Below the pieces are notes generated by a model. That model was not told where the DNA came from, made no database searches, and worked only from the letters and a program-made list of their open reading frames with translations. Positions 1 through 64,000 of a stretch of DNA of 64,000 bases are shown piece by piece (the first letter of the stretch is position 1; each line of letters opens with the position of its first letter). Position numbers and translations under genes: made by a program. This DNA is from Persephonella hydrogeniphila. Its GTDB lineage: Bacteria > Aquificota > Aquificia > Aquificales > Hydrogenothermaceae. The stretch covers positions 1-64,000 of the forward strand of contig NZ_OBEI01000011.1 of NCBI RefSeq assembly GCF_900215515.1. The letters are read 5' to 3'.

Positions 1-947
1 TTCATATTCCACAACACTTTTTTGTAGAAAGAGTAAGTAAAAAAAGAGGATTGCTAAAGGTACCAAAGCTAAAAACACCAATAAAAATAAAAATGTACAG
101 GAAGATTGAAGGACAGATAAGAAGTATAAGCATAACCAAAGCACCAGATGGGAGATATTACCTCAATGTGCTAACCAAAAGAGAGATGCAACCCTTAAAA
201 CCAACAAACAAGACAGCAGGGATTGATGTAGGGATAAAAGAATTTGCCATAATCCATGATGGAGAAAATACACACCACATAGAAAATCCCAAATACCTGC
301 AAAAATCAGAAAAGAAACTAATAAAATTACAAAGACAGTTATCAAGAAAGCAAAAAGGAAGTAGGAACTGGGAGAAAGCAAGACAAAAAGTAGCAAAGCA
401 ACATCAAAAGATAGTAAACCAGAGAAAAGACTTTCTACACAAGGTATCATCTGCGATAACCAAGCAGTATGATGCTATTGTGGTAGAAAGTCTGAATATA
501 AAAGGGATGATACAAAACAAAAAGCTATCAAAACAGATAGCAGATGTAGGCTGGTATGAGTTTATGAGGATGCTTGAATACAAAGCAAAATGGTATGGAA
601 GAAAGATAATCAAAGCAGACAGATTTTATGCAAGTAGTAAAACCTGCAATGTATGCGGATACAAAAACAACCAGCTTACACTATCAATAAGAAAATGGCA
701 GTGTCCTGTATGTAATACAGTCCATGATAGAGATGAGAATGCAAGTAAAAATCTATACCAGATAGGGCTCACCCACCTAACAAATCTACGATTTGAGCAT
801 GCCGAAAGGCATAGCACGGGTGGTAGGGTAGGGACTACCCGACCTCAAGCCTGTGGAGCTGGCACTGTCGGCGGAATGTTCAGCAATGGACAGACTACGA
901 GACATCCAGCTGTGAAGCAGGAAACTCTCCAATTTATTGGAGAGTAG
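1..947 (+). CDS. tnpB: TnpB (IS200/IS605 OrfB), 5' end outside window
   Basis: RNA-guided nuclease encoded by IS200/IS605 elements. The reading frame is open from position 3 with no stop, so the N-terminus lies outside the window and the TTG at 51 is not the true start. Counting from that TTG, the RuvC-like residues are D59 (GIDVG), E146 (VVESLN) and D228 (HDRDENA). A four-Cys zinc knuckle (C199, C202, C218, C221) sits between the last two, the standard TnpB order. The last 45 or so residues are low-complexity and translate the DNA that in this family also encodes the guide RNA. No tnpA is visible. It abuts the stop codon of the convergent gene at 949. Confidence 0.93.
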   Translation, partial: HIPQHFFVERVSKKRGLLKVPKLKTPIKIKMYRKIEGQIRSISITKAPDGRYYLNVLTKREMQPLKPTNKTAGIDVGIKEFAIIHDGENTHHIENPKYLQKSEKKLIKLQRQLSRKQKGSRNWEKARQKVAKQHQKIVNQRKDFLHKVSSAITKQYDAIVVESLNIKGMIQNKKLSKQIADVGWYEFMRMLEYKAKWYGRKIIKADRFYASSKTCNVCGYKNNQLTLSIRKWQCPVCNTVHDRDENASKNLYQIGLTHLTNLRFEHAERHSTGGRVGTTRPQACGAGTVGGMFSNGQTTRHPAVKQETLQFIGE

Positions 948-955
948 TTCACTCT
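790..955 (+). ncRNA. Probable omega/reRNA and right end of the IS200/IS605 element
   Basis: In this family the guide RNA is read from the 3' end of tnpB and ends at the element's right end. Here the 3' coding part is GC-richer than the rest of the gene and translates into non-conserved sequence. A strong hairpin (CTCTCCAAT, loop, ATTGGAGAG, about 924-946) sits just before and over the tnpB stop. TTCAC follows at 948-952 and could mark the element end. Exact boundaries are not determined. Confidence 0.45.
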
Positions 956-1386
956 AAGTTTATGACAGGAATTAATTTTTCATTCATTATCTCTACTAAT
1001 CTCTCAAATAGCTCATTTTTGTTTTTTCCATCTTCAGGATAGCTTGCTATTCCCTCTATTATCTGTGATTCCCCAAGGACTTTTTTCAACCTTTCTATTA
1101 CTTTTTGGGCATCCTCTTTTTTTGTCTCAGGAAAGAACAAAAAAACAAAGTCTTCTTCTACAGGAGATATAACGTCAACAGATCTTATGCTATCTTTTAT
1201 AATAAAAGCAACATCTATCTCTTCTAAACTTCTTTTATTCTTTTTTACTTTTGATGCCAGCTCAGGTGCGTAAAGGAACGCTATAGAGAAAGATGAGTTT
1301 TTGCCGTACCTCTGTATTCTACGAATTTCAAGCTCAACAAGAGCTTTAAATACCTCAAAATCATAGATATGCTCTTCAAGAGACAT
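949..1386 (-). CDS. Degenerate GGDEF-fold protein
   Basis: A 145-aa protein with the outline of a diguanylate cyclase domain. An N-terminal helix (EIRRIQRYGKNSSFSIAFL) matches the usual start of GGDEF domains, and a C-terminal ASYPEDGKNKNELFE stretch matches the conserved YPEDG region. Where GG(D/E)EF should be there is VEEDFVFLFFPE, so no cyclase activity is expected. It may act as a structural or nucleotide-binding module. It has no signal peptide or membrane segment. It overlaps the end of metK by 11 bp and is the last gene of the ahcY-DUF465-ilvD-metK run. Its stop codon abuts the TnpB element, so its last residues could have been changed by that insertion. Confidence 0.6.
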   Translation of the reverse strand: MSLEEHIYDFEVFKALVELEIRRIQRYGKNSSFSIAFLYAPELASKVKKNKRSLEEIDVAFIIKDSIRSVDVISPVEEDFVFLFFPETKKEDAQKVIERLKKVLGESQIIEGIASYPEDGKNKNELFERLVEIMNEKLIPVINLE

Positions 1387-2509
1387 CCTTCAGTTCCTCC
1401 AGTATATTTTTATCTATCTGCTCCCATGTAAAATCTTCATTACTTCTACCAAAATGTCCATAACTGGAAGTTTCCTTATAAATAGGCCTCCGAAGATCCA
1501 GCCTGTTTATAATCCCCCCTGGAGATAAATCAAAAATCTCTTTTATCTTTTTATTTAATTTCTGTGTATCAATCTCTGTGTCAACCTTTACATTAAAAGA
1601 AACAGGATAATCTCCACCTATCACATATACCATTTCCACATTACATTCATGTGCCAATCCCGACGCGACTATATGTTTTGCTATATATCTTGCCATGTAG
1701 GAAGCAGATCTGTCTATTTTTGTTGGATCTTTTCCTGAAAAAGCACTTCCTCCAGAAGCAGCAGCTGTCCCATAAGCATCTGCTATTATCTTCCTGCCTG
1801 TAAGTCCTGTATCCGCCATAGGACCACCTATTATAAACCTTCCGATAGGATTTATTACTATTTTTGTCTGGTTGTCTATATACTCTGGAGGTACAACTTT
1901 CTTTATAACATTCTCTTCAACAGCATTTTTTAGTTCCAGTTCTGACACGTATGGTTCGTGTTGTACAAGAACGGTTATAGAATCTATCCTCTTTGGTTTT
2001 CCATTTTCATATTCTGCAACCACAACCGCCTTACCGTCAGGTCTAAAAAAAGGAACTATATCATCTTTCCTCAACTCATCTATCATATACGTTATTTTGT
2101 TAGCCACATTACATGGAAGGGGCATATAGTTTTCTGTCTCATCTGTTGCATATCCAACAACAATACATGTATCCCCAGCTCCCTCAGAAGGAACTCCCAG
2201 GGCTATTTCAGGACTTTGATCACTAATTGTAGTAATCACACCTGCTGTATAACCATCAAACCCATACTCAGGTTTTGTATATCCTATCTCTATCAATGTT
2301 CCTCTTGCTATATTTGGTATGTCAACGTATGCATCTGTTGAAAGCTCCCCAGAAACATGAACCAGACCTGTTGTGATCAGTACTTCAATAGATGCCCTTG
2401 TATACGGATCCTTTATTATAAGCTCATCTAATATTGCATCTGCTATTATATCTGCTGATTTGTCAGGGTGTCCCTGACAGACAGATTCTGCACTTTTAAT
2501 AATTTTCAT
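1376..2509 (-). CDS. metK: S-adenosylmethionine synthetase
   Basis: Makes S-adenosylmethionine from ATP and methionine in the cytoplasm. At 377 aa it is the usual bacterial length. Visible motifs are GHPDKSAD near residue 14, the phosphate-binding GGSAFSGKDPTKIDRS, and a variant of the GAGDQG loop reading GAGDTC. It lies 9 bp downstream of ilvD and three genes downstream of ahcY, so both ends of the SAM cycle appear co-transcribed. The start codon directly follows the ilvD stop region with little room for a promoter. Confidence 0.97.
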   Translation of the reverse strand: MKIIKSAESVCQGHPDKSADIIADAILDELIIKDPYTRASIEVLITTGLVHVSGELSTDAYVDIPNIARGTLIEIGYTKPEYGFDGYTAGVITTISDQSPEIALGVPSEGAGDTCIVVGYATDETENYMPLPCNVANKITYMIDELRKDDIVPFFRPDGKAVVVAEYENGKPKRIDSITVLVQHEPYVSELELKNAVEENVIKKVVPPEYIDNQTKIVINPIGRFIIGGPMADTGLTGRKIIADAYGTAAASGGSAFSGKDPTKIDRSASYMARYIAKHIVASGLAHECNVEMVYVIGGDYPVSFNVKVDTEIDTQKLNKKIKEIFDLSPGGIINRLDLRRPIYKETSSYGHFGRSNEDFTWEQIDKNILEELKDVS

Positions 2510-2518
2510 AAAACTACC

Positions 2519-4192
2519 TCAAAAACATTCGTCTTCTAAAATTGCCCCTTTGTTAGCAGAAGTTACATGTTTAGCATATCTTCTGAGCCATCTGCTCTGT
2601 ATATTCTTCTGTTTTGGTTTAAATTCTTTCATCCTTTTCTCAAACTCTTCTTCAGAAATAAGAAGTTCAAGCTTTCTATTAGGTATATCAATAAGTATCT
2701 CATCTCCATCCTTTATTATCCCTATTGGTCCTCCAGCTGCAGCTTCAGGAGATATATGTCCAATACATGCTCCTCTCGTTGCACCGGAAAATCTACCATC
2801 TGTTATGAGGGAAACTTTATCACCCAAACCCATCCCCATAATAGCAGAGGTTGGAGAAAGCATCTCCCTCATTCCCGGACCACCTTTTGGACCTTCGTAT
2901 CTTATTACGACAACATCTCCTTCTTTTACTTTACCGCCAAATATTCCTGAGATAGCTTCCTCTTCACTATCGAAACATACAGCAGTTCCTTTGAAAACCT
3001 GCATCGATGGATCTACAGCAGCAGCTTTAACAACGCTTCCATAAGGTGCTATATTACCAAACAGTATAGCAAGACCTCCTGTCTCACTGTAAGGATCTGT
3101 TATAGGTCTTATCACATTTTTATCTTTTATTTCAGCATCTTCTATGACTTCTCCAAGGGTTTTTAGTGAAACTGTAGGCCTGTCAAGATGAAGAAGTCCC
3201 TTTTTAGACAGTTCCTTTAGTATTGCAGATATACCTCCTGCCCTGTCTAAATCTTCCATGTGATACTGGGATGCTGGAGCAAGTTTACAAAGGGTTGGTG
3301 TTCTCCTTGATATCTCATCTATCTTTTCAACAGGAAAATCTATTCCTGCTTCATTAGCTATCGCAAGAAGATGAAGAACAGTGTTTGAAGAACCTCCCAT
3401 AGCTATATCGAGAGTAAAAGCATTCTCTATAGTCTGTTCGTTTACTATATCACGGAATTTAAGATTTGCTTCTACCAATTTTATTATCTGCTTTCCTGCC
3501 TGTCTTGCAAGTTCCTGTCTTCTTGGATCTATTGCAAGAATAGAACCGTTACCAGGGAGAGCTACACCTAAAGCTTCAGCAAGACAGTTCATTGAGTTTG
3601 CAGTAAACATTCCTGAACATGAGCCACATGAAGGACATGCATTTTCCTCTATAACTTTCAGTTCTGTTTCGGACATCTGACCTTGGGCTACAGCACCGAC
3701 AGCTTCAAAAGCTGTAGCAAGGTCTATAGGTTTACCATTAGGAAGATGTCCTGCTGCCATTGGACCGCCACTTACAAATATAACAGGTATATTCAGCCTC
3801 GCGGCAGCCATCATCATACCGGGGACTATCTTATCACAGTTAGGTATACACACCAGAGCATCAAGCTTATGAGCTTCAATAACAGTCTCAATAGAATCTG
3901 CTATTAGCTCTCTACTCGGAAGAGAGTAATGCATACCAGAATGTCCCATAGCAATGCCATCATCTACACCGATAACATTAAACTCAAAGGGGACACCTCC
4001 TGCTTCCCTTACAGCGTCTTTCACTATCTGGGCAAACTCTCTAAGATGAACATGTCCCGGTATAATGTCTATATAAGAGTTGGCAATACCTATAAATGGT
4101 TTATTAAAATCTTCATCTGTAAGCCCACACGCCCTTAAAAGACTTCTATGGGGGGCTCTTTCAAAACCTTTTTTAACTATATCACTCCTCAT
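2519..4192 (-). CDS. ilvD: Dihydroxy-acid dehydratase
   Basis: Dehydrates 2,3-dihydroxy acids to 2-keto acids in branched-chain amino acid synthesis. At 557 aa it matches the IlvD/Edd family. Cluster ligands are visible in CIPNCDK (residues 115-121) and [10 protein letters not shown]. The position that supplies a third cysteine in [2Fe-2S] enzymes is Gly46 (IIPGHVHL). That is the E. coli-like arrangement, which suggests an oxygen-sensitive [4Fe-4S] type (inference). It is immediately downstream of the DUF465 gene and upstream of metK. Confidence 0.96.
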
Positions 4193-4423
4193 CTACTGCT
4201 CCTGATGTTGTTGTAAAAATTCTTTTATTCTCTGTTCCATAAGATCTTTAAGATAAAGCTTTCTTCTTTTCATTCTTTCTTCTTCAGCCTCAAGTTCAGG
4301 ATCAGGTGGGTAGTGTTTTTCAAGTTTCTGTATCTTCCATTTCAATTCCTGTCTTTCCTCATGCCATTTCCTGAACTCATCATCTGTTTCTAGCAGGATT
4401 TTGATAGCTTCTTCTCTGGTCAT
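4193..4423 (-). CDS. Small coiled-coil DUF465/YdcH-like protein
   Basis: A 76-aa, highly charged helical protein. The start chosen is the ATG at 4423, preceded by a clear GGAGGAT site; a longer frame to 4477 would lack one and would overlap ahcY. The sequence is nearly all helix, with Glu/Lys/Arg heptads and a Pro-containing turn (HYPPDPELEAEEERMKRRK). This fits the DUF465 (YdcH) pattern of two helices with a conserved LK(K/R)xKLxLKD-type segment, here KLYLKDLMEQRI. Function is unknown. It sits between ahcY and ilvD and touches the ilvD start. Confidence 0.65.
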   Translation of the reverse strand: MTREEAIKILLETDDEFRKWHEERQELKWKIQKLEKHYPPDPELEAEEERMKRRKLYLKDLMEQRIKEFLQQHQEQ

Positions 4424-4442
4424 TTTTATCCTCCTTTTTATG

Positions 4443-6632
<2,190 letters not shown>

Positions 6633-6701
6633 TTCTTCACAATCTTTTCCTTTTCTGATAATCTAATAAAATCAACGAGTAAAACAAAAACGGAGATAAG
6701 A

Positions 6702-8132
6702 ATGGGAGATTTTGAACCGGTAATAGGTCTTGAAGTTCACGTCCAGATGTCTACACAGACTAAATGTTTTTGCTCCTGTAAAGTTGAGTTTGGGGCAGAA
6801 CCAAATACAAACGTATGTCCAGTATGCCTTGCCCTTCCAGGAAGTTTACCGGTTTTAAACAGAAAAGCACTTGAGTATGCTATAAAGGCATCACTTGCCC
6901 TGAACTGTAAAGTCCATGAACTTTCAGTTTTTGCGAGGAAAAATTACTTTTATCCTGATCTTCCTAAGGGATACCAGATATCCCAGTATGATAAACCTCT
7001 GGCAACAGATGGGTATATAGACATAAAAGTAGATGGTAAAGTTGAAAGAATTAGGATACACAGGCTCCATATGGAAGAGGATGCAGGAAAAACAATCCAT
7101 TCTGGAAAATACTCCTACGTAGATTTGAACAGAGCAGGAACACCTCTCATGGAGATCGTGTCTGAGCCTGATATAAGGTCTGCTGTTGGAGCAAGACTCT
7201 ATCTGGAAAAACTGAGAAACATAATGAGATACATAGGTGTATCAGATGCTGATATGGAAAAAGGACAGCTTAGATGTGATGTAAATATATCTTTAAGACC
7301 TAAAGGTGAAGAAAAATTCGGAACAAAAGTAGAGATAAAAAATATTAACTCTTTCAGATTCGTCCAGAAAGCTATTGAGTACGAGATAGAAAGACAGGCA
7401 AAGCTACTTAAAAAAGGCGAAAAGATTGTACAGGAAACGAGATTATTTGACGAAAAAACAGGAAAAACTTTTACAATGAGAACTAAAGAAGAAGCCCACG
7501 ACTACAGGTACTTTCCTGATCCAGATCTTATCCCTGTGAGAATAACATCTGCCTACATAGAGGAGATAAAAAACTCTCTGCCTGAACTACCTGACCAGAA
7601 AGAGAAAAGATACGTTGAACAGTTAAAGCTTACTGAATACGATGCAGAGGTACTTGTAGCAGATAAAGACAGAGCTGTATTCTTTGAGAAAGCTATAGAG
7701 ATTTATAATAAAAATCCAAAATCCATAGCAAACTGGATAATAAATGAACTTCTTGGAAAACTCAATGAAGAAGGAATAAATATAACAGATAGCCCAGTTA
7801 AACCTGAACACATAGCACAGATTGTAGAGCTTATCGACAGTGGTGCTATATCATCTAAAATAGCGAAAGAGGTTTTTGAAGAAGTATTTAAAACTGGAAA
7901 AGAGCCTAAACAGATAGTTGAAGAAAAAGGTCTGAAACAGGTATCAGATGAAGGGGAGATAAGAAAGATAGTAGAGGAAATATTGGTTCAGCATCCTGCA
8001 GAGGTAGAAAAATATAAAGCGGGTAATACAAAGCTTATGGGATTTTTTGTAGGACAGGTCATGAAAGCGACAAAAGGAAAAGCAAATCCTAAAGTAGTAA
8101 ACAAGATACTTTCTCAACTTTTAAATGGATAA
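6702..8132 (+). CDS. gatB: Aspartyl/glutamyl-tRNA(Asn/Gln) amidotransferase subunit B
   Basis: Subunit B of the GatCAB complex, which converts misacylated Glu-tRNA(Gln) or Asp-tRNA(Asn) to the correct amide. At 476 aa it has the full length. Visible are the opening [11 protein letters not shown], the zinc cysteines (CFCSC and [11 protein letters not shown]), the kinase-like core with [14 protein letters not shown], and the C-terminal YqeY-like tail (residues about 330-476). The start at 6702 has a GGAG site 6-7 nt upstream. gatA and gatC are not in the window. The DUF815 gene overlaps its last 8 bp. Confidence 0.97.
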
Positions 8133-8928
8133 AATAGATTTTAGGCTTTTAAATTCTGTTTTAGAAAAGATAGACAGGTATCTTGATAAAGAGATAGATG
8201 TGGATTTTAGTGAGACAAATGCTTTTCTGTTTTTCAGGCAGAAACTCACTCCTGTTAAAAATTTCTCAAAGGTAAATCCTGACCTATTAATTGGCATAGA
8301 TTATCAGAGGGATAAACTGATAAAAAATACAGCCAAATTTATTGATGGAAAACCTGCAAATCATGCAGTTCTCTGGGGTGAAAGGGGAACAGGAAAATCT
8401 TCACTGGTAAAATCAATGCTTTATATCTTTGGAGATAAACTGAAAATGATACAGGTATTGAAGGAGGACATACTCAATATATTCAAGCTTCTTCCTATAA
8501 TATATAAAGAAAAAAACTTAAGGTTTATCATTTTTATTGACGATCTTTCTTTTGAAAGCGAAGAACAGGATTACAAGGAATTTAAGACAATAATAGACGG
8601 TGGACTGTTTGATATACCAGAAAACCTCCTCTTTTATGTTACATCAAACAAAAAAAATCTTATCCCTGTTAAATTTTCAGATAGGGACAATTACACAAGA
8701 GCCGCAGATATAATTGATGAAAAACTATCACTTATTGACCGGTTCGGGCTTAAATTAGGATTTTTCAAGTTTGATAAGAAGACATACCTAAAAATTGTTG
8801 ATAAATATGCAGATATCTACAGAATAAAATTAGAAAAAGAAAAACTTTATGAACTGGCTCTGGAGTATACATCAGAAGCAGGGAGCATGAACGGCAGAAC
8901 AGCACTAAATTTTATAAAAAGCCTTTGA
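8125..8928 (+). CDS. DUF815-type AAA ATPase
   Basis: A 267-aa P-loop ATPase. The Walker A motif is GERGTGKSS at about residue 85, the Walker B region is [10 protein letters not shown], and DPDLL-like spacing before [11 protein letters not shown] is the DUF815 hallmark. The family is widespread, AAA-like and of unknown role. It overlaps gatB by 8 bp, so the two are translationally coupled, and it converges on reverse gyrase with a 1-bp gap. No membrane segment or signal is seen. Confidence 0.8.
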
Positions 8929-8929
8929 A

Positions 8930-11900
8930 CTACTCCTCATAGGCATACTTTCCTATCTCTACTTTGAAAAATAATTTCCTGCTTCTTAATTCTTCAAAAA
9001 GCTTCTCTAATTCTTCCTGATAATCAGTTTCTCCTCTTTCCACTCTATCCATAATCTCTTCCAATTCCTTTGTGTAGTTCTCATTAACAAATCTATAGAT
9101 ATCTTCCCTTTTCTTTATCAGAGCCATCACAGTTCTACCTAATTTTGTAGGAAACAGATAACCTCTCCTGTCCACTATATAATGTCTATCGAGTAATTTC
9201 TGTACAGTTACAGCATATGTAGACGGCCTTCCTATTCCTTTTTCTTTCATATCTTGTATCACCGTAGCAAAGGTGTAATATGGAACTTTTGGTTTGAGAT
9301 GGTATGATTTTTTATTTTTAACGTCAATTTTACCTTCTGGAATATCATATATCCTGATAGGAAGAATAAGGTCATACCCATGTTCGATTATTCTCGTTAA
9401 TACATCTTCCTGAATAATTTCATCAAAACCTTTTATCTCAAATGTTGTTTTCTCAACAACGGTTTCTTTCATCTGGGAAGCTATAAATCTTCTGAATATA
9501 AGCTCATAAAGTCTTATATGTCTGTTTGTTATTCCTTGAATATTCATTGTGTATATTAAAGATCTTATATCATCTGCATCCATAGGTCTTGTAGGTCTAA
9601 TACATTCGTGGGCTCCTCCAGCTGTAGTAAAAGTTCTTGGTTTAAAGTATTCTTCTCCAAAGTTCTCTGTTATATACTCCTTTGCAACAAATACACCTGC
9701 TTCAGACACCCTTATACTGTCTGTTCTGTGGTATGTTATAAGTCCTGCTTCAAATAAATCCTGTGCAAGTTGCATAGTTTCTTGTGGAGAAAACCTCAGT
9801 TCTCTTGCAGCTTCTGAAAGCATAGCATCTGTTGTGAAGGGTTTCGCAAAAAGATGCTCTTCATCTCTTTTAATAGCTTTTACTATAACAAACTCCAGAT
9901 GATCATAAAACCATTTGGCCTTTTTTTTGTCTTCAAACTGGAATTCAAAGGGATAGCCGTTTATCTCCACCCTAACAATCGCTATTTTCTGTTTTGCTTC
10001 GTCTGTTCTGTTTATAATCCACTCAAGAACAGGTGTCTGGACTCTACCTGCAGAAAGCCAGTGTCTATGAAGTTTTTTCTGGATATACTGGGATATTGTA
10101 AAGCCTATCCATCTATCTGCAACCCTTCTTACGAGCTGAGCTTTTACAAGATTAACATCAAAATCCCTGTAGTTCTGTATAGCTTCTAAGAAAGCTCTTT
10201 TGGTTACTTCGTGAAATTCTGCTCTTTTTATATTGTAGTTATAAGGAAGAGAATTTAAGTAAAGGTCGTAACTGATTTTTTCCCCCTCTGTATCTGGGTC
10301 TGTTGCTATAAATATCTCGTTTACTTCAAGATCAAGTTCTCTTATACTCTGTATTATCTCGTTTTTAGATTCATCTATAGGTTCAAAAATAGGAATAAGA
10401 TCTCCATTTTTTTTAACACCAAAGTAATACTCTTCCTTATTCAGATCATAAACATGACCTTTACTCGCAACTATAGTAAGAAATCTTTCTCCTATAGCTA
10501 TCTCATAGGCATCAAGATTTTTCAGTTTTCTCCTTAGAGGTTTTCCAAAAAAGTTTGCAATTGTTCTGGCTTTATTTGGAGACTCAACTATGACCACAGT
10601 TGTAAGAAAAGACTGTCTTTCTTCTTCTATAAACTGCCCTGAAAGAACCTTTCTGACTTTTTCCCTATCTTCATCTATCTGCTTTATTATCTTTTCTAAA
10701 TCTACATCCTCAACAGGTTTAAAAATAATATCCTCACTGAACCATTTTACTTTCTTCTGGAGAGAGTAAAACGCCTTATCATCATCAACAAGCAGGTATG
10801 CAAGCCCTTTTGTCAGACCTCCTGCATAAAGTCTGGATGTTCTTCCTGAAGCCTGAACATAACCTGTAACATCAGCTGTTGTAAGGATAAATGTGTCCCC
10901 TTCTTTTCTTAGGGTTATCTCTGGAGACTGCTGGACAGCTGTAAATATTTCTGGTTTTTCTATCAGCTGTTTAACATAAAGCTGAATTTTCCGCATTTTC
11001 TCAAGTTTATCTGGTTCAAGTTTTTCAGGAGGAATAAATGCATAAATCTTCAGATAGTTAATATACTCGTAAAGTTGCTTGATCTGAGCAGGATCAATAA
11101 GCTTTTTTCTTGCGAGAAATGGTGTCAGAGAAAGCATAAAGTAGTAAAGATGTATGTATTCTTCTTCAAATCTTATATTAAACTGAAGCTTTGGAACCCC
11201 TACAAAGACAGCATATCTGATAACATCAGGCAGATCTATACCTCTTGCAAGTGGATTTCTATAACTTGCAAAACCTACAGCAACCTGAATTTTTCCTTTT
11301 TTATAATCGTCTAATCTGTCCATTAAATCTTCGTAAGAAACGGCATTTATACCTTTTTTATTCAGAAAGTTCACATATTCTTCGAGTCTTTCCCTTGTTT
11401 CTGAAGAAGAAAGAAAAACAAGGCCACCTTTTCCCAACTTTTTAATAATATCAACACTCTTTTCCCATACATCTTCAGGTTTCTCATACACATCTTCTAT
11501 ATTTCTCAAAGTTAAAGAAGGTCTTCCCACTTCAAATCCAAGAAGTTCCCTAAAGAGATTTACCCTTTTTGATCTCGGGTTTGATGTTGCTGAAGAAACG
11601 ATAAGTACTCCCTTCCTCTTTTCTGCTATTTTCTGAATTTTAGCCTGCCAGTGCTGGTATAACTCAAAATCTTCTTCTGTTGGCTGTCCTTTTTTAAACA
11701 GGTTTTGCTTAAATGTTATAAACTTTAATGTGTAATCTATATCTTCCTGCGAAAAACCAAGAAGCATCAGGACTTTGTCTATATTCCTTGCTGTCTTTAG
11801 TATACTATCCACATCATCAACAAAAACAAGGCTGTACTCTCCCTTTGGTATTATGTCTATATTTTTGTACAGAAACATTGTTGTTGTTAAAAGAATTTTA

Positions 11901-12433
11901 AAATCGTTATTTTTTATCCTTTCCTTCAGTTCTTCCTGTTTCTTTTTGGTCTTTGCAAATTTTGAGGTGTAGGCCAAGATATCTTCTTCAGGAACACCAA
12001 AGGAAACAAGTCTTTCATGAGCTTGATTTACAAGCATCTGAGTAGGAAATATAAGATAAGACTTTTTGTTTTCTTTATTTTTCAGGTACTTAGACAGTAC
12101 AAGTCCAAATGTTGTTTTCCCTATACCTGTAGGAGCTAAAAGAGCATAGGATATATTCAGGAAAAACCTTGTAGCCCATGTTTCTTGTATTGACCACAGA
12201 TCATTCTTTATAATCTCCCTGAAAAACTTTTTAAAATCCCCGACCTTTTTCCACAGATTACACACATCAAGAAATCTCCCGTATCCTAAAAAATCACACA
12301 ACTCGTCCCTTGGCACCTCTTCAGGTAAACAGTTTTCGCATACAAGACCTTTAAAAAGCCTTTCAGAAGAGATATCACCCCCACAGTTAGGGCACATATT
12401 CTTGTAAATAATAGGGATAACTTGCCTTTCCAT
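8930..12433 (-). CDS. rgy: Reverse gyrase
   Basis: Introduces positive supercoils into DNA using ATP; it is the hallmark protein of hyperthermophiles. At 1167 aa it is the one-chain form. An N-terminal zinc finger uses C14, C17, C32 and C35. The SF2 helicase half has Walker A APTGIGKTT (K106), a DDVD box, and a TSRLYAGG-type motif near residue 535. The topoisomerase IA half starts with the Toprim VIVESPNKARTI near 615, with DPDTEGEKI, and the active-site Tyr is in ITYHRTDS near 895. Its start lies just after the terminator of the upstream regulator gene, so it has its own promoter. Confidence 0.98.
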   Translation of the reverse strand: MERQVIPIIYKNMCPNCGGDISSERLFKGLVCENCLPEEVPRDELCDFLGYGRFLDVCNLWKKVGDFKKFFREIIKNDLWSIQETWATRFFLNISYALLAPTGIGKTTFGLVLSKYLKNKENKKSYLIFPTQMLVNQAHERLVSFGVPEEDILAYTSKFAKTKKKQEELKERIKNNDFKILLTTTMFLYKNIDIIPKGEYSLVFVDDVDSILKTARNIDKVLMLLGFSQEDIDYTLKFITFKQNLFKKGQPTEEDFELYQHWQAKIQKIAEKRKGVLIVSSATSNPRSKRVNLFRELLGFEVGRPSLTLRNIEDVYEKPEDVWEKSVDIIKKLGKGGLVFLSSSETRERLEEYVNFLNKKGINAVSYEDLMDRLDDYKKGKIQVAVGFASYRNPLARGIDLPDVIRYAVFVGVPKLQFNIRFEEEYIHLYYFMLSLTPFLARKKLIDPAQIKQLYEYINYLKIYAFIPPEKLEPDKLEKMRKIQLYVKQLIEKPEIFTAVQQSPEITLRKEGDTFILTTADVTGYVQASGRTSRLYAGGLTKGLAYLLVDDDKAFYSLQKKVKWFSEDIIFKPVEDVDLEKIIKQIDEDREKVRKVLSGQFIEEERQSFLTTVVIVESPNKARTIANFFGKPLRRKLKNLDAYEIAIGERFLTIVASKGHVYDLNKEEYYFGVKKNGDLIPIFEPIDESKNEIIQSIRELDLEVNEIFIATDPDTEGEKISYDLYLNSLPYNYNIKRAEFHEVTKRAFLEAIQNYRDFDVNLVKAQLVRRVADRWIGFTISQYIQKKLHRHWLSAGRVQTPVLEWIINRTDEAKQKIAIVRVEINGYPFEFQFEDKKKAKWFYDHLEFVIVKAIKRDEEHLFAKPFTTDAMLSEAARELRFSPQETMQLAQDLFEAGLITYHRTDSIRVSEAGVFVAKEYITENFGEEYFKPRTFTTAGGAHECIRPTRPMDADDIRSLIYTMNIQGITNRHIRLYELIFRRFIASQMKETVVEKTTFEIKGFDEIIQEDVLTRIIEHGYDLILPIRIYDIPEGKIDVKNKKSYHLKPKVPYYTFATVIQDMKEKGIGRPSTYAVTVQKLLDRHYIVDRRGYLFPTKLGRTVMALIKKREDIYRFVNENYTKELEEIMDRVERGETDYQEELEKLFEELRSRKLFFKVEIGKYAYEE

Positions 12434-12455
12434 CTTCTACCTCGATTCTTTAATA

Positions 12456-12483
12456 AAAAAAGCGGGCTAAACGCCCGCCTTTC
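12456..12483 (-). terminator. Rho-independent terminator after the near-KaiC gene
   Basis: Read on the minus strand, GGCGGGC, loop GTTTA, GCCCGC is followed by seven T's. It lies immediately after the stop of the gene at 12484 and before the reverse gyrase start at 12433, separating the two units. Confidence 0.9.
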
Positions 12484-13137
12484 TTACTCTCCTTTCATCT
12501 GAAGGTATTCTTTTATCTCGTGCAGTAACTGTGCTGGATTCTTGATAGGATATACAAGGCCTTCTGCAACTTCTTCAGCAGAATGCCCTTTTATTGTTAT
12601 TCCTGATAATTTTTCTTTAAGAGCATCTGGAGACTCAACAGGATATTTGAGCCCTTTTGTGTGTTTTAAAACTGTATAAGCCCACGGCGCTTCACATACC
12701 TGAACAGCTTTTGCTGACATCTCCCTGCAGAACTCAAGAAGTGTTTGTGCTTCTTCTCCTTCTTTTACAAGTTTATAAGCAAGCTTTGCAACACCACCAG
12801 CAGTGTGTACTCTAAGCTCTTTTTTCTCTTCTTTTGTAAGCTCATCCATATGCTCTATTTTGAACATCGCCGCATTAGGATCAGCTCTAAGAATATTTCT
12901 TACCGTATTTCTTGTAAGACCAACTATCTCAGCGATCTCTTCCTCAGTTTTTAGATATTCTTCCCTCAAAACGATAGCAAAAGCCGCCCTTGCAAGTGAC
13001 GGAAGCCATGTAAGAGTTCTATACTCGGCAAGTTTATGCAAACCTCCTAATAGGTCTATAGCCTTAAAGAACACTCTCCCAACAAGTTGCTCCAGATCAT
13101 GTTCGTCTACTGGTTTTGAAGTGATCAGTACTACCAT
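12484..13137 (-). CDS. Near-KaiC family putative transcriptional regulator
   Basis: A 217-aa protein with a helix-turn-helix at about residues 62-88 (KTEEEIAEIVGLTRNTVR) and a helical C-terminal half. It matches what I recall as the 'near_KaiC' regulatory family, defined by regular adjacency to a KaiC-like ATPase. Here the KaiC-like gene is directly upstream with about 20 bp between, in the same transcription unit. A role in signal-dependent gene control is inferred from this pairing; no target is known. It has no membrane segment or sensor domain. A strong terminator follows. Confidence 0.7.
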   Translation of the reverse strand: MVVLITSKPVDEHDLEQLVGRVFFKAIDLLGGLHKLAEYRTLTWLPSLARAAFAIVLREEYLKTEEEIAEIVGLTRNTVRNILRADPNAAMFKIEHMDELTKEEKKELRVHTAGGVAKLAYKLVKEGEEAQTLLEFCREMSAKAVQVCEAPWAYTVLKHTKGLKYPVESPDALKEKLSGITIKGHSAEEVAEGLVYPIKNPAQLLHEIKEYLQMKGE

Positions 13138-13156
13138 CTTTTGCCCTCCTTTTGTT

Positions 13157-14053
13157 TTATTTTCCTATAGGTCCTAAAATTCTGACAAGACCTGTATCTG
13201 TTATCTCAAGAAAATGCGTTCTTGTATCATGTCCTGACATTCTACATCCATCTATTCTAAAAAGCCTTACAATTTCTCCTACTTCTTTTTTGTAAAGTCT
13301 TGCTTTAAAAGAAGAGTCAATAAGCTCTTTGGCAAGAACCATCGTTCCGTCAACAATATGTCCTACTGCGTATCCTCCAGCAGCTTCTGCTGTTAATTCC
13401 TCATGTCCACTTCTCTTCTGAGATACAAATAGAGCAGTCTGATACCATTTTTTCATAAAGTTAAACAGTCTCCTAACTATCCCCCTTGCCATCATCTCTT
13501 TGTTCTCAAATAGACCTGTTACTGAATCGATCACTGTAAATTTTATATGGTAAGTCTTTATAGCATAAGCCAGCGTAGCAAGAAGGTCTGGGATATTTTC
13601 CCTCAAAGTAGAATGGGAGGCAGCATCAATAAGTATCACATTATCCTCAAATTCATCAAAATTGTAACCCATTGCTGCTGCTCTCATCTTAATAGAAGCA
13701 ATAACAAAATTTGCAGGAGATTCAACAGTTATAAATGCAACTTTGTGTCCTTTCCTTGCCTGTTCTACAGTGAACTGCTCAACCATTAAAGATTTACCTG
13801 TATCGTTTACACCTGTTATGTTGAATACAGAGTAGGCAGGAATTCCTCCTAATGATTTTTTAACCAGTTTTCCATCTTCAGATTCAACAATAAAAAATAG
13901 ATCATCAAGACCTTCTATTCCTGTTGGCACTCCGTAGATTTTAGGGGCTTTCTCAAGAGCTTTTGAACCTGTGAAGATACTTTCTTTAACTATCTTTGGC
14001 TCTCTATACTCATGAACCCTTTCTTCTTCATGATATTTGGGGTCTTCAGCCAT
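13157..14053 (-). CDS. KaiC-like RecA-fold ATPase
   Basis: A single-domain KaiC/RadA-like ATPase of 298 aa, probably a signalling ATPase that switches with nucleotide state. The P-loop is GVNDTGKS (81-88), the Walker B-like strand is FTVIDSVTGLF, and there is an AEAAGGYAVGHIVDGT segment typical of KaiC relatives. It lacks the second KaiC domain and so is not a cyanobacterial clock protein. The family resembles the archaeal AF_0351 type, which co-occurs with near-KaiC regulators. A GGAGGGCGG site precedes the ATG at 14053 and a promoter lies at 14089-14116. It is the first gene of a two-gene operon ending at the 12456 terminator. Confidence 0.8.
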   Translation of the reverse strand: MAEDPKYHEEERVHEYREPKIVKESIFTGSKALEKAPKIYGVPTGIEGLDDLFFIVESEDGKLVKKSLGGIPAYSVFNITGVNDTGKSLMVEQFTVEQARKGHKVAFITVESPANFVIASIKMRAAAMGYNFDEFEDNVILIDAASHSTLRENIPDLLATLAYAIKTYHIKFTVIDSVTGLFENKEMMARGIVRRLFNFMKKWYQTALFVSQKRSGHEELTAEAAGGYAVGHIVDGTMVLAKELIDSSFKARLYKKEVGEIVRLFRIDGCRMSGHDTRTHFLEITDTGLVRILGPIGK

Positions 14054-14088
14054 TCCGCCCTCCTTGAAATTTTATCTTTATAGTTATT

Positions 14089-14116
14089 AAAATATAATCT
14101 TTCAAAATACTGTCAA
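14089..14116 (-). promoter_or_regulatory. Sigma-70 type promoter for the KaiC-like operon
   Basis: On the minus strand, TTGACA (14111-14116) is followed after 16 nt by TATTTT (14089-14094); an overlapping TATATT also exists. It lies about 35 bp upstream of the KaiC-like start. Confidence 0.55.
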
Positions 14117-14119
14117 TAC

Positions 14120-14467
14120 TTACTCTTCAAAGTATTCAGCTCCCCCGTACTTTGTTTCCCATACAACAACTTTCTGGAGAGAAGGGTATTTTTCCTTTAC
14201 TTTGTTATATATATATCTGGCAACATTTTCTGCACTTGGAGAAAAATCGTATATATCGTTCATACATTTATAATCAGGTAAAATCTCAGACAAAAAATTT
14301 TGTATCTCGATAAAATCAAAACCCATACCACCCTTATCTAAGGAATCAGCCCTTATAAAAAGTTCAACCTCCCAAGTATGTCCATGGAGAGGTTCTGGTT
14401 TACCATAGTAATCTGTAAGGTAGTGAGCTGCATTAAACTCTCTTCTAACTCTTATTATGTAAGGCAT
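14120..14467 (-). CDS. 6-pyruvoyl-tetrahydropterin synthase paralogue, PTPS-III type
   Basis: A 115-aa member of the PTPS/QueD fold. The zinc ligands H15, H28 and H30 are present (AAHYL and LHGHTWEVEL). The catalytic cysteine of QueD and PTPS-II, normally four residues before the HGH, is absent. Instead Glu25 gives the sequence EPLHGH, the ExxHGH motif described for PTPS-III, which replaces dihydroneopterin aldolase (FolB) in folate synthesis. The better call is therefore a folate enzyme that cleaves dihydroneopterin triphosphate, not queuosine QueD. It overlaps the 163-aa membrane gene upstream by 1 bp (TAATG). Confidence 0.75.
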   Translation of the reverse strand: MPYIIRVRREFNAAHYLTDYYGKPEPLHGHTWEVELFIRADSLDKGGMGFDFIEIQNFLSEILPDYKCMNDIYDFSPSAENVARYIYNKVKEKYPSLQKVVVWETKYGGAEYFEE

Positions 14468-14958
14468 TATTTAAGCATCTCCTTTTCTTTTTTGTACTTC
14501 CAGTAAATGCTATCAAGAATATCCGAAAGTCTGTTTGAAAAATCTTCTGCCATCTCATCTATTTTACTGTTATCAATCAGAATATCCCATATATAAGGAT
14601 TATTTCCTACTACACCTGTTCCATCCCCTAAATCGTACACAACAAGATTTACCACAGCAAGGGGTGCTATCTGAGGAGCCAGAGCTATAACATCTTCAAG
14701 CTGTTTTTCATCTATTATCTGTATAAGGAAAAGGTTATCTTCTTCTGAAATCTTTATTATCTTCAGATTATTTGCTTTTGCTTCTCTTTTAAATATATTC
14801 ATATATTCCTGAGGTTTTACGTGGGGATATGCCTTTTCAAGAAGTGCAGCAGACTTTACTGTATTGACTGCCAGCCCGTATACAAAAATATATAAGAAAA
14901 TAAATGTAGCTAATATTCCTGCACCTGTTATTATAATAAAAGGCCAGTTCCTATTCAT
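14467..14958 (-). CDS. Membrane-anchored protein of unknown function
   Basis: 163 aa, with one N-terminal transmembrane helix (about residues 8-30, FIIITGAGILATFIFLYIF) and a soluble remainder. The soluble part weakly recalls the DUF302 fold, with alternating strands and a VVGNNPYIWDILID segment that could be a ligand loop, but I would not assign it. Its start codon overlaps the stop of the 48-aa gene (ATGA) and its stop overlaps the PTPS start, so the three genes are translationally coupled. Confidence 0.6.
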   Translation of the reverse strand: MNRNWPFIIITGAGILATFIFLYIFVYGLAVNTVKSAALLEKAYPHVKPQEYMNIFKREAKANNLKIIKISEEDNLFLIQIIDEKQLEDVIALAPQIAPLAVVNLVVYDLGDGTGVVGNNPYIWDILIDNSKIDEMAEDFSNRLSDILDSIYWKYKKEKEMLK

Positions 14959-15101
14959 TTATTTTCCTGTTGCTGTTGTTTTTGTTTTTCCTTTTCTTCA
15001 TTGTAGCTTGCTTTAATTGCCAGAGCCCATATAAGTCCAACAGTTATCACCATAAATGTAAAAAATATTATTCCCGCAAGTTCCCACCAGGATGATTCCA
15101 T
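14955..15101 (-). CDS. 48-aa single-pass membrane protein
   Basis: A small gene. The ATG at 15101 is preceded by GGGAGGT with good spacing, and the stop TGA overlaps the next ATG. The protein starts MESSWWELAG, has one hydrophobic helix at about residues 9-29, and ends in a Lys/Glu/Gln-rich tail (KQKQQQQENK). It has the size and topology of CcoQ-like subunits of membrane complexes, but nothing nearby supports that role. Coupling to the membrane-anchored gene downstream suggests a shared complex. Confidence 0.6.
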   Translation of the reverse strand: MESSWWELAGIIFFTFMVITVGLIWALAIKASYNEEKEKQKQQQQENK

Positions 15102-15211
15102 CTTTTACCTCCCTAATTAGAATAACTAATTTTACCATATCGGTGGTTAGTGAATATTAACTCGTGCCGTTGTATAATCATTATAATAAATACCATCTTT
15201 AAGGTGCCTGT

Positions 15212-15289
15212 ATGGAAAAGCTGGCATTTATTATGGTCTTCTTTATGCTTCTCGTTGTTATAAGCATAATCATCGGTATGAAAAAATAA
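15212..15289 (+). CDS. 25-aa hydrophobic peptide
   Basis: The ATG at 15212 has an AAGGTG site 6-7 nt upstream and two TATAAT hexamers (15173 and 15182) ahead of it. The product is one membrane helix (MEKLAFIMVFFML then VVISIIIG) ending in MKK. It is a plausible small membrane subunit or regulator. Very short, so the call rests on the ribosome site, the promoter-like boxes and the clean TM composition. Confidence 0.45.
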   Translation: MEKLAFIMVFFMLLVVISIIIGMKK

Positions 15290-15380
15290 CCCAATATTAA
15301 TAGTTTTCTAAACATTAAAAATCTTATAAAGTATAATAATATTTACTTTTAATCATTAGTAAAGGAGGAATACATCTGAA

Positions 15381-16970
15381 ATGTTCAAAGTTCTTGTAAC
15401 AGACCATATATCAAGCAAAGGTTTAGATATTTTAAACTCAGACCCTGAGATTGACCTTGATTACCAGCCAGAAATAAGATGGGAAGAACTCTTAGAAATA
15501 ATAGAAGAGTACCATGCGATTATCACAAGGAGTAGAACACCTGTAACTGAAGAACTGTTAGAAAGAGCAAAAAACTTGAAAGTTGTAGGCAGAGCCGGTG
15601 TAGGTGTTGATAATGTTGATTTAGAAGCATGTTCCAGAAGGGGGATTCTTGTTGTAAATGCTCCGGGAGCCAATACTATTGGAGCTGCAGAGCTTACAAT
15701 AGCCCATCTTTATACAGTTCTAAGAAAGCTCCATCTCGCCCATGAATCTATGATGAGAGGAGAGTGGAATAGGAAAAAATTCATGGGTGAAGAGCTTGAC
15801 GGAAAGATTGTAGGAATAATTGGTCTTGGAAATGTAGGTTCACAGGTTGCGATAAGGTGTAAAGCTTCAGGAGCAACAGTGATAGCGTACGATCCATATA
15901 TACCAAGGGAAAAAGGAGATAGACTTGGTGTCGAACTTGTTGATACTTTAGATGAGCTTATTAAAAGGTCAGATATTATATCCCTTCACTGTCCTTTAAC
16001 AGAAGAAACGAGAGGAATGATAGGTGCCAGAGAGTTTGAAATGATGAAAGACGGAGTGTACTTCATAAACTGTGCAAGGGGCGGAATAGTTGATGAAGAT
16101 GCTATGTATGAATACATGAAAAAAGGGAAGTTTGCCGGAATAGGTCTTGACGTTTTTGGGAAAGAACCTCCTGACGATAGAATAAGGAGAATATTTGAGT
16201 TTCCAAATATAAGCCTTTCTCCACATATAGGGGCAAATACCTATGAATCACAGGACAAAGTCGCTGTAAAGATTGCTCAGCAGGTAATTGCTGCGCTAAA
16301 AGGGCAGTTTGTTGAAGCAGCTGTAAATGCACCTTTTACAGTAACTGAAGGTTTTGAAAATATAAAAGCATTCCTTCTGCTTGCAGAAAGGTTAGGAAGC
16401 TTCCTTACCCAGTATGCAGGTGGTAATTTTAAAGAGCTTAATGTTGAGGTAAGGGGATCTATTGCTGAGCATATAAAACCAATAACAGCTTACCTTTTAA
16501 AAGGTTTCTTACAGCCAATATTAGATAGACCTGTAAATATAATAAATGCTCCATTTTTGGCCAAAGAAAGGGGGATAAATATTATTGAGTCTGCAAGAGA
16601 AGAAGGTCTTGTATTCAAAGATTTTATCAAAATAACAGCAACACAGAACGGTAAAGAACACGTTGTTGGAGGAACAGCTTTTTACGGTCAGATACCTAAA
16701 ATAATGCTTGTTGATGGATACTGGATTGATATAGATCCTGAGGGTGTTATTCTTATGTTTGAAAACAAAGATGTTCCCGGTGTGATAGCAAAAATTGGAG
16801 AGATTCTCGCAAGACACAACATAAATATTGCAGGTTTCAGGCTTGGAAGACTTGAAAAAGGAAAAATAGCACTTGGTGCCTTACAGTTAGACGAAAAAGT
16901 AAATGAAGCGATCTTAGAGGAAATTCAGGATATCCCTGAGATAATAAAAGCAAAACAGATAATTCTTTAG
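15381..16970 (+). CDS. serA: D-3-phosphoglycerate dehydrogenase
   Basis: Oxidises 3-phosphoglycerate to 3-phosphohydroxypyruvate, the first step of serine synthesis. 529 aa, the long form: substrate and NAD domains ([13 protein letters not shown] at about 147, [20 protein letters not shown]), an intervening ASB domain, and a C-terminal ACT domain ([17 protein letters not shown]) for serine feedback. An AAAGGAGG site lies about 12 nt upstream. pspA and a class V aminotransferase, the probable later steps, are encoded at 26429-28220. Confidence 0.97.
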
Positions 16971-16980
16971 GAGGATTAAG

Positions 16981-18090
16981 GTGTCTGAAAAAAAAGTAAA
17001 AGTAGCCATTGCCGGAGTAGGAAACTGTGCCAGTGCATTAATTCAAGGAATCTATTACTACAAAAATAAGCAGAATATAGAGGCAAGCGGCCTTATGCAT
17101 GAAGATATAGGCGGTTATAAACCGTGGGATATAGAGATTGTTGCTGCATGGGATATAGACGAAAGAAAAGTAGGTTATGATGTATCCGAGGCAATATTTA
17201 ACCCGCCAAACTGTACAGCAATATTCCAGAGGGATATACCAAAAACAGGTGTCAAAGTAAGAAAAGGTAAAGTTTTAGATGGTTTCCCTGAGCATATGAA
17301 AAACTATCCTCCTGAAAATGCCTTTGTACTTTCAGATGCAAGGGAGGACAGCGTAGACACGGTAGCAAAAGTTCTTATGGAATCAGGTGCAGATGTTCTA
17401 ATAAATTATGTTCCTGTTGGTGCAGAAATGGCTGCACGTTACTATGCTGAAGCCTGTCTAAAAGCTGGTGTTGCTTTCATTAACTGTATGCCAACTTTTA
17501 TCGTTTCTGACGATGAGTGGGCTAAAAAATTTGAAGCAGAAGGTATACCTGCCGTAGGAGATGATATAAAATCCCAAGTAGGTGCGACTATAACACACAG
17601 AGTCCTTACCCAGTTGTTATTAGATAGGGGGGTTAAAATTGACAGAACTTACCAATTAAATGTTGGGGGAAACACAGACTTTTTAAATATGCTTGAAAGA
17701 AGCAGACTTGCAACCAAGAAAAAGTCAAAAACAGAAGCTGTTTCTTCTCTTATACCTTATGGAATGGATCCAAGAAATATTCATATAGGTCCATCAGATT
17801 ACGTACCGTGGCTTAAAGATAGGAAGGTTGCATTCATAAGATTAGAGGGAAGATTATTTGGTGATGTTCCAATGCATATAGAACTCAGACTTGATGTTGA
17901 AGACTCACCAAACAGTGCCGGTGTTGCTATAGACGCTATAAGATGTGCAAAGCTTGCTCAGGATAGAGGAATAGGGGGACCTTTATACTCTATATCTGCA
18001 TACACAATGAAACACCCACCAATTCAATACAAAGACTGGCAGGCAAGGGAAATGGTTGAAGAATTTATAGCCGGTATCCGAGAAAGATAA
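16981..18090 (+). CDS. myo-Inositol-1-phosphate synthase
   Basis: Converts glucose 6-phosphate to inositol 1-phosphate with internal NAD cycling. 369 aa, the prokaryotic length. Visible are a Rossmann start ([20 protein letters not shown]), the [14 protein letters not shown] catalytic region, the [12 protein letters not shown] motif and the [12 protein letters not shown] strand. The GTG at 16981 follows an AGGAGG that overlaps the serA stop. In thermophilic Aquificota the product may feed inositol phospholipids or di-myo-inositol phosphate; which one cannot be told here. Confidence 0.93.
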
Positions 18091-18114
18091 TATATAAAAA
18101 TTAGGAGGGCTTCC

Positions 18115-18885
18115 ATGAGGAAAGCATTATATTGCATGGCGGCAGCAGGAATTATATCATTTCCAGCATTTGCGGTACCAGGAGTAGATGGAGAGATATC
18201 TGCAGGATACATAAAACAGGATATTAGCGGTTGGGTTGATTATAAGGGAACAGAAGCAGACATTGAAGATGATTTAAAGATAGGTGATGAAAACTCTTTT
18301 TTTATACGGGCTAAATTAGAACATCCTATTCCTATTTTGCCTAACCTGAAGTTGATGTATGAAAGGATGAGATTTTCAGGAGATGGAACTGTTAATAAGA
18401 GTTATACATTCGGTGATGTAGTCGTTAACGTAAATGATAGAGTACAGACAAAATTAGATTTAGACCATTATGATTTTGTACTTTTTTATAATCTTCCATT
18501 TATAAACTTTTTACAGGTTATAGACGCAGAGTTAGGTCTTAATATAAGAGTGATAGATTTTTATGCCAAAGTTAGAGATGTCACCCGTAATAAAGAAGAT
18601 TCAGCCTCTTTCGTTGTCCCAATTCCTATGATTCACGGTTCATTGGAGATAAAACCTGTAGACCTGTTTTCAGTTCTCGTAGAAGCTAACGGGATTGCAT
18701 ATCAAGGCCACCATTATTATGATGTTGCAGGTGAACTGAGAATAAAACCGATACAGACAGCAGTAGCAGACCTGTTTATTGGTCTAGGTTACAAATATGA
18801 AAAATTAAAAATAGATGATATTGATGACACAAGTGCAGATATAAAAATAAAACAGCCCTATGCACAGATAGGACTGATATTTTAA
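18115..18885 (+). CDS. Outer-membrane beta-barrel protein
   Basis: 256 aa with a signal peptide (MRKALYCMAAAGIISFPAFA, cut before VPG) and a pattern of alternating strands ending in an aromatic C-terminal strand (AQIGLIF). This is typical of an eight- or ten-stranded barrel and fits the TIGR04219 outer-membrane family. An AGGAGG site precedes it in the same direction as inositol-phosphate synthase. Its specific role is unknown. Its last 4 bp overlap the convergent tautomerase gene. Confidence 0.75.
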   Translation: MRKALYCMAAAGIISFPAFAVPGVDGEISAGYIKQDISGWVDYKGTEADIEDDLKIGDENSFFIRAKLEHPIPILPNLKLMYERMRFSGDGTVNKSYTFGDVVVNVNDRVQTKLDLDHYDFVLFYNLPFINFLQVIDAELGLNIRVIDFYAKVRDVTRNKEDSASFVVPIPMIHGSLEIKPVDLFSVLVEANGIAYQGHHYYDVAGELRIKPIQTAVADLFIGLGYKYEKLKIDDIDDTSADIKIKQPYAQIGLIF

Positions 18886-19064
18886 TCTGAAAGCAGTTTA
18901 CCCCCTTTGCCCCAGTTATCTCTTTTTACTTCTTCTATAACAACATATGTGGCAGAAGGGGGCTTATTTGCAACCTCTTCAAGTAATTTTGTTATTCCTT
19001 CTACAATTTTTCTTTTTTGTTCCTTAGACAGCTCTCCGGCTACTTTTACATTTACATAAGGCAT
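18882..19064 (-). CDS. 4-oxalocrotonate tautomerase-like protein
   Basis: 60 aa, the usual length of the 4-OT/DmpI family, with the catalytic proline right after the initiator Met (MPYVNVKV) and the GELSKEQKRKIVEGIT helix. The substrate is unknown; in autotrophs without aromatic degradation these are often orphan tautomerases. It lies 9 bp downstream of the NtrC-type regulator gene. Confidence 0.85.
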   Translation of the reverse strand: MPYVNVKVAGELSKEQKRKIVEGITKLLEEVANKPPSATYVVIEEVKRDNWGKGGKLLSD

Positions 19065-19073
19065 CTTTACCTC

Positions 19074-20438
19074 CTATTCCTCAAGATTATACTGTTTTAG
19101 TTTTCTGTAAAGGGAAGAAAGGTCTATATCTAAAACTTTCGCTACTTCTTTCAGATTTCTACCGTATTTTTCCAATGCTAACTGTATAACTTCTTTTTCA
19201 GCTTCCTCCCTCACTTTTTTTAACGGTTTTATCTCTATTTTTTTTCTGCCAGAAGGAGATTTACCCTTGAAAATATACGGAGGAAGATCTTCAACAGTAA
19301 TCTCTTCTCCGCTCGCAAAAATACACAATCTTTCCATCAGATTTTTCAGTTCTCTCACATTCCCAGGCCAGTCGTATCTGAGCAGTGCTTTTTTAACATC
19401 ATCAGACAGTCTTAAAGGTTCAATCTTATTTTCTATACATGATTTTTTTAGAAAATACTCTGCAAGCAAAATTATATCCTGTCCTCTTTCTCTTAAGGGA
19501 GGAACATGAATAGGGATAACAGCAAGTCTAAAAGCAAGATCCTGCCTGAACCTTCCTTCTTCTATCTCCTTATCTAAATCCTTATTAGTGGCAGATATAA
19601 CTCTTATATCAACTCTTATTTTTTGATTACTTCCTAATCTTGTAAATTCCTTTTCTTCTAAAACCCTTAGCAGTTTTGCCTGAGCTGATAGACTCATGTC
19701 TGTTACTTCATCAAGAAAAAGCGTTCCTCCATCTGCAATTTCTAACTTTCCTGGTTTTCTCGAAACAGCCCCTGTAAATGCACCTTTCTCGTATCCAAAT
19801 AGTTCCGCTTCTATCAGATCATCAGGAAGAGCTGCACAGTTTATATCAACAAATGGTTTATTTGCCCTATCACTCAAAAAATGAATTGATTTTGCAACGA
19901 GCTCTTTTCCTGTTCCATTTTCTCCAAAAATCATTATCCATGCGTTTGTCTTTGCTACCCTCTCTATCTGTTTTTTTAATTCTTGCATAGGAGGACTATT
20001 TCCAATTATTTCTATATCTTTTGTCTGTTGTTGTTTAAGAAATATGTACTCAAGATCTTTTTTTATCTCTTTTGTAGCCTTCTCAATGACTGCAAATATA
20101 GATTCGGTAGATATGGGTTTTTCAAGAAAATCGTAAGCTCCTTCTTTAAGAGCTTTCACAGCAATTGGGATATTTGCATGTCCTGATATCATTATTATCT
20201 TTGTTATCTCATTGTTTTCCCTTATAAAGGGTATAAGATCTGTCCCTTCTCCATCTGGAAGCCATACATCAAGAAAAACAATATCAAAATCCTTTTCTTT
20301 TATTTTTTCCTTTGCAGAAGATATATCAAAAGCTACATCTACATTAAATCCTTCATCCTCTAATATATCTTTTAACAGATCTGTTATATTTTTCTCATCA
20401 TCAACTACAAGTATTGAAAAGTTTTGATTTTCCATCAA
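19074..20438 (-). CDS. Sigma-54-dependent response regulator, NtrC family
   Basis: 454 aa in three parts: a receiver domain with phospho-acceptor D57 (IVFLDVWLPDG), an AAA+ domain with Walker A GENGTGKE and the sigma-54 contact loop GAFTGA, and a Fis-type HTH at the C-terminus (LKEVAKVLDIDLSSLYRKL). Its family activates sigma-54 promoters after phosphorylation. No histidine kinase gene is adjacent, so its partner is unknown. It overlaps the end of alr by 4 bp. Confidence 0.95.
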   Translation of the reverse strand: MMENQNFSILVVDDEKNITDLLKDILEDEGFNVDVAFDISSAKEKIKEKDFDIVFLDVWLPDGEGTDLIPFIRENNEITKIIMISGHANIPIAVKALKEGAYDFLEKPISTESIFAVIEKATKEIKKDLEYIFLKQQQTKDIEIIGNSPPMQELKKQIERVAKTNAWIMIFGENGTGKELVAKSIHFLSDRANKPFVDINCAALPDDLIEAELFGYEKGAFTGAVSRKPGKLEIADGGTLFLDEVTDMSLSAQAKLLRVLEEKEFTRLGSNQKIRVDIRVISATNKDLDKEIEEGRFRQDLAFRLAVIPIHVPPLRERGQDIILLAEYFLKKSCIENKIEPLRLSDDVKKALLRYDWPGNVRELKNLMERLCIFASGEEITVEDLPPYIFKGKSPSGRKKIEIKPLKKVREEAEKEVIQLALEKYGRNLKEVAKVLDIDLSSLYRKLKQYNLEE

Positions 20439-21538
20439 ACAACAACCCTTTTAACCCTTTTTGATATCCTGCACATAATCTCGTAAGGGATAGTACCACA
20501 CATCTGTGCTATATCTTCAAAATATATTTCATTTTCAATGTCTTTTCCAACTATTGTAACAGTATCCATGGGTTTTACATCCTCAACATCTGTAAGATCA
20601 ACAACAGTCATATCCATTGTTACATTTCCCAATATTTTTACCTTTCTATCTTTTATCAAAAAGTAACCTTTATTTGAAAGCTCTCTTGGAAGACCATCTG
20701 CATACCCGAAAGCAACTATACCTATTTTCATATCTGCAGGTGCTCTGAAAGTTCCTCCATAAGATACTGTTTCTCCTTTCCTTAACCTTTTAACGGTTAT
20801 TACTTTGGACTTTACAGACATAACAGTTTTCACAGGTAAGGAAAAGAAACTTGAAGGTTTTTCTCCGTATATTGATATACCTACTCTTACAGCATTACAG
20901 TAATCACAATCATACATAAGACCTGCACTGTTTTGAAGATGAACAAAAGCAGGATAAATCCGATGAGATCTGAAGTTATTTACGACTTTTCTAAAAATAT
21001 CTATCTGCCTTTCTGTCAGTTCAGGATCGGTATCTGCAGAAGGAAAATGAGACATAATGCCTTCTATCTCAATACCGTTTGATTTATTTATTATTTCTAA
21101 TATATCCTCTACAAAAAAACCTAATCTGTGCATTCCTGTATCTATTTTTATATGTACTTTCTTTATATGGTTTTCTTTAACAGTTTTTAACTGGTTAAAA
21201 TCAGAAACAACAGGAACGAGATTGTATTCCTTGAAGCATTTTACTTCATCAGGTAAAATCCCTCCCAGAACCAGAATATCTTTTTTTATTCCAGCTTTTC
21301 TCAGTTCCTTACCTTCTTCTGCTGTGGCAACACACAGATATTTTATGTAGGGAATCTCTTCCAGTATTTTTGATATCTTTTCTGCACTATGTCCATAGGC
21401 ATCTGCCTTGACAACCGCTAATATATCCTTCTTTGTATACCTGTAAATGATCTCTACATTATTAAGTAATCTTTCTTTACTGATCTCAGCCCAGCTTCTA
21501 AAACCTTTAAGGTATATTTTATCCTCCGTTATCATCAT
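20435..21538 (-). CDS. alr: Alanine racemase
   Basis: PLP enzyme making D-alanine for peptidoglycan. 367 aa. The PLP lysine is K44 in AVVKADAYGH, the partner tyrosine is in VSYGGTFRAP, and IDTGMHRLGF and GYADGLPRELS are standard family segments. It is the upstream member of the alr, regulator, tautomerase run and is divergent from the copper ATPase, with about 90 bp between. Confidence 0.95.
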   Translation of the reverse strand: MMITEDKIYLKGFRSWAEISKERLLNNVEIIYRYTKKDILAVVKADAYGHSAEKISKILEEIPYIKYLCVATAEEGKELRKAGIKKDILVLGGILPDEVKCFKEYNLVPVVSDFNQLKTVKENHIKKVHIKIDTGMHRLGFFVEDILEIINKSNGIEIEGIMSHFPSADTDPELTERQIDIFRKVVNNFRSHRIYPAFVHLQNSAGLMYDCDYCNAVRVGISIYGEKPSSFFSLPVKTVMSVKSKVITVKRLRKGETVSYGGTFRAPADMKIGIVAFGYADGLPRELSNKGYFLIKDRKVKILGNVTMDMTVVDLTDVEDVKPMDTVTIVGKDIENEIYFEDIAQMCGTIPYEIMCRISKRVKRVVV

Positions 21539-21628
21539 ACTTATCCTTTCGTAATTTTATCAAAAAAACCTTTCTTTTTCTTTCAAACAGGTATAAATTA
21601 TGGTTATATGAATTTCAGGAGGTAGAGG

Positions 21629-21976
21629 TTGGATAAGATAGCTGTTTTATCTCTTTCTATGGCTATGATAGGGGGTATAAGCTGGTTTTTCTTTGGAAAC
21701 AAAGATGATGGGAAAAAACCTGAGAATTCTTCTGAAAAAATAAAAAAGGTAGAGCTTAATATATCCGGTATGCACTGTGCTGGATGTGTAGCCGGGATAG
21801 AAGCAACACTGAAAGCAACAGAAGGGGTTATAACTGCTTCTGTAAACCTTGCCACATCAAAGGGGGTCTTTGAGTATGACCCATCAAAAATATCTAAAGA
21901 ACAGATCATTCAGAAAATAAAAGATTTAGGATACGATGCTTCTGAAGACCTTCAGAATTTTGAAAAAAAAAGTTAG
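21629..21976 (+). CDS. Membrane-anchored HMA domain, zero-frame product of copA
   Basis: In the zero frame translation stops at 21976 and gives 115 aa: a transmembrane helix (residues 4-22), a charged linker, then a complete heavy-metal-associated domain with GMHCAGC (C50, C53). The TTG start at 21629 has a strong AGGAGGTAGAG site. This product alone would be a membrane-tethered copper chaperone. The downstream frame encodes the rest of a P1B ATPase without its own good start, so this stop is reached only if no frameshift occurs. E. coli copA is known to make a chaperone and the full pump from one gene by frameshifting; the same is inferred here. Confidence 0.65.
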   Translation: MDKIAVLSLSMAMIGGISWFFFGNKDDGKKPENSSEKIKKVELNISGMHCAGCVAGIEATLKATEGVITASVNLATSKGVFEYDPSKISKEQIIQKIKDLGYDASEDLQNFEKKS

Positions 21977-23904
21977 AGGAAGAAAGAACTCTTAAGCGTA
22001 AGTTTTATCTTTCCCTTATTTTTACTGTATCCATATTTTTACTACATTTTTTAGATATCCCTGTACTGCAGAAACCTGTACTTAACCAGTTTTTTACAAT
22101 AAAAAATACTGTTATTTTTCTTCTTTCATCATTTGTTCAATTTTACTGTGGATGGGATTTTTACAGTTCTGCATTAGGAGGTATAAAAAACAGAATTGCA
22201 GATATGAATCTACTTGTTGTTCTTGGAACATCAGCAGCTTACTTTTATTCTGTTTTTGTTATGATCCTTCCAGATATTTTTCCGGAACAGATGAGGCATC
22301 TTTACTTTGAAGGGGCTGCATCGATAATAACATTTGTACTGTTAGGGAGATATTTAGAAACGAAATCAAGAAACAAGGCAACAGACTTTATGAAAAAGCT
22401 CTTAAATCTTCAGTCTAAAGAAGCTGTAATACTTGTTGATGGCAAAGAGTTAAAAATCCCAGTGGAGAATGTTGTAGTAGGGGATAAAGTTATTGTCAGA
22501 GCTGGAGAAAAAATACCTGTAGATGGAGCAATAGTGGAAGGAAGTGGGGCTATAGACCAGTCATTCGTTACAGGAGAGTCTGTTCCTGTTTTGAAAAAAG
22601 AGGGAGATTACGTGATAGGAGGAACTATAAATAGAGATGGTTTTATTATTGTAAAAGCTACTAAAACAGGAAAAGATACATTTTTATCCCAGATGGTAAA
22701 GCTTTTGTCTGAAGCTCAGGATAAAAAACCTCCTGTAGGAAAGTTGGCAGACAGGATCGTATCTATTTTCGTTCCTGCTATTATGATAATATCTGTTATT
22801 GTTTTTGACATATGGTATTTTCTGGATAGACCCGATATAGCCTTTCTGGCAAGTGTTTCTGTTCTTATAATAGCATGCCCCTGTGCCCTCGGAATAGCAA
22901 CACCGATAGCTGTGGTTTCTGCTGTAGGAAGGGGAGCAAAAGAAGGTATTCTTATAAAAAATCCAGACAGTCTGGAAAAGATAAGAAGTATAGATACTGC
23001 ATTTTTCGACAAAACAGGAACTGTCACGGAAGGAAAACTATCAATCACTGAAAAGGTGATAAAGGATAATGAACTGCTTAAATATGCTTACCCTCTTGTA
23101 ATATCTTCAAAACACCCTGTTTTGGAGGCAATCAAATGGTCGGTTCCTGAAGGAGAAAAAAAGGCGAACAATATAAAAACCGTTGCTGGTAAAGGAATAA
23201 AAGGGGATGTAAATGGAAAAGAGGTTATTATAGGAAACAGAGAGTTTCTTATGGAAAATGGGATAAATTTAGATATACCGGAAGGAAAAACAGAAGTGAT
23301 AATATCTGTAGACAAAAAGATAGTAGCTTATTTTTTCCTTGAAGACAGAGTAAAAGATGAAGCAAAGTATGTAATACAGAAACTGAAAAGCAGAGGGATA
23401 GAAACAGTTCTTCTTACAGGAGACAGAAAAACCGTTGGCGAAAAAATATGTCAGGAAATCGGTTTTGATAAATGTTTCACACAACTTCTTCCTGAAGATA
23501 AATACAGAATTGTCACTGAATACCAGAAAAAAGGCAGAAAAACAGTTTTTATAGGAGACGGTATTAATGATGCTCCTGCAATGGCTGTTTCTGATACAGG
23601 TATAGCTGTGATGAAAGCTACAGATCTTGCTAAAGAGGCAGGAGATCTGATAATACTGAAAGACGATTTGAGACTTGTTCTTAAGGCTTTATCACTTTCT
23701 AAAGAAACAGTTAAAACGATAAAACAGAATCTCTTCTGGGCTTATGCGTACAATACAGTTGGCATTCCTGTAGCTGCAGGCATTTTATTTCCTTTTTTTG
23801 GTATTCTTCTGAAACCTATATTTGCAGGTATTGCAATGTCCTTTAGCTCTGTTACTGTTGTACTGAATGCACTGAGACTCCAATTTAAAGATATAGGAGA
23901 TTAA
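21629..23904 (+). CDS. copA: Copper-translocating P1B-type ATPase, read through a -1 frameshift
   Basis: Copper exporter. With a -1 shift in the A-run at 21963-21971 the two frames join into about 758 aa with no gap: TM anchor, HMA domain, then KLEEERTLKRKF leading into the first helices, QFYCGWDFYSSAL and ADMNLLVVLGTSAAYFYS. Downstream are the actuator TGESVPV, the metal site ACPCALG, the phosphorylation site FFDKTGTVTEG, the SSKHPVLEAI motif and GDGINDAPAM. The second frame is open well upstream of its first ATG at 22204, so the region between is coding. Alternatives are a sequencing error or a recent inactivating mutation; the long intact second frame argues against decay. Confidence 0.8.
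21963..21971 (+). other. Candidate -1 slippage site in copA (A9 run)
   Basis: Nine consecutive A's. The zero-frame codons GAA AAA AAA AGT put the heptamer A_AAA_AAA at 21964-21970. A -1 slip gives AAG TTA GAG and continues into the ATPase; without it TAG is met at 21974. The run also suits transcriptional slippage. Confidence 0.7.
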
Positions 23905-23906
23905 AA

Positions 23907-24629
23907 ATGGGAATTATCGAAAGACTCTCTGTTAAACCTTTTTCTGTAATAGGTCACAGAGGGGCAAAAGGGGTGAAACCAGAAAACACTGTATCTGCTA
24001 TCCAGTACGGTATAGATTCAGGGGCAGATATCATCGAAGTAGACATAAGAAAAACCAGAGATGGAAAATTAATACTCCTGCATGATAAAGATTTTAAAAG
24101 ATTAACAGGAAGGGCTCTTTCCCCTTCACAGCTTGACTTTGAGTTTATAAGAGAAAACATAACTATAGAGGGCGAACCGGTTGCCACATTAGAAGAAGCC
24201 TTAGATACAGTTAATGGAAAAGCTGGTCTGTTTATTGAGATAAAGGAACCTGACACTACAGACAATGCTGTAAAAATGGTAAAAGAAAAAAATGCAGAGA
24301 ACTGGGTCGCATTCATATCTTTTTATGAAGAAGCCCTTCAAAGGGTAAAAGAGATAGACAGTTCCCTGAAAACAGGTCTTATATACATGAGACCTCCTGG
24401 AAAAATTATAGAGGCTAAAAATATAAATGCAGAAATAGTTTTGCCCCTTTACAGATTAGCCACAGAAAAAGCCATATCTTTTGCCCATAGATTAAGACTA
24501 AAAGTTGTTTCCTGGGTGATAAATGATTTTGAGACAGCAAAAATGATGTATCACAGAAAATCAGACGGTATAGCCTCTGATTACCCTAATGAAGCTGTCA
24601 AATGGAGAGAAAGATTAAAAGGGGGCTAA
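23907..24629 (+). CDS. Glycerophosphodiester phosphodiesterase
   Basis: Hydrolyses glycerophosphodiesters to glycerol 3-phosphate and an alcohol. 240 aa with no signal peptide, so the cytoplasmic UgpQ-like type. Catalytic motifs are IGHRGAKGVKPENT near residue 17, EVDIRKTRDGKLILLHD near 44-60, and FIEIKEP near 112. The ATG at 23907 follows the copA stop by 2 bp, so the genes are probably co-transcribed. A terminator follows at 24616. Confidence 0.92.
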   Translation: MGIIERLSVKPFSVIGHRGAKGVKPENTVSAIQYGIDSGADIIEVDIRKTRDGKLILLHDKDFKRLTGRALSPSQLDFEFIRENITIEGEPVATLEEALDTVNGKAGLFIEIKEPDTTDNAVKMVKEKNAENWVAFISFYEEALQRVKEIDSSLKTGLIYMRPPGKIIEAKNINAEIVLPLYRLATEKAISFAHRLRLKVVSWVINDFETAKMMYHRKSDGIASDYPNEAVKWRERLKGG

Positions 24630-24642
24630 AAGCCCCTTTATA
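24616..24642. terminator. Bidirectional terminator between the phosphodiesterase and slyD
   Basis: AAAGGGGGC, short loop, GCCCCTTTAT lies exactly between two convergent stop codons. It has A's on one side and T's on the other, so it can serve both strands. Confidence 0.85.
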
Positions 24643-25131
24643 TTAATGATGAACTCCGCCTTCTCCGTGTGGATGTCCGTGTTGGATCTCTTCAAGGGAT
24701 GCATCCCTTACATTAACAACTTCAACCTCAAAAACAAGATCCTTTCCGGCAAGTGGATGGTTCATATCAACGGTTACAGTGTTATCATCAAAATCGACAA
24801 CAATCATGTTTATAATCTGACCGTCTGGAGTTTGAGCTTGTAATGGCATTCCTTTCTCAAGCTCTATTCCTTGAAAATATTCTTTTGGAACCTGTTGTAC
24901 GAGTTCAGGATTTTTTGTGCCGTACGCTTCTTCCGCAGGAACTTCAATAGTCCTCTTTTCTCCTGTCTCCATGCCTTCCATTCTTGATTCAAGTCCTGGA
25001 ATGATGTTTTCAGCCCCAAAAAGAACTGTGAGAGGTTGTCCGTATTCCTGACTGCTGTCAAGAACCTGTCCTGTCTCCTTGTCTTTGAGTGTGTAGTGGA
25101 ATGTTACCACTTTGTTGCTTGTAGCCTTCAT
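24643..25131 (-). CDS. slyD: FKBP-type peptidyl-prolyl isomerase, SlyD-like
   Basis: Prolyl isomerase and chaperone. 162 aa with the SlyD domain order: half FKBP domain (VTFHYTLKDKETGQVLDSS), inserted flap (AYGTKNPELVQQVPKEYF), the rest of FKBP with VDMNHPLAGKDLVFEVEV, then a short His-rich tail (HGHPHGEGGVHH) that could bind nickel. No signal peptide, so cytoplasmic. It is the last gene of a minus-strand run from the KamA gene. Confidence 0.92.
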   Translation of the reverse strand: MKATSNKVVTFHYTLKDKETGQVLDSSQEYGQPLTVLFGAENIIPGLESRMEGMETGEKRTIEVPAEEAYGTKNPELVQQVPKEYFQGIELEKGMPLQAQTPDGQIINMIVVDFDDNTVTVDMNHPLAGKDLVFEVEVVNVRDASLEEIQHGHPHGEGGVHH

Positions 25132-25143
25132 AAAAAAACTCCT

Positions 25144-26418
25144 TTATGTGTATTTAGCGCTCTTTGGCGCTATTTTTTCTAAAAATTCATTAATGTTTTT
25201 TCTTTCGAATTCTTCTTCAGTTGAATAAATATATATCTCTTTTTCATTGCTGTCCAGACCAATTACTATAACTTTTCTGTATCTATTTTCAAAGGCAAAT
25301 TTTATTGATTCTTTGAGAGGCCTGTCTATTATATCTCTTCCTACTTTGTAACCTTTTTCTCTAAGAATTTTTCCTATTCTGTATGCATTTTTTTTATCTG
25401 GTGTAAGATCTATTATAAAGTAATCTTTATAGTTTTGCTGGGTAATTAAAGCCTTTTCTTTCATGTAATCCCATATATTAAGGATGTCAAAGGCAAAGCC
25501 TGTAGCAGGAACATTTCCATTGTATTTTGATATCAGGCTGTCGTATCTGCCCCCCTGTCCTATAGGTTTTGGGAACTCTTTCACAAAGATCTCAAAAACA
25601 ATTCCTGTATAGTAGGAAAACTCTTTCGGTTCTCCTATATCAAAAACAACTTTTTTAGATAAGCCATAATCTTGCAGTATACTGTAGATTCCTTCTAACT
25701 CTGTCAGAGCATCTCTTATAAATGGATATTTACTTGAAAGATCTTTTATAAGCTCTATACCTCCCTGAAATTTTGGTATGTTTACTATAAAATCTAAAAT
25801 ATCTTTTTCTACTTTTTTATCAGAAATAAACCTTTTCAGATTAAAAATCTCCCTTCTTTTTATAAAACCCATAAATTCTCTGTACTCTTTATCACTGATT
25901 TTTAGATACTCCCTCAAAATATTAAAAATCTTAGTGTTGTTTATATCTATCTGAAAGTTATCTATCCCAATCTCCATCAAAGATTGTGAGGCTACAGCAA
26001 TAACTTCTGCGTCAGCTTCAAGTCTGCTTGAACCTATTAGCTCTATTCCTGTCTGAAGTCTTTCCCACAGATTTTCTCCCTTCGGCTGAACATACCTGAA
26101 AATACTCCCTGTATAGTAGTACCTTTTAGGAAGGTTTTTTTTCTTCAAAGATGAGAAATACCTTGCTATCTGTGCAGTAAAATCTGCTCTAAGACATAAG
26201 ATATCACCTGTATTTCTATCAACTATCTTGAAACTTTTTCCTATTATCTCTTCATCAAGCCCTTTTTTATGGACATCAAGATACTCAAAGTATGGAAGTT
26301 TTATCTCTTCATAAGCCCACTTCTCAAAGGTATCTGTTATCTTTCTTAGAATAGTTTTTATCTGAAAGGTCTCAGCTCTACTGAATGTTCTGACGCCGGC
26401 AGGTATATCGATATTCAT
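25144..26418 (-). CDS. hisZ: ATP phosphoribosyltransferase regulatory subunit
   Basis: Class II tRNA-synthetase-like paralogue that pairs with short HisG for the first step of histidine synthesis. The ATG at 26418 has a GGAGATAAG site directly ahead; a longer frame to 26439 would overlap the upstream gene and lacks one. The resulting 424 aa have the HisZ/HisS catalytic core (motif 2 YYTGSIFRYVQPKGENLWERLQ region, motif 3 PIGQGGRYDSL) and a C-terminal anticodon-like domain. It could be a divergent HisS, but the weaker HisA/HisB motifs favour HisZ. Confidence 0.82.
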   Translation of the reverse strand: MNIDIPAGVRTFSRAETFQIKTILRKITDTFEKWAYEEIKLPYFEYLDVHKKGLDEEIIGKSFKIVDRNTGDILCLRADFTAQIARYFSSLKKKNLPKRYYYTGSIFRYVQPKGENLWERLQTGIELIGSSRLEADAEVIAVASQSLMEIGIDNFQIDINNTKIFNILREYLKISDKEYREFMGFIKRREIFNLKRFISDKKVEKDILDFIVNIPKFQGGIELIKDLSSKYPFIRDALTELEGIYSILQDYGLSKKVVFDIGEPKEFSYYTGIVFEIFVKEFPKPIGQGGRYDSLISKYNGNVPATGFAFDILNIWDYMKEKALITQQNYKDYFIIDLTPDKKNAYRIGKILREKGYKVGRDIIDRPLKESIKFAFENRYRKVIVIGLDSNEKEIYIYSTEEEFERKNINEFLEKIAPKSAKYT

Positions 26419-26428
26419 CTTATCTCCA

Positions 26429-27067
26429 TTAAAGGGCATCTAAAGCCGGTATGAAAAGGTCTCCTAAAAAGTAGGTATTGTTCAGTTTGTACAATATAGG
26501 TCTGACCTTTTCATAATCCAATATAGAATAGGATGCGTTATCACATCCGAAACTCCAGAATTTTGCAAGGGGAAGATCCAATCCTGCAACAAAGGAAGCC
26601 CTTATAGGAACAGTATGGGAGACTGCGACAATAGTTTCTCCTTCATGTTTTTCAAGCATTTTTTCCTGGAATCTCTTTACCCTGTTGTAGACATCAACAA
26701 GCGTCTCCCCATGGGGAAATTTCACCTTCTCAGGTTCGTAAAGCCACTGTCTGAAAAGATCCGGGTATTTCTCTTTTACTTCATCAACTAACATTCCTGA
26801 CCATTCTCCGTGGTCTATCTCTATTATATCTTCATCTATCTGTATATCGAGACCAAGCTCTTTTGAAATATACTCTGCTGTCATATATGTTCTCTTTAAC
26901 GGACTTGTGTAAAGGGCTGTAGGCTTGTATTTTTTTAGCGTTAAAGCAAGAAGTTCAGCCTGTTTATGCCCTCTTTCTGAAAGCTCAGGATCTAATCTTC
27001 CCTGATATTTCCCTATAGGATTCCACAGACTCTCTGCATGCCTTACATATATAATTCTTACAGCCAT
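26429..27067 (-). CDS. pspA: Phosphoserine phosphatase, histidine-phosphatase type
   Basis: Metal-independent phosphoserine phosphatase that closes serine synthesis in Aquificota. 212 aa. Catalytic H10 is in YVRHAESLWN, IDHGEWSGM carries the acidic residue, and VSHTVPIRAS the second His. The overall sequence, including FWSFGCDNASYSI, closely resembles the Hydrogenobacter thermophilus iPSP enzyme as I recall it, rather than phosphoglycerate mutase. The adjacent upstream gene is a class V aminotransferase that could be the preceding step, and serA is at 15381. Confidence 0.85.
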   Translation of the reverse strand: MAVRIIYVRHAESLWNPIGKYQGRLDPELSERGHKQAELLALTLKKYKPTALYTSPLKRTYMTAEYISKELGLDIQIDEDIIEIDHGEWSGMLVDEVKEKYPDLFRQWLYEPEKVKFPHGETLVDVYNRVKRFQEKMLEKHEGETIVAVSHTVPIRASFVAGLDLPLAKFWSFGCDNASYSILDYEKVRPILYKLNNTYFLGDLFIPALDAL

Positions 27068-27077
27068 ATTCTCTCCT

Positions 27078-28220
27078 TTACGAGTTTTTGAGAATTACTT
27101 CCTGTGCTTTTTTAACGCCTTTCCCAAGTTCAATATCAAATCCTATTCGATAAAGAGCCATCTCAAGACCGGCTATTACCTGTATAACATCATTAAAATC
27201 AAAGTAACCCATATGGGCAATTCTGAATATTTTCCCTTTTAAAGAGTCCTGCCCTCCAGCAACTCTAAAACCTATCTTAAGTAGTTCTTTCCTGAGGTCA
27301 TCTGCATTTATCCCTGCAGGAGAGTATACACCTGTTGCTGAATTTGATGGGCTTTCAGATAGAAGCTTCAACCCAATCTCTTTTACAGCCTCTCTTGTTG
27401 CCTCAGCCATTATCCTGTGTCTCTCTGCAAGATTTTTCAAACCTTCGTCAAGTATTAGATTAAGACTCTCATTCAAAGCTATAATCAGATTTATTGCAGG
27501 TGTGTAAGCTGTCTGACCTTCTTTCTGTTTTTTTGCTTCCTTCTGAACATCAAAATAGTATTTTGGGATGTTACTTTTAGATAATCTTTTTTCAGCTTTA
27601 TCACTGAAATATAAAACTGATAACCCCGGTGGAAGCATTAATGCCTTCTGGGAGCCTGTTACAAGAATATCAATTCCTATTTCTTCAGGATAAACTTCAT
27701 AAACACCTACAGATGTAATTCCATCGACAACAAGGATGCAATCTTCGAGATTTTTAGATACCTCTCCTAAGAAACTAACATCGTGGTAAGTTGTTGTTGA
27801 AGTCTCTGACTGCTGGACAAATATACCTTTTATATCTGGAAATTCAGACACTATCTGGAGAACTCTTTCCTTATCATAGGTTTTTCCCCATTCAATCTCA
27901 TAATCAACAACTTTTAACTCATAGGTCTGGGCAATCTCTTTCCACCTCTGTCCAAACTTCCCTGCATTTATTATAAGAACCCTGTCTCCTTTACTGAAAA
28001 AGTTAAGAACGGAAGCCTCCATTCCTCCTGTTCCAGAGGAAGAAAACATAATTATATTTCCTTCTGTTTTAAGTAGTTTCTGGAGCTTTTCCCTTACTTC
28101 TGTAAATATTTTTTTAAATTCAGGTGTTCTGTGGTGAATTATCTGTTGCCCGAGAGCCTTTATAACCTGTGGTGGTAGTGGAACAGGACCGGGGGTAAAA
28201 AGCCTCTCCTTTATAAGCAT
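27078..28220 (-). CDS. Class V aminotransferase, possible phosphoserine or serine-glyoxylate type
   Basis: 380 aa, a PLP-dependent fold I class V aminotransferase of the serine-pyruvate/alanine-glyoxylate branch. It opens with LFTPGPVPLPPQV, and the PLP lysine is in VTGSQKALMLPPGLS. The next gene in the operon is phosphoserine phosphatase, so converting 3-phosphohydroxypyruvate to phosphoserine (the SerC step) is a reasonable inference. Glyoxylate amination is the alternative. It overlaps the KamA gene upstream by 10 bp. Confidence 0.85.
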   Translation of the reverse strand: MLIKERLFTPGPVPLPPQVIKALGQQIIHHRTPEFKKIFTEVREKLQKLLKTEGNIIMFSSSGTGGMEASVLNFFSKGDRVLIINAGKFGQRWKEIAQTYELKVVDYEIEWGKTYDKERVLQIVSEFPDIKGIFVQQSETSTTTYHDVSFLGEVSKNLEDCILVVDGITSVGVYEVYPEEIGIDILVTGSQKALMLPPGLSVLYFSDKAEKRLSKSNIPKYYFDVQKEAKKQKEGQTAYTPAINLIIALNESLNLILDEGLKNLAERHRIMAEATREAVKEIGLKLLSESPSNSATGVYSPAGINADDLRKELLKIGFRVAGGQDSLKGKIFRIAHMGYFDFNDVIQVIAGLEMALYRIGFDIELGKGVKKAQEVILKNS

Positions 28221-29389
28221 AAATCCTCCGAATTTTTTGTATGATTTTCTATTATATCAAAATTACATCTGTTAAATCTTACCGTTTTGCCCTCAAAATT
28301 CCTGAATATTATATATTCCTCTGTTTCTTCAACTATATACTCAGGCTGGAGAGGGACTTTTCCCAATCCTCCTGGAAGGTCTACAGCATATGTAGGCACT
28401 GCAATACCAGAGACTCTTCCTCTCAAATATTCTATAATCTCAATCCCTTTATCAATAGGTGTCCTGAAATGTAAAACTCCCTTTGTAGGATCACAGTAAA
28501 AAAGGTAGTAAGGTTTTATCTTTACCTTTACGAGACTTCTCATAAGATTTTCTATTGTTTGGGGATCATCATTTATTCCTCTGAGCAAAACAGTCTGGTT
28601 CAAAACAGGTGTCCCTGTTGAAAGTATGTTCTTTACAGCTCTTTTAACAACATCTGTTACTTCATCTGGGTGGTTAAAATGTGAAACAAGCCATACCTTA
28701 TCATTTTTCTCTAAAATCTCAAGAAGACCTTCATCAAAAAATCTATAAGGATTCACTACAAGCTCTCTGGTTCCTATCCTCACTGTATCTATATGATCTA
28801 TATCCTGAATGTTTTCCAGTATAAACTCTATCTTTCTGTTAGGAAGAGTTAAAGGGTCTCCACCAGATATAAGAACTTCCTTTATATTTTTGTTTTTCCT
28901 GATATAATCAAACATTCTCTTATAATCTTCATAAGTTCTTGCTCTTTCTTCCTCAAGAAATATCCTTTTTCTCATACAATGCCTGCAGTAAACAGAACAG
29001 AAATTTGTAGCTCTAAAAAGCACCCTATCAGGGTATCTGTGGGTTAGTCCAGGTACCGGACTGAGAATCTCCTCTTTAAAAGGGTCAAAATTTCCTTCAG
29101 ACTGGATAAACGGATCTATCTCTTCACAGGAAGGAAGTATCTGTTTAAGTATAGGGTTTTCTAAATCTGAAAAATCTTCTACAAGGGAAAGATAATAAGG
29201 AGTTGTACCTGTCCTGAAAACTCTCTCTACCTTTTTAAGCTTCGATAAATCCTTTCCTATAACCCTCCCTATTCCTTCAAGACTCTTTAATCTATTCTTT
29301 ATCTGCCATCTCCAGTCCTCCCACTCCCACCTTGAGGTATCTTTCCATTCTGGAATTTTTTTCCAGTAATCCTTTTCAAGAACTCTCAT
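28211..29389 (-). CDS. KamA-family radical SAM aminomutase
   Basis: 392 aa, lysine 2,3-aminomutase family. The radical SAM cluster motif is FCSVYCRHCMRKR (CX3CX2C), followed by SGGDPL and the usual barrel. The PLP lysine is in DLPGGLGKVPL. The C-terminus is shorter than in clostridial KamA. It could make beta-lysine for a compatible solute or act like EpmB on elongation factor P; no ablB or epmA neighbour is present to decide. It overlaps the aminotransferase gene, so is co-transcribed with it. Confidence 0.85.
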   Translation of the reverse strand: MRVLEKDYWKKIPEWKDTSRWEWEDWRWQIKNRLKSLEGIGRVIGKDLSKLKKVERVFRTGTTPYYLSLVEDFSDLENPILKQILPSCEEIDPFIQSEGNFDPFKEEILSPVPGLTHRYPDRVLFRATNFCSVYCRHCMRKRIFLEEERARTYEDYKRMFDYIRKNKNIKEVLISGGDPLTLPNRKIEFILENIQDIDHIDTVRIGTRELVVNPYRFFDEGLLEILEKNDKVWLVSHFNHPDEVTDVVKRAVKNILSTGTPVLNQTVLLRGINDDPQTIENLMRSLVKVKIKPYYLFYCDPTKGVLHFRTPIDKGIEIIEYLRGRVSGIAVPTYAVDLPGGLGKVPLQPEYIVEETEEYIIFRNFEGKTVRFNRCNFDIIENHTKNSEDLCL

Positions 29390-29391
29390 CT

Positions 29392-29802
29392 TTACTCCCC
29401 CCTAAGAGTGTGAATGATAAACTCATTACTAAAAAGATTAACCATAACAACAAAAACATAGATAATCATATAAAGTACAACTATTCTGTCACTAACTTTC
29501 TTATATAAATATATTCGTATAAAAAATATAACAATAAACAAAAAAGCCACCACTCCCCCAGAAACAATATGTATCATATAAAAATGAACATCCTGATTCA
29601 TTGACATAAGATAACTTATCTCTTCTAATCCTGTTAAAAAAGCCACCATAACAATTAATGAACCAAATATAACAATGGCACCTGATATTCTTGAGACAAG
29701 ACTTTTCTGTGTGATGATAGAGGCAAGCTCAAAAAAAAGACCTAAAAGAGGAATTAAAACTCCAAACCTTCCAAACATCGCATGAACGAGGTTGTATTCC
29801 AA
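29392..29802 (-). CDS. Four-helix membrane protein, DUF2231-like
   Basis: About 136 aa from a TTG start at 29802 that has a CGGAG site upstream. A longer frame to 29853 would begin only 12 bp from the divergent gene and would cover a TATAAT box. The product starts near EYNLVHAMFGRFGVLIP, which resembles the histidine-containing first helix of DUF2231 proteins, and has about four transmembrane helices. A heme or redox role is sometimes suggested for the family, not shown here. It lies 2 bp upstream of the KamA gene. Confidence 0.6.
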   Translation of the reverse strand: MEYNLVHAMFGRFGVLIPLLGLFFELASIITQKSLVSRISGAIVIFGSLIVMVAFLTGLEEISYLMSMNQDVHFYMIHIVSGGVVAFLFIVIFFIRIYLYKKVSDRIVVLYMIIYVFVVMVNLFSNEFIIHTLRGE

Positions 29803-29864
29803 CTCAAGCTCCGATATATTTATTGACGAAAAGATATTATAAATAAAAATCATAGGAGGGTATT

Positions 29865-30260
29865 ATGTTGAAAAAAGCAGCACATCCTTTTTTAGTGCTT
29901 GCTATGGCTTTTTATTTTATATTTCTCCACACAACCCCAGCAGTAGCTGGTATGGTAGGATCTGTAATGTCCGATGGACAAACCACACAATCCCTTAGAG
30001 AGTTAGAAATCAACAAAATCCAGAGAGCCCTTGAAAACCAGCTTGTAAGAGAAAAACTACAGGCCTACGGTCTCACTCCAGAGGAAGTCAATGAGAAACT
30101 CTCACAGATGTCTGACGAACAGATACACATGCTGGCACAGGCTTCAGACAAAGTACTTGCCGGTGGAGATCTGCTGGGAACAGTAATAGCTGTGTTAATA
30201 ATAGTTCTCCTGATAGTCCTGATACTTAAACTATTAGGAAAAGAGATAATAATAGCTTAA
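29865..30260 (+). CDS. PA2779-family protein
   Basis: 131 aa with an N-terminal signal peptide (ending near TPAVAG), a helical middle (QSLRELEINKIQRALENQLVREKL, then a GLTPEEVNEKLSQMSDEQ repeat-like pair), and a C-terminal transmembrane helix (residues about 105-125, TVIAVLIIVLLIVLILKLL). These match the PA2779 family, found next to a C39-type peptidase and a TPR protein, as here. The C-terminal helix could be a processing or anchoring signal (inference). GGAGGG site upstream. Confidence 0.75.
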   Translation: MLKKAAHPFLVLAMAFYFIFLHTTPAVAGMVGSVMSDGQTTQSLRELEINKIQRALENQLVREKLQAYGLTPEEVNEKLSQMSDEQIHMLAQASDKVLAGGDLLGTVIAVLIIVLLIVLILKLLGKEIIIA

Positions 30261-30261
30261 T

Positions 30262-30744
30262 TTGAGATTTTTACTGTTTTTTTTACTGTTAGCTGGAACG
30301 GTTTTTAGCAAAACACTTGATGTTCCTTTTGTGAAGCAGCGGTCTGAGTTTTGCGGTCCCGCTGCTTTATCCTCAGTTTTTAGGTATTACGGAGTCTTCA
30401 TTTCTCAAGAAGAAATTGGAAAAAAAACATATATACCTGAGCTAAAAGGTGCTTTAATAACCGATCTTGAAAATTATGCCAGATCAAAGGGTTTCAAAAC
30501 AAAATCAGGACAGGGAAATATAGAAAAGATAAAATCTTACATTAATAAAGATATCCCTGTTATAGTACTTGTTGATTTAGGATTCTGGGTTTTATCAAGA
30601 CCACATTATATAGTAGTAGTAGGTTATAATGAAAAAGGAATAACAGCACACACAGGGTACGAAAAAAATAAATTTATTCCTTACAGGAAGTTCAAAAGGA
30701 TATGGAAAAAAGCAGGAAATGTATACTTAGTTGTCTACCGGTAA
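30262..30744 (+). CDS. Exported C39-like cysteine peptidase (PA2778-type)
   Basis: 160 aa from a TTG start just after the PA2779-like stop. A signal peptide (MRFLLFFLLLAGTVFS) is followed by a papain-like C39 domain with the catalytic Cys in SEFCGPAALSSVF and the His in SRPHYIVVVGY. In Pseudomonas PA2778 the peptidase and TPR parts are, to my knowledge, one chain; here the TPR part is a separate overlapping gene. The likely substrate is the neighbouring PA2779-like protein (inference from constant pairing). Confidence 0.75.
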   Translation: MRFLLFFLLLAGTVFSKTLDVPFVKQRSEFCGPAALSSVFRYYGVFISQEEIGKKTYIPELKGALITDLENYARSKGFKTKSGQGNIEKIKSYINKDIPVIVLVDLGFWVLSRPHYIVVVGYNEKGITAHTGYEKNKFIPYRKFKRIWKKAGNVYLVVYR

Positions 30745-31166
30745 TATTCTTACTCTTTTTTTCCTGTAGTATGCCCAGAATAGTTATTCTGGAAGACCCA
30801 TTATCTGCCAGAGAGCATAATAATCTGGGAGTAGCCTACGAAAAAAAAGGCAAACTAGAACTGGCAGAAAAGGAGTACAGAAAAGCTATTAAAAAAGATA
30901 AAAATTGGGATATACCCTATTTTAATCTTGGGAATATATATTTCAAGAAAAAAGAGTACAGAAAAGCCGAAGAGTACTACAGAAAAGCTATACAACTGAA
31001 TCCAAAAAACTCAGATGCCATGAATAATCTATCTTATCTGCTTTATCTTCAGGGAAAAATAGATGAAGCATACAGGCTGATAAAAAGAGCAATCTCAATA
31101 AAATTCAAACCAGAGTATATAGATACATTGAAAGAGATAGAGGAAAAAATATATGAATCTAACTAA
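30702..31166 (+). CDS. TPR lipoprotein
   Basis: 154 aa. A lipoprotein signal ends in the lipobox LLFFSC, followed by about three tetratricopeptide repeats (ARE..NLGVAYEKKGKLELA, PYFNLGNIYFKKKEYRKA, AMNNLSYLLYLQGKIDEA). Its start overlaps the C39 peptidase by 43 bp in another frame, so the two are coupled. It probably assembles the exported peptidase and its partner at the membrane (inference). Confidence 0.8.
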   Translation: MEKSRKCILSCLPVIFLLFFSCSMPRIVILEDPLSAREHNNLGVAYEKKGKLELAEKEYRKAIKKDKNWDIPYFNLGNIYFKKKEYRKAEEYYRKAIQLNPKNSDAMNNLSYLLYLQGKIDEAYRLIKRAISIKFKPEYIDTLKEIEEKIYESN

Positions 31167-31617
31167 AGGTATTAACATCAGTTCCTTAGTATTCGCCGGT
31201 TTCATAGCAGGATATATCATGTACGTTGTAGATCTTGCTCTTGACGGCTGGTTTGGTCTATTTGGTACCTACAGAATATATAAAAACTGGCTTGTGGAAG
31301 CTGGTTTATTTCCCGGTATAGAAGATATCGCTATATTTCTTGGGCATCAGTTAAACAGTATCCTTTTTGGTTTTTTCTTCGCAAACCCTAAAATTTTTTA
31401 TTCTTTACCTAATAACAGTATTTTAAAAGGAACAACATTTGCTATTGTATGGCATATTCTTGTATTACTTATATCAGTACTTTTTGGGCCAACAGGAGCA
31501 AAATGGCTTAACTCTTTACTTCATATGCCTATCAATGCACAGATATCCCTTTTTCTTCTCCATATTGTATGGGGAGTATCCTTGTCTTTATTTTATAACC
31601 CGGAGGGAAAAAAGTGA
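31153..31617 (+). CDS. Polytopic membrane protein of unknown function
   Basis: 154 aa with about four hydrophobic segments (SSLVFAGFIAGYIMYVVDLAL; SILFGFFFANPKIF; TTFAIVWHILVLLISVLFG; SLFLLHIVWGVSLSLFY). No family recognised. It overlaps the TPR gene by 14 bp and the LOG-like gene by 4 bp, so it belongs to the same transcript. Confidence 0.6.
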   Translation: MNLTKGINISSLVFAGFIAGYIMYVVDLALDGWFGLFGTYRIYKNWLVEAGLFPGIEDIAIFLGHQLNSILFGFFFANPKIFYSLPNNSILKGTTFAIVWHILVLLISVLFGPTGAKWLNSLLHMPINAQISLFLLHIVWGVSLSLFYNPEGKK

Positions 31618-32054
31618 GGCTTATCTCTGTAATTGGCGGCTCTCAAATAGAAAGGAATTCAGACGAATATAGATTCGCCTATGAGCTTGGGAAAGTTATA
31701 GCAAAAAATGGGTTTGGGATAGTATGTGGAGGAAGAGAAGGCATCATGGAAGCAGTATGTAAAGGGGCAAAAGAGGAAAAAGGAGTTACAATAGGAATAA
31801 TGCCTTCAATAGATGGTAGAGATGCAAACCCCTATGTAGATATAAAAATCAATACAGGTCTTGGGCATGCAAGAAATCCTATCGTTGTAGCTTCAGGGGA
31901 GATAGTAGTAGCTATATCGGGAAACTACGGTACACTTTCAGAAATAGCCTACAGCAAAATATTCGGAAAAACAGTATTAGGTTACAAAACACATAAGATT
32001 GAGGGAGTCATTCAGATTCATAAACCAGAAGATGTATTGAAGTATATAAAATAA
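31614..32054 (+). CDS. TIGR00725/LOG-like Rossmann protein
   Basis: 146 aa, similar to the lysine decarboxylase/LOG superfamily. Segments are VIGGSQIERNSDEY, VCGGREGIMEAVCKGA and SGNYGTLSEIAYS, the last corresponding to the GGxGTxxE motif. LOG enzymes release bases from nucleoside monophosphates. The first Gly of that motif is replaced by Ser-Gly-Asn, so activity is uncertain. It starts with GTG overlapping the membrane-protein stop. Confidence 0.75.
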   Translation: MRLISVIGGSQIERNSDEYRFAYELGKVIAKNGFGIVCGGREGIMEAVCKGAKEEKGVTIGIMPSIDGRDANPYVDIKINTGLGHARNPIVVASGEIVVAISGNYGTLSEIAYSKIFGKTVLGYKTHKIEGVIQIHKPEDVLKYIK

Positions 32055-32056
32055 AA

Positions 32057-32131
<75 letters not shown>

Positions 32132-32137
32132 GTATGG

Positions 32138-32210
32138 TGAGCCGCCTGGGGGTCGAACCCAGGACCACCGGTTTAAAAGACCGGTGCTCTACCGACTGAG
32201 CTAGCGGCTC
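32138..32210 (-). tRNA. tRNA-Lys (UUU)
   Basis: On the minus strand the acceptor stem is GAGCCGC/GCGGCTC, the D arm has AGCTCAGTCGGTAGAGC, and the anticodon loop CTTTTAA (UUU) sits between CCGGT and ACCGG. The T arm is CTGGG-TTCGACC-CCCAG. CCA is not encoded. It lies 6 bp upstream of tRNA-Glu, so the two are co-transcribed. Confidence 0.95.
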
Positions 32211-32291
32211 AACCAACAGGCAAATATTATATGCACACCTTAAAATTTTGTCAACAATTTTTCAAAATTTTCCGAAAATATCAAAACAGGC

Positions 32292-32320
32292 TTGACATTT
32301 AACAAAAAAAGTTATATTTA
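32292..32320 (+). promoter_or_regulatory. Sigma-70 promoter upstream of the dksA-like gene
   Basis: TTGACA at 32292-32297, 17-nt spacer, TATTTA at 32315-32320 (TATATT overlaps at a shorter spacing). The start codon follows 32 bp later. Confidence 0.65.
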
Positions 32321-32351
32321 GTATGCTCATTTAACTGTGGGAGGACGAACC

Positions 32352-32777
32352 ATGGATATCGAAAAAATAAGAGAAGACCTGTTGAAGAAGAAAGCAGAGA
32401 TTTTAGAATCTCTTGCAAATAACAACAGTGAAGATCTTAACGAAAAAAGTGGGGTAGAAGATGCTGCAGATGTAGTAACATCTGAAATGAGCAGAGAAAC
32501 TCTCTACAAACTCTCTCAGGCAGAGAGAGAAACATTATTTTATATAGACATTGCTCTAAAAAAGATAGAAAACGGAACCTACGGTGTATGTGAGGAATGT
32601 GGAGCCCCAATTGGAGAAAAAAGACTTGAAGCTATTCCATGGGTCAGATTATGTATAGATTGCAGCCAGAATGAAGAGATACAAAAATCTTTTTCTAATA
32701 AATCTGATGATATGGGATTTTACCATATAATACCCGGGACAATAGAGGACGAGGATACAGGAAAAATACCAGAATAA
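32352..32777 (+). CDS. DksA/TraR-family zinc-finger protein
   Basis: 141 aa from the ATG at 32352, which has GGGAGGA 6-7 nt upstream; a GTG at 32337 is less likely. The protein has an N-terminal coiled coil, then the four-Cys finger CEECGAPIGEKRLEAIPWVRLCIDC with segments as in DksA/TraR. The family binds the RNA polymerase secondary channel. The coiled-coil tip here (SGVEDAADVVTSE) keeps the acidic AAD-type residues that matter in E. coli DksA. lspA follows with a 1-bp overlap. Confidence 0.88.
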   Translation: MDIEKIREDLLKKKAEILESLANNNSEDLNEKSGVEDAADVVTSEMSRETLYKLSQAERETLFYIDIALKKIENGTYGVCEECGAPIGEKRLEAIPWVRLCIDCSQNEEIQKSFSNKSDDMGFYHIIPGTIEDEDTGKIPE

Positions 32778-33262
32778 TGGACAGAAAATTTTCTATCTTT
32801 TTAATAATTTTTATCTCAGTTGTTTTCTTAGACTTAATAACAAAAGAGATAGCGGTAAGGTTTCTGTCCAGCGTAGGCAGAATTTCTGTAATTCCGGGGT
32901 TTTTTGATCTCACTCTTGTATGGAACAGAGGAGCAGCATTTGGAATTTTAGGCGAAGCTCCAGAGATTATAAGAAAACTTGTGCTGATTGGTGCTTCTTC
33001 TATCGCTGCAATAGTGACAGTGATCTACTCCTACAAAAAAAGATTTTCTCTTTCTTACTGGGAAATTGTATTTCTTGCCTTAATAGCAGGAGGAGCTGTA
33101 GGTAATCTATACGATAGAATATTTATTGGTGCAGTCAGAGATTTCTTAGATTTTTATATAAAAAATTACCACTGGCCTGCCTTTAACATAGCTGATTCTG
33201 CTATCTCAATAGGAATTTTCGGTTTTATTATCTACGAAATCTTCTTTAGGAAAAAGTCCTGA
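32777..33262 (+). CDS. lspA: Signal peptidase II
   Basis: Removes signal peptides from prolipoproteins in the inner membrane. 161 aa with four membrane helices. Catalytic aspartates are in VGNLYDRIFIGAVRDFLDF and FNIADSAISIG, and the N-terminal DLITKE and LVWNRGAAFG motifs are present. Its ATG overlaps the dksA-like stop (TAATG). Confidence 0.96.
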   Translation: MDRKFSIFLIIFISVVFLDLITKEIAVRFLSSVGRISVIPGFFDLTLVWNRGAAFGILGEAPEIIRKLVLIGASSIAAIVTVIYSYKKRFSLSYWEIVFLALIAGGAVGNLYDRIFIGAVRDFLDFYIKNYHWPAFNIADSAISIGIFGFIIYEIFFRKKS

Positions 33263-33331
33263 TATTTTCACAAAAGTATCATATATTACTGATATAATTA
33301 ATCTGTTAATAACGGAGGAAAGGGATAAGAA

Positions 33332-36145
33332 ATGATTGGATATGTGTTTAAAAAAATATTCGGAACTAAAAATGAAAGGGAAATTAAAAAAATACAGCCT
33401 ATAGTCCAGAAAGTAAACCAGATAGAAGAAGAGTTTGACCAACTATCAAACAAAGATTTAAGGGAAAAAAGCTTAAAACTGATCGAGAAGGTAAGAACAG
33501 ATAAAGAGTTAAGTGATGCAATAACAAGAGGAGAAGTTGTTGATATACTTCCTGAAGCTTTTGCCCTTGTTAAAGAAGCTGCAAAAAGAACCCTCGGTCT
33601 TAGACCTTTTGATGTCCAGCTTATCGGTGCTGTAGCTCTCCACAAGGGAAATGTTGCCGAGATGAAAACTGGTGAAGGAAAAACTCTTGTAGCCTCAATT
33701 GCTATATACCTCAATGCCCTTACAGGAAAAGGCGTTCATCTTGTAACAGTAAATGATTATCTGGCAAAAAGAGATGCCGTATGGATGGGAGCTATTTATA
33801 AATTTCTTGGGCTTGATGTCGGCGTTATAAACACAAACCAGCAATCATTCAAAGTGGAATGGGTTGATGAAGAAAAGTTCAATGAAGCCATCGAAAAAGA
33901 TATGAGGGTCTGGCCTAAAGGGTACAAAGGAGAGCTTCTTCCATCAGAGATGTACAATATTGAAGCCCGTAAAAACTTTTTCACACATGCTGTCGACACA
34001 GAAAGAAAACAGGCTTACGAAGCTGATATAACATACGGGACAAATAATGAGTTTGGTTTTGACTATCTCAGAGATAATATGGTTTTTTCCATAGACCAGG
34101 TTGTACAGGTAAAAGGACATCATTATGCAATAGTTGACGAAGTCGACTCTATACTTATAGATGAAGCAAGAACCCCACTGATAATATCTGGACCATCAGG
34201 AGAAGATGTTTCAATCTATTACACAGCAGATGCTTTTGTAAAAACCCTTATTCCTGAAGAAGATTACATAGTTGATGAGAAAAATAAAACTGCTGTTTTA
34301 ACAGAAAAAGGTGCAGAAAAAGCAGAAAAATACTTCAACTTAGAGAATCTGTATGACCCAAAAAATATAGATATACTACACGCAATCACCCAATCTCTCA
34401 GGGCAAACTCATTGTTCCACAGAGACGTAGATTACGTCGTAAAAGACGGTCAGGTTATCATTGTTGACGAGTTTACAGGTCGTCTAATGCCAGGAAGAAG
34501 ATGGTCAGACGGTCTCCATCAGGCTATAGAGGCAAAAGAAGGAGTAAAAATAGAAGCAGAAAACCAGACGCTTGCCTCAATAACATTCCAGAACTACTTT
34601 AGAATGTACGATAAACTTGCAGGAATGACAGGAACTGCAGAAACAGAAGCCGAAGAGTTTAAAGAGATTTACGGTCTTGATGTTCTTGTTATCCCAACAA
34701 ACAAACCGGTCATAAGAAAAGATTATCCAGACCTTGTCTATAAAACAAAAAAAGAGAAGTTTGATGCAGCACTAAAAGAGATAGAAGAACTACATAAACA
34801 GGGAAGACCAATACTTGTCGGTACTGCATCTATTGAAACATCAGAACAGTTATCGGCTCTTTTGAAGAAAAAAGGAATAAAGCACCACGTTCTGAACGCA
34901 AAGCATCATGAAAAAGAAGCAGAAATCATAGCACAGGCAGGAAGAATAGGAGCTGTTACAATTGCTACGAATATGGCAGGTAGAGGAACAGACATACTAC
35001 TTGGCGGAAACCCAGAATTTTTAGCAAAAGAGATACTCAGGAAAAAAGGTTTAACTCCTGAAGAAGCTACAGAAGAACAGTTCAAAGAGGCTTTGAAAGA
35101 GGCACAAAAAATAACAGCAGAGGAAAAGAAAAAAGTAATTGAGTTGGGAGGACTTGCTGTTATTGGTACAGAAAGACACGAGTCCAGAAGGATAGATAAC
35201 CAGCTGAGAGGTAGGGCTGGAAGACAGGGAGACCCTGGTTCTTCAAGATTTTATCTTTCACTTGAGGATGACCTATTGAGACTTTTTGGAGGAGATAAAC
35301 TAAAATCCCTTATGGATAGATTAAAGATACCTGAAGGAGAACCTATAGAAAGCTCAATGGTAACAAAAGCGATAGAAAATGCACAGAAAAGGATAGAAGG
35401 ACAGAACTTCCAGATAAGGAAAAGGCTGTTGGAATTTGATGATGTAATGAATAGACAAAGACAGGTTGTTTATGCGCTGAGAAGGGATATTCTTGAAGGG
35501 GCAAATCTAAAAGAAGAGCTTAATCAATGGCTTTACGATGTGGCTCTTTTCTATATAGATAAATACGCTCCAGCTGAACAGTATCAGGAAAAATGGGATT
35601 TTGACGAGTTAGAAAAGACATTTAAAGAATGGTTAAATGTAGATATAAAAATACCGAGAGACAAAGAATGGGACAGAAAAGAGTTAGAAGAGTTTATATT
35701 TTCAGAAATAGAAAAAGTCTACAGCAGGAAAGAGGAGTATTACGGCTCCGGTCTTATGAGAGAGTTTGAAAGATACATAACACTACAGGTTCTTGATAAT
35801 CTGTGGAAAGAACACCTGCACCTACTTGATAGACTGAGAGAAAGCGTATACCTCAGAGGTTATGCACAGAGAGACCCTCTGGTAGAATACAAAAAGGAAT
35901 CGTTTAATCTGTTTGAAGATATGATGTTCAGAATGAAACAACACACCTTAGAGTATCTATTTAAAACAGATATTACTTCAGAAGAGGAAGTAGAAGAAGA
36001 AAAGAAAAAATTTGAAGAAGAAACTCAAAAACTTCTTGAAGAAGCTGAACTCTCAACAGAAGAAGAAAAACCTAAGAAAAAGAAGAAAAAAGCAATAAAA
36101 TATAAAAACAGAATAGAAAGAAGAAAGAAAAAAAAGTCTAAGTAG
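33332..36145 (+). CDS. secA: Protein translocase ATPase SecA
   Basis: Motor of Sec-dependent export. 937 aa, full length. Walker A MKTGEGKTLVA, VDEVDSILIDEARTPL, NMAGRGTDILLGGN and RGRAGRQGDPGSS are all present. The C-terminus is a lysine-rich tail (KPKKKKKKAIKYKN) rather than the Cys/His zinc motif used for SecB binding in proteobacteria, so SecB-independent delivery is likely. GGAGG site upstream; 70 bp downstream of lspA. Confidence 0.98.
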   Translation: MIGYVFKKIFGTKNEREIKKIQPIVQKVNQIEEEFDQLSNKDLREKSLKLIEKVRTDKELSDAITRGEVVDILPEAFALVKEAAKRTLGLRPFDVQLIGAVALHKGNVAEMKTGEGKTLVASIAIYLNALTGKGVHLVTVNDYLAKRDAVWMGAIYKFLGLDVGVINTNQQSFKVEWVDEEKFNEAIEKDMRVWPKGYKGELLPSEMYNIEARKNFFTHAVDTERKQAYEADITYGTNNEFGFDYLRDNMVFSIDQVVQVKGHHYAIVDEVDSILIDEARTPLIISGPSGEDVSIYYTADAFVKTLIPEEDYIVDEKNKTAVLTEKGAEKAEKYFNLENLYDPKNIDILHAITQSLRANSLFHRDVDYVVKDGQVIIVDEFTGRLMPGRRWSDGLHQAIEAKEGVKIEAENQTLASITFQNYFRMYDKLAGMTGTAETEAEEFKEIYGLDVLVIPTNKPVIRKDYPDLVYKTKKEKFDAALKEIEELHKQGRPILVGTASIETSEQLSALLKKKGIKHHVLNAKHHEKEAEIIAQAGRIGAVTIATNMAGRGTDILLGGNPEFLAKEILRKKGLTPEEATEEQFKEALKEAQKITAEEKKKVIELGGLAVIGTERHESRRIDNQLRGRAGRQGDPGSSRFYLSLEDDLLRLFGGDKLKSLMDRLKIPEGEPIESSMVTKAIENAQKRIEGQNFQIRKRLLEFDDVMNRQRQVVYALRRDILEGANLKEELNQWLYDVALFYIDKYAPAEQYQEKWDFDELEKTFKEWLNVDIKIPRDKEWDRKELEEFIFSEIEKVYSRKEEYYGSGLMREFERYITLQVLDNLWKEHLHLLDRLRESVYLRGYAQRDPLVEYKKESFNLFEDMMFRMKQHTLEYLFKTDITSEEEVEEEKKKFEEETQKLLEEAELSTEEEKPKKKKKKAIKYKNRIERRKKKKSK

Positions 36146-36150
36146 ACTTA
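36134..36150 (-). terminator. Possible terminator at the secA/zinc-protein junction
   Basis: AAGTCTA-AG-TAGACTT is a perfect 7-bp inverted repeat across the convergent stop codons. On the minus strand it is followed by eight T's. The stem is AT-rich, so strength is uncertain. A second 8-bp dyad (GGGGATTT/AAATCCCC) lies at 36158-36180 inside the gene. Confidence 0.45.
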
Positions 36151-36351
36151 TTCATAGGGGATTTCCTCTTCAAATCCCCAGTCTTCTATTTCTTCTGTTT
36201 TTATCCTTTCTTCCCAGCATCTTTCACAGAAAAAAAGCCCCTCAATATTAGGGTCTTCATATACAGGAACGCCAGTTGCACCACATTTATAACACTCTGT
36301 ATCTTTTCCCTCTTTTTTATTCAAAAGTTTTAAATCCTTAATCCTGTCCAT
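36148..36351 (-). CDS. Small zinc-ribbon protein
   Basis: 67 aa from the ATG at 36351, which has an AAGGAG site; an upstream in-frame start at 36372 has none. A treble-type zinc ribbon is visible: CYKCGATG and FFCERCWEE, separated by about 20 residues. The C-terminus is acidic (EEIEDWGFEEEIPYE). Function unknown. It converges on secA with 2 bp between. Confidence 0.65.
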   Translation of the reverse strand: MDRIKDLKLLNKKEGKDTECYKCGATGVPVYEDPNIEGLFFCERCWEERIKTEEIEDWGFEEEIPYE

Positions 36352-36428
36352 TAATAACTCCTTACTTTTCACTTAAATTAATGTAAAAATAGATAATAAA
36401 CTATGATAAACGGCATAAGAGGTGAAAA

Positions 36429-37316
36429 ATGGAAAGTTTCGAACAGATTAAAAAGGATTTTGAGTTTAGAGATGATGATGTGAAAAACATTTTAAAACTC
36501 AGACCTGTAATGGAAAATTACAAAGAAGAGTTTATAGAAAGATTCTACGAGTTTATATTCCGCTTTCCAGAAGCAGGAAAGTATTTAAAGACTGAAGAGA
36601 TCATCAAAAGACATCAATCAAAATTGAGAGAGTGGTACGATGATCTTTTTTCTGGAGAGTATGATTATGCTTATTTCCATAGACTTTATAGAATAGGTGA
36701 AAAACACGTAGAAATAGGCCTTCCAACACACTATGTTAATGCATCTTTTAATTTTATAAGGAGATTTTTTATAGAAAAAATCAATCAGGAATTTGGTCTG
36801 TCTGAAGAAAGAAATGCCCTTGTTGCTTCAATTGGAAAACTACTTGATATAAACCTTGATGTCTTAACTGCAGCTTACAGGGAAGAAGAACTAAGCAGAT
36901 ACCAGATAATGACAAAATTTGAAAAGACGCTGTTTGTAACAGCAAAAAGATTTTCAGACATGCTTGACTTTGCACTTGTAGGGGCTTTGATACTGGTTTC
37001 TTTCTTTGTTCTCGGCCTATTTGTTTACGATATTTACCAGCTTGTTTTCGGTATAGTTCCTATAGATAAAGGTATTCTTATGACCCTCGGTACGCTCCTT
37101 GTACTGTGGGCTGTTTCTGAGCTTATGCAGGAAGAGATAAAACACCTGAAAGGCGGAGGCTTTGCGATAGGAGCTTTTATAGGTGTTGCTCTCGCAGCAA
37201 TTATCAGAAAAATATTGATAGTTTCCTTATCTGCAGAAAAAGCTATTGAACTTTTGAGCTATGGAGCTATAGTATTAGCTCTTGGAATAGTTTACTGGTT
37301 ACTAAAGAAAAAATAA
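36429..37316 (+). CDS. Protoglobin-PsiE fusion protein
   Basis: 295 aa in two parts. Residues 1-160 are a globin-coupled-sensor type globin; the candidate proximal His is H93 in GEKHVEIGLPTHYV, the usual spacing for HemAT-like and protoglobin folds. Residues about 170-293 are four hydrophobic helices resembling the PsiE family (ALVGALILVSFFVLGLFVYD, LGTLLVLWAVSELMQEEI, AIGAFIGVALAAIIRKILI). It would place a heme O2/NO/CO sensor directly on a membrane domain of unknown output. GAGGTG site upstream; 10 bp upstream of the helicase gene. Confidence 0.75.
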   Translation: MESFEQIKKDFEFRDDDVKNILKLRPVMENYKEEFIERFYEFIFRFPEAGKYLKTEEIIKRHQSKLREWYDDLFSGEYDYAYFHRLYRIGEKHVEIGLPTHYVNASFNFIRRFFIEKINQEFGLSEERNALVASIGKLLDINLDVLTAAYREEELSRYQIMTKFEKTLFVTAKRFSDMLDFALVGALILVSFFVLGLFVYDIYQLVFGIVPIDKGILMTLGTLLVLWAVSELMQEEIKHLKGGGFAIGAFIGVALAAIIRKILIVSLSAEKAIELLSYGAIVLALGIVYWLLKKK

Positions 37317-37326
37317 AGGAGCAAAA

Positions 37327-39300
37327 GTGAAGCTTAGATTTAAGGATAAATACGATTATACAAGTTACTGGGAAGATCTCGTTGAACTTGAGAGAGATGC
37401 AGAGAGAGAATTTCATCTGAAAGAAATAACAGCCCTTTCAGGAAAAGAAAGGGAAAAAAAAGGAAGAGCTATCCTTGGATTAAAAGCTGCATTTCTTGGA
37501 ACCATAGTTGGAGATTTTATCGTTTACAGGTTTTACAGAGAAGATATGCCTGATCATCAGATAAATATAGGAGATGTTGTTCTTGTAAGCAGGAAACATC
37601 CATTGAGAGATGGAATAGAAGGAACAGTATTTGAAAAAGGAAAAAATTTCATTACCGTTGTATTCTCTCAAAAGCTTCCATCAGGGAAAAAATGGAGGAT
37701 TGACCTTTTCGTAAACGATATAACATTCAAAAGAATGCTGGGAACACTTGAGTTTTTCGAAAAAGGCTACTCACTTTTTGATGAAGATATAGTTCTTGGG
37801 CATAAAAAACCTGAAGTCTGTGAAAAAGAGATAGAATTTTTTAACAGTGAACTTAATGACTTCCAGAAAGAAGCAGTAAAAAAAGCCGTATGTAGTCCAC
37901 AGCTTTTTCTTATTCATGGCCCACCGGGGACGGGAAAAACAACAACTCTGTTAGAAATAATCCAGCAACATGTCAGACTTGGGTATAAGATACTCGCAAC
38001 AGCAGACAGTAATACAGCAGTAGACAATATAGTGGAAGGTCTCATAAAAAGAGGTGTAAACGTTGTAAGAATAGGCCATCCTGCAAGACTTAAGAAAGAA
38101 CTTCTTGATGTTTCTATAGATGCGAAAGTTGAATCACATCCAAAATATCAGCAGATAAAAAACATCGAGAAAAAAATACAAAAATTGAGAAATCTTCAGG
38201 AAAGCTATAAAAAGCCCATTCCCCAAAAGAGAAGGGGGCTAAGTTATGATGAAATTACCAGATACGCAAAAGCTGGGAAAAAAGTAAGAGGACACAAGAT
38301 AGAAACCCTCAGGAGTATGGCAGAATGGATAAGACTCCAGAAAAATATTCAGAAGTTAGTAAACCAGAAAAAAAATATAGAAGATCAGATAGTAGAAGAT
38401 ATATTAGAAAATGCAGAGGTAGTTTGTGCAACGAACTCTGGAGCCGGTTCTGACTTTTTATTTGAGGATATATTTGATGTTATTTTTATAGACGAAGCAT
38501 CACAATCAACAGAACCATCCTGTCTTATTCCACTTATAAAGGGAAAAAAAGCAGTTCTTGCAGGAGACCACAAACAGCTTCCTCCTACAGTTCTACACCC
38601 TAAGGCTAAAGGTTTAACTTTTACAATGTTTGAGAGATTTGTCAAAATATATCCAGATTGTGCATACATGCTTAGAATACAGTACAGGATGAATGATCTT
38701 ATAAAAGAGTTTTCTTCAAAAGAGTTTTATAATGGAGAGCTTATATCTGCAGAAAATGTAAAAGATAGAAAACTTTCTGATATTACAGGAATAGAAGGCT
38801 CAACACCAGTAACAGACGATACACCAGTTGTTTTTATAGATACAGGAGGAAAATTCCTTGAACAACAAAAAAAGGGGAGTAGATCAAAATATAACCCTCA
38901 GGAAGCACAAACTGTTAAAGAAATAGTTAAACAGCTTAAAGATGTAGGAGTAAACCCTGAGGATATAGGAGTTATCACTCCTTATAAAGACCACGAAGAG
39001 TATCTGAAGAAAATTATCCCTGATGTAGAAACAAAAACCGTTGATGGATTTCAGGGGAGAGAAAAGGAAGTAATTATAATCTCCCTTGTACGCTCAAATC
39101 CTGATGAAGAGATAGGATTTTTAGATGATCTGAGAAGATTAAATGTAGCTCTAACTAGAGCCAAAAGAAAACTTATTGTGGTTGGAGATGAAAAAACTTT
39201 GTCTTCAAATGAAGTTTACAAAAGGTTTATCCAATTTGTGAAGGAAAAAGGAAAGTTTGTTTCTGTAGAAGATATAAAACCTGTAAAAACAGTGAAATAA
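37327..39300 (+). CDS. UPF1/IGHMBP2-like SF1 DNA/RNA helicase
   Basis: 657 aa. An N-terminal OB/stalk region is followed by helicase motifs: GPPGTGKTTTLLEI, ADSNTAVDNI, VIFIDEASQSTEPS, GDHKQLPPTV, QYRMNDLI, TVDGFQGREKEVIIIS and RLNVALTRAKRKLIVVGD. Its family unwinds 5'-3' and includes DNA2/IGHMBP2 relatives common in thermophiles. GTG start with AAAGGAG upstream. The next gene overlaps its stop by 1 bp. Confidence 0.92.
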   Translation: MKLRFKDKYDYTSYWEDLVELERDAEREFHLKEITALSGKEREKKGRAILGLKAAFLGTIVGDFIVYRFYREDMPDHQINIGDVVLVSRKHPLRDGIEGTVFEKGKNFITVVFSQKLPSGKKWRIDLFVNDITFKRMLGTLEFFEKGYSLFDEDIVLGHKKPEVCEKEIEFFNSELNDFQKEAVKKAVCSPQLFLIHGPPGTGKTTTLLEIIQQHVRLGYKILATADSNTAVDNIVEGLIKRGVNVVRIGHPARLKKELLDVSIDAKVESHPKYQQIKNIEKKIQKLRNLQESYKKPIPQKRRGLSYDEITRYAKAGKKVRGHKIETLRSMAEWIRLQKNIQKLVNQKKNIEDQIVEDILENAEVVCATNSGAGSDFLFEDIFDVIFIDEASQSTEPSCLIPLIKGKKAVLAGDHKQLPPTVLHPKAKGLTFTMFERFVKIYPDCAYMLRIQYRMNDLIKEFSSKEFYNGELISAENVKDRKLSDITGIEGSTPVTDDTPVVFIDTGGKFLEQQKKGSRSKYNPQEAQTVKEIVKQLKDVGVNPEDIGVITPYKDHEEYLKKIIPDVETKTVDGFQGREKEVIIISLVRSNPDEEIGFLDDLRRLNVALTRAKRKLIVVGDEKTLSSNEVYKRFIQFVKEKGKFVSVEDIKPVKTVK

Positions 39301-39815
39301 TGCTTAAAGTACTAATTAAACCAGACTACTGGAAATATATATTTAAAGACGGAAAAACAGGATGGCATTATCTGGCAAAATACGGCTTATCTTTTGCTCT
39401 AATAGGACCCATTTTATCCTTTTTCAGTTTAACATCCCAGTCTAACTATTCCATGCAAAAGGCACTTTTATATTCTACAACTACATATTTTATGGATATC
39501 CTTATGATTATTATCTTTTCATACACTATCTCAAAAATTCTAAAAAAAGATCTAAACCAGATACTAAAATTTTATACTGTAGTTAATATTCCTATATGGA
39601 TCTCAGATGTTGTAGATATATATCAGCCGCTTAGAATATTAAGCAATGTGGGTCTTATTTACAGTTTTTATGTTTTATGGACAGGTAGCGGGTTTGTAAC
39701 TATAAAAAAATACTATTTCTTTATCGCAATTTTCCATATTCTTCTGTATATCATCAATGCATTTTTATCAGAACTTATAGCAACAAATCCAATACTGAAA
39801 GCCTTATTAATGTAA
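39300..39815 (+). CDS. Yip1-like membrane protein
   Basis: 171 aa with about five hydrophobic helices. The opening VLIKPDYWKYIFKDGKTGWH followed by helix pairs resembles Yip1/DUF1282-type proteins, at low certainty. Its ATG overlaps the helicase stop. The CRISPR array starts 10 bp after its stop. Confidence 0.55.
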   Translation: MLKVLIKPDYWKYIFKDGKTGWHYLAKYGLSFALIGPILSFFSLTSQSNYSMQKALLYSTTTYFMDILMIIIFSYTISKILKKDLNQILKFYTVVNIPIWISDVVDIYQPLRILSNVGLIYSFYVLWTGSGFVTIKKYYFFIAIFHILLYIINAFLSELIATNPILKALLM

Positions 39816-39824
39816 ATCAATCCA

Positions 39825-40131
39825 GAACTAATTCCTTATAGGCACTCTAAAAACTAAAGCTTATATATTTCAAGGAGCTTTAGACGGCATTAGTTTCAAT
39901 TCCTTATAGGCACTCTAAAAACAGAGGGCCTCTAAAATGATAGACACTTTATTAGAAAAAGCGTTTCAATTCCTTATAGGCACTCTAAAAACAGGCTTAC
40001 GGCTGACTCCGTAGAAGTTCAGGAGATTGTTTCAATTCCTTATAGGCACTCTAAAAACTCAGAAACTCACCAATGTGTATAGCTGGGGGCTTGATGCTCT
40101 CGTTTCAATTCCTTATAGGCACTCTAAAAAC
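39825..40131 (-). CRISPR. CRISPR array, 5 repeats and 4 spacers, transcribed leftward
   Basis: Repeats are 30 bp at 39825-39854, 39893-39922, 39963-39992, 40029-40058 and 40102-40131; spacers are 38, 40, 36 and 43 bp. On the minus strand the repeat begins GTTTTTAGAGTG and ends GGAATTGAAAC, giving the canonical AUUGAAAC crRNA handle, so the array reads right to left. The leftmost repeat has four changes in its last bases (minus-strand sense), as expected for the leader-distal end. The leader is at 40132-40533, next to cas6. I saw no spacer matching elsewhere in the window by eye. Confidence 0.98.
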
Positions 40132-40533
40132 CCTTCAACTGCTTTCTTATTCTGTTTCCAAGAAACCATTGATATATCTTATTGATTTTAAATATAAAGA
40201 AAAAACGGAAAGCTGTCAAATTGAGTTAATTTTCGGTCGACCTCCAATCCTGCAAAAACTCCCGGGGATCGACAAACCATTGAAGCTCTAAGCTTGGATA
40301 GAAAAATCAGGCAAAATCTCAATGAGAATGAGTCCAGAAAAAGCCTCATTTTTTGAGATCGACAAATATTTGATATATCTATTTCTTCTCTAATGATGAA
40401 TAAAAATTGTGCAAAATCTTGTCTCATTTGAGCAATCAAACTGATGCTAAAAATCTCAAATAAACAAAATAACAAAAAATATATTGCAATAAAAATAAAC
40501 TTTTCTTAAAATAAGGATAGGAAGGGGGATGAT
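40132..40533 (-). promoter_or_regulatory. CRISPR leader
   Basis: 402 bp without a gene between the array and cas6. It holds the array promoter (40191-40219), a GGTCGACC palindrome (40235-40242), and imperfect direct repeats: TTGATATATCT at 40169-40179 and 40370-40380, and GATCGACAAA at 40267-40276 and 40357-40366. The far end is AT-rich and must also hold the cas6 promoter. Confidence 0.8.
40191..40219 (-). promoter_or_regulatory. Array promoter in the leader
   Basis: On the minus strand TTGACA (40214-40219), 17 nt, TATATT (40191-40196). This predicts transcription start about 50 bp before the first repeat at 40131 and confirms the array direction. Confidence 0.8.
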
Positions 40534-41304
40534 ATGAGACTAAAACTTACATTCCACACAGACAAAGAATATATATCTCTACCGCTTCATCATAATACTA
40601 CTCTTCAGGGTATGTTTTACAAAAGTTTACCTCCTCCCCTCTCGGAATTTTTGCACGAAATAGGTTTTTTTTATAACGGAAGACGTTTCAAACTATTCAC
40701 ATTTTCAAAAATAAATTCAGAAAAATTTGTTATTCTAAATGGAAAAAAAGGTAAGAGAGTAAAGTATAAAAGTCCTATCACTATACAAATCTCTTCAGGA
40801 ATCCCTGATATCACAAAAAATTGGGGAGAAACATTTTTAAAAAAACACAAAATAACTTTAGGAAAAAACGAACTTTATCTTGAATCTATAGAAGTAGTTC
40901 CTCAACCTAAATTTTCAGAAGATATGATAATCAGAACCTTAGCCCCAATAACTGTGTATAGAACATTTCAGGATGAGAAAAAGTACTATAGATACTACTC
41001 TCCAGATGAAGAAGAATTTGAAGAACTAATCAGAGAAAATTTAAGGAAAAAATACGAAATTTTAACAGGAAACACGCTGAATGAATTTAAAATAGAAATA
41101 AAGCCAAAAGGAAAAGTAAGAAAAGTTCTGTTCAAATATAAAGATTTTCCTATAGAAGGCTATGAAGGCAAGTTTATAATAAAAACAGATCCAGAACTTT
41201 TTAAAAAAGTCTACGATACAGGCTTAGGGGCGAAGAACTCACAGGGTTTCGGAATGGTAGAGGTTATGTCAGAAAATAAGAAAAAGATAAGTTTATATAA
41301 ATAA
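40534..41304 (+). CDS. cas6: CRISPR endoribonuclease Cas6
   Basis: Cuts the pre-crRNA 8 nt inside each repeat. 256 aa, RAMP fold, with the C-terminal glycine-rich loop GLGAKNSQGFGMVEV. An early histidine-bearing region (PLHHNTTLQGMFYKS) could supply catalytic or binding residues. It is the only Cas6, so it should serve both the III-A and I-B effectors. GAAGGGGG site upstream. First gene of the rightward cas run, divergent from the array. Confidence 0.93.
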   Translation: MRLKLTFHTDKEYISLPLHHNTTLQGMFYKSLPPPLSEFLHEIGFFYNGRRFKLFTFSKINSEKFVILNGKKGKRVKYKSPITIQISSGIPDITKNWGETFLKKHKITLGKNELYLESIEVVPQPKFSEDMIIRTLAPITVYRTFQDEKKYYRYYSPDEEEFEELIRENLRKKYEILTGNTLNEFKIEIKPKGKVRKVLFKYKDFPIEGYEGKFIIKTDPELFKKVYDTGLGAKNSQGFGMVEVMSENKKKISLYK

Positions 41305-41330
41305 AATAATTACAAATAGAGGAAAATTTA

Positions 41331-43958
41331 ATGCAAGAGATAGAAAAAATAGCCCTTGCAGGACTTTTGCATGATATTGGAAAATTTTATCAAAGGGCTA
41401 AAAATCCACAATGTAAATATAATCAAAATGAATTTAAATATGCCCATGCTTGTCTCTCTTACCAATGGATTTTAGAAAATAAAGATTTATTAGGAAAGCC
41501 TTTAAACATTGATATAGAAGAAATAGCAAAAATTGCATCAAAACATCATAATCCTACAAAAGATAAAAATTTAGAAAAAATAATGCAATTGGCAGATTGG
41601 TTTTCTTCTGCGGAAAGAGAAAAAGTTCTTGAAGATGAAATTGATTATTTACACTCTGTTTTTGAAAGAGTTTCTTTTGAAGAAGAAGTCAATGAAGATT
41701 TTAAATATTATGGATACTACAAGTTAAAGCCACTTTCCTTAGATAAAGATACAATATTCCCTGAGTCAATGGAAGGTTTTTTTGAAGGAAAAAAGGTTAA
41801 GCTAATAGATAGAGAAGGAAGAACTATTGAAGACAAACTCGGAAAGTATGAAGAACTTTTTAACCAATTCCAAAGTGAACTTCAAATTATAAAAAATTTT
41901 CAAGGGAGACAAGCTTTTAATTTTATATATTATCTTTTACAAAAATATTTGTGGTGTATTCCAGCCTCCACTTTTGATAGAGAAAAGTTAAGAAATCATT
42001 ATCCTGATATTTCTCTTTTTGACCATTCAAGAGTTTTATCTGCTGTTGCTTCAGTAATTTACGACTATCATACTAAAACTAAAGAACCACTTGATTTTTC
42101 CTATTTAGAAAAGAAAGATTTTTTTCTTTTAGTAGAAGGAAATATTTCAGGAATACAAAAATTTATATATAACATCGGAAAAATCCAAGGAATAGAAAAT
42201 TTCTCTATCTCAAAAGCACTTAGAGGAAGATCATTTTTAGTTTCATTAATTCCTGAAATTATATCAAGATATATACTCAAAAAGCTTGGGTATACCATAA
42301 CAAACCTTCTTTATAGTGGTGGTGGAAAATTCCAAATTTTAGTGGCAAATACTAATGAAAATATAAGGAGTATTCAAGATATAGAAAAAGAATTAGAAGA
42401 ATATTTTTATAAAAATTATGGTGGTGAACTAGGAATTGTGCTGTCTTATCTGCCTTTTTCTGGAAGATATTTAACTGGTAAAGATGGAAAAAGTTATGCT
42501 CATGTAATAGAAAAAAATCAAATTGAATTAGATAAGAAGAAAAAGAGAAAATTTTCAAAATTTTTAATTAAAGATTTAAAAGATTCAAAATATATTTGTC
42601 CTTCTTGCAAAACAATGCCTGTAGATAAAGAAAATGATTTATGCTCATTATGTAAAATATCGAACGATATTGGAAGCAAAATACCCAAAATTAAGTATAT
42701 TGTTTTTGAAAATAAATTACTTAAAGATGTTAAAGAAGTTGATTTAGAAACTTTTGGAAAAGCTTATTTAGTTACAGAAGAAGAAATAAATAAATTTAAA
42801 AATGCTGAAGAAATATTAATTTTAAACTCTACAGAATTTGATAAAAACAACGGATTTAAATTCTTAGGAAATACCGTTCCAGTAATAAATAGAAACAACA
42901 TTGAATTTTTTAGAAACTTAGAAATAGATAAAGAAAAAGCCAATAAATTAAAAGAAGGGCAAGTTTTAGAGTTTAAATATCTTGCAGAACTTGCACAAGG
43001 AGATAAAAAATTAGGAGTCTTTAGGGCTGATGTTGATAATTTAGGCTTAATTTTTAGCGATGGTTTAAAAAGAAAAACAGAAGAAGAGTCAGATAGATAC
43101 ACTATATCAAGAATAGCAACTTTAAGTAGAATGCTTGATTTATTCTTTTCCGGATATATAAATACATTAGCAAAAGAAATTTCAAAAGAATATTTAAAGA
43201 ATAATAAAATAGAAAATTTTACAAATATAAATTCCTTAATCTACATCGTTTATTCAGGAGGAGATGATTTATTTATAACTGCTCCTTATGATATAGCCAT
43301 AGAATTTGCCCAAAAACTTAGAGAAAATTTTTATGAATATACTTGTAAAAACTTAAATTTTGGATTATCTGGAGGGATTTTTATAACATCAGCAACAATA
43401 CCAATACATTTATCTGCTAAATATTCGAAAAATTTAGAAAGTAAATCCAAAAAAACTTTTTATAAAAAAAGCAATGAACTTTATTTTAAAGATAGTATTT
43501 CAATTTTTAATAAAACTTATAAATGGAAAGAGTTTAAAGGCAAAAGTTCCCTTGAAAATTTGGTGGAAAAGGAGCCTGAAGAACTTTTATCGAACATTGG
43601 TTTATCCGAAAGGGCAAATCTTGTTTTCTTTGATACCATTAATGAGCTATCTCGTGAATTTTTAAAATATAAAGATCAAATCTCAAGAAGTTTTTTCTAT
43701 AAGCTACGGGAATATTATGAAGTTTATGTCAAAAATGGAAAATATATAAATGCAGGTATTTATCCAAAAATTTATTATCAGATTGCAAGAAATTTTAAAG
43801 ATAACAAAGATAAAAATGTCAGAAATTTCCTCGAAGAATTGTTAATAAAAGGAGGATATAAAAAAAATGGAAAAGTCATGCTTGAAAAAGAAGATGTAAT
43901 TAAAAATTTAGATGTAATAACTTCACTAGTATTAATGAAAATACGAGGAGGAATTTAA
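41331..43958 (+). CDS. cas10: Cas10/Csm1, type III-A large subunit
   Basis: 875 aa. An N-terminal HD nuclease domain (LLHDIGKFYQRA, H14-D15) for ssDNA cleavage, a zinc-binding insert (CPSCK...CSLC near residue 425), and a palm domain with the cyclase motif GGDD (residues 643-646), which makes cyclic oligoadenylates on target RNA binding. Both catalytic sites look intact, so second-messenger signalling is expected, fitting the TM-SAVED gene downstream. csm2 starts 2 bp after its stop. Confidence 0.96.
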   Translation: MQEIEKIALAGLLHDIGKFYQRAKNPQCKYNQNEFKYAHACLSYQWILENKDLLGKPLNIDIEEIAKIASKHHNPTKDKNLEKIMQLADWFSSAEREKVLEDEIDYLHSVFERVSFEEEVNEDFKYYGYYKLKPLSLDKDTIFPESMEGFFEGKKVKLIDREGRTIEDKLGKYEELFNQFQSELQIIKNFQGRQAFNFIYYLLQKYLWCIPASTFDREKLRNHYPDISLFDHSRVLSAVASVIYDYHTKTKEPLDFSYLEKKDFFLLVEGNISGIQKFIYNIGKIQGIENFSISKALRGRSFLVSLIPEIISRYILKKLGYTITNLLYSGGGKFQILVANTNENIRSIQDIEKELEEYFYKNYGGELGIVLSYLPFSGRYLTGKDGKSYAHVIEKNQIELDKKKKRKFSKFLIKDLKDSKYICPSCKTMPVDKENDLCSLCKISNDIGSKIPKIKYIVFENKLLKDVKEVDLETFGKAYLVTEEEINKFKNAEEILILNSTEFDKNNGFKFLGNTVPVINRNNIEFFRNLEIDKEKANKLKEGQVLEFKYLAELAQGDKKLGVFRADVDNLGLIFSDGLKRKTEEESDRYTISRIATLSRMLDLFFSGYINTLAKEISKEYLKNNKIENFTNINSLIYIVYSGGDDLFITAPYDIAIEFAQKLRENFYEYTCKNLNFGLSGGIFITSATIPIHLSAKYSKNLESKSKKTFYKKSNELYFKDSISIFNKTYKWKEFKGKSSLENLVEKEPEELLSNIGLSERANLVFFDTINELSREFLKYKDQISRSFFYKLREYYEVYVKNGKYINAGIYPKIYYQIARNFKDNKDKNVRNFLEELLIKGGYKKNGKVMLEKEDVIKNLDVITSLVLMKIRGGI

Positions 43959-43959
43959 A

Positions 43960-44448
43960 ATGGATGTTAAAGATGTCTATAAAGAAATCCAAAAAATAAA
44001 AGAAGAAAAAAACTGGAACAATGTTGATTTTCTATATGCTGTTAATGAACTACTAAAAAAGGAACTGAAAAATAAAAATTTATCAGATATAGATGTTGAG
44101 TCTTTTATAGAACCTGATGGAGTAGCTGAAAAGATTGCAAAAAATACAACAATTAAGAGAAGCCAGTTAAGAAAATTTTTTAATCAAGTAAAACAATTAA
44201 AAAATCAAATTTCCAAATTAAAACCTGAAGAAAATTTACATCCTGATTTAAGATTGAAAATAGTAGCTTTAATGCCAAAATTAGCTTATGCAGCGGGCAG
44301 AAAAACAATAGATAAAAATTTTTATTTTTTTATGAAAAATCTATTGGAAAAAGTTAAAGAAGGAACAAAGAAAGATTTTGAAGCTTTTGAACAAATCTTT
44401 GAAGCAATTATTGCATACCACACATACCATCATCCTAAGGAGGATTAA
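43960..44448 (+). CDS. csm2: Csm2 small subunit
   Basis: 162 aa, mostly helical, with the Csm2 segments AEKIAKNTTIKRSQLRKFFNQV and LMPKLAYAAGRK. It forms the inner filament of the Csm complex along the target RNA. It is a little longer than average through extra N-terminal residues. Spaced 1-2 bp between cas10 and csm3. Confidence 0.92.
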   Translation: MDVKDVYKEIQKIKEEKNWNNVDFLYAVNELLKKELKNKNLSDIDVESFIEPDGVAEKIAKNTTIKRSQLRKFFNQVKQLKNQISKLKPEENLHPDLRLKIVALMPKLAYAAGRKTIDKNFYFFMKNLLEKVKEGTKKDFEAFEQIFEAIIAYHTYHHPKED

Positions 44449-44450
44449 AA

Positions 44451-45230
44451 ATGACAAACAATAAAAATAATGAAACCTTTGATAAACCATTAAAAGGAAT
44501 ATTAAAACTAAAATATAAAATTGTAGTAAGAACAGGACTTCACATTGGTGGTTCAAAAGAAAGTATTGAAATAGGCGGAATTGATAACATTGTCATAAAA
44601 ATTCCTGTTTATAAAGTTGAAGGAAAAGAATATAGAAATGTTCCATATATTCCAGGTTCATCTTTAAAAGGAAAAATAAGAGCTTTACTTGAGTGGGTAG
44701 AAAAACCGGTAGAAGAAAATCATAAGCCTATAGCGATAGCAAAGAATGGAGAACCTTGTAACTGTGGTAAATGTAATGTTTGTAAACTTTTTGGAGCTCA
44801 TAAGGCTAAAAATCCTACGCAACCTATAAGACTTAGAATTGATGATTTCTACCCAACTCAAGATACACTTGATATGTGGGAGAATATTTTAGAGGGTGTT
44901 TATACAGAGCTAAAAAGTGAAAATACCATAGATAGAATTAAAGGAACTGCTTCAAATCCGAGGCACACAGAAAGGGTTATTCCGAATTCAGAATTTAGAG
45001 GATATATAACTGTAAAAATTTTTGAAGGAGATACTTATGAAAACACAGTTGCTATTTTAGAAAAAGGGATAAAAATGCTTGAAGATGATTACCTAGGTGG
45101 AAATGGCTCAAGAGGTTACGGGAGAGTTGGTTTATTTCCTGTAGAAATAGAGTGGAAATCTATAGAAAACTATCAACCTGAAAAAATTTCTTTTGAAAAA
45201 ATAAAGGAAAAAGTGTTTGGAGAAAAATAG
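44451..45230 (+). CDS. csm3: Csm3 backbone RNase subunit
   Basis: 259 aa RAMP protein of the Csm backbone that cuts target RNA every 6 nt. Typical segments are LHIGGSKESIEIGGIDNIVIK, YIPGSSLKGKIRALLE, a zinc-like CNCGKCNVCKLFG, NPRHTERVIPNSEF and the glycine-rich GGNGSRGYGRV. GGAGG site upstream, overlapping the csm2 end. Confidence 0.95.
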   Translation: MTNNKNNETFDKPLKGILKLKYKIVVRTGLHIGGSKESIEIGGIDNIVIKIPVYKVEGKEYRNVPYIPGSSLKGKIRALLEWVEKPVEENHKPIAIAKNGEPCNCGKCNVCKLFGAHKAKNPTQPIRLRIDDFYPTQDTLDMWENILEGVYTELKSENTIDRIKGTASNPRHTERVIPNSEFRGYITVKIFEGDTYENTVAILEKGIKMLEDDYLGGNGSRGYGRVGLFPVEIEWKSIENYQPEKISFEKIKEKVFGEK

Positions 45231-46166
45231 ATGATAAAAGCATATAAAATCACTTATCTTTCTCCTCATACAGAAATTAAAAGCTATACACTGTTTGGAG
45301 CGTTTTGCTGGGGATATAAACTTTTAAGAGGGGAAAATGCTTTAAATGACTTTTTATTAGAGTTTACTTTAAAGCCTAAATTTTTGATATCTTCTCCTTT
45401 TCCTTTGTTAAAGGATAATTTATTATTTCCTAAACCTCTTTTAAATATAGAGTTTGAAGAAGTTCCTATAATTGAGAAATTAAAAAGAAAACCATATAAA
45501 AAAGCAAAATATATTACAGAAAAAGTTCTAAAGGATCTTATAAAAGGAAAAATTACTACTCAGAATCAACTTATGAAAAATTATAAATCGTATGGAGGCA
45601 TAATATTCAAAGAAAATGAAAGTATAGAAAAAATAAATATACAAGAACAAATATTTACACATAATATAATCAATCGTATAAACAATAAGTCTGAAAATCT
45701 TTATTTTGAAACTGGTTTTTTATCTAACAGTGAATATTTTTTAGTAAGGTTTTTTGATAAAAATTTTATAAATGAGTTTGAATCAATCTTAAAAATTATA
45801 GAAGATTTAGGAATTGGAGGAAATAAAAATATAGGGTGGGGAAAAATAAAAATTTCAAATATACAAAAAGATATCTCAATTTTAGAAAAAACAAAAACAA
45901 AAAAATTCTTTACATTATCTCCTATTATACCTTCTGAAAATATAATTCTAGAGAATAGCTATTATGCATTATTAACTTACAAATCATTTACAGAAGGAAC
46001 TTTTGATAAGGGAAAATCAAAACGAAAAGTTTTTTATTTAGATGAAGGTTCTATTATTTCAATAGAAGATAATAATAAATTTGCAGGACAAATAAAAAAT
46101 GTATCTTTTGATGAAAATCCAATGTACCAATATGGGTTAGAATTTCCTATTTATATGGAGCAGTAA
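45231..46166 (+). CDS. csm4: Csm4, 5'-handle-binding subunit
   Basis: 311 aa Cas5-like RAMP that caps the crRNA 5' handle and docks Cas10. The N-terminal TLFGAFCWGYKLL and the internal glycine loop DLGIGGNKNIGWGKI are diagnostic. It starts directly after the csm3 stop and ends 1 bp before csm5. Confidence 0.92.
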   Translation: MIKAYKITYLSPHTEIKSYTLFGAFCWGYKLLRGENALNDFLLEFTLKPKFLISSPFPLLKDNLLFPKPLLNIEFEEVPIIEKLKRKPYKKAKYITEKVLKDLIKGKITTQNQLMKNYKSYGGIIFKENESIEKINIQEQIFTHNIINRINNKSENLYFETGFLSNSEYFLVRFFDKNFINEFESILKIIEDLGIGGNKNIGWGKIKISNIQKDISILEKTKTKKFFTLSPIIPSENIILENSYYALLTYKSFTEGTFDKGKSKRKVFYLDEGSIISIEDNNKFAGQIKNVSFDENPMYQYGLEFPIYMEQ

Positions 46167-46167
46167 A

Positions 46168-47253
46168 ATGGAAAATAAAAAACAAGAACAATTTAATATA
46201 AAAACTTTATCACCTGTTCATATAGGAGATGGAAACAAAATAACAAAACTTGATTACCTTTTAGAAGGGAAATCTTTAACAGTTTTGAGTTTTGATGAGT
46301 TAATTTCTTTATTAAATGAAAATGAGATAAACGAACTAACAAAATCTATTGAAAGAAATGAAAACTTAGACTTTTCTATAATCAGAAAATATTTGAGCAA
46401 AATAAAAAGGTATACAGTAAATAGCTATATAAATAATCTAAATTTAAATAAAGAAATACATCAATTTATAAAAACATCAGATTATAAACCGTATATTCCC
46501 GGTTCTGAAATTAAAGGAGCAATAAGGACTTCAATTCTTTATAAAATTTTAAAAGATAATTGGGATATTTTAAAAGATACAATTACAGATGAAAATAAAA
46601 AAAATGAAATTACTTATTTAAAAAATAATGCAGCTAATCATTTAGAAAATAAAGTATTTGGAAATATAAAAAATGATGTTATGAAATTCTTCTTAGTAGA
46701 GGATACTCAAACAATAGACTCAGTGAATTTGACTGTTGAAGAGATAAAAATTTTTAATAGCAGAAAAAGATTTACTGAATATGCAGAATGTTTAAAAGAA
46801 AATACTCTTGTCAAAAATATCAAAATAAAAATAGAGAGAATAAATCCTAAAATGGAAAACCCTGTATTTAAAAATTATCCTTATAAAGATTATTTGTTAA
46901 ACTGGAAAAATTGCGCTTATGAATACTCAAAAGATTTAATAATTGTAGAAAAAGACTACTGGAGAGACAGAAATCAAAATATATATAGTTTTTTAGAGAA
47001 ATTAGAAAAAGAAAACTCTTCTGAAACTCCACTTTTGAGAATAGGAAGATTTACCGGAAAGTTAAGTCATACCATAGTTATACTTCTAAAAATAAAGGAA
47101 CTAAATAAAGAATTAAAAGCAGATAGAAGGATTTTCCCAAAAACAAGAAGATTAACATCAGATAATAAACTTTTAGGATGGATAAAATTTACGGAAAACA
47201 ACACTGAGGATTCAAAACCTACTATGACCAAAGAAGAAATCAAGAAAAATTAG
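46168..47253 (+). CDS. csm5: Csm5
   Basis: 361 aa RAMP capping the 3' end of the Csm backbone. Visible are TLSPVHIGDGNKI near residue 13, YIPGSEIKGAIRTSIL near 109, and a late RIGRFTGKLSHTI segment. It lies immediately after csm4. The gap to the next gene is 29 bp. Confidence 0.92.
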   Translation: MENKKQEQFNIKTLSPVHIGDGNKITKLDYLLEGKSLTVLSFDELISLLNENEINELTKSIERNENLDFSIIRKYLSKIKRYTVNSYINNLNLNKEIHQFIKTSDYKPYIPGSEIKGAIRTSILYKILKDNWDILKDTITDENKKNEITYLKNNAANHLENKVFGNIKNDVMKFFLVEDTQTIDSVNLTVEEIKIFNSRKRFTEYAECLKENTLVKNIKIKIERINPKMENPVFKNYPYKDYLLNWKNCAYEYSKDLIIVEKDYWRDRNQNIYSFLEKLEKENSSETPLLRIGRFTGKLSHTIVILLKIKELNKELKADRRIFPKTRRLTSDNKLLGWIKFTENNTEDSKPTMTKEEIKKN

Positions 47254-47282
47254 ACAAAAAGTTTAAAGTGAGGTAAATAAAA

Positions 47283-48278
47283 GTGAAATTTATCGAAAAT
47301 TTAAATTCAAATCCTTTATTTACTTTTGGGGGATATATGGGAGCAATTGGAGGATTAATAGCTGATTTTAGTGGTATACCATATGCATATTTAGGAGCTT
47401 TAGGATTTGCAGGAAGTTTAGCTAGTATTGGAATCTGGCAAGAATATAAAAAACATAAATTATATGAGAAACCTTTTTTACCTATACCAGTTGTAATAAA
47501 TATTTCAAATCCTGCAGATAGCAAGAATGCTTTAAATCAACTTTCAAATGTTATTGAAAGAGAAGGATTTAAAGATCATCTGAAAAATTTAGAAAAATAT
47601 TTTGCAATTGATAAAGATAATTTAATTTTTGAATACAAAGGAGATATTTTTGATAAGGAAAAACTTAAAGATTTTCTAAAAATTTTAAAACATGAAATAG
47701 AAAAATTAGAACGAAAAATTCCTCAAGGAGACCAATTTTATATTGCATATATAGGACCTGTTAGTGTTTCAATTTTAGTTGGTGCAATTTTTGCACAGGA
47801 TGCAGTAAAGATATTCCAATATGATAAATCTATAAATGGTTATAAAAATGTAGCGGACATAAAAGATAGGATAATAAAAGAAAATATAGATACATTGGAA
47901 AAGTTTGATTTTATTGAAGTTATAAAAGAAAATAATGAAAAAGCCGTTCTTGCTATAGATATATCTTCTCATAAGATAAATTTTAATAGTTCTGCTATTC
48001 AATCTTTTGGAGATATTTTTTACCTAAAAAGTAAAGAATCAAAAGGAACAATTTCTTATAATGATAATTGGATAAGGTACATACAAGAAATATTCTTTAC
48101 TATTAATAAGTTACAAACAAATTATAAGGAAATAAAACTTGTCTATTCTATACCTATTTCTATAGGTTTAGGCCTTGGAATGGCGATTCAAAATTATTGG
48201 AAAATATTGCTTACCAATTATCAACAAGGAGAATACAAAGATTTAATTTATACAGATGAAGTTCAATATTTTTTATAA
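47283..48278 (+). CDS. Two-TM protein with a SAVED-like sensor domain
   Basis: 331 aa. Two N-terminal transmembrane helices (about 12-28 and 33-52) are followed by a soluble domain with two related halves. Each half has a strand, a GPVS/IPIS turn and a small-residue helix (IAYIGPVSVSILVGAIFAQD near 158 and LVYSIPISIGLGLGMAIQN near 290), the pattern of SAVED domains. No nuclease or protease domain is present. SAVED domains bind cyclic oligonucleotides, and Cas10 here can make them, so the simplest model is a membrane effector opened by cOA, like Cap14 of CBASS or the type III proteins Cam1 and Csx23. Start: GTG at 47283 with GAGGTAA upstream. Confidence 0.7.
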   Translation: MKFIENLNSNPLFTFGGYMGAIGGLIADFSGIPYAYLGALGFAGSLASIGIWQEYKKHKLYEKPFLPIPVVINISNPADSKNALNQLSNVIEREGFKDHLKNLEKYFAIDKDNLIFEYKGDIFDKEKLKDFLKILKHEIEKLERKIPQGDQFYIAYIGPVSVSILVGAIFAQDAVKIFQYDKSINGYKNVADIKDRIIKENIDTLEKFDFIEVIKENNEKAVLAIDISSHKINFNSSAIQSFGDIFYLKSKESKGTISYNDNWIRYIQEIFFTINKLQTNYKEIKLVYSIPISIGLGLGMAIQNYWKILLTNYQQGEYKDLIYTDEVQYFL

Positions 48279-48290
48279 GTAGGGATTAAA

Positions 48291-49991
48291 ATGCTAACAG
48301 CGATTAAAGACATTGGAGAAATTTTATTAGAAAAAGAGAAAAAAGATAAAATAGACATACTTCTCGAAAATCCAGATAGTAATGGAAGTTATAAAATTGT
48401 ATGGGTTTTAGAATTTGATAAAGATTTTAATTTTCAAAAAATTAGTGTTGAAGAGTTCAAAGGAGAAAAACCTTATATTTATCTTTATAAAAGAGCTTCA
48501 GGTTCTAATGCCCCTGATTTTTCTCCAACTTCAAGAATCACAGAACCAGAAAAAACTTTTACTAAAAAACTTTTAAAGTGGCTTGAAAATCATAAAGATA
48601 CTCCACAGATAGATAAAATTTACACTGAGCTTACAAACAATAAAGAAAAAATAATAAAAAAATTAGAAGATTTAAATAAACAAACTAAAGACAATAAAAT
48701 TCTAACAATAAAAGTTGATGGAAAATATCTTTATGAAATAAAAAATCCAGATTTTAAGCAGATTTTACTCGAAGACTATTTAAAAAAGATAAAAGAGATT
48801 TCTAAAAAAGACGGTGTTTGTAGTATTTGTGGAGAAAAAAAGGAAGAAGTTTTTACTACTTCTCAAATTTATAAGTTCTACACACTTGACAAAGAATGTT
48901 ATATAACAGGAGGCTTCAATAAAAAAAATGCATGGAAAAATTTTCCTATATGTGAAGAATGTTTTTTAAAAATAGATTACGGCAAAAAATTTATTGAAAA
49001 CAATCTGAATTTTAAGTTTTATGGTAAAAATTACTACCTTATCCCAAAACTGATTCTAAATATTCCAGAAGCTTTAGAAGAAATTAATGAAATTTTGTCA
49101 ACTCAAAATAAAAAAGTAGACCTTACACAAAAAAGACGGATAACAGATGATAAAGAAGAGATTTTAGATCTTTTAAAGGATTACAAAGATGTTATTAGTT
49201 TTTATTTTCTGTTTTTAAAGAAGGAAAATGCTGCAGAAAAGATTTTACTTTTGGTTGAAGATGTTTTTCCTTCAAGAATTCATAGGATTTTTGATACAAA
49301 AGAGCAAATAGATAAACTTTTTAATCAGGACTATAACTTTGGAAGATTAGTAAAGTTTTTAAATGAGTTTGATAAATTTTTCTTTGAAGTAGTAGATAAA
49401 ATCTTTCGAGGAGGAAGTCTTCAGTTTTCAACTGTTTTACAGATATTTAACAGAAAAATCCAGAATGAGTTTATAAATTCAAAAGACTATAAAAAAACAA
49501 CCTTAGATGCTCTCATGAATATAAAATTCTTTGAAGAGCTTGGTTTAATAAATTTTGAGGTAAAAGATATGGAAAATTCAAAATTTGATGAAATTTATGA
49601 AAAAATTGGAAAATCTTTAAACACGCCAGCAAAAAGGGGAATATTTCTACTTGGAGCTTTAACTCAGATGCTATTAAACATTCAAGGTCAGGAAAGAAAT
49701 AGTACACCGTTTTTTAAGAATCTAAAAGGTCTAAAAATGAACGAAGAAGATATAAAAGGACTTTTGCCTAAAGTAATAAATAAGCTCATAGAGTATGATA
49801 GATTTGATAAAGGGAAGAAGGAACTTTCAGAGGAAATAGCAAAAAACTTGCTCTCTCAGGAAAAGTTTGGATTGACAATAGATGAGATAAACTTTTATTT
49901 TGCTTCTGGAATGGCCTTATCGGGAGAAGTGGCAAGTATTCTTTATGAAAAAGGTGCAAAAGAAAATGAGACCAAAAGTCAGACTGTCTGA
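48291..49991 (+). CDS. cas8b: Cas8b/Csh1 (TM1802 type), type I-B large subunit
   Basis: 566 aa. The Cas8b zinc finger is visible (CSICGEKKEEVFTTS ... FPICEECF, near residues 178-226) and the C-terminal helical region has GIFLLGALTQMLLNIQ. It recognises the PAM and non-target strand in Cascade. It marks the switch from the III-A to the I-B gene set, 12 bp after the TM-SAVED gene. Its last 26 bp overlap the MntA start. Confidence 0.9.
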   Translation: MLTAIKDIGEILLEKEKKDKIDILLENPDSNGSYKIVWVLEFDKDFNFQKISVEEFKGEKPYIYLYKRASGSNAPDFSPTSRITEPEKTFTKKLLKWLENHKDTPQIDKIYTELTNNKEKIIKKLEDLNKQTKDNKILTIKVDGKYLYEIKNPDFKQILLEDYLKKIKEISKKDGVCSICGEKKEEVFTTSQIYKFYTLDKECYITGGFNKKNAWKNFPICEECFLKIDYGKKFIENNLNFKFYGKNYYLIPKLILNIPEALEEINEILSTQNKKVDLTQKRRITDDKEEILDLLKDYKDVISFYFLFLKKENAAEKILLLVEDVFPSRIHRIFDTKEQIDKLFNQDYNFGRLVKFLNEFDKFFFEVVDKIFRGGSLQFSTVLQIFNRKIQNEFINSKDYKKTTLDALMNIKFFEELGLINFEVKDMENSKFDEIYEKIGKSLNTPAKRGIFLLGALTQMLLNIQGQERNSTPFFKNLKGLKMNEEDIKGLLPKVINKLIEYDRFDKGKKELSEEIAKNLLSQEKFGLTIDEINFYFASGMALSGEVASILYEKGAKENETKSQTV

Positions 49992-50271
49992 AGAAGAAAT
50001 CAAAATAATAAAAGAAACTGCAAAAAAGTTTTTTGGAGGAAATGCAAAGGTTTATATTTTTGGAAGCAGAACAGATTTAGATAAAAAAGGTGGAGATATA
50101 GATATATTTATAGAAACAGATAAAAACATTTCTTTAAAAGAAGAACTTAAATTTTTGGTAGAGCTTGAGAAAAAGGGAATAGAAAGAAAAGTTGACCTAA
50201 TTATAAAAGCTCCAAACAAAAGAGAAAAATTCATTTTCAAAGAAGCAAAAGAAAAGGGTATTTTAATATGA
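49966..50271 (+). CDS. mntA: MntA nucleotidyltransferase antitoxin
   Basis: 101 aa from the ATG at 49966, inside the end of cas8b. A minimal pol-beta-type nucleotidyltransferase: GSR at 33-35 and DID at 44-46 (one residue shorter than the usual GSX10DXD spacing). MntA antitoxins AMPylate the tyrosine of their HepT toxin. hepT follows with a 4-bp overlap, so this is a complete HEPN-MNT pair set between cas8b and cas7. Confidence 0.88.
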   Translation: MRPKVRLSEEEIKIIKETAKKFFGGNAKVYIFGSRTDLDKKGGDIDIFIETDKNISLKEELKFLVELEKKGIERKVDLIIKAPNKREKFIFKEAKEKGILI

Positions 50272-50723
50272 ATTTTATAAAAGAAAATTTAGAAATAGCA
50301 AAGATTCATTTAGATAGATTGAAAAATGCTAAGGAAGAAATAATAGAAAAGAATTTAATTGAGAATTTAGACATAGATGATTTTGAAATAGTTAAAGTAT
50401 TAGATACTTTTATATTTAGATTTATTAAACTTCAAGATTATTTGGGACAAAAACTTTTCAGAAGGTTTCTTGAGATTATTGGTGAATATTATGAAAACAT
50501 GAGCTTCTTAGATGTTTTAGATAGATTAGAAAAATTAGAAATCATTTCTTCAGCGGATAGATGGATGGAAATTAGAAAACTAAGAAATAAACTGACACAT
50601 GAATATCCAGATGAAATAGAAGAGATGAAATTAGAACTTACAGAAGCTTTAAATGCAATTCCTGAAATAGAACTAACTTTACAAAAAATTGAGGATTATT
50701 TAAAAGAAAAAAATTTAATATAA
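50268..50723 (+). CDS. hepT: HepT HEPN toxin
   Basis: 151-aa helical HEPN RNase. The active-site motif RNKLTHEY (residues 106-113) fits RX4HXY exactly, including the tyrosine that MntA modifies. It overlaps mntA by 4 bp and ends 12 bp before cas7. An intact active site suggests a working toxin. It is the clearest of the toxin genes inside the cas operon. Confidence 0.88.
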   Translation: MNFIKENLEIAKIHLDRLKNAKEEIIEKNLIENLDIDDFEIVKVLDTFIFRFIKLQDYLGQKLFRRFLEIIGEYYENMSFLDVLDRLEKLEIISSADRWMEIRKLRNKLTHEYPDEIEEMKLELTEALNAIPEIELTLQKIEDYLKEKNLI

Positions 50724-50735
50724 AGGAGATATGCC

Positions 50736-51641
50736 ATGAATGAAACAATTAAAAACCGCAGAGAGTATTTATTTTTATACGATGTAAGCTTTGCCAATCC
50801 AAATGGAGACCCAAACGATGAAAACAAACCAAGAATCGATGAAGAAACAGGAAGAAATATCGTTACGGATGTTCGTTTAAAAAGGACTATAAGGGATTAT
50901 CTTAAAGATTTTGGAGGGTTAGAAATATTTGTTAGAGAAATTTCTGATAAAGATGGAAAGATTCAAGATGCGAAAGCAAGGGCAAAAGATTTTGATAACA
51001 ATCCAGAGCGAATTCTGAATGAATGTATTGATGTAAGACTTTTTGGAGGAACTATTCCAATAACAACTGGAAAAAATAAAGACAGTTCTATTACTTATAC
51101 AGGTCCTGTTCAGTTTAACATGGGGCAGTCCCTTCATAGAGTAAAACTTGAGTATATAAAAGGAACTGGAGCTTTTGCATCAGGATCAGGAAAAGAGCAG
51201 AAAACTTTCAGAGAAGAATGGATACTGCCTTACTCATTTATTGCTTTTCACGGTGTAGCCAACGAAAACTCTGCAAAAGAAACAGGTTTAACAGATGAAG
51301 ATTTAGAACACCTGAAAAAAGGAATGTGGGAAGGGACAAAAAACTTGATAACCCGTTCTAAAAATGAACAGATGCCAAGACTTTTAATAGAAATCGTTTA
51401 TAAAGATGGTGTTCATTCCCATATAGGAGAACTACACAGATACATAAAAATTGAGTCAGAAAAAGCAGATGAAGAACTAAGAAGTACAGATGATTTTGTG
51501 TTAAATATAGATAAGCTTATTGAAGTATTAGAAGAAGAAGCTAATAAAATAGAAAAAGTTTTATATAAAGCCGATAGGAATTTAAGATTAAATAGAGAAC
51601 TTGCGTCAGAAAAAATAAATTTTGAAAAAATGGAAATTTAA
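50736..51641 (+). CDS. cas7: Cas7/Csh2, type I-B backbone
   Basis: 301 aa. The family opening FLYDVSFANPNGDPNDENKP, then ETGRNIVTDVRLKRTIRDYL, and the mid-protein TYTGPVQFNMGQSLHRV are characteristic of the DevR/Csh2 group. It forms the crRNA-binding filament of Cascade. AAGGAGAT site upstream, after hepT. A 44-bp gap follows before the antitoxin-like gene. Confidence 0.95.
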   Translation: MNETIKNRREYLFLYDVSFANPNGDPNDENKPRIDEETGRNIVTDVRLKRTIRDYLKDFGGLEIFVREISDKDGKIQDAKARAKDFDNNPERILNECIDVRLFGGTIPITTGKNKDSSITYTGPVQFNMGQSLHRVKLEYIKGTGAFASGSGKEQKTFREEWILPYSFIAFHGVANENSAKETGLTDEDLEHLKKGMWEGTKNLITRSKNEQMPRLLIEIVYKDGVHSHIGELHRYIKIESEKADEELRSTDDFVLNIDKLIEVLEEEANKIEKVLYKADRNLRLNRELASEKINFEKMEI

Positions 51642-51685
51642 GGATAAATTTAAAATGAAATATAAGAATATATGAGGTTCTTATT

Positions 51686-51883
51686 ATGACAAAAATAATT
51701 ATAAAACAGGCAAATGAAGAAGAAATTATATCAACATCTTTAGCTCCTGAAGAGATAAAAAAATTAATAAAGGAATATGAAGAAGAAAAAAAGGCGAAAA
51801 AAGCTTTAGAGAAAATGTTTGGTATTTTGAAAACCAAAAAGTCGTTAGACGAAATTAGAGAGGAACTTTATGAAGAAATTTAA
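51686..51883 (+). CDS. Antitoxin-like small protein
   Basis: 65 aa: a short N-terminal strand region (TKIIIKQANEEEIISTS), a long charged helix, and a C-terminal LDEIREELYEEI. The shape is that of VapB/RelB-type antitoxins, but the family is not certain. Directly downstream (51868-51951, overlapping) is a 27-codon frame starting MKKFKFINVISSAEEL; its two ends recall the start and the C-terminus of a PIN toxin with the middle deleted. If so, this is a toxin-antitoxin remnant. Confidence 0.4.
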   Translation: MTKIIIKQANEEEIISTSLAPEEIKKLIKEYEEEKKAKKALEKMFGILKTKKSLDEIREELYEEI

Positions 51884-51951
51884 GTTCATTAATGTAATAT
51901 CTTCAGCAGAAGAACTAAAACAGACTATTAATGTAAAAAATGAAAACCCTT
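51868..51951 (+). pseudogene. Possible remnant of a PIN-type toxin
   Basis: 27 codons overlapping the end of the antitoxin-like gene and ending over the next ATG. INVISSAEELKQTI resembles the last strand and helix of PIN domains and MKKFKF the first strand. The catalytic core is missing. Could be chance. Confidence 0.25.
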
Positions 51952-52236
51952 GAAGATATAAAACAGCTTTTAAATAAGCATAAAAAAGAGATAAAAGAAA
52001 AATATGGAGTCAAAAACCTGTATATTTTTGGTTCTTATGTTAGAGAGGAACAAACACCAGAAAGTGATATTGATATATTAGTTGAGTTCGAGAAAGGAAA
52101 AAAGACATTTGATAATTATATGGATTTAAAGTTTTACTTAGAAGATCTATTAGGTAAAAAAGTTGATTTAGTTATCAAAGAAGTTGTTAGGAAAGAGTTA
52201 AAGAAATATATATATGGAGAAGCTATAAAATCTTAG
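51940..52236 (+). CDS. Orphan MntA-like nucleotidyltransferase
   Basis: 98 aa. The full GSX10DXD motif is present (GSYVREEQTPESDIDI), followed by the KVDLVIKE strand that carries the third carboxylate. It is related to the MntA at 49966 but clearly diverged, so not a recent copy. No HEPN partner is adjacent: cas5 starts 17 bp later. It may protect against a toxin elsewhere or be left from a second HEPN-MNT pair. Confidence 0.85.
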   Translation: MKTLEDIKQLLNKHKKEIKEKYGVKNLYIFGSYVREEQTPESDIDILVEFEKGKKTFDNYMDLKFYLEDLLGKKVDLVIKEVVRKELKKYIYGEAIKS

Positions 52237-52252
52237 ACAAGGAATTTAATAA

Positions 52253-52945
52253 ATGAAAGTATTGGTTTTTGATATTTGGGGAGATTTTGGGCATTTTAAA
52301 AAGTTTTATACAACCTCATCGCCTTTGACATTTTCTGTTCCGCCTCCTACTGCTGTTTATGGAATGTTAGGAGCTATTTTAGGATTTAGAAAAGAGGAAT
52401 ATCTGAAATATATAAACGGCAGAACTACAAAGTTAGCAATTCAGATCCTTAATCCTGTAAAAAAAATTAGAATGACTCTAAATTACATAGACACAAAAAA
52501 CTCAAACAGTTTTCATCTCATAAAAACAAGAACACAGATAAAAACAGAGTTTTTAAAAAATCCTGCTTACAGACTTTTTGTGAATCTTAATGAAGAAGAT
52601 TTATTTAATAAATTAATAGAGAAAGTTAAAAACAAGGAATCCTTTTACACATTGTCTTTAGGACTTTCAAATCTAATCGCTAACTTTAAGTTTGTGGATA
52701 TTTCAGAGGCAGTTCCTATCGATAAAACAGAATATGTAAATTCTACAATTCTTTCAAAAAATGTAAAAAATATAGAAATCCAAGAAGGAAAAAGATATTT
52801 CAAAGAGAAACTTCCATTAGATATGAACACAGATAGAGAAGTTTTAAGATATGAAGATGTAATAATGGAACTGAATGGAAATAAATTAGAAGGAAGTTTT
52901 GAAAATTGTTATAAAGTTAGGAATTCTATAATTTCTTTCGTTTAA
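52253..52945 (+). CDS. cas5: Cas5 (I-B type)
   Basis: 230 aa. The N-terminal Cas5 signature reads LVFDIWGDFGHFKKFYTTSSP followed by PPTAVYGMLGAILGF. It holds the crRNA 5' handle in Cascade. It begins 17 bp after the orphan MntA. A 72-bp AT-rich gap with possible promoter elements follows before the next pair. Confidence 0.93.
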   Translation: MKVLVFDIWGDFGHFKKFYTTSSPLTFSVPPPTAVYGMLGAILGFRKEEYLKYINGRTTKLAIQILNPVKKIRMTLNYIDTKNSNSFHLIKTRTQIKTEFLKNPAYRLFVNLNEEDLFNKLIEKVKNKESFYTLSLGLSNLIANFKFVDISEAVPIDKTEYVNSTILSKNVKNIEIQEGKRYFKEKLPLDMNTDREVLRYEDVIMELNGNKLEGSFENCYKVRNSIISFV

Positions 52946-53017
52946 AGTTTCGCTTTACAATTGATAGCAAAGATACTATATTTAGCATTATAAAAAGTAC
53001 TGTAAAGAGGTTTTTAG

Positions 53018-53266
53018 ATGGTATTATCTGCTAATGATTTAAAGACAAAAGGGATTTCATTTGTTGAAAAGCTTATTAAAAAATATAATGAAGTTTTTAT
53101 TACTGTAAGAGGCAAAAAGAAGTTTGTTATTCTTCCTATTGAAGAATATGAGAAATTAAAAGAAGCCGAACTTGAAAAAATTATTAGAGAAGCAGAAGAA
53201 GATTATGAAAAAGGAAGATATATAAAAGAAACTGCTGAAGAACATTTTAAAAAATTAGGTATATAG
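53018..53266 (+). CDS. Phd/YefM-type antitoxin
   Basis: 82 aa. The N-terminal half has the Phd/YefM look (SANDLKTKGISFVEKLIKKYNEVFITVRGKKKFVILPIEEYEKLKE), a DNA-binding dimer fold; the C-terminal helix would bind the toxin. GAGG site upstream. The stop codon touches the TTG start of the toxin. Such antitoxins usually repress their own operon. Confidence 0.85.
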   Translation: MVLSANDLKTKGISFVEKLIKKYNEVFITVRGKKKFVILPIEEYEKLKEAELEKIIREAEEDYEKGRYIKETAEEHFKKLGI

Positions 53267-53539
53267 TTGTATGCTCTTGTTTTTACTGAAACTTTTCAAA
53301 AAAGAGAAAAAGAGTTCCTAAAAAAACATAAAGATCTAATTCCAAGATATAAAAAGGTTTTAAGACTTTTAGAGCTAAATCCTTATCATCCTTCATTAAG
53401 ATTACATAAATTAAAAGGAAAATTTAAAGACAAATACTCTGTTTCTATAACAATGAGTTATAGAATAATTTTAACATTCGCTATAGTAGAAAAAGAAATA
53501 GTTTTAATCGATATAGGTCACCATGATGAAGTTTATTAA
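53267..53539 (+). CDS. RelE/ParE-superfamily toxin
   Basis: 90 aa from a TTG directly after the antitoxin stop. The fold is clear from the C-terminal half (SYRIILTFAIVEKEIVLIDIGHHDEVY), typical of RelE/YafQ-like ribosome-dependent mRNA interferases; basic residues in the middle (RLHKLKGKFKDKY) fit RNA contact. Its last 17 bp overlap the cas3 start, so translation of toxin and Cas3 is linked. Confidence 0.85.
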   Translation: MYALVFTETFQKREKEFLKKHKDLIPRYKKVLRLLELNPYHPSLRLHKLKGKFKDKYSVSITMSYRIILTFAIVEKEIVLIDIGHHDEVY

Positions 53540-55865
53540 TTCAAACATTCTCTCCCATCCTGATAGACTTTTAGAAGATCACGTATCACAGGTAGTAGAA
53601 TTAGCTAATGATTTTTATTCAAATTTACCTATAAATGATGAAATTTTGAGAGATATACTCACTATCATAGCCTTTTCACATGATATCGGAAAATCTACAC
53701 AATTTTTTCAGGAATATATCAGAGGAGATAAAAATTTAAAAAATAAAAAAGAAACTAACCATGCCCATCTTGGAGCAGTTATAGGACTTTATCTGACAGA
53801 CAAATATCTAAAATCTAAAAATATAGATAATCCTTTTCTTCTTTCCCTTGCTTATATTCTCCCAAAGCGGCACCATTCAAACCTAAGAGATTTTTTAGAA
53901 GATTTAAGTATAGACGAACAAGATATCGATATTCTTCAAAAACAGATAAAATCAATAGATAAAGAAGAATTCAAGATATTCCTAAAAAATGTAAAATTAC
54001 AGGATAAAAATATAATAAACTTTTCCTTTGAAGAGATAGATCTTGACCAGATAAAACAAAATCTTAGAAAAATAAAAAGATTTACAAGAAAACTAAAAAA
54101 TCAAAAATCTTTAGAATATTACATAAATACAGTTCTTCTATTTTCCCTTTTGCTTGATGCAGATAAATCAGATGTAGGAATAAAAACAGACAAAAATATT
54201 CTCTTTAAGGAAATTCAAATAAATCCTAAAATCGTAGATAATTTTGTTAAAAATTTGTCCACCACAAAAACACATATAATCAACCTCAGAGAAAAAGCAT
54301 ACAAAGAAGTCTCAGATAAAAAAATAGATATAAACAAAAAGATTTATACTTTAACTCTTCCTACAGGATTGGGAAAAACGCTAATATCATTCAAAATAGC
54401 TTTAAAAATAGCTCAAAAAGTAAAAAAAGAAAAAAACAAAGATTTGAAAATTATTTATAGTCTTCCTTTCTTGTCAATAATTGAACAAAATTACAATGTA
54501 TTTGAAAAAGTTTTAGAAAACTCAAATATCAAATTAGATTCGTCTGTTATCCTAAAACACCACCATTTGACTGGTTTTAAATATAAAGAAAAAGAAGATG
54601 AATTTGATTATGACACATCAAGGATTTTAATAGAAGGATGGAATAGTAAAATAATTACCACTACATTTATTCAATTTTTTTATTCATTAATTGGGAATAA
54701 AAACAAAATGCTTAGAAAATTTCACAAATTTGCAAATTCTGTGGTGATTCTTGACGAAATTCAGTCAATTCCACATAGATACTGGCTACTTCTTAGAAAA
54801 ATTTTGACAGAGATGGCTGAAAGGTTTAATTTCTATATAATTTTTTCAACAGCAACACAGCCGTTAATTTTAGAAAAAGAAAATTACACAGAGCTGATTA
54901 ACCACAAACCATACTTTGAAAAAATAAACAGATACACAATAAATATAGATAAGAACCCTAAGACTATAAAAGACTTCTCAAACTCTTTAAAAATAAATCA
55001 AGAAAAAAGCCATTTATTTATTATGAATACAGTTTCAGCTGCCAAAGAATTATACCAGCAGTTGAAGAAAGAGTATGAAAACGAAAAAATAATATTTCTA
55101 TCTACACATATAATTCCAAAACAAAGATTAGAAAGAATCCAAAAACTAAAATTAAGTGAAGGCAAAATTGCTGTGTCAACTCAGCTTGTAGAAGCAGGAG
55201 TAGATATAGATTTTGACATTGTTTATAGAGATTTTGCACCATTTGACAGTTTAAACCAGTCTGCAGGTAGATGTAATAGAGAAGGAAAAAAAGAAAAAGG
55301 AGAATTTTTTGTTATCAAATTAAAAGATGAAAATGGAAGAGAGTTTTCATCGTATATCTATGATCCTGTTTTACTATCAATAACAGATGAGATCTTACAA
55401 AACCCCAGATATGAAGAAAAAGATGTTTTTAATCTTATAAATGAATACTATCAAAAGCTTTCATCAAGGAAGTCAGATAAAGAATCTCTGGATTTACTTG
55501 ATATGCTGTATTCCTTAAAATTTTCAGGAGAAAAAGAGAAAGGTAAAATCAGTTCTATTCAGGATTTTGTTTTGATAAAAGAGGATATTTATAAAGAAGA
55601 TGTCTTTATTGAAATAGATGAGGAAGCAAAAGAAGTTTGGAAAGAGTTTTCAAATATATGGAAATTACCTGATATATTTGAAAGAAAAAAAGCTTTTGAC
55701 AGTATAAAAGCAGATTTTTATAAATTTGTAGTTTCTGTGCCAATAAAAGGCAATCCACCTCCTATAGAAAATAATTTTAATTATGTTCCTTATGAAAATT
55801 TGGATAATTATTATGATCTGGAAACAGGTTTTAAAGTGAAAGGAGACCTATATTTTGAGTTTTAG
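53523..55865 (+). CDS. cas3: Cas3 nuclease-helicase
   Basis: 780 aa: an N-terminal HD nuclease (FSHDIGKSTQFF, later RHHSNLRDF) fused to an SF2 helicase with LPTGLGKTLISF, VILDEIQSIPHRYW, FSTATQPL, STQLVEAGVDIDFD and QSAGRCNREG. All catalytic motifs are intact. ATG codons at 53523 and 53526 both lie in the toxin gene. A strong hairpin lies right after its stop. Confidence 0.96.
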   Translation: MMKFINSNILSHPDRLLEDHVSQVVELANDFYSNLPINDEILRDILTIIAFSHDIGKSTQFFQEYIRGDKNLKNKKETNHAHLGAVIGLYLTDKYLKSKNIDNPFLLSLAYILPKRHHSNLRDFLEDLSIDEQDIDILQKQIKSIDKEEFKIFLKNVKLQDKNIINFSFEEIDLDQIKQNLRKIKRFTRKLKNQKSLEYYINTVLLFSLLLDADKSDVGIKTDKNILFKEIQINPKIVDNFVKNLSTTKTHIINLREKAYKEVSDKKIDINKKIYTLTLPTGLGKTLISFKIALKIAQKVKKEKNKDLKIIYSLPFLSIIEQNYNVFEKVLENSNIKLDSSVILKHHHLTGFKYKEKEDEFDYDTSRILIEGWNSKIITTTFIQFFYSLIGNKNKMLRKFHKFANSVVILDEIQSIPHRYWLLLRKILTEMAERFNFYIIFSTATQPLILEKENYTELINHKPYFEKINRYTINIDKNPKTIKDFSNSLKINQEKSHLFIMNTVSAAKELYQQLKKEYENEKIIFLSTHIIPKQRLERIQKLKLSEGKIAVSTQLVEAGVDIDFDIVYRDFAPFDSLNQSAGRCNREGKKEKGEFFVIKLKDENGREFSSYIYDPVLLSITDEILQNPRYEEKDVFNLINEYYQKLSSRKSDKESLDLLDMLYSLKFSGEKEKGKISSIQDFVLIKEDIYKEDVFIEIDEEAKEVWKEFSNIWKLPDIFERKKAFDSIKADFYKFVVSVPIKGNPPPIENNFNYVPYENLDNYYDLETGFKVKGDLYFEF

Positions 55866-55887
55866 AGAGGGAGGGTCTCCCTCCCTA
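55866..55887. terminator. Hairpin after cas3
   Basis: GAGGGAGGG-TCT-CCCTCCC starts one base after the cas3 stop and covers the last bases of the 24-aa frame on the other strand. It is followed by ATTTG rather than a T-run, so it may be a leaky terminator or an mRNA-stabilising hairpin. Confidence 0.6.
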
Positions 55888-55959
55888 TTTGTAGAGAATT
55901 TTTGCAATAATCGCTGAAAATAGAGTCATTGCTAAGATTATAGCAAGAGTTTGATCCAT
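55885..55959 (-). CDS. 24-aa hydrophobic peptide between cas3 and cas4
   Basis: The ATG at 55959 is preceded by AAAGGAGGTG with 8-nt spacing, one of the best ribosome sites in the window. The peptide (MDQTLAIILAMTL then FSAIIAKILYK) is one membrane helix with a lysine-ended tail, the shape of type I toxin peptides. It is antisense to the cas direction and ends in the post-cas3 hairpin. Its promoter would have to lie near or inside the CRISPR-like repeats at 55982-56041. It is too short for homology; the call rests on the ribosome site and composition. Confidence 0.5.
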   Translation of the reverse strand: MDQTLAIILAMTLFSAIIAKILYK

Positions 55960-55981
55960 ACACGTCACCTCCTTTTTGGCT

Positions 55982-56011
55982 TAATTTTCAGTGCCTATCA
56001 GGAAACAAATT
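55982..56011 (+). repeat. Degenerate CRISPR-like repeat
   Basis: Aligned without gaps to the array repeat it matches 19 of 30 positions, with a core AGTGCCTATCAGGAA that is 14 of 15. The small stem CCT/AGG is kept and the change falls in its loop. It directly abuts the next repeat with no spacer. Confidence 0.65.
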
Positions 56012-56041
56012 GTTTTTAGAATATCTATGAGGGATTGAAAC
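56012..56041 (+). repeat. Solo CRISPR repeat upstream of cas4
   Basis: 30 bp starting GTTTTTAGAAT and ending GGGATTGAAAC. It matches the array repeat at 25 of 30 positions and keeps the AUUGAAAC handle. It reads on the plus strand, opposite to the array but along the cas mRNA. The cas4 ATG follows 41 bp later. Cas6 could cut here. Confidence 0.85.
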
Positions 56042-56082
56042 TGATAGTTGCGATTTGCTTTTTAAATCATCAAATTTATCTT

Positions 56083-56577
56083 ATGGAAAAAATAAACATT
56101 AACGGAACTCTTATCTGGTATTACTATATTTGTCCAAGGGAGGTTTGGTTAATCGGACATTCTATCGAAGCAGATCAGGAGAGTGATTTTCTGATTTTAG
56201 GAAAGCATATTCACGAAATTTTTTACAAAAGACAGAAAAAGGAATTTTTAATAGATAACACAGTCAAAATAGATATCCTTCCAAGTAAAAAAGTCATTGG
56301 AGAAATAAAAAAATCATCAAAGTATCTAAAAAGTGCCAGAATGCAAATATCATTTTATCTCTATTATCTAAAACAAAAAGGATTCTTGATAAATGGTGAA
56401 CTTTTAATTCCTGAAGAAAGAAAAAGAGAAAAGATTGTTCTAACAACAGAGATAGAAGAGGAATTAGAAAAAGCAATAACAGAAATAAATAAGATATTAA
56501 ACCAGGAAAAACCACCAAAACCTGTTAAAATTCCATATTGCAAAAATTGTGCTTACAAGGAGATGTGCTGGAGTTAG
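56083..56577 (+). CDS. cas4: Cas4 exonuclease
   Basis: 164 aa from the ATG at 56083; an in-frame TTG at 56035 lies inside the solo repeat and would add unrelated residues. RecB-like nuclease: first Cys in YYICPREVW, GKHIHE, the catalytic VIGEIKKSSKY, and the terminal cysteines YCKNCAYKEMCW for an Fe-S cluster. It trims prespacers and selects PAMs for Cas1-Cas2. The ribosome site is weak, so its translation may depend on upstream processing. Confidence 0.92.
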   Translation: MEKININGTLIWYYYICPREVWLIGHSIEADQESDFLILGKHIHEIFYKRQKKEFLIDNTVKIDILPSKKVIGEIKKSSKYLKSARMQISFYLYYLKQKGFLINGELLIPEERKREKIVLTTEIEEELEKAITEINKILNQEKPPKPVKIPYCKNCAYKEMCWS

Positions 56578-56579
56578 AA

Positions 56580-56735
56580 ATGGCTATCAAAAGAATTAAA
56601 AAAAGAAATATTCCATTACCTATAATTATTTGTGGTTTAGCAGTTGAGATTTATACACGGGAATTTTATATAAGTGGAAATATTGAATTGGTTTCCCGTA
56701 TAGAAAAGAAATCGAACAGAAGAAATTTTATCTGA
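56580..56735 (+). pseudogene. Decayed nucleotidyltransferase between cas4 and cas1
   Basis: 51 codons reading MAIKRIKKRNIPLPIIICGL, then AVEIYTREFYISGNIELVSR. The pattern resembles the N-terminus of AbiEii/DUF6036-like nucleotidyltransferases (GGxAVExYTxGxYxTxDIDLV), but the active-site acidic pair is NIE and the first Gly is Cys. A +1 shift near the end would extend it by about 18 codons (EEILSDKYFREIL). Probably a dead remnant of another toxin-antitoxin gene. Confidence 0.5.
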
Positions 56736-56785
56736 TAAATATTTTAGAGAAATTTTAAAGGATTACATTAAATAAAGGGAGTTGT

Positions 56786-57709
56786 ATGAAAAAGCCAATT
56801 TATATTTTTAATGATGGAGAGCTTAAAAGAAAAGATAATACACTCTTCTTTGTAAAAGAGAATGAGAAAAAAACAATACCTGTAAATGCTGTTTCTGAAA
56901 TTCATGTTTTTGGAGAAATTGAACTAAACAAAAGAGTTTTAGAATTTTTCACCAAAAATAAAATACCTATCTTTTTCTATAATTACTACGGATACTACAT
57001 TGGAAGTTACTATCCCCGTGAATACTTAAATTCTGGCTTAATAGTTTTAAGACAGGCAGAATTTTATCTTGACGAAAAAGAAAGAGTTTATTTAGCAAAA
57101 AGTTTTGTCCAAGGAGCAATCTCAAATATGCTAAAAAACTTTTCGTACTACAAAAAATCTAAAGAAAAGTATATAAAACCATATATTAATGAGATTGAAG
57201 AAAAATCAAAAGAAATAATTAGCAGAAAAAACATTAGTTCTTTAATGGCATTAGAAGGAGAAATAAGGAAAATATACTACGAAGCATTTAATATTATCCT
57301 GAACATTGGAGATTTCCATTTTGATAAAAGAACAAAAAGGCCACCAGAGAATCCACTAAATGCCTTAATTAGTTTTGGAAACTCACTTATCTATACAACA
57401 GTTCTTTCCCAGATTTACAGAACACATCTCGATCCAAGAATAGGCTACCTGCACGAAACAAATCAGAGAAGTTTCAGTTTGAACCTTGATCTGGCGGAAA
57501 TTTTTAAGCCGGTTATTGTAGATAGAATTATCTTTAGTTTGGTAAATAAGAAACAGATTCAACTGAAACATTTTGATTCTGATATAAACTACTCATATTT
57601 AAATGAAAAAGGAAAGCAGATATTCATAAGAGCATTTGAAGATAGATTGTCAAATACTATCAAGTATAAAAATTATAAAATCTCAGAAAAGATTAGAAAC
57701 TGTCTATAA
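56786..57709 (+). CDS. cas1: Cas1 integrase
   Basis: 307 aa, I-B type. Metal-binding residues are in ALEGEIRKIYYEAF, IGYLHETNQRSFSLNLDLAEIF and the following KPVIVDRIIF. It inserts new spacers together with Cas2. It follows the decayed gene by 50 bp with a GGGAG site. No cas2 follows: the 249 bp after its stop hold no coding frame. Confidence 0.95.
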   Translation: MKKPIYIFNDGELKRKDNTLFFVKENEKKTIPVNAVSEIHVFGEIELNKRVLEFFTKNKIPIFFYNYYGYYIGSYYPREYLNSGLIVLRQAEFYLDEKERVYLAKSFVQGAISNMLKNFSYYKKSKEKYIKPYINEIEEKSKEIISRKNISSLMALEGEIRKIYYEAFNIILNIGDFHFDKRTKRPPENPLNALISFGNSLIYTTVLSQIYRTHLDPRIGYLHETNQRSFSLNLDLAEIFKPVIVDRIIFSLVNKKQIQLKHFDSDINYSYLNEKGKQIFIRAFEDRLSNTIKYKNYKISEKIRNCL

Positions 57710-57958
57710 GTCTGTAAGTATTAATACATAAAGGTAATTTCTAAAAAAAGTTATATAAAAAAGTTTAGAAAAAATTTTTAAAGGGCAAATTTTTGATTAA
57801 AAAATTCTCAAAATAGTTTAGAAATTTTCTTTAAAAATTCTAATTTTTTTTGCAACTTTTTAAAAAAATTCTCAAAATAAATTAGAAATTTTCATTATTT
57901 ATATTAAGTAAAGTTTAATCTTGCAAAAAATGTTGTTTGGAAGTAGGATAAGATTACT
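57710..57958. repeat. AT-rich gap after cas1 with two long direct repeats
   Basis: 249 bp, extremely AT-rich, with no gene. A roughly 33-bp sequence beginning AAAAAATTCTCAAAATA and ending TTAGAAATTTTC occurs at 57797-57829 and 57861-57893, 64 bp apart, with about two differences. Each copy is itself an imperfect dyad (AAAATTCT/AGAAATTTT). It lies at the border between the cas operon and the prophage and looks like an operator or iteron pair, or leftover leader-like DNA. Confidence 0.6.
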
Positions 57959-58282
57959 ATGATGTTAAAAACTGAATTTCAAAACTTATTAGAAGATATA
58001 AATCAATCTATCGATGTAATTCTTTTTACGAGAAAAGGTGAAAAGATTTTTGAACCTGAATTTGGATGTGGTATTTGGGAATTATTGGACAGAGGAATTG
58101 AGCAAGTTCCTGTTTTGATAGCTTCTGTTTATGATGCTTTAAATAAGTGGGAAAAAAGGATTAGGGTTGATAAAGTAAAGATAAATTCTTTTGAACCCAA
58201 CACTGGGCAAGTTTCTATTGAGATTTATTACACTATGAGGAACAACAATGAAAGAGGAATTTACAGAGGAAATTTATCTTAA
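57959..58282 (+). CDS. Phage baseplate wedge protein, gp25/GpW type
   Basis: 107 aa. The gp25-like pattern is visible: NQSIDVILFTRKGEKIFEPEFGCGIWELLD, then VYDALNKWEKRIRVDKVKI and a beta-rich end. It builds the baseplate of contractile tails. It points right while the rest of the tail genes here point left. ATG codons at 57959 and 57962 are equally possible. Confidence 0.82.
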   Translation: MMLKTEFQNLLEDINQSIDVILFTRKGEKIFEPEFGCGIWELLDRGIEQVPVLIASVYDALNKWEKRIRVDKVKINSFEPNTGQVSIEIYYTMRNNNERGIYRGNLS

Positions 58283-58445
58283 AGAGTTTTGGGATAATCC
58301 TGAAATGTATAGAGGGATAAAGCAAAGGGATTTAACTATTTTGAGAAATCTTACATATCCTGAATGGATGGCAAGAACAAATATTGTTGATGATGAGCTT
58401 GTCGGTAGAATGCTTGTTGAGCTCGGGTATATAGAAGAAGATTAG
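58248..58445 (+). CDS. Phage protein of unknown function
   Basis: 65 aa, acidic, helical (EEIYLKEFWDNPEMYRGIKQ, then a YPEWMARTNIVDDELVGRML segment). GAGGA site at 58236. It overlaps the gp25-like gene by 35 bp in another frame and ends over the stop of the convergent tape-measure gene. In P2-like phages a baseplate J-type gene follows here; this is not one. Not recognised. Confidence 0.55.
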   Translation: MKEEFTEEIYLKEFWDNPEMYRGIKQRDLTILRNLTYPEWMARTNIVDDELVGRMLVELGYIEED

Positions 58446-60964
58446 CCTATATACCCTTCACTATCGTTCTGTATATCCTTTAAAGCCTGCTCTAATGCCC
58501 ATTTTAGTTCTGTTGAGCCTTCTTTAAACGCTTGTATGATAACTTTCCTTATATCTTCTGGATTTTGCTTATCTGAAGTGATATTAACCGGAGCGTTAAT
58601 GCTGATTGGAGCTTCTAACTTTATTTCTCTTGTGGATTTTTCTTTTTGCTGAATTTCTCTGAATTCTTTTACTGCAGATGTCTTTTCCACTATTTCCTTG
58701 GTAAAATGGGAACTCTTATTTTGGATCTTAGTGAAGTCAGCTTTTTGTTCTTCTCCTCCAAAGCCAAAGAATTTTAAAATGCCTTTGGCTTTTTCTTTGA
58801 TTTTATCTATTATTTCAAATGGTTTTTTAATAAAAGATAAAATCCCATCTGTAAAGGTCTGAATTAGTTTTTGTCCTGCTTTTTTTAGGTCAAGGTTGAA
58901 TAGTTTTTGAACGAGCATATTTATAAGTTTTAAAAATAGTCCTATCGGTGAAAAATCTATTGCAAGTTTTAAGCCTTTGGAAAAGATGTTTTTTAGGGTT
59001 TGTAAGCCTGATAACAGAAAATCTTTAGCCGATTGGAATTTTTCTTTTATCCAGTTCCAGATAGAATCCCAGTTTTTATATAAAATAACAACAGCCGCAA
59101 CAACGCCAATAATAGCCAAAACCAGAGGTGAAAATAAAGCTGTTATTCCTCCAAGAATTGCCCCAAAAGGAGCAAATGCAAATGTAAACATCATTCCAAT
59201 AACCTGAATAGCAGCTCCAAGGGTTCCTAAAACTGCGATTAGTCCTATAATTGCCAAAACCATTTTAGATATTAGAGGATGTTTTTCTGCGAAACTACCT
59301 ATATTCTCGGCTATTTTTAGTAATAAATCTCCAACTGGAGCTAAATCTTTTGCTAATTTTCCTGCTGTTTTAATAAATGTTGCTTCAAGCTTTCTCCATG
59401 CAGTAGCTATTTTATCAAAGAATGTTTTTGTTTCTTCCCAGGCTTTATCTGTGGCATTTTTATAATTCCCTACAATTTTGTCAGCATTCATAGAAGCCTG
59501 TCCCATTGCCTTTAGTATTTTGGCAGATATATCTTCAGTTCCTTGTGTTCCAAAAATCTGTTCCATTATATTTCTGGCAAGTCTTGCATCCTGCTGGTAA
59601 AGAATTGAAAGTTCCGTTAGGAGTTTTGCATAGCCTTCTTTTTTCTTTTTATCATCATTACTTTCTATACCTTCTCTAATTTGAGCAAGTAGATGTTTTA
59701 TTCTTCTTGATTTGTCTTTGAATTTATCTTCTGGCAGAAGCTGGTCTATAACACCAGCTTTTGTTCCAGAACCAACCAGATTTTGCCACATATCAACATC
59801 GGTTAATCTTGCTTTGAAACTTTCTTTTATAGTGTCTGCAAGTTTATCATAGTTAAATGCTCCTTCTTTTGCTCCAGCTATAAGCGTTGCTGTGAATTCT
59901 TTTGCGTTTAGTCCTGCTTCTTTCATAAGTGGAGCATACTCCCAGAATGTGTCAAGTAAATCTCCAGCTTGGTCTCCTGCTTTTTGATATGCAGTTAAAA
60001 TAAGGTCAGATGCTTCTTTTGCTGAAATACCCCAAGCTTTATGCATCTGTGTAATTGAACGGGTTATTTCCTTTAAATCCCATTCTGGATTTATTTTTTG
60101 TAGTTTTAAAGCCTGTATAGTTGCTTCTTTAAGCTCTTTTGCAGACATATTAGACTGCTGACGAAACTGGGTATAAACTTCTGCTATCTGGTCGGGCATA
60201 GCTCCAGTTATTTCGTAAATGTCTGTTAAATCATTTTTAACAGCCTGCAGGTCTTTTGTTGTAAGCTCGGTTCTGGCAATAATAAGCCTTGCCTGTCTGT
60301 CTATTTGTGTAGCTTTGTCAATAATTCCTTTGATAGAAAATGAAGCTGCAGCTCCAATTCCTCCTATAGTAGCTATGCTTTTTAACTTTGCTCCAAAGGT
60401 TTCAAGGGTAGAAGATGAAAGTTTTTTCTCTAAATTTTCGTATTCTTTAGCTGTTTGCTGGAGTTCTTTCTGTAGTCTGTCATACTCTTTTGATAGATTT
60501 TTTGTTTCTATGCCTTCTTTTTGAAGCTGCTGTTTTAAGCGGGTTGCATCGTTAACTGCTTTGTTTTTAGCTTGAGATATCATTTTGAGTTTATCTTTAT
60601 TTTCTGCAAGCTCTAAGGAGTTTTTCTCTATTTCTCTTTTTAGCTTTTCTATTTTCTGTGCCAGTTCTTGGGATTTCCCTCCTGTTTTTTGATACTGCCT
60701 TTGTGTTTCTTTTAGCTCTTGATTTAGTTTTTTCTGTTTATTTTCAAGTAGTTTTATCTTCTTTGAAAGCTCAACCTCTGCTTTTGAAAATTTTTCTATA
60801 TCCTGTGATAGTTGTTTAAGTCCTTTTATAGTTTTTAAAGTGTTATCAAGCTGTTGTATTTTCCCTTCCAAATCTTTGGCTTTAGCTTTAATCTTATCTA
60901 CCTTTTTAGAAAATAAATCATTCACTCCTACAGCAAGCTGAAGTAAAAATTCTCTACCTTGCAT
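58442..60964 (-). CDS. Phage tail tape measure protein
   Basis: 840 aa. A long N-terminal coiled coil (about 15-205, Lys/Glu/Gln heptads), then the tape-measure core (ITGAMPDQIAEVYTQFRQQ, WGISAKEASDLILTAYQ, ATLIAGAKEGAFNYDKLADT), hydrophobic helices at about 560-650 (LAIIGLIAVLGTLGAAIQ, LVLAIIGVVAAVVILY), and a soluble tail. It sets tail length and probably helps DNA entry. It overlaps the end of the E' frame by a few bases, the usual P2-like arrangement. Confidence 0.92.
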   Translation of the reverse strand: MQGREFLLQLAVGVNDLFSKKVDKIKAKAKDLEGKIQQLDNTLKTIKGLKQLSQDIEKFSKAEVELSKKIKLLENKQKKLNQELKETQRQYQKTGGKSQELAQKIEKLKREIEKNSLELAENKDKLKMISQAKNKAVNDATRLKQQLQKEGIETKNLSKEYDRLQKELQQTAKEYENLEKKLSSSTLETFGAKLKSIATIGGIGAAASFSIKGIIDKATQIDRQARLIIARTELTTKDLQAVKNDLTDIYEITGAMPDQIAEVYTQFRQQSNMSAKELKEATIQALKLQKINPEWDLKEITRSITQMHKAWGISAKEASDLILTAYQKAGDQAGDLLDTFWEYAPLMKEAGLNAKEFTATLIAGAKEGAFNYDKLADTIKESFKARLTDVDMWQNLVGSGTKAGVIDQLLPEDKFKDKSRRIKHLLAQIREGIESNDDKKKKEGYAKLLTELSILYQQDARLARNIMEQIFGTQGTEDISAKILKAMGQASMNADKIVGNYKNATDKAWEETKTFFDKIATAWRKLEATFIKTAGKLAKDLAPVGDLLLKIAENIGSFAEKHPLISKMVLAIIGLIAVLGTLGAAIQVIGMMFTFAFAPFGAILGGITALFSPLVLAIIGVVAAVVILYKNWDSIWNWIKEKFQSAKDFLLSGLQTLKNIFSKGLKLAIDFSPIGLFLKLINMLVQKLFNLDLKKAGQKLIQTFTDGILSFIKKPFEIIDKIKEKAKGILKFFGFGGEEQKADFTKIQNKSSHFTKEIVEKTSAVKEFREIQQKEKSTREIKLEAPISINAPVNITSDKQNPEDIRKVIIQAFKEGSTELKWALEQALKDIQNDSEGYIG

Positions 60965-61411
60965 TTTCTATCTGCTCCTTTTGTTTTTCTTTGTATTTAA
61001 CTGTCATTTCTGCCACATATAAAAGCTCTGATGGAGTCATATCTAAAATCTCCTTATACGAATATCCAAACTCAACAAGTGCAGGTATTACTATTTCTGT
61101 GAATTGTCCGAATTCTTCGCTAAATACTGCAAAAAATCCTCATCAATTCCCATTACCTTCATTGCTATGTTATCTAAATCTTCAGCTGATAGTTTTTCTG
61201 CAAGTTCAAGCGACGGTATTTTTACTCCAAAATCGCAAAGTCTGTTAATTAGACAAAGTAAAAATCCATCTCCTTCTTCTGTTCCAAATACTGATTTTGC
61301 CTCTGTTTTTGCCTTTATCCTGTCTATAACTTTAACCTGTGTTTTTTTTATCGTGCATTTTTCTACCTTTTGTCCTTCATATTCAAAAGGCTCTATAAGC
61401 TGATATTCCAT
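60954..61411 (-). CDS. Tail assembly chaperone E+E' made by -1 frameshift
   Basis: The -1 frame entered at the T_TTT_TTG site (61130-61136) stays open to a TAG at 60954-60956. It gives about 94 residues of E followed by 58 residues reading FAVFSEEFGQF ... EILDMTPSELLYVAEMT ... KEQIENAR. The MTPSELL helix-turn pattern fits GpE'-type ends. In P2 the same heptamer makes the E+E' fusion that guides the tape measure. Its stop lies in the tape-measure start region. Confidence 0.8.
61091..61411 (-). CDS. Tail assembly chaperone E (zero-frame product)
   Basis: 106 aa, in the P2 GpE-like position directly before the tape measure: a beta-rich start (YQLIEPFEYEGQKVEKCTIK) and a helical C-terminal half (LLCLINRLCDFGVKIPSLELAEKL). 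Termination at 61091 gives the short form; a -1 slip near the end gives the long form. Confidence 0.8.
   Translation of the reverse strand: MEYQLIEPFEYEGQKVEKCTIKKTQVKVIDRIKAKTEAKSVFGTEEGDGFLLCLINRLCDFGVKIPSLELAEKLSAEDLDNIAMKVMGIDEDFLQYLAKNSDNSQK
61130..61136 (-). other. T_TTT_TTG -1 frameshift site
   Basis: Minus-strand zero-frame codons GAT TTT TTG CAG contain the heptamer in correct phase. The -1 frame (TTT TTT GCA GTA) is open for 58 codons to 60954. Confidence 0.85.
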
Positions 61412-61413
61412 AT

Positions 61414-62427
61414 CTATCCTCCGATATATTTAATTGTGATATTTGTTTTCCAACCTTCATCTTTTTTGATTGAATGAACAACCTTTTGGGCTTCATAAAC
61501 TCCACCTAAAAAGCCGTATCTATCCTCTGGGATAATAATCTTATCCCCTGCATTTACAGGCTGCCCGTAAATGGTAAAAGTTCCTTCTGCTCGTAGGTCT
61601 GTTTTTATCTTCTGGATATAGGCTTTTACTTTTTGTTTAGCTTCATTTAAATTGTGAGCTATGTCTTGAATTCTTACTGTTTTACCTTCTTTTGCACCAG
61701 GAACCTCTTCTTTATAAAGCTGAACCTGTTTTGAGTTTGGTTTGTAATAAAGCATTTCAACAAATTTGACTGCTTCTTTTTTTGCTTTAAATCTTATCTG
61801 GTCATCTATTAGGTAGTTAGTTAAATTAAGCTCTTGTGTTTTAAGTTGATTTGAAAAAACTACTACACCGCTTCTTATGAAAAATCTGCAGTTGTATTTT
61901 TTCGCTAATTGTTTTAAAAACTGTTCGTAAGATTGGTTTGCTATGTCTATTCTTTCTATAAAAACATCTGGAGTTTCAACTATAGATTTTTTACTGCATC
62001 TGTTTATTATTTGCTGGACAAGTTCTTTAAGCTGAATATTCTCATAGCCTTCATTTCTTATTTTTTTGAAATTGTCTAAATCTTCTAAAGCCTGGGAAGT
62101 TGCTTTAACTGTGAGGATAGATCCTTTAGCTTTGCAGGTAAAATCATCTCCAACATAAAATGTTCCAATTGTGAACTCTTTTAGACTGCCATCTTTATCG
62201 TTATAGATAATAGAAGCCTCTACTTTTGAATTTGTCTGGATTGCCCAATTTTTTAAAAATCTTCTGTCGTGGTTTGCAAGTGTAATCTGAAGCTCATCTT
62301 TTGCTTTTTCTTCAATGCTGTCTGTATAGACTATTTCAAGTATAAAGTTTGATATATCTCTTGTGGCATCTTTATCATTTATAAAAAGCTTTATTTTTGG
62401 CTGTCTAATTTCCATTATTCTTTCCAC
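61414..62427 (-). CDS. Phage late control D / tail hub protein
   Basis: 337 aa, GpD/gp27-like baseplate hub. It opens with MEIRQPKIKLFINDKDATRD (alternative first Met four residues earlier), then LQITLANHDRRFLKNWAI, IINRCSKKSIVE, and YEQFLKQLAKKYNCRFFIRSG, all typical of the late-control D family. It sits between X and E; in P2 D follows the tape measure. It overlaps the X gene by 13 bp. Confidence 0.88.
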   Translation of the reverse strand: MERIMEIRQPKIKLFINDKDATRDISNFILEIVYTDSIEEKAKDELQITLANHDRRFLKNWAIQTNSKVEASIIYNDKDGSLKEFTIGTFYVGDDFTCKAKGSILTVKATSQALEDLDNFKKIRNEGYENIQLKELVQQIINRCSKKSIVETPDVFIERIDIANQSYEQFLKQLAKKYNCRFFIRSGVVVFSNQLKTQELNLTNYLIDDQIRFKAKKEAVKFVEMLYYKPNSKQVQLYKEEVPGAKEGKTVRIQDIAHNLNEAKQKVKAYIQKIKTDLRAEGTFTIYGQPVNAGDKIIIPEDRYGFLGGVYEAQKVVHSIKKDEGWKTNITIKYIGG

Positions 62428-62639
62428 GCTGGTTTTGGTAGTTTTTTAACTGGTTTTTCTTCTAAAATGGGGATTTTTAGCCTTAAACCTGCTGGCAGTA
62501 GTGGTGAGTATAAAATTTCTGGTGGAATTTCTTTTTCATTAGCTTGCTGGATAATATCAAACTTATCTGAAACTCCATAGAACTGATAGCTTATCAAGTC
62601 CCATCTGTCGTCTTGTTTGCTGATATATTCAGTCCACAT
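62415..62639 (-). CDS. Phage tail protein X (LysM-like)
   Basis: 74 aa, GpX type: DDRWDLISYQFYGVSDKFDIIQ then ILYSPLLPAGLRLKIPIL, a LysM-like fold that may contact peptidoglycan. It overlaps both U (11 bp) and D (13 bp). Confidence 0.87.
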   Translation of the reverse strand: MWTEYISKQDDRWDLISYQFYGVSDKFDIIQQANEKEIPPEILYSPLLPAGLRLKIPILEEKPVKKLPKPAWKE

Positions 62640-63012
62640 TTTGAACCTCTAAAAACTTAATGTTTGCCGTGATTTTAACTATTTCTCCATTTTGTTTATA
62701 TTCAGCCTGTTTTTCTATACTTTCTATTACGAAGTTTCCAAGTATTTCCTGTCCTATTACAAGTGTTTCTGATTCTGTTTGGTTCATCAAATCAACCAGT
62801 TCTTGAAAATCATCATTGGGACTGTCAGAAAAAGGCTGAGCAATGTTTATAACCATTTCAAGTGTTCTTGCAGTTTCTCCAGTATCTTCAATAATTGGAT
62901 AGGTGTTTATTACATTGTGCTTAATTTTTCTTCTGCCAAGTCTTTCCTTAATACCTCTTGGATTAACTCCAAATATTTCAAAAGCTATCTGTCCGTAAGC
63001 TCCAAACATCAC
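62629..63012 (-). CDS. Phage tail protein U
   Basis: 127 aa, P2 GpU family: FGAYGQIAFEIFGVNPRGIKE, then RTLEMVINIAQPFSDSPND and an internal GNFVIESIEKQ. A tail completion protein. It overlaps the 184-aa gene upstream by 4 bp. Confidence 0.85.
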   Translation of the reverse strand: MMFGAYGQIAFEIFGVNPRGIKERLGRRKIKHNVINTYPIIEDTGETARTLEMVINIAQPFSDSPNDDFQELVDLMNQTESETLVIGQEILGNFVIESIEKQAEYKQNGEIVKITANIKFLEVQNVD

Positions 63013-63563
63013 TGATAACCTTCAAATATAAAGTTTTTTACAGTTGCAACATCAAAAATCTGCTCAATCATAAAAATAAGCTCTATTTCAAACCTATCTT
63101 GAAAACCAGGGAATTTTTTTGCGTCTTCTATGTCTTCATTATCTGTAAATAGAACAGGTTCAAGATTTCCTTCTATGTTTACAGGCTTTATAACTGCCTG
63201 TCCTTTTATGTAAAAGTTTTCAATATTTTCATTAATCTCGGGTAGCTTATCTACAGTCTTAAAAAAATGTTGCAGTAAAGTCGAATACTTCATTGCTGAA
63301 AGTAAAAGGCTGTCTTTATTATTTGCCCCTCTAATGTTTAGCTCTACTAAAACTGGCAGTGTAGCTATGTAATAAACGGCTGTTTTACCTTTAATTTCAT
63401 TGCCATTTTCATCGTAAACCTTTTTATATTCCTGTCTACCGATTTTAAATTTTTGTGGTTTTAATCTTATTTCCTGTAATTTATAAACATTTGCAGGGTC
63501 TATTATTACTGGTAGTCTTGTAAATTCTTGTAAGCTTTGTTGTAAATGTTTTAAAAATAGCAT
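63009..63563 (-). CDS. Phage tail-region protein of unknown family
   Basis: 184 aa, beta-rich and acidic. It lies between a gpG-like morphogenesis gene and U, where Mu/P2-like phages keep neck or tail-terminator genes, so a tail-terminator role is possible. Segments: RLPVIIDPANVYKLQEIRLK, an AVYYIATLPVLVELNIRG strand, and DRFEIELIFMIEQIFDV. Not recognised directly. Confidence 0.55.
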   Translation of the reverse strand: MLFLKHLQQSLQEFTRLPVIIDPANVYKLQEIRLKPQKFKIGRQEYKKVYDENGNEIKGKTAVYYIATLPVLVELNIRGANNKDSLLLSAMKYSTLLQHFFKTVDKLPEINENIENFYIKGQAVIKPVNIEGNLEPVLFTDNEDIEDAKKFPGFQDRFEIELIFMIEQIFDVATVKNFIFEGYQ

Positions 63564-64000
63564 TATAATCCCTCATACAAAATATTTTCTGCAAGCTGGT
63601 AAAGCTCATTAATCTGGTCATCTGTAAGTTCCATAAATGGTCTTTCTGGAATTTTTACTTTTTTTCTTCTTACAAATAAAACAATAGGCTTTCCTTTAGG
63701 TGGAACTCCTAAAATGGACTTTTCTTTAAAAACTATTTTCCAATCTTGGTTTTCAAGATTTTTTAAAACCCCTTTAACTCCAACTAAATCAACCATCTTT
63801 TTAATTTTCTTATTTGCAGGAATTGCAAGTTTTTTGGCTTTTTTAGGTTTAATTTCTCCTCCAAAGTGTAAGATAAGAGCATATTTAAGATTAGTTCCTA
63901 CTATAACTTTTCCATCTTTAACAGTTCCTGTGATTGAAGCTCTTAAATGTCCTGCATTTCGAAGTGGTGGCTTATTACCTTTCAGTTTTAGAGTTAAAGG
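63563..64000 (-). CDS. Phage virion morphogenesis protein (Mu gpG/P2 S-like), 5' end outside window
   Basis: The frame is open to the right edge of the window, so the Met at 63796 is internal. The visible 145 residues include GHLRASITGTVKDGKVIVGT, LKYALILHFGGEIKP and KKLAIPANK, the core of the tail-completion family of Mu gpG and P2 S, then a C-terminal part with FVRRKKVKIPERPFMELTDD. Confidence 0.78.
   Translation of the reverse strand, partial: PLTLKLKGNKPPLRNAGHLRASITGTVKDGKVIVGTNLKYALILHFGGEIKPKKAKKLAIPANKKIKKMVDLVGVKGVLKNLENQDWKIVFKEKSILGVPPKGKPIVLFVRRKKVKIPERPFMELTDDQINELYQLAENILYEGL

What the first reader, a model, noticed from the sequence alone, without database searches (positions are those of the whole stretch)
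21629..23904. copA frameshift at an A9 run may produce a chaperone and a pump from one gene
Seen: the zero frame ends two codons after an A_AAA_AAA heptamer, giving a membrane-anchored HMA domain; the -1 frame is fully open and joins a complete P1B ATPase. Known: E. coli copA uses programmed -1 frameshifting to make a free copper chaperone. The transmembrane anchor ahead of the HMA is unusual and would hold the short product at the membrane.
Basis: partly seen in the sequence, partly recalled or inferred. Interest (0 to 1): 0.62.

Follow-up and report, generated by a model that had tools for sequence, protein, structure and literature searches.

The report
Copper pump gene split by A9
In a family of hot-spring and vent bacteria a copper-pump gene is interrupted, in every species that carries it, at a run of (almost always exactly) nine As, so the pump can be made only if RNA polymerase or the ribosome slips there, while unslipped reading gives a small membrane-anchored copper-binding protein.

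Summary
A run of nine As (21963-21971) ends the zero frame at TAG (21974-21976) after a membrane-anchored HMA domain; the -1 frame is open to 23904 and encodes a complete P1B-1 Cu(I) ATPase. It is not a sequencing error: all 31 orthologues found in the family (probably Hydrogenothermaceae; window genus Persephonella) have the HMA and pump in separate frames, 30 with exactly A9 and one fragmented MAG with A8; fused proteins are as little as 46% identical. GAA-AAA-AAA-AAG is codon-invariant in 28 of 28. Outside the family the HMA is fused in one frame. In the window no start codon precedes TM1-TM2, so the pump needs recoding.

I favour RNA-polymerase slippage (A9 read as A10) over ribosomal -1 shifting: no conserved stimulator, A9 is depleted genome-wide, and two further genes in the family (ylxR; an HD nucleotidyltransferase) are split at A9 with the same -1 sign, the three genes covering all three codon phases. 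A ribosomal contribution is not excluded.

Unlike E. coli copA, the unshifted product is the short one. Its chaperone role is plausible (the genome's only HMA) but unproven: ylxR keeps its A9 although its short product is a useless peptide. New variant of a known kind.

The parts
21617..21622 (+). AGGAGG Shine-Dalgarno sequence ahead of the TTG start
   Evidence: sequence; spacing of 6 nt to TTG at 21629
21629..21976 (+). Zero-frame ORF, 115 aa short product: N-terminal helix, charged linker, HMA domain, ending EKKS*
   Evidence: aligned with 12 orthologues
21635..21694 (+). Predicted N-terminal membrane helix (residues 3-22), conserved ...IGGISWFFFGKK
   Evidence: AlphaFold2 model (low confidence in this part, pLDDT about 55); conservation; membrane insertion inferred from hydrophobicity
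21755..21937 (+). HMA domain with GMHCAGC metal site; only HMA in the genome
   Evidence: PF00403; Foldseek to ATP7B metal-binding domains and CopZ
21963..21971 (+). A9 run, the recoding site
   Evidence: exactly A9 in 30 of 31 orthologues
21974..21976 (+). TAG stop of the zero frame, 2 nt after the run (2-8 nt in relatives)
21970..23904 (+). -1 frame encoding the P1B-1 Cu(I) ATPase without its HMA (644 aa)
   Evidence: motifs TGE, CPC, DKTGT, GDGxND, N(x6)YN, MxxSS in 28 of 28 orthologues
22204..22206 (+). First ATG/GTG/TTG in the pump frame (codon 78 after the junction), already past TM1-TM2
22408..22941 (+). E1-E2 ATPase domain (PF00122)
22990..23589 (+). HAD hydrolase domain (PF00702) with DKTGT

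Best explanation
One gene makes two proteins. Faithful transcription and translation of the A9 run give a 115-residue protein: an N-terminal membrane helix carrying one HMA copper-binding domain toward the cytoplasm. When RNA polymerase re-adds one A at the run (A10 mRNA), ordinary translation reads GAA AAA AAA AAG TTA and continues into the -1 frame, giving a P1B-1 Cu(I) export ATPase of roughly 760 residues with the same anchored HMA at its N terminus; a ribosomal -1 slip on A_AAA_AAA would give the identical protein and may contribute. Shown: the frame arrangement, its family-wide conservation, invariance of the run, lack of a usable internal start in the window's gene, depletion of A9 in the genome. 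Inferred: that slippage really occurs, that it is mainly transcriptional, and that the short product works as a membrane-tethered copper donor or buffer next to the pump.
For: 31 of 31 orthologues in the family have the HMA in a separate short ORF and 30 have exactly A9. GAA-AAA-AAA-AAG are single-codon in 28 of 28 sequences although AAA is only 1647 of 2166 Lys codons and GAA 984 of 1433 Glu codons in these genes; the flanking linker is variable. Fused proteins are 46-99% identical, P1B-1 motifs intact. No start codon before codon 66-80 in several members including the window. HMA and pump are fused in one frame outside the family. For RNA-polymerase slippage: no SD and no conserved RNA structure; exact A8 572 vs A9 28 vs A10-or-longer 1 in the 2.0 Mb genome, against ratios of about 0.3 per step for A6-A8 in the window; two more genes split at A9 with the same -1 sign, ylxR in 22 of 24 genomes and an HD nucleotidyltransferase in 15 of 20, the three genes covering all three codon phases; A10 versions of these two are continuous in G001, G004 and G016. 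The HMA is the only one in 29 of 31 genomes that carry the gene.
Against: No RNA, proteomic or reporter data. Each A9 also contains an in-frame A_AAA_AAA heptamer, so ribosomal slipping is not excluded. ylxR keeps its A9 in 22 of 24 genomes although its unslipped product is a short useless peptide, so persistence of A9 does not itself prove a use for the short copA product. One fragmented MAG (G061) has A8.
Confidence: 0.62

Rival explanations
1. Programmed ribosomal -1 frameshifting: tandem tRNA-Lys slip on A_AAA_AAA (21964-21970), with transcription faithful.
For: A correct in-frame slippery heptamer is present in all 30 A9 orthologues; E. coli copA uses -1 PRF (PMC5009743; PMC9548414); a second tRNA-Lys with anticodon CUU is reported only for Aquificaceae, so this family should rely on tRNA-Lys UUU (PMC4227106).
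Against: No upstream SD at the usual distance in most members, no conserved downstream structure; the run is conserved at 9 rather than the 7 the heptamer needs, and two other genes in the same genomes carry exactly A9 in the other two codon phases.
Confidence: 0.3
2. Tolerated defect: an ancestral A10 to A9 deletion is rescued by polymerase slippage; only the full pump matters and the short product is waste, as proposed for homopolymer frameshifts in Blochmannia and Buchnera.
For: ylxR and the nucleotidyltransferase show the same A9 split with no obvious use for the short form; A10 or run-free continuous versions exist in relatives; precedent PMC3017870.
Against: copA shows no A10 or continuous version in 31 genomes; contrast with the nucleotidyltransferase, 0 of 31 vs 4 of 19 as counted then, p=0.017 uncorrected for kinship; the short product is an intact conserved HMA domain, the only one in most genomes; the stop is kept 2-8 nt after the run by different sequences.
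Confidence: 0.3
3. Two separate genes: the pump is translated on its own from an internal start, possibly coupled to the stop of the HMA gene.
For: Some members have an SD-like AGAGG just after the run; Sulfurihydrogenibium-type members have an ATG at codon 25.
Against: In the window the first ATG/GTG/TTG is codon 78, after TM1-TM2; no common start position (codons 12-80); the strict A9 and its codon invariance are unexplained.
Confidence: 0.05
4. Sequencing or assembly error (true run A10).
For: Homopolymers are error-prone; one MAG shows A8.
Against: A9 in 30 separately assembled genomes including single-contig ones; A10 is read as such in two other genes of the same family.
Confidence: 0.01

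Closest known systems
E. coli copA / CopA(Z) programmed -1 ribosomal frameshifting (Meydan 2017; Drees 2017; cited in PMC5009743 and PMC9548414)
   Same: A P1B-1 copper pump gene that yields both a pump and a short HMA protein by a -1 frame change.
   Different: Reversed: in E. coli the unshifted frame makes the pump and the shift makes the short soluble form; here unshifted reading makes the short form, which carries a membrane helix, and the site is a bare A9 without conserved stimulator.
Shigella mxiE and Thermus dnaX transcriptional slippage (PMC1088944, PMC5009743)
   Same: Slippage at a homopolymer run; mxiE needs it for the longer protein as here; Thermus dnaX uses an A9 run, also in a thermophile.
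   Different: Other genes; slippage not yet measured here.
Homopolymer frameshifts rescued by slippage in Blochmannia/Buchnera (PMC3017870)
   Same: Several genes broken at poly(A) runs, some conserved between species.
   Different: Here a free-living thermophile family in which A9 is rare (about 20-28 per genome), and one unslipped product is a complete domain.

Membership tests
P1B-1 Cu(I) ATPase (CopA) | CPC in the membrane, N(x6)YN and MxxSS in the last membrane helices, DKTGT, TGE, GDGxND | tested here: met
   28 of 28 orthologues; TIGR01511 E 3.2e-176, 587 bits against cut-off 397
Atx1/CopZ copper chaperone | HMA fold with MxCxxC metal site | tested here: met
   PF00403; GMHCAGC; Foldseek hits to ATP7B domains and CopZ
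Atx1/CopZ copper chaperone | Free soluble protein; above NCBIfam CopZ cut-offs | tested here: not met
   N-terminal hydrophobic helix; CopZ models hit below cut-off, 67 vs 95 bits
E. coli-type copA programmed ribosomal frameshift | Zero frame encodes the pump, -1 frame stops early | tested here: not met
   Opposite arrangement
E. coli-type copA programmed ribosomal frameshift | Stimulatory downstream RNA structure | tested here: not met
   No consensus structure in 30 aligned sequences, (pseudoknots not modelled); mean MFE z -1.1 against mononucleotide shuffles
Transcriptional slippage gene (mxiE/dnaX type) | Run of at least 9 A/T at the frame junction, conserved in length | tested here: met
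   A9 in 30 of 31; same in two other genes
Transcriptional slippage gene (mxiE/dnaX type) | Heterogeneous mRNA with 10 As | not testable with these tools
   needs cDNA or RNA-seq

The most novel reading that the evidence does not exclude
A whole bacterial family has fixed a small set of genes (at least copA, ylxR and an HD nucleotidyltransferase) at exactly nine As, using RNA-polymerase slippage as a constant gene-expression device; in copA it sets a fixed ratio between a membrane-tethered copper chaperone and the pump that carries the same domain.
Probability: 0.3. Interest if true: 0.82.

Novelty: new variant of a known kind. Interest (0 to 1): 0.68.

Why it matters
If true, the one-gene chaperone-plus-pump solution arose a second time with inverted logic and probably another molecular mechanism, and a free-living thermophile family depends on polymerase slippage for a copper pump and two other conserved genes. 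It would make the question of whether homopolymer frameshifts are regulated devices or tolerated defects directly testable, since the same genomes hold a gene with a useful-looking short product (copA) and one with a useless one (ylxR). Gene callers may well miss or mis-annotate this pump; annotations were not checked here.

Tried and rejected
SD stimulator upstream of the run: only single members have one. Conserved downstream stem: none by RNAalifold on 30 sequences or within the genus; individual low MFE values may reflect a purine-rich linker followed by a T-rich membrane segment. Internal start for the pump: rejected for the window. Operon context as a clue: neighbours differ between genera (alr and a GDPD-type gene in the window genus, a YqhA-like membrane protein and a U32-type peptidase in the Sulfurihydrogenibium-type members, names from my reading of the translations), so context gives no function. 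Literature: no mention of a copper or ATPase frameshift in the main text of the GeneTack survey, nothing for Persephonella, Sulfurihydrogenibium or Hydrogenothermaceae with frameshift or slippage that bears on this; many journals are not held and supplements were not searched. dnaX of the window genome was located; it lies on a contig without any A9 run in the list.

Full report
Observation. The window holds nine As at 21963-21971. In the zero frame, from TTG 21629 behind AGGAGG, the gene reads ...NFEKKS and stops at TAG 21974-21976. The -1 frame, AAG at 21970, is open to 23904 and gives 644 residues. The short ORF carries an HMA domain (PF00403, 4.8e-19) and the -1 frame a copper-translocating P-type ATPase (TIGR01511, 3.2e-176, 587 bits against a cut-off of 397).

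Not an error. A search of 61 related genomes with the pump found full orthologues whose open frame, like the window's, stops just before the HMA. Reading the junctions, including those of five further loci fetched later, gives 31 genomes, all with HMA and pump in different frames. Thirty have exactly nine As; the thirty-first, G061, a MAG in 320 contigs with 7% contamination, has eight. One other MAG (G008, 55% complete) has a further break in the pump. The fused proteins are 46-99% identical (median 54%). The family is probably Hydrogenothermaceae: contigs of the window's genus match records titled Persephonella (contig lengths), and the sizes of G015, G020 and G035 fit Persephonella marina and two Sulfurihydrogenibium genomes from memory.

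Selection on the site. In a codon alignment of 28 complete members, 122 degenerate columns have an invariant residue; only nine use a single codon, and four of these are the consecutive GAA AAA AAA AAG of the junction (the other five are Cys TGT or Phe TTT). The residues around it vary freely. The zero-frame stop lies 2, 5 or 8 nt after the run, formed by different sequences. Searching 136 genomes of the phylum with the short ORF, all 31 family hits that cover the whole ORF lie in short frames of 115-197 aa, while in the sister family most of the better HMA hits lie inside frames of about 670-820 aa, fused to a pump. So the split is a family trait. The HMA is the only PF00403 domain in 29 of the 31 genomes that carry the gene, the window genome included.

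The pump needs recoding. In the window the first ATG, GTG or TTG in the pump frame is codon 78 after the junction, behind the first two membrane helices; across the family the first start codon falls anywhere from codon 12 to 80. Independent initiation therefore cannot give the complete pump here.

Mechanism. No conserved Shine-Dalgarno-like element precedes the site and no consensus RNA structure follows it (pseudoknots were not modelled). The window genome has 572 exact A8/T8 runs, 28 exact A9/T9 runs and one of ten or more in 2.0 Mb, while in the window the counts fall only about threefold per step up to A8. Such a break at nine is the signature that Baranov et al. 2005 read as selection against transcriptional slippage (PMC1088944). 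Five other members of the family have 19-23 exact A9 runs each.

Among the 28 runs three sit where one gene continues in the -1 frame: copA, a nucleotidyltransferase with an HD domain (L088), and ylxR behind nusA (L086). The nucleotidyltransferase is split at A9 in 15 genomes and continuous in five, two of these (G004, G016) by A10, two (G025, G031) without a long run, and one (G018) judged by frame length only. ylxR is split at A9 in 22 of 24 genomes; G001 has A10 and is continuous, G014 has A10 with another shift. The run sits in a different codon phase in each gene: G-AA/AAA/AAA/AGN in copA, NNA/AAA/AAA/AAG in the nucleotidyltransferase, TGT/AAA/AAA/AAA in ylxR. What is shared is the length nine and the need for one extra nucleotide, as expected for polymerase slippage, which in bacteria mostly inserts single bases in A/T runs (PMC5574713). 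Each A9 also contains an in-frame A_AAA_AAA, so the ribosome may contribute; I put transcription at roughly two to one.

Function of the short product. Conservation, the intact GMHCAGC site, the AlphaFold2 model (helix 3-22 followed by an HMA fold; mean pLDDT 71, helix only about 55), its match to ATP7B domains and CopZ, and the absence of any other HMA protein argue for a membrane-tethered copper donor or buffer. The lysines after the helix suggest that the HMA faces the cytoplasm (inference). Against this, ylxR shows that an A9 split persists even where the short product is a useless peptide, so persistence alone proves nothing. copA never shows a continuous version (0 of 31) while the nucleotidyltransferase does (4 of 19 as counted, p=0.017, not corrected for kinship), a weak hint that both copA products are kept.

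Compared with what is known. It works like E. coli copA in yielding pump and HMA protein from one gene, but is the mirror image: there the unshifted frame gives the pump (PMC5009743). In logic it is closer to Shigella mxiE, where slippage is needed for the long product, and to Thermus dnaX, an A9 site in a thermophile (PMC1088944). Blochmannia offers the tolerated-defect precedent (PMC3017870). I found no report of this in the library searched.

Noticed in passing
G000:C7:36674-36684 (L086, L214), outside the window: ylxR (PF04296) behind nusA is split at exactly A9 with a -1 arrangement (CIICKKK|RPKRELIRF) in 22 of 24 genomes of the family; A10 and continuous in G001.
   Followed up: yes
G000:C8:65055-65065 (L088), outside the window: Nucleotidyltransferase with HD domain (poly(A)/CCA-type by eye) split at A9, -1, in 15 of 20 genomes; A10 continuous in G004 and G016, run-free continuous in G025 and G031.
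   Followed up: yes
whole genome G000: Sharp depletion of A/T runs at length nine: 572 exact A8, 28 exact A9, 1 run of A10 or longer.
   Followed up: partly
L032 (G061): The one copA orthologue with A8 instead of A9; fragmented MAG, so error or a different solution.
   Followed up: no
L017 (G008): copA pump frame has a further break about 40 codons after the A9 junction; 55% complete MAG.
   Followed up: no
L228 (G014): ylxR with A10 that needs the opposite shift to reach its downstream frame.
   Followed up: no
G000:C10:29658-31553 and G000:C15:1731-3605: Two further P1B-type ATPases (36-38% identical to the pump) in the window genome, with no HMA domain at PF00403 level.
   Followed up: no

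Follow-up and report, generated by a model that had tools for sequence, protein, structure and literature searches.

In Persephonella hydrogeniphila, two copies resembling CRISPR repeats stand in direct succession between cas3 and cas4 and adjoin an oppositely oriented gene for a short hydrophobic peptide. In related genomes a peptide gene of this kind and a solitary repeat occur together at the same place, and the pair would represent the altered form, in this species, of a cassette conserved between cas3 and cas4 in the family. The anatomy and conservation of the cassette, the constraint on the peptide and the joint occurrence of peptide gene with solitary repeat are direct observations from the genomes compared. 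Our best reading, to which we give an even chance, is that of a CRISPR-linked, toxin-antitoxin-like cassette that has here become fused to a leftover array repeat; we infer the toxicity of the peptide and its repression via the repeat strand.

The repeat pair

Within the window (the whole stretch of 64,000 nt that was analysed), the nearest true array lies at 39825–40131 on the minus strand and comprises four exact repeats and a terminal repeat with a decayed handle. Its repeat, GTTTTTAGAGTGCCTATAAGGAATTGAAAC (39893–40131, minus strand), served as reference; five further arrays of the same repeat type are found in the genome, three on contig C1 and one each on C2 and C3. The upstream copy of the pair, psiR1 (55982–56011, plus strand; TAATTTTCAGTGCCTATCAGGAAACAAATT), is a solitary degenerate CRISPR repeat matching the reference at 19/30 positions and at 14/15 over nt 9–23, with both its ends and the handle (3/8) lost. 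The downstream copy, psiR2 (56012–56041, plus strand; GTTTTTAGAATATCTATGAGGGATTGAAAC), matches at 25/30 positions, and at 26/30 when compared with two other repeat variants of the genome; it retains both ends, namely nt 1–9 and an intact ATTGAAAC handle (8/8), and its changes are confined to the middle, nt 10–22. A score of 25/30 was reached at no position in 4 Mb of simulated sequence with the same dinucleotide make-up, and the 14/15 core of psiR1 was likewise absent from 4 Mb, while a score of 19/30 arose at about 7e-5 per position. Chance is thus excluded as the source of either match.

The first-pass annotation had reported these matches and the lack of a spacer between the copies, and rescoring, the simulations and the measured gap of 0 nt bear it out on both copies; the orientation that it gave, along cas3–cas4 and opposite to the array of the window, is also correct. 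The CCT/AGG stem that it saw kept in both copies does exist as three pairs (one of them G–U in psiR2), but it is stable in no copy: folding gave no stable hairpin for psiR1, psiR2 or the canonical repeat, and the structure of the pair as RNA is unremarkable. The stem therefore carries little weight. A CRISPR array has a leader and repeats separated by spacers; at the pair no leader was found by profile, and no spacer lies between the copies.

A peptide gene conserved beside the solitary repeat

The first-pass annotation had overlooked a tiny gene of 24 codons that lies on the minus strand between cas3 (53523–55865, plus strand), the left border of the cassette, and the repeats. It runs from an ATG at 55959 to a stop ending at 55885, abuts psiR1 and encodes the putatively toxin-like hydrophobic peptide MDQTLAIILAMTLFSAIIAKILYK. 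A strong Shine-Dalgarno motif (AAAAAGGAGGTGA; 55966–55978, minus strand) precedes it, and psiR1, at the position of the cassette repeat of the relatives, is 17 nt from this motif. The ends of the tiny gene and of cas3 have a GC-rich hairpin in common (GAGGGAGGGTCTCCCTC; 55867–55883). The 24-residue peptide alone had no match in Pfam, and promoter scans pointed to no consistent transcription start, either for the tiny gene or for the strand of the repeats. A DNA match to the tiny gene at C2:162311 was rejected as a second copy, being the start of an ordinary larger protein.

A cassette made of a convergent tiny gene and, on the cas strand, a single solitary copy resembling a repeat is found between cas3 and leader in four relatives (G018, G024, G005 and G013). 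The order is cas3, the convergent gene for a hydrophobic peptide of 20 residues, the solitary degenerate repeat, leader and array; the tiny genes share the ribosome-site motif, end in a hairpin at the same place and have the repeat directly upstream. Their peptides are, in the order given, MDQEVYTLLLLILLVRLLRE, MDHETYTLILIILLLKLVRE, DHEVYTLILIVLLIKLLRE and MEHEIFTLIFLVLILKLLRG, to which the peptide of this species is only about 30% identical. All of these peptides, that of this species included, have 20–24 residues, a GRAVY of 0.9 to 1.4 and a C-terminus of K, RE or RG. The start codon of the G005 gene is changed from TTG to TTT, and in a further relative, G017, the tiny gene is truncated by loss of its start, with the repeat abutting the remainder.

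The peptide sequence itself is preserved. In five of the six pairwise comparisons 10–14 third codon positions differ as against 1–3 second positions, and dN was below dS in all four pairs for which dS could be estimated; judged by these substitutions, the peptide of the relatives is under purifying selection, with constraint at the level of the protein. When 112 genomes of the order were searched with a profile of these peptides, the five cassette sites scored about 2e-7 or better and no other site improved on 0.006, which speaks for the specificity of the profile and is not an independent discovery because the five sites are its own rows. Around the weak profile matches in other genomes no copy resembling a repeat was seen, the best score there being 17–18/30. 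The sample of cassettes amounts to five to six loci, with this species represented by one strain.

The solitary repeat accompanies the peptide gene. Among 13 leaders with enough upstream sequence, all four that have the peptide gene also have a repeat-like copy (20–25/30), as against none of the nine without it (14–18/30), a distribution expected once in 715 by Fisher's test, uncorrected for the relatedness of the four positives. Leaders elsewhere in the same genomes begin without a repeat, and in G029, where leader and array directly follow cas3, peptide gene and solitary repeat are both absent. From the count and from G029 it follows that the solitary repeat goes with the peptide gene and not with the leader. 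The pattern of decay is also distinctive: the cassette repeats of the relatives keep 7–8/8 of the handle and fall to 3–4/8 over nt 1–8 (7/8 in G017), and array-terminal repeats show the reverse, with nt 1–22 kept and the handle lost.

An array at the same place in relatives

We collected Cas4 homologues from the family and inspected the DNA upstream of them. Four relatives (G018, G005, G024 and G017) have cas3, leader, array and cas4 in succession on one contig, and four others (G025, G022, G006 and G040) have an array immediately before cas4; the arrays share the orientation of the pair. In six of these relatives the terminal repeat ends about 32–50 nt before cas4 and psiR2 ends 41 nt before it (cas4 at 56083–56577, plus strand), the right border at which the arrays of the relatives end. 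Because the relatives hold an array at this place and psiR2 stands at the distance of a terminal repeat, leader and array have most likely been lost from the gap in this genome, and psiR2 is probably the surviving repeat of the lost array.

The search with the leader profile had no hit at the supposed deletion, and with the leader leaving no recognisable trace the case for array loss rests on synteny. A leader relic at 55866–55981 was considered, since pairwise alignment gave values of 0.015–0.045 for three of seven leaders, but was rejected as the profile had no hit there. One proposal of the first-pass annotation, the relic of a second array, is accordingly upheld for psiR2 by the full arrays at the same place and orientation in the relatives; psiR1 is by position a cassette repeat instead. 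In its present form the pair is private to this genome, so that the conservation of the pair upstream of cas4, which the annotation had raised, did not materialise.

Proposed mechanism

According to the cassette reading, a gene for a membrane-type peptide of 20–24 residues would be combined with a solitary repeat that starts just upstream of its ribosome site and faces away from it; in this species leader and array would have been lost, and psiR1 would have become fused to psiR2, the one array repeat that survived. The peptide would be a toxin, and a repeat-bearing RNA of the cas strand, trimmed by Cas6, would silence it, most likely through antisense pairing across the place where the peptide gene begins, or by acting as a guide in the manner of a crRNA. 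By the strand geometry, any RNA of the repeat strand would be complementary to a 5'-extended peptide mRNA. If the CRISPR machinery were lost or inhibited, the peptide would then be released, and the cassette may in this manner bind cell survival to the CRISPR system. In support of the cassette reading, the window contains cas6 and the type I-B effector genes in intact form; as a counterpoint, psiR1 is without a handle, and the handle-bearing psiR2 is not the positional orthologue of the cassette repeat.

More specific versions are held with less confidence. A novel CRISPR-linked addiction module, in which a membrane peptide of about 20 residues would be silenced by an RNA with a solitary repeat opposite the gene start, is a tentative proposal somewhat short of even. 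The joint claim that this same module employs a Cas6-made crRNA by which the type III-A (Csm) complex of the locus cuts the toxin mRNA without raising the alarm is decidedly unlikely. The repeat strand being antisense to a 5'-extended peptide mRNA, such a crRNA would be perfectly complementary to it and Csm could cut, and the alarm would not be raised because the handle would pair with the target too.

Alternative readings and guide searches

A true CreTA or CrePA system, in which a crRNA-like guide from psiR2 (56042 onwards) would direct the type I-B Cascade to the tiny gene's promoter, is improbable, despite the intact handle of psiR2 and intact effector genes. The guide would be the stretch between psiR2 and cas4 (56042–56082, plus strand), provided that psiR2 gave rise to a crRNA-like RNA. 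CreA requires guide nt 1–5 and 7–11 to match the toxin promoter (PMC8501985), and no such seed match of a guide to the promoter of the peptide gene was present in any of the five loci. The best site near the peptide gene in this genome agrees at 7/10 seed bases, no better than shuffled guides. The longest run there, the six bases TGATAG at 56000 (minus strand), does lie in the upstream region of the peptide gene and after TTTCC, but its site reaches 6/10, and TGATAG is expected 0.07 times by chance in 125 nt; the four sites obtained from the own spacers for PAM inference, one of them a near-exact self match, have inconsistent flanks. In the relatives, moreover, the would-be guide is mostly leader sequence. 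Pattern searches, on which all genome-wide statements for this genome are based, found two full matches to the 1–5/7–11 seed outside the locus, inside cation-transporter-like and hydrogenase-like genes. The earlier suggestion that the bases after 56041 target a promoter thus found no CreA-type target, these full matches being in unrelated genes; of the CreA-like crRNA proposed with it the anatomy stands, as a handle-bearing solitary repeat is conserved beside the peptide gene, and the guide is left without a seed target. Antisense or crRNA-like action on the peptide mRNA would be at least as likely as the CreTA mechanism.

Rather unlikely, though weightier, is that both repeats are dead leftovers of the array that relatives have between cas3 and cas4, at this place in eight of them, and that is lost here, with the tiny gene an unrelated or dying neighbour. 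The unusable handle of psiR1 and the guide for which no target was found agree with this, and the altered start codon in G005 and the truncation in G017 mean that the tiny gene can be lost. It is opposed by the constraint on the tiny gene in the relatives, by its intactness here together with an excellent ribosome site, by the tie between solitary repeat and tiny gene, and by the changes in psiR2, which spare ends and handle, unlike those of array-terminal repeats. Cleavage by Cas6 of the cas3-cas4-cas1 mRNA at psiR2, by which the adaptation genes would be separated or autoregulated, was the first mechanism listed in the first-pass annotation and has in its favour that psiR2 lies on the mRNA strand, with ends and handle intact, and that the window has a cas6 gene. 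The form of the pair is not conserved, however, as relatives have in its place an entire array preceded by a leader of its own, and cas4 follows cas3 without interruption in G038, G036 and G033. The ribosome site of cas4, cited in favour of such cutting, is indeed weak, but it is equally weak in relatives with a full array upstream and is general in the group. Cas6 cutting is hence not specifically supported and seems very improbable.

Comparison with known systems

In the literature covered, the toxins coupled to CRISPR are RNAs in CreTA and KilA-N proteins in CrePA (PMC8501985, PMC9458426, PMC12737573). With CreTA of haloarchaeal type I-B and Acinetobacter type I-F systems the present locus shares ectopic degenerate repeats among the cas genes and, next to them, a tiny gene that has a hairpin and a strong ribosome site. 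The 8-nt 5' handle that a crRNA-like RNA requires is complete in psiR2 and nearly or fully so in the relatives, and the cassette repeats of the latter resemble the psiR1 of CreA, which also keeps the handle and loses nt 1–8 (PMC9458426). The CreTA toxin, in contrast, is an RNA that works by means of rare codons in a mini-ORF (PMC8501985), whereas here the amino acids are conserved and synonymous sites are free to change; furthermore, the peptide gene is divergent from the repeat, and the cassette of the relatives has a single repeat followed by the leader. Since the seed test for CreA failed, with 7/10 at best, the locus is not filed as CreTA.

CrePA shares with the proposed reading the idea of a protein toxin, repression by a crRNA-like RNA and a physical link to cas genes (PMC12737573). 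CreP typically has a KilA-N domain, however, and this locus has a single hydrophobic peptide of 20–24 residues with neither a Pfam match nor a guide target. CreR also involves a repeat-like unit inside a cas operon, but is generally without a toxin and targets a cas promoter (PMC12737573); upstream of cas6 (39990–40560) the best site among those sharing nt 1–5 had 6/10 seed bases, with no full match. The type I pairs of Clostridioides difficile likewise feature, next to a type I-B array, a gene for a small hydrophobic peptide whose C-terminus is charged, and the present peptides agree with type I toxins in being hydrophobic, shorter than 60 residues and charged at the C-terminus (PMC6563280). 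The C. difficile peptides, of about 50–53 residues and with a separate antisense RNA, are merely adjacent to arrays (PMC6563280); here the peptide has about 20 residues, and a CRISPR repeat sits where the antisense RNA would run.

Our search of the CRISPR-toxin literature, which covered largely open-access papers, turned up no description of a peptide gene of some 20 codons that is tied to a solitary repeat in the interval from cas3 to the leader. If the peptide is toxic and silenced by the repeat, the range of CRISPR-linked toxins would come to include tiny membrane peptides and would reach another lineage of bacteria, and cells would have a further way of being held to their CRISPR-Cas genes and of sensing anti-CRISPR attack. 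The cassette also provides a search rule, namely to look between cas3 and leader for a lone repeat adjoined by a tiny ORF that has a strong ribosome site. It further prompts the question of whether repeats connect type I modules that neighbour CRISPR, those of C. difficile among them, to the CRISPR system.

Other features of the locus

Upstream of the pair the window holds cas6, a type III-A set (Cas10 with a Csm1 domain B, Csm2 and RAMPs) and a SAVED-domain protein, then a type I-B set of TM1802/cas8, cas7, cas5 and cas3; cas4 and cas1 follow downstream. The SAVED-domain protein (47283–48278), whose N-terminus is hydrophobic, is encoded after the type III-A genes and before TM1802/cas8. The type I-B operon also contains small gene pairs of the toxin-antitoxin kind at 49900–50723, 51940–52236 and 53018–53539: a nucleotidyltransferase-like gene with a partner, a lone nucleotidyltransferase-like gene (both judged by eye) and, between cas5 and cas3, a Phd/YefM antitoxin with a ParE/RelE-like partner (the partner by eye). 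In G040 (L042) a MazF-like ORF, assigned by eye, lies upstream of cas4 between the main array and a mini-array of degenerate repeat, spacer and degenerate repeat, a candidate for another CRISPR-linked toxin layout.

Between cas4 and cas1, the segment 56578–56777 contains fragments of a gene that is intact at this position in G018 (L069, 6249–6845). Phage baseplate and tail genes start 250 nt after cas1 (57959–64000). The best match to cas2 in the genome is on another contig (C3:26823, within G000:C3:24500-27450, L174). Upstream of it lies a phage-like gene that by eye resembles head-morphogenesis genes, and an array of 16 repeats follows downstream; the separation of cas1 and cas2 may be the work of a prophage. 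One spacer of the genome has a self target at 37/38 positions (G000:C4:121441-121478, L120), the flank of which, ATGAAAC, resembles the repeat handle. Two tandem AT-rich units of 64 nt, 70% alike, occupy 57799–57926 between cas1 and the phage genes.
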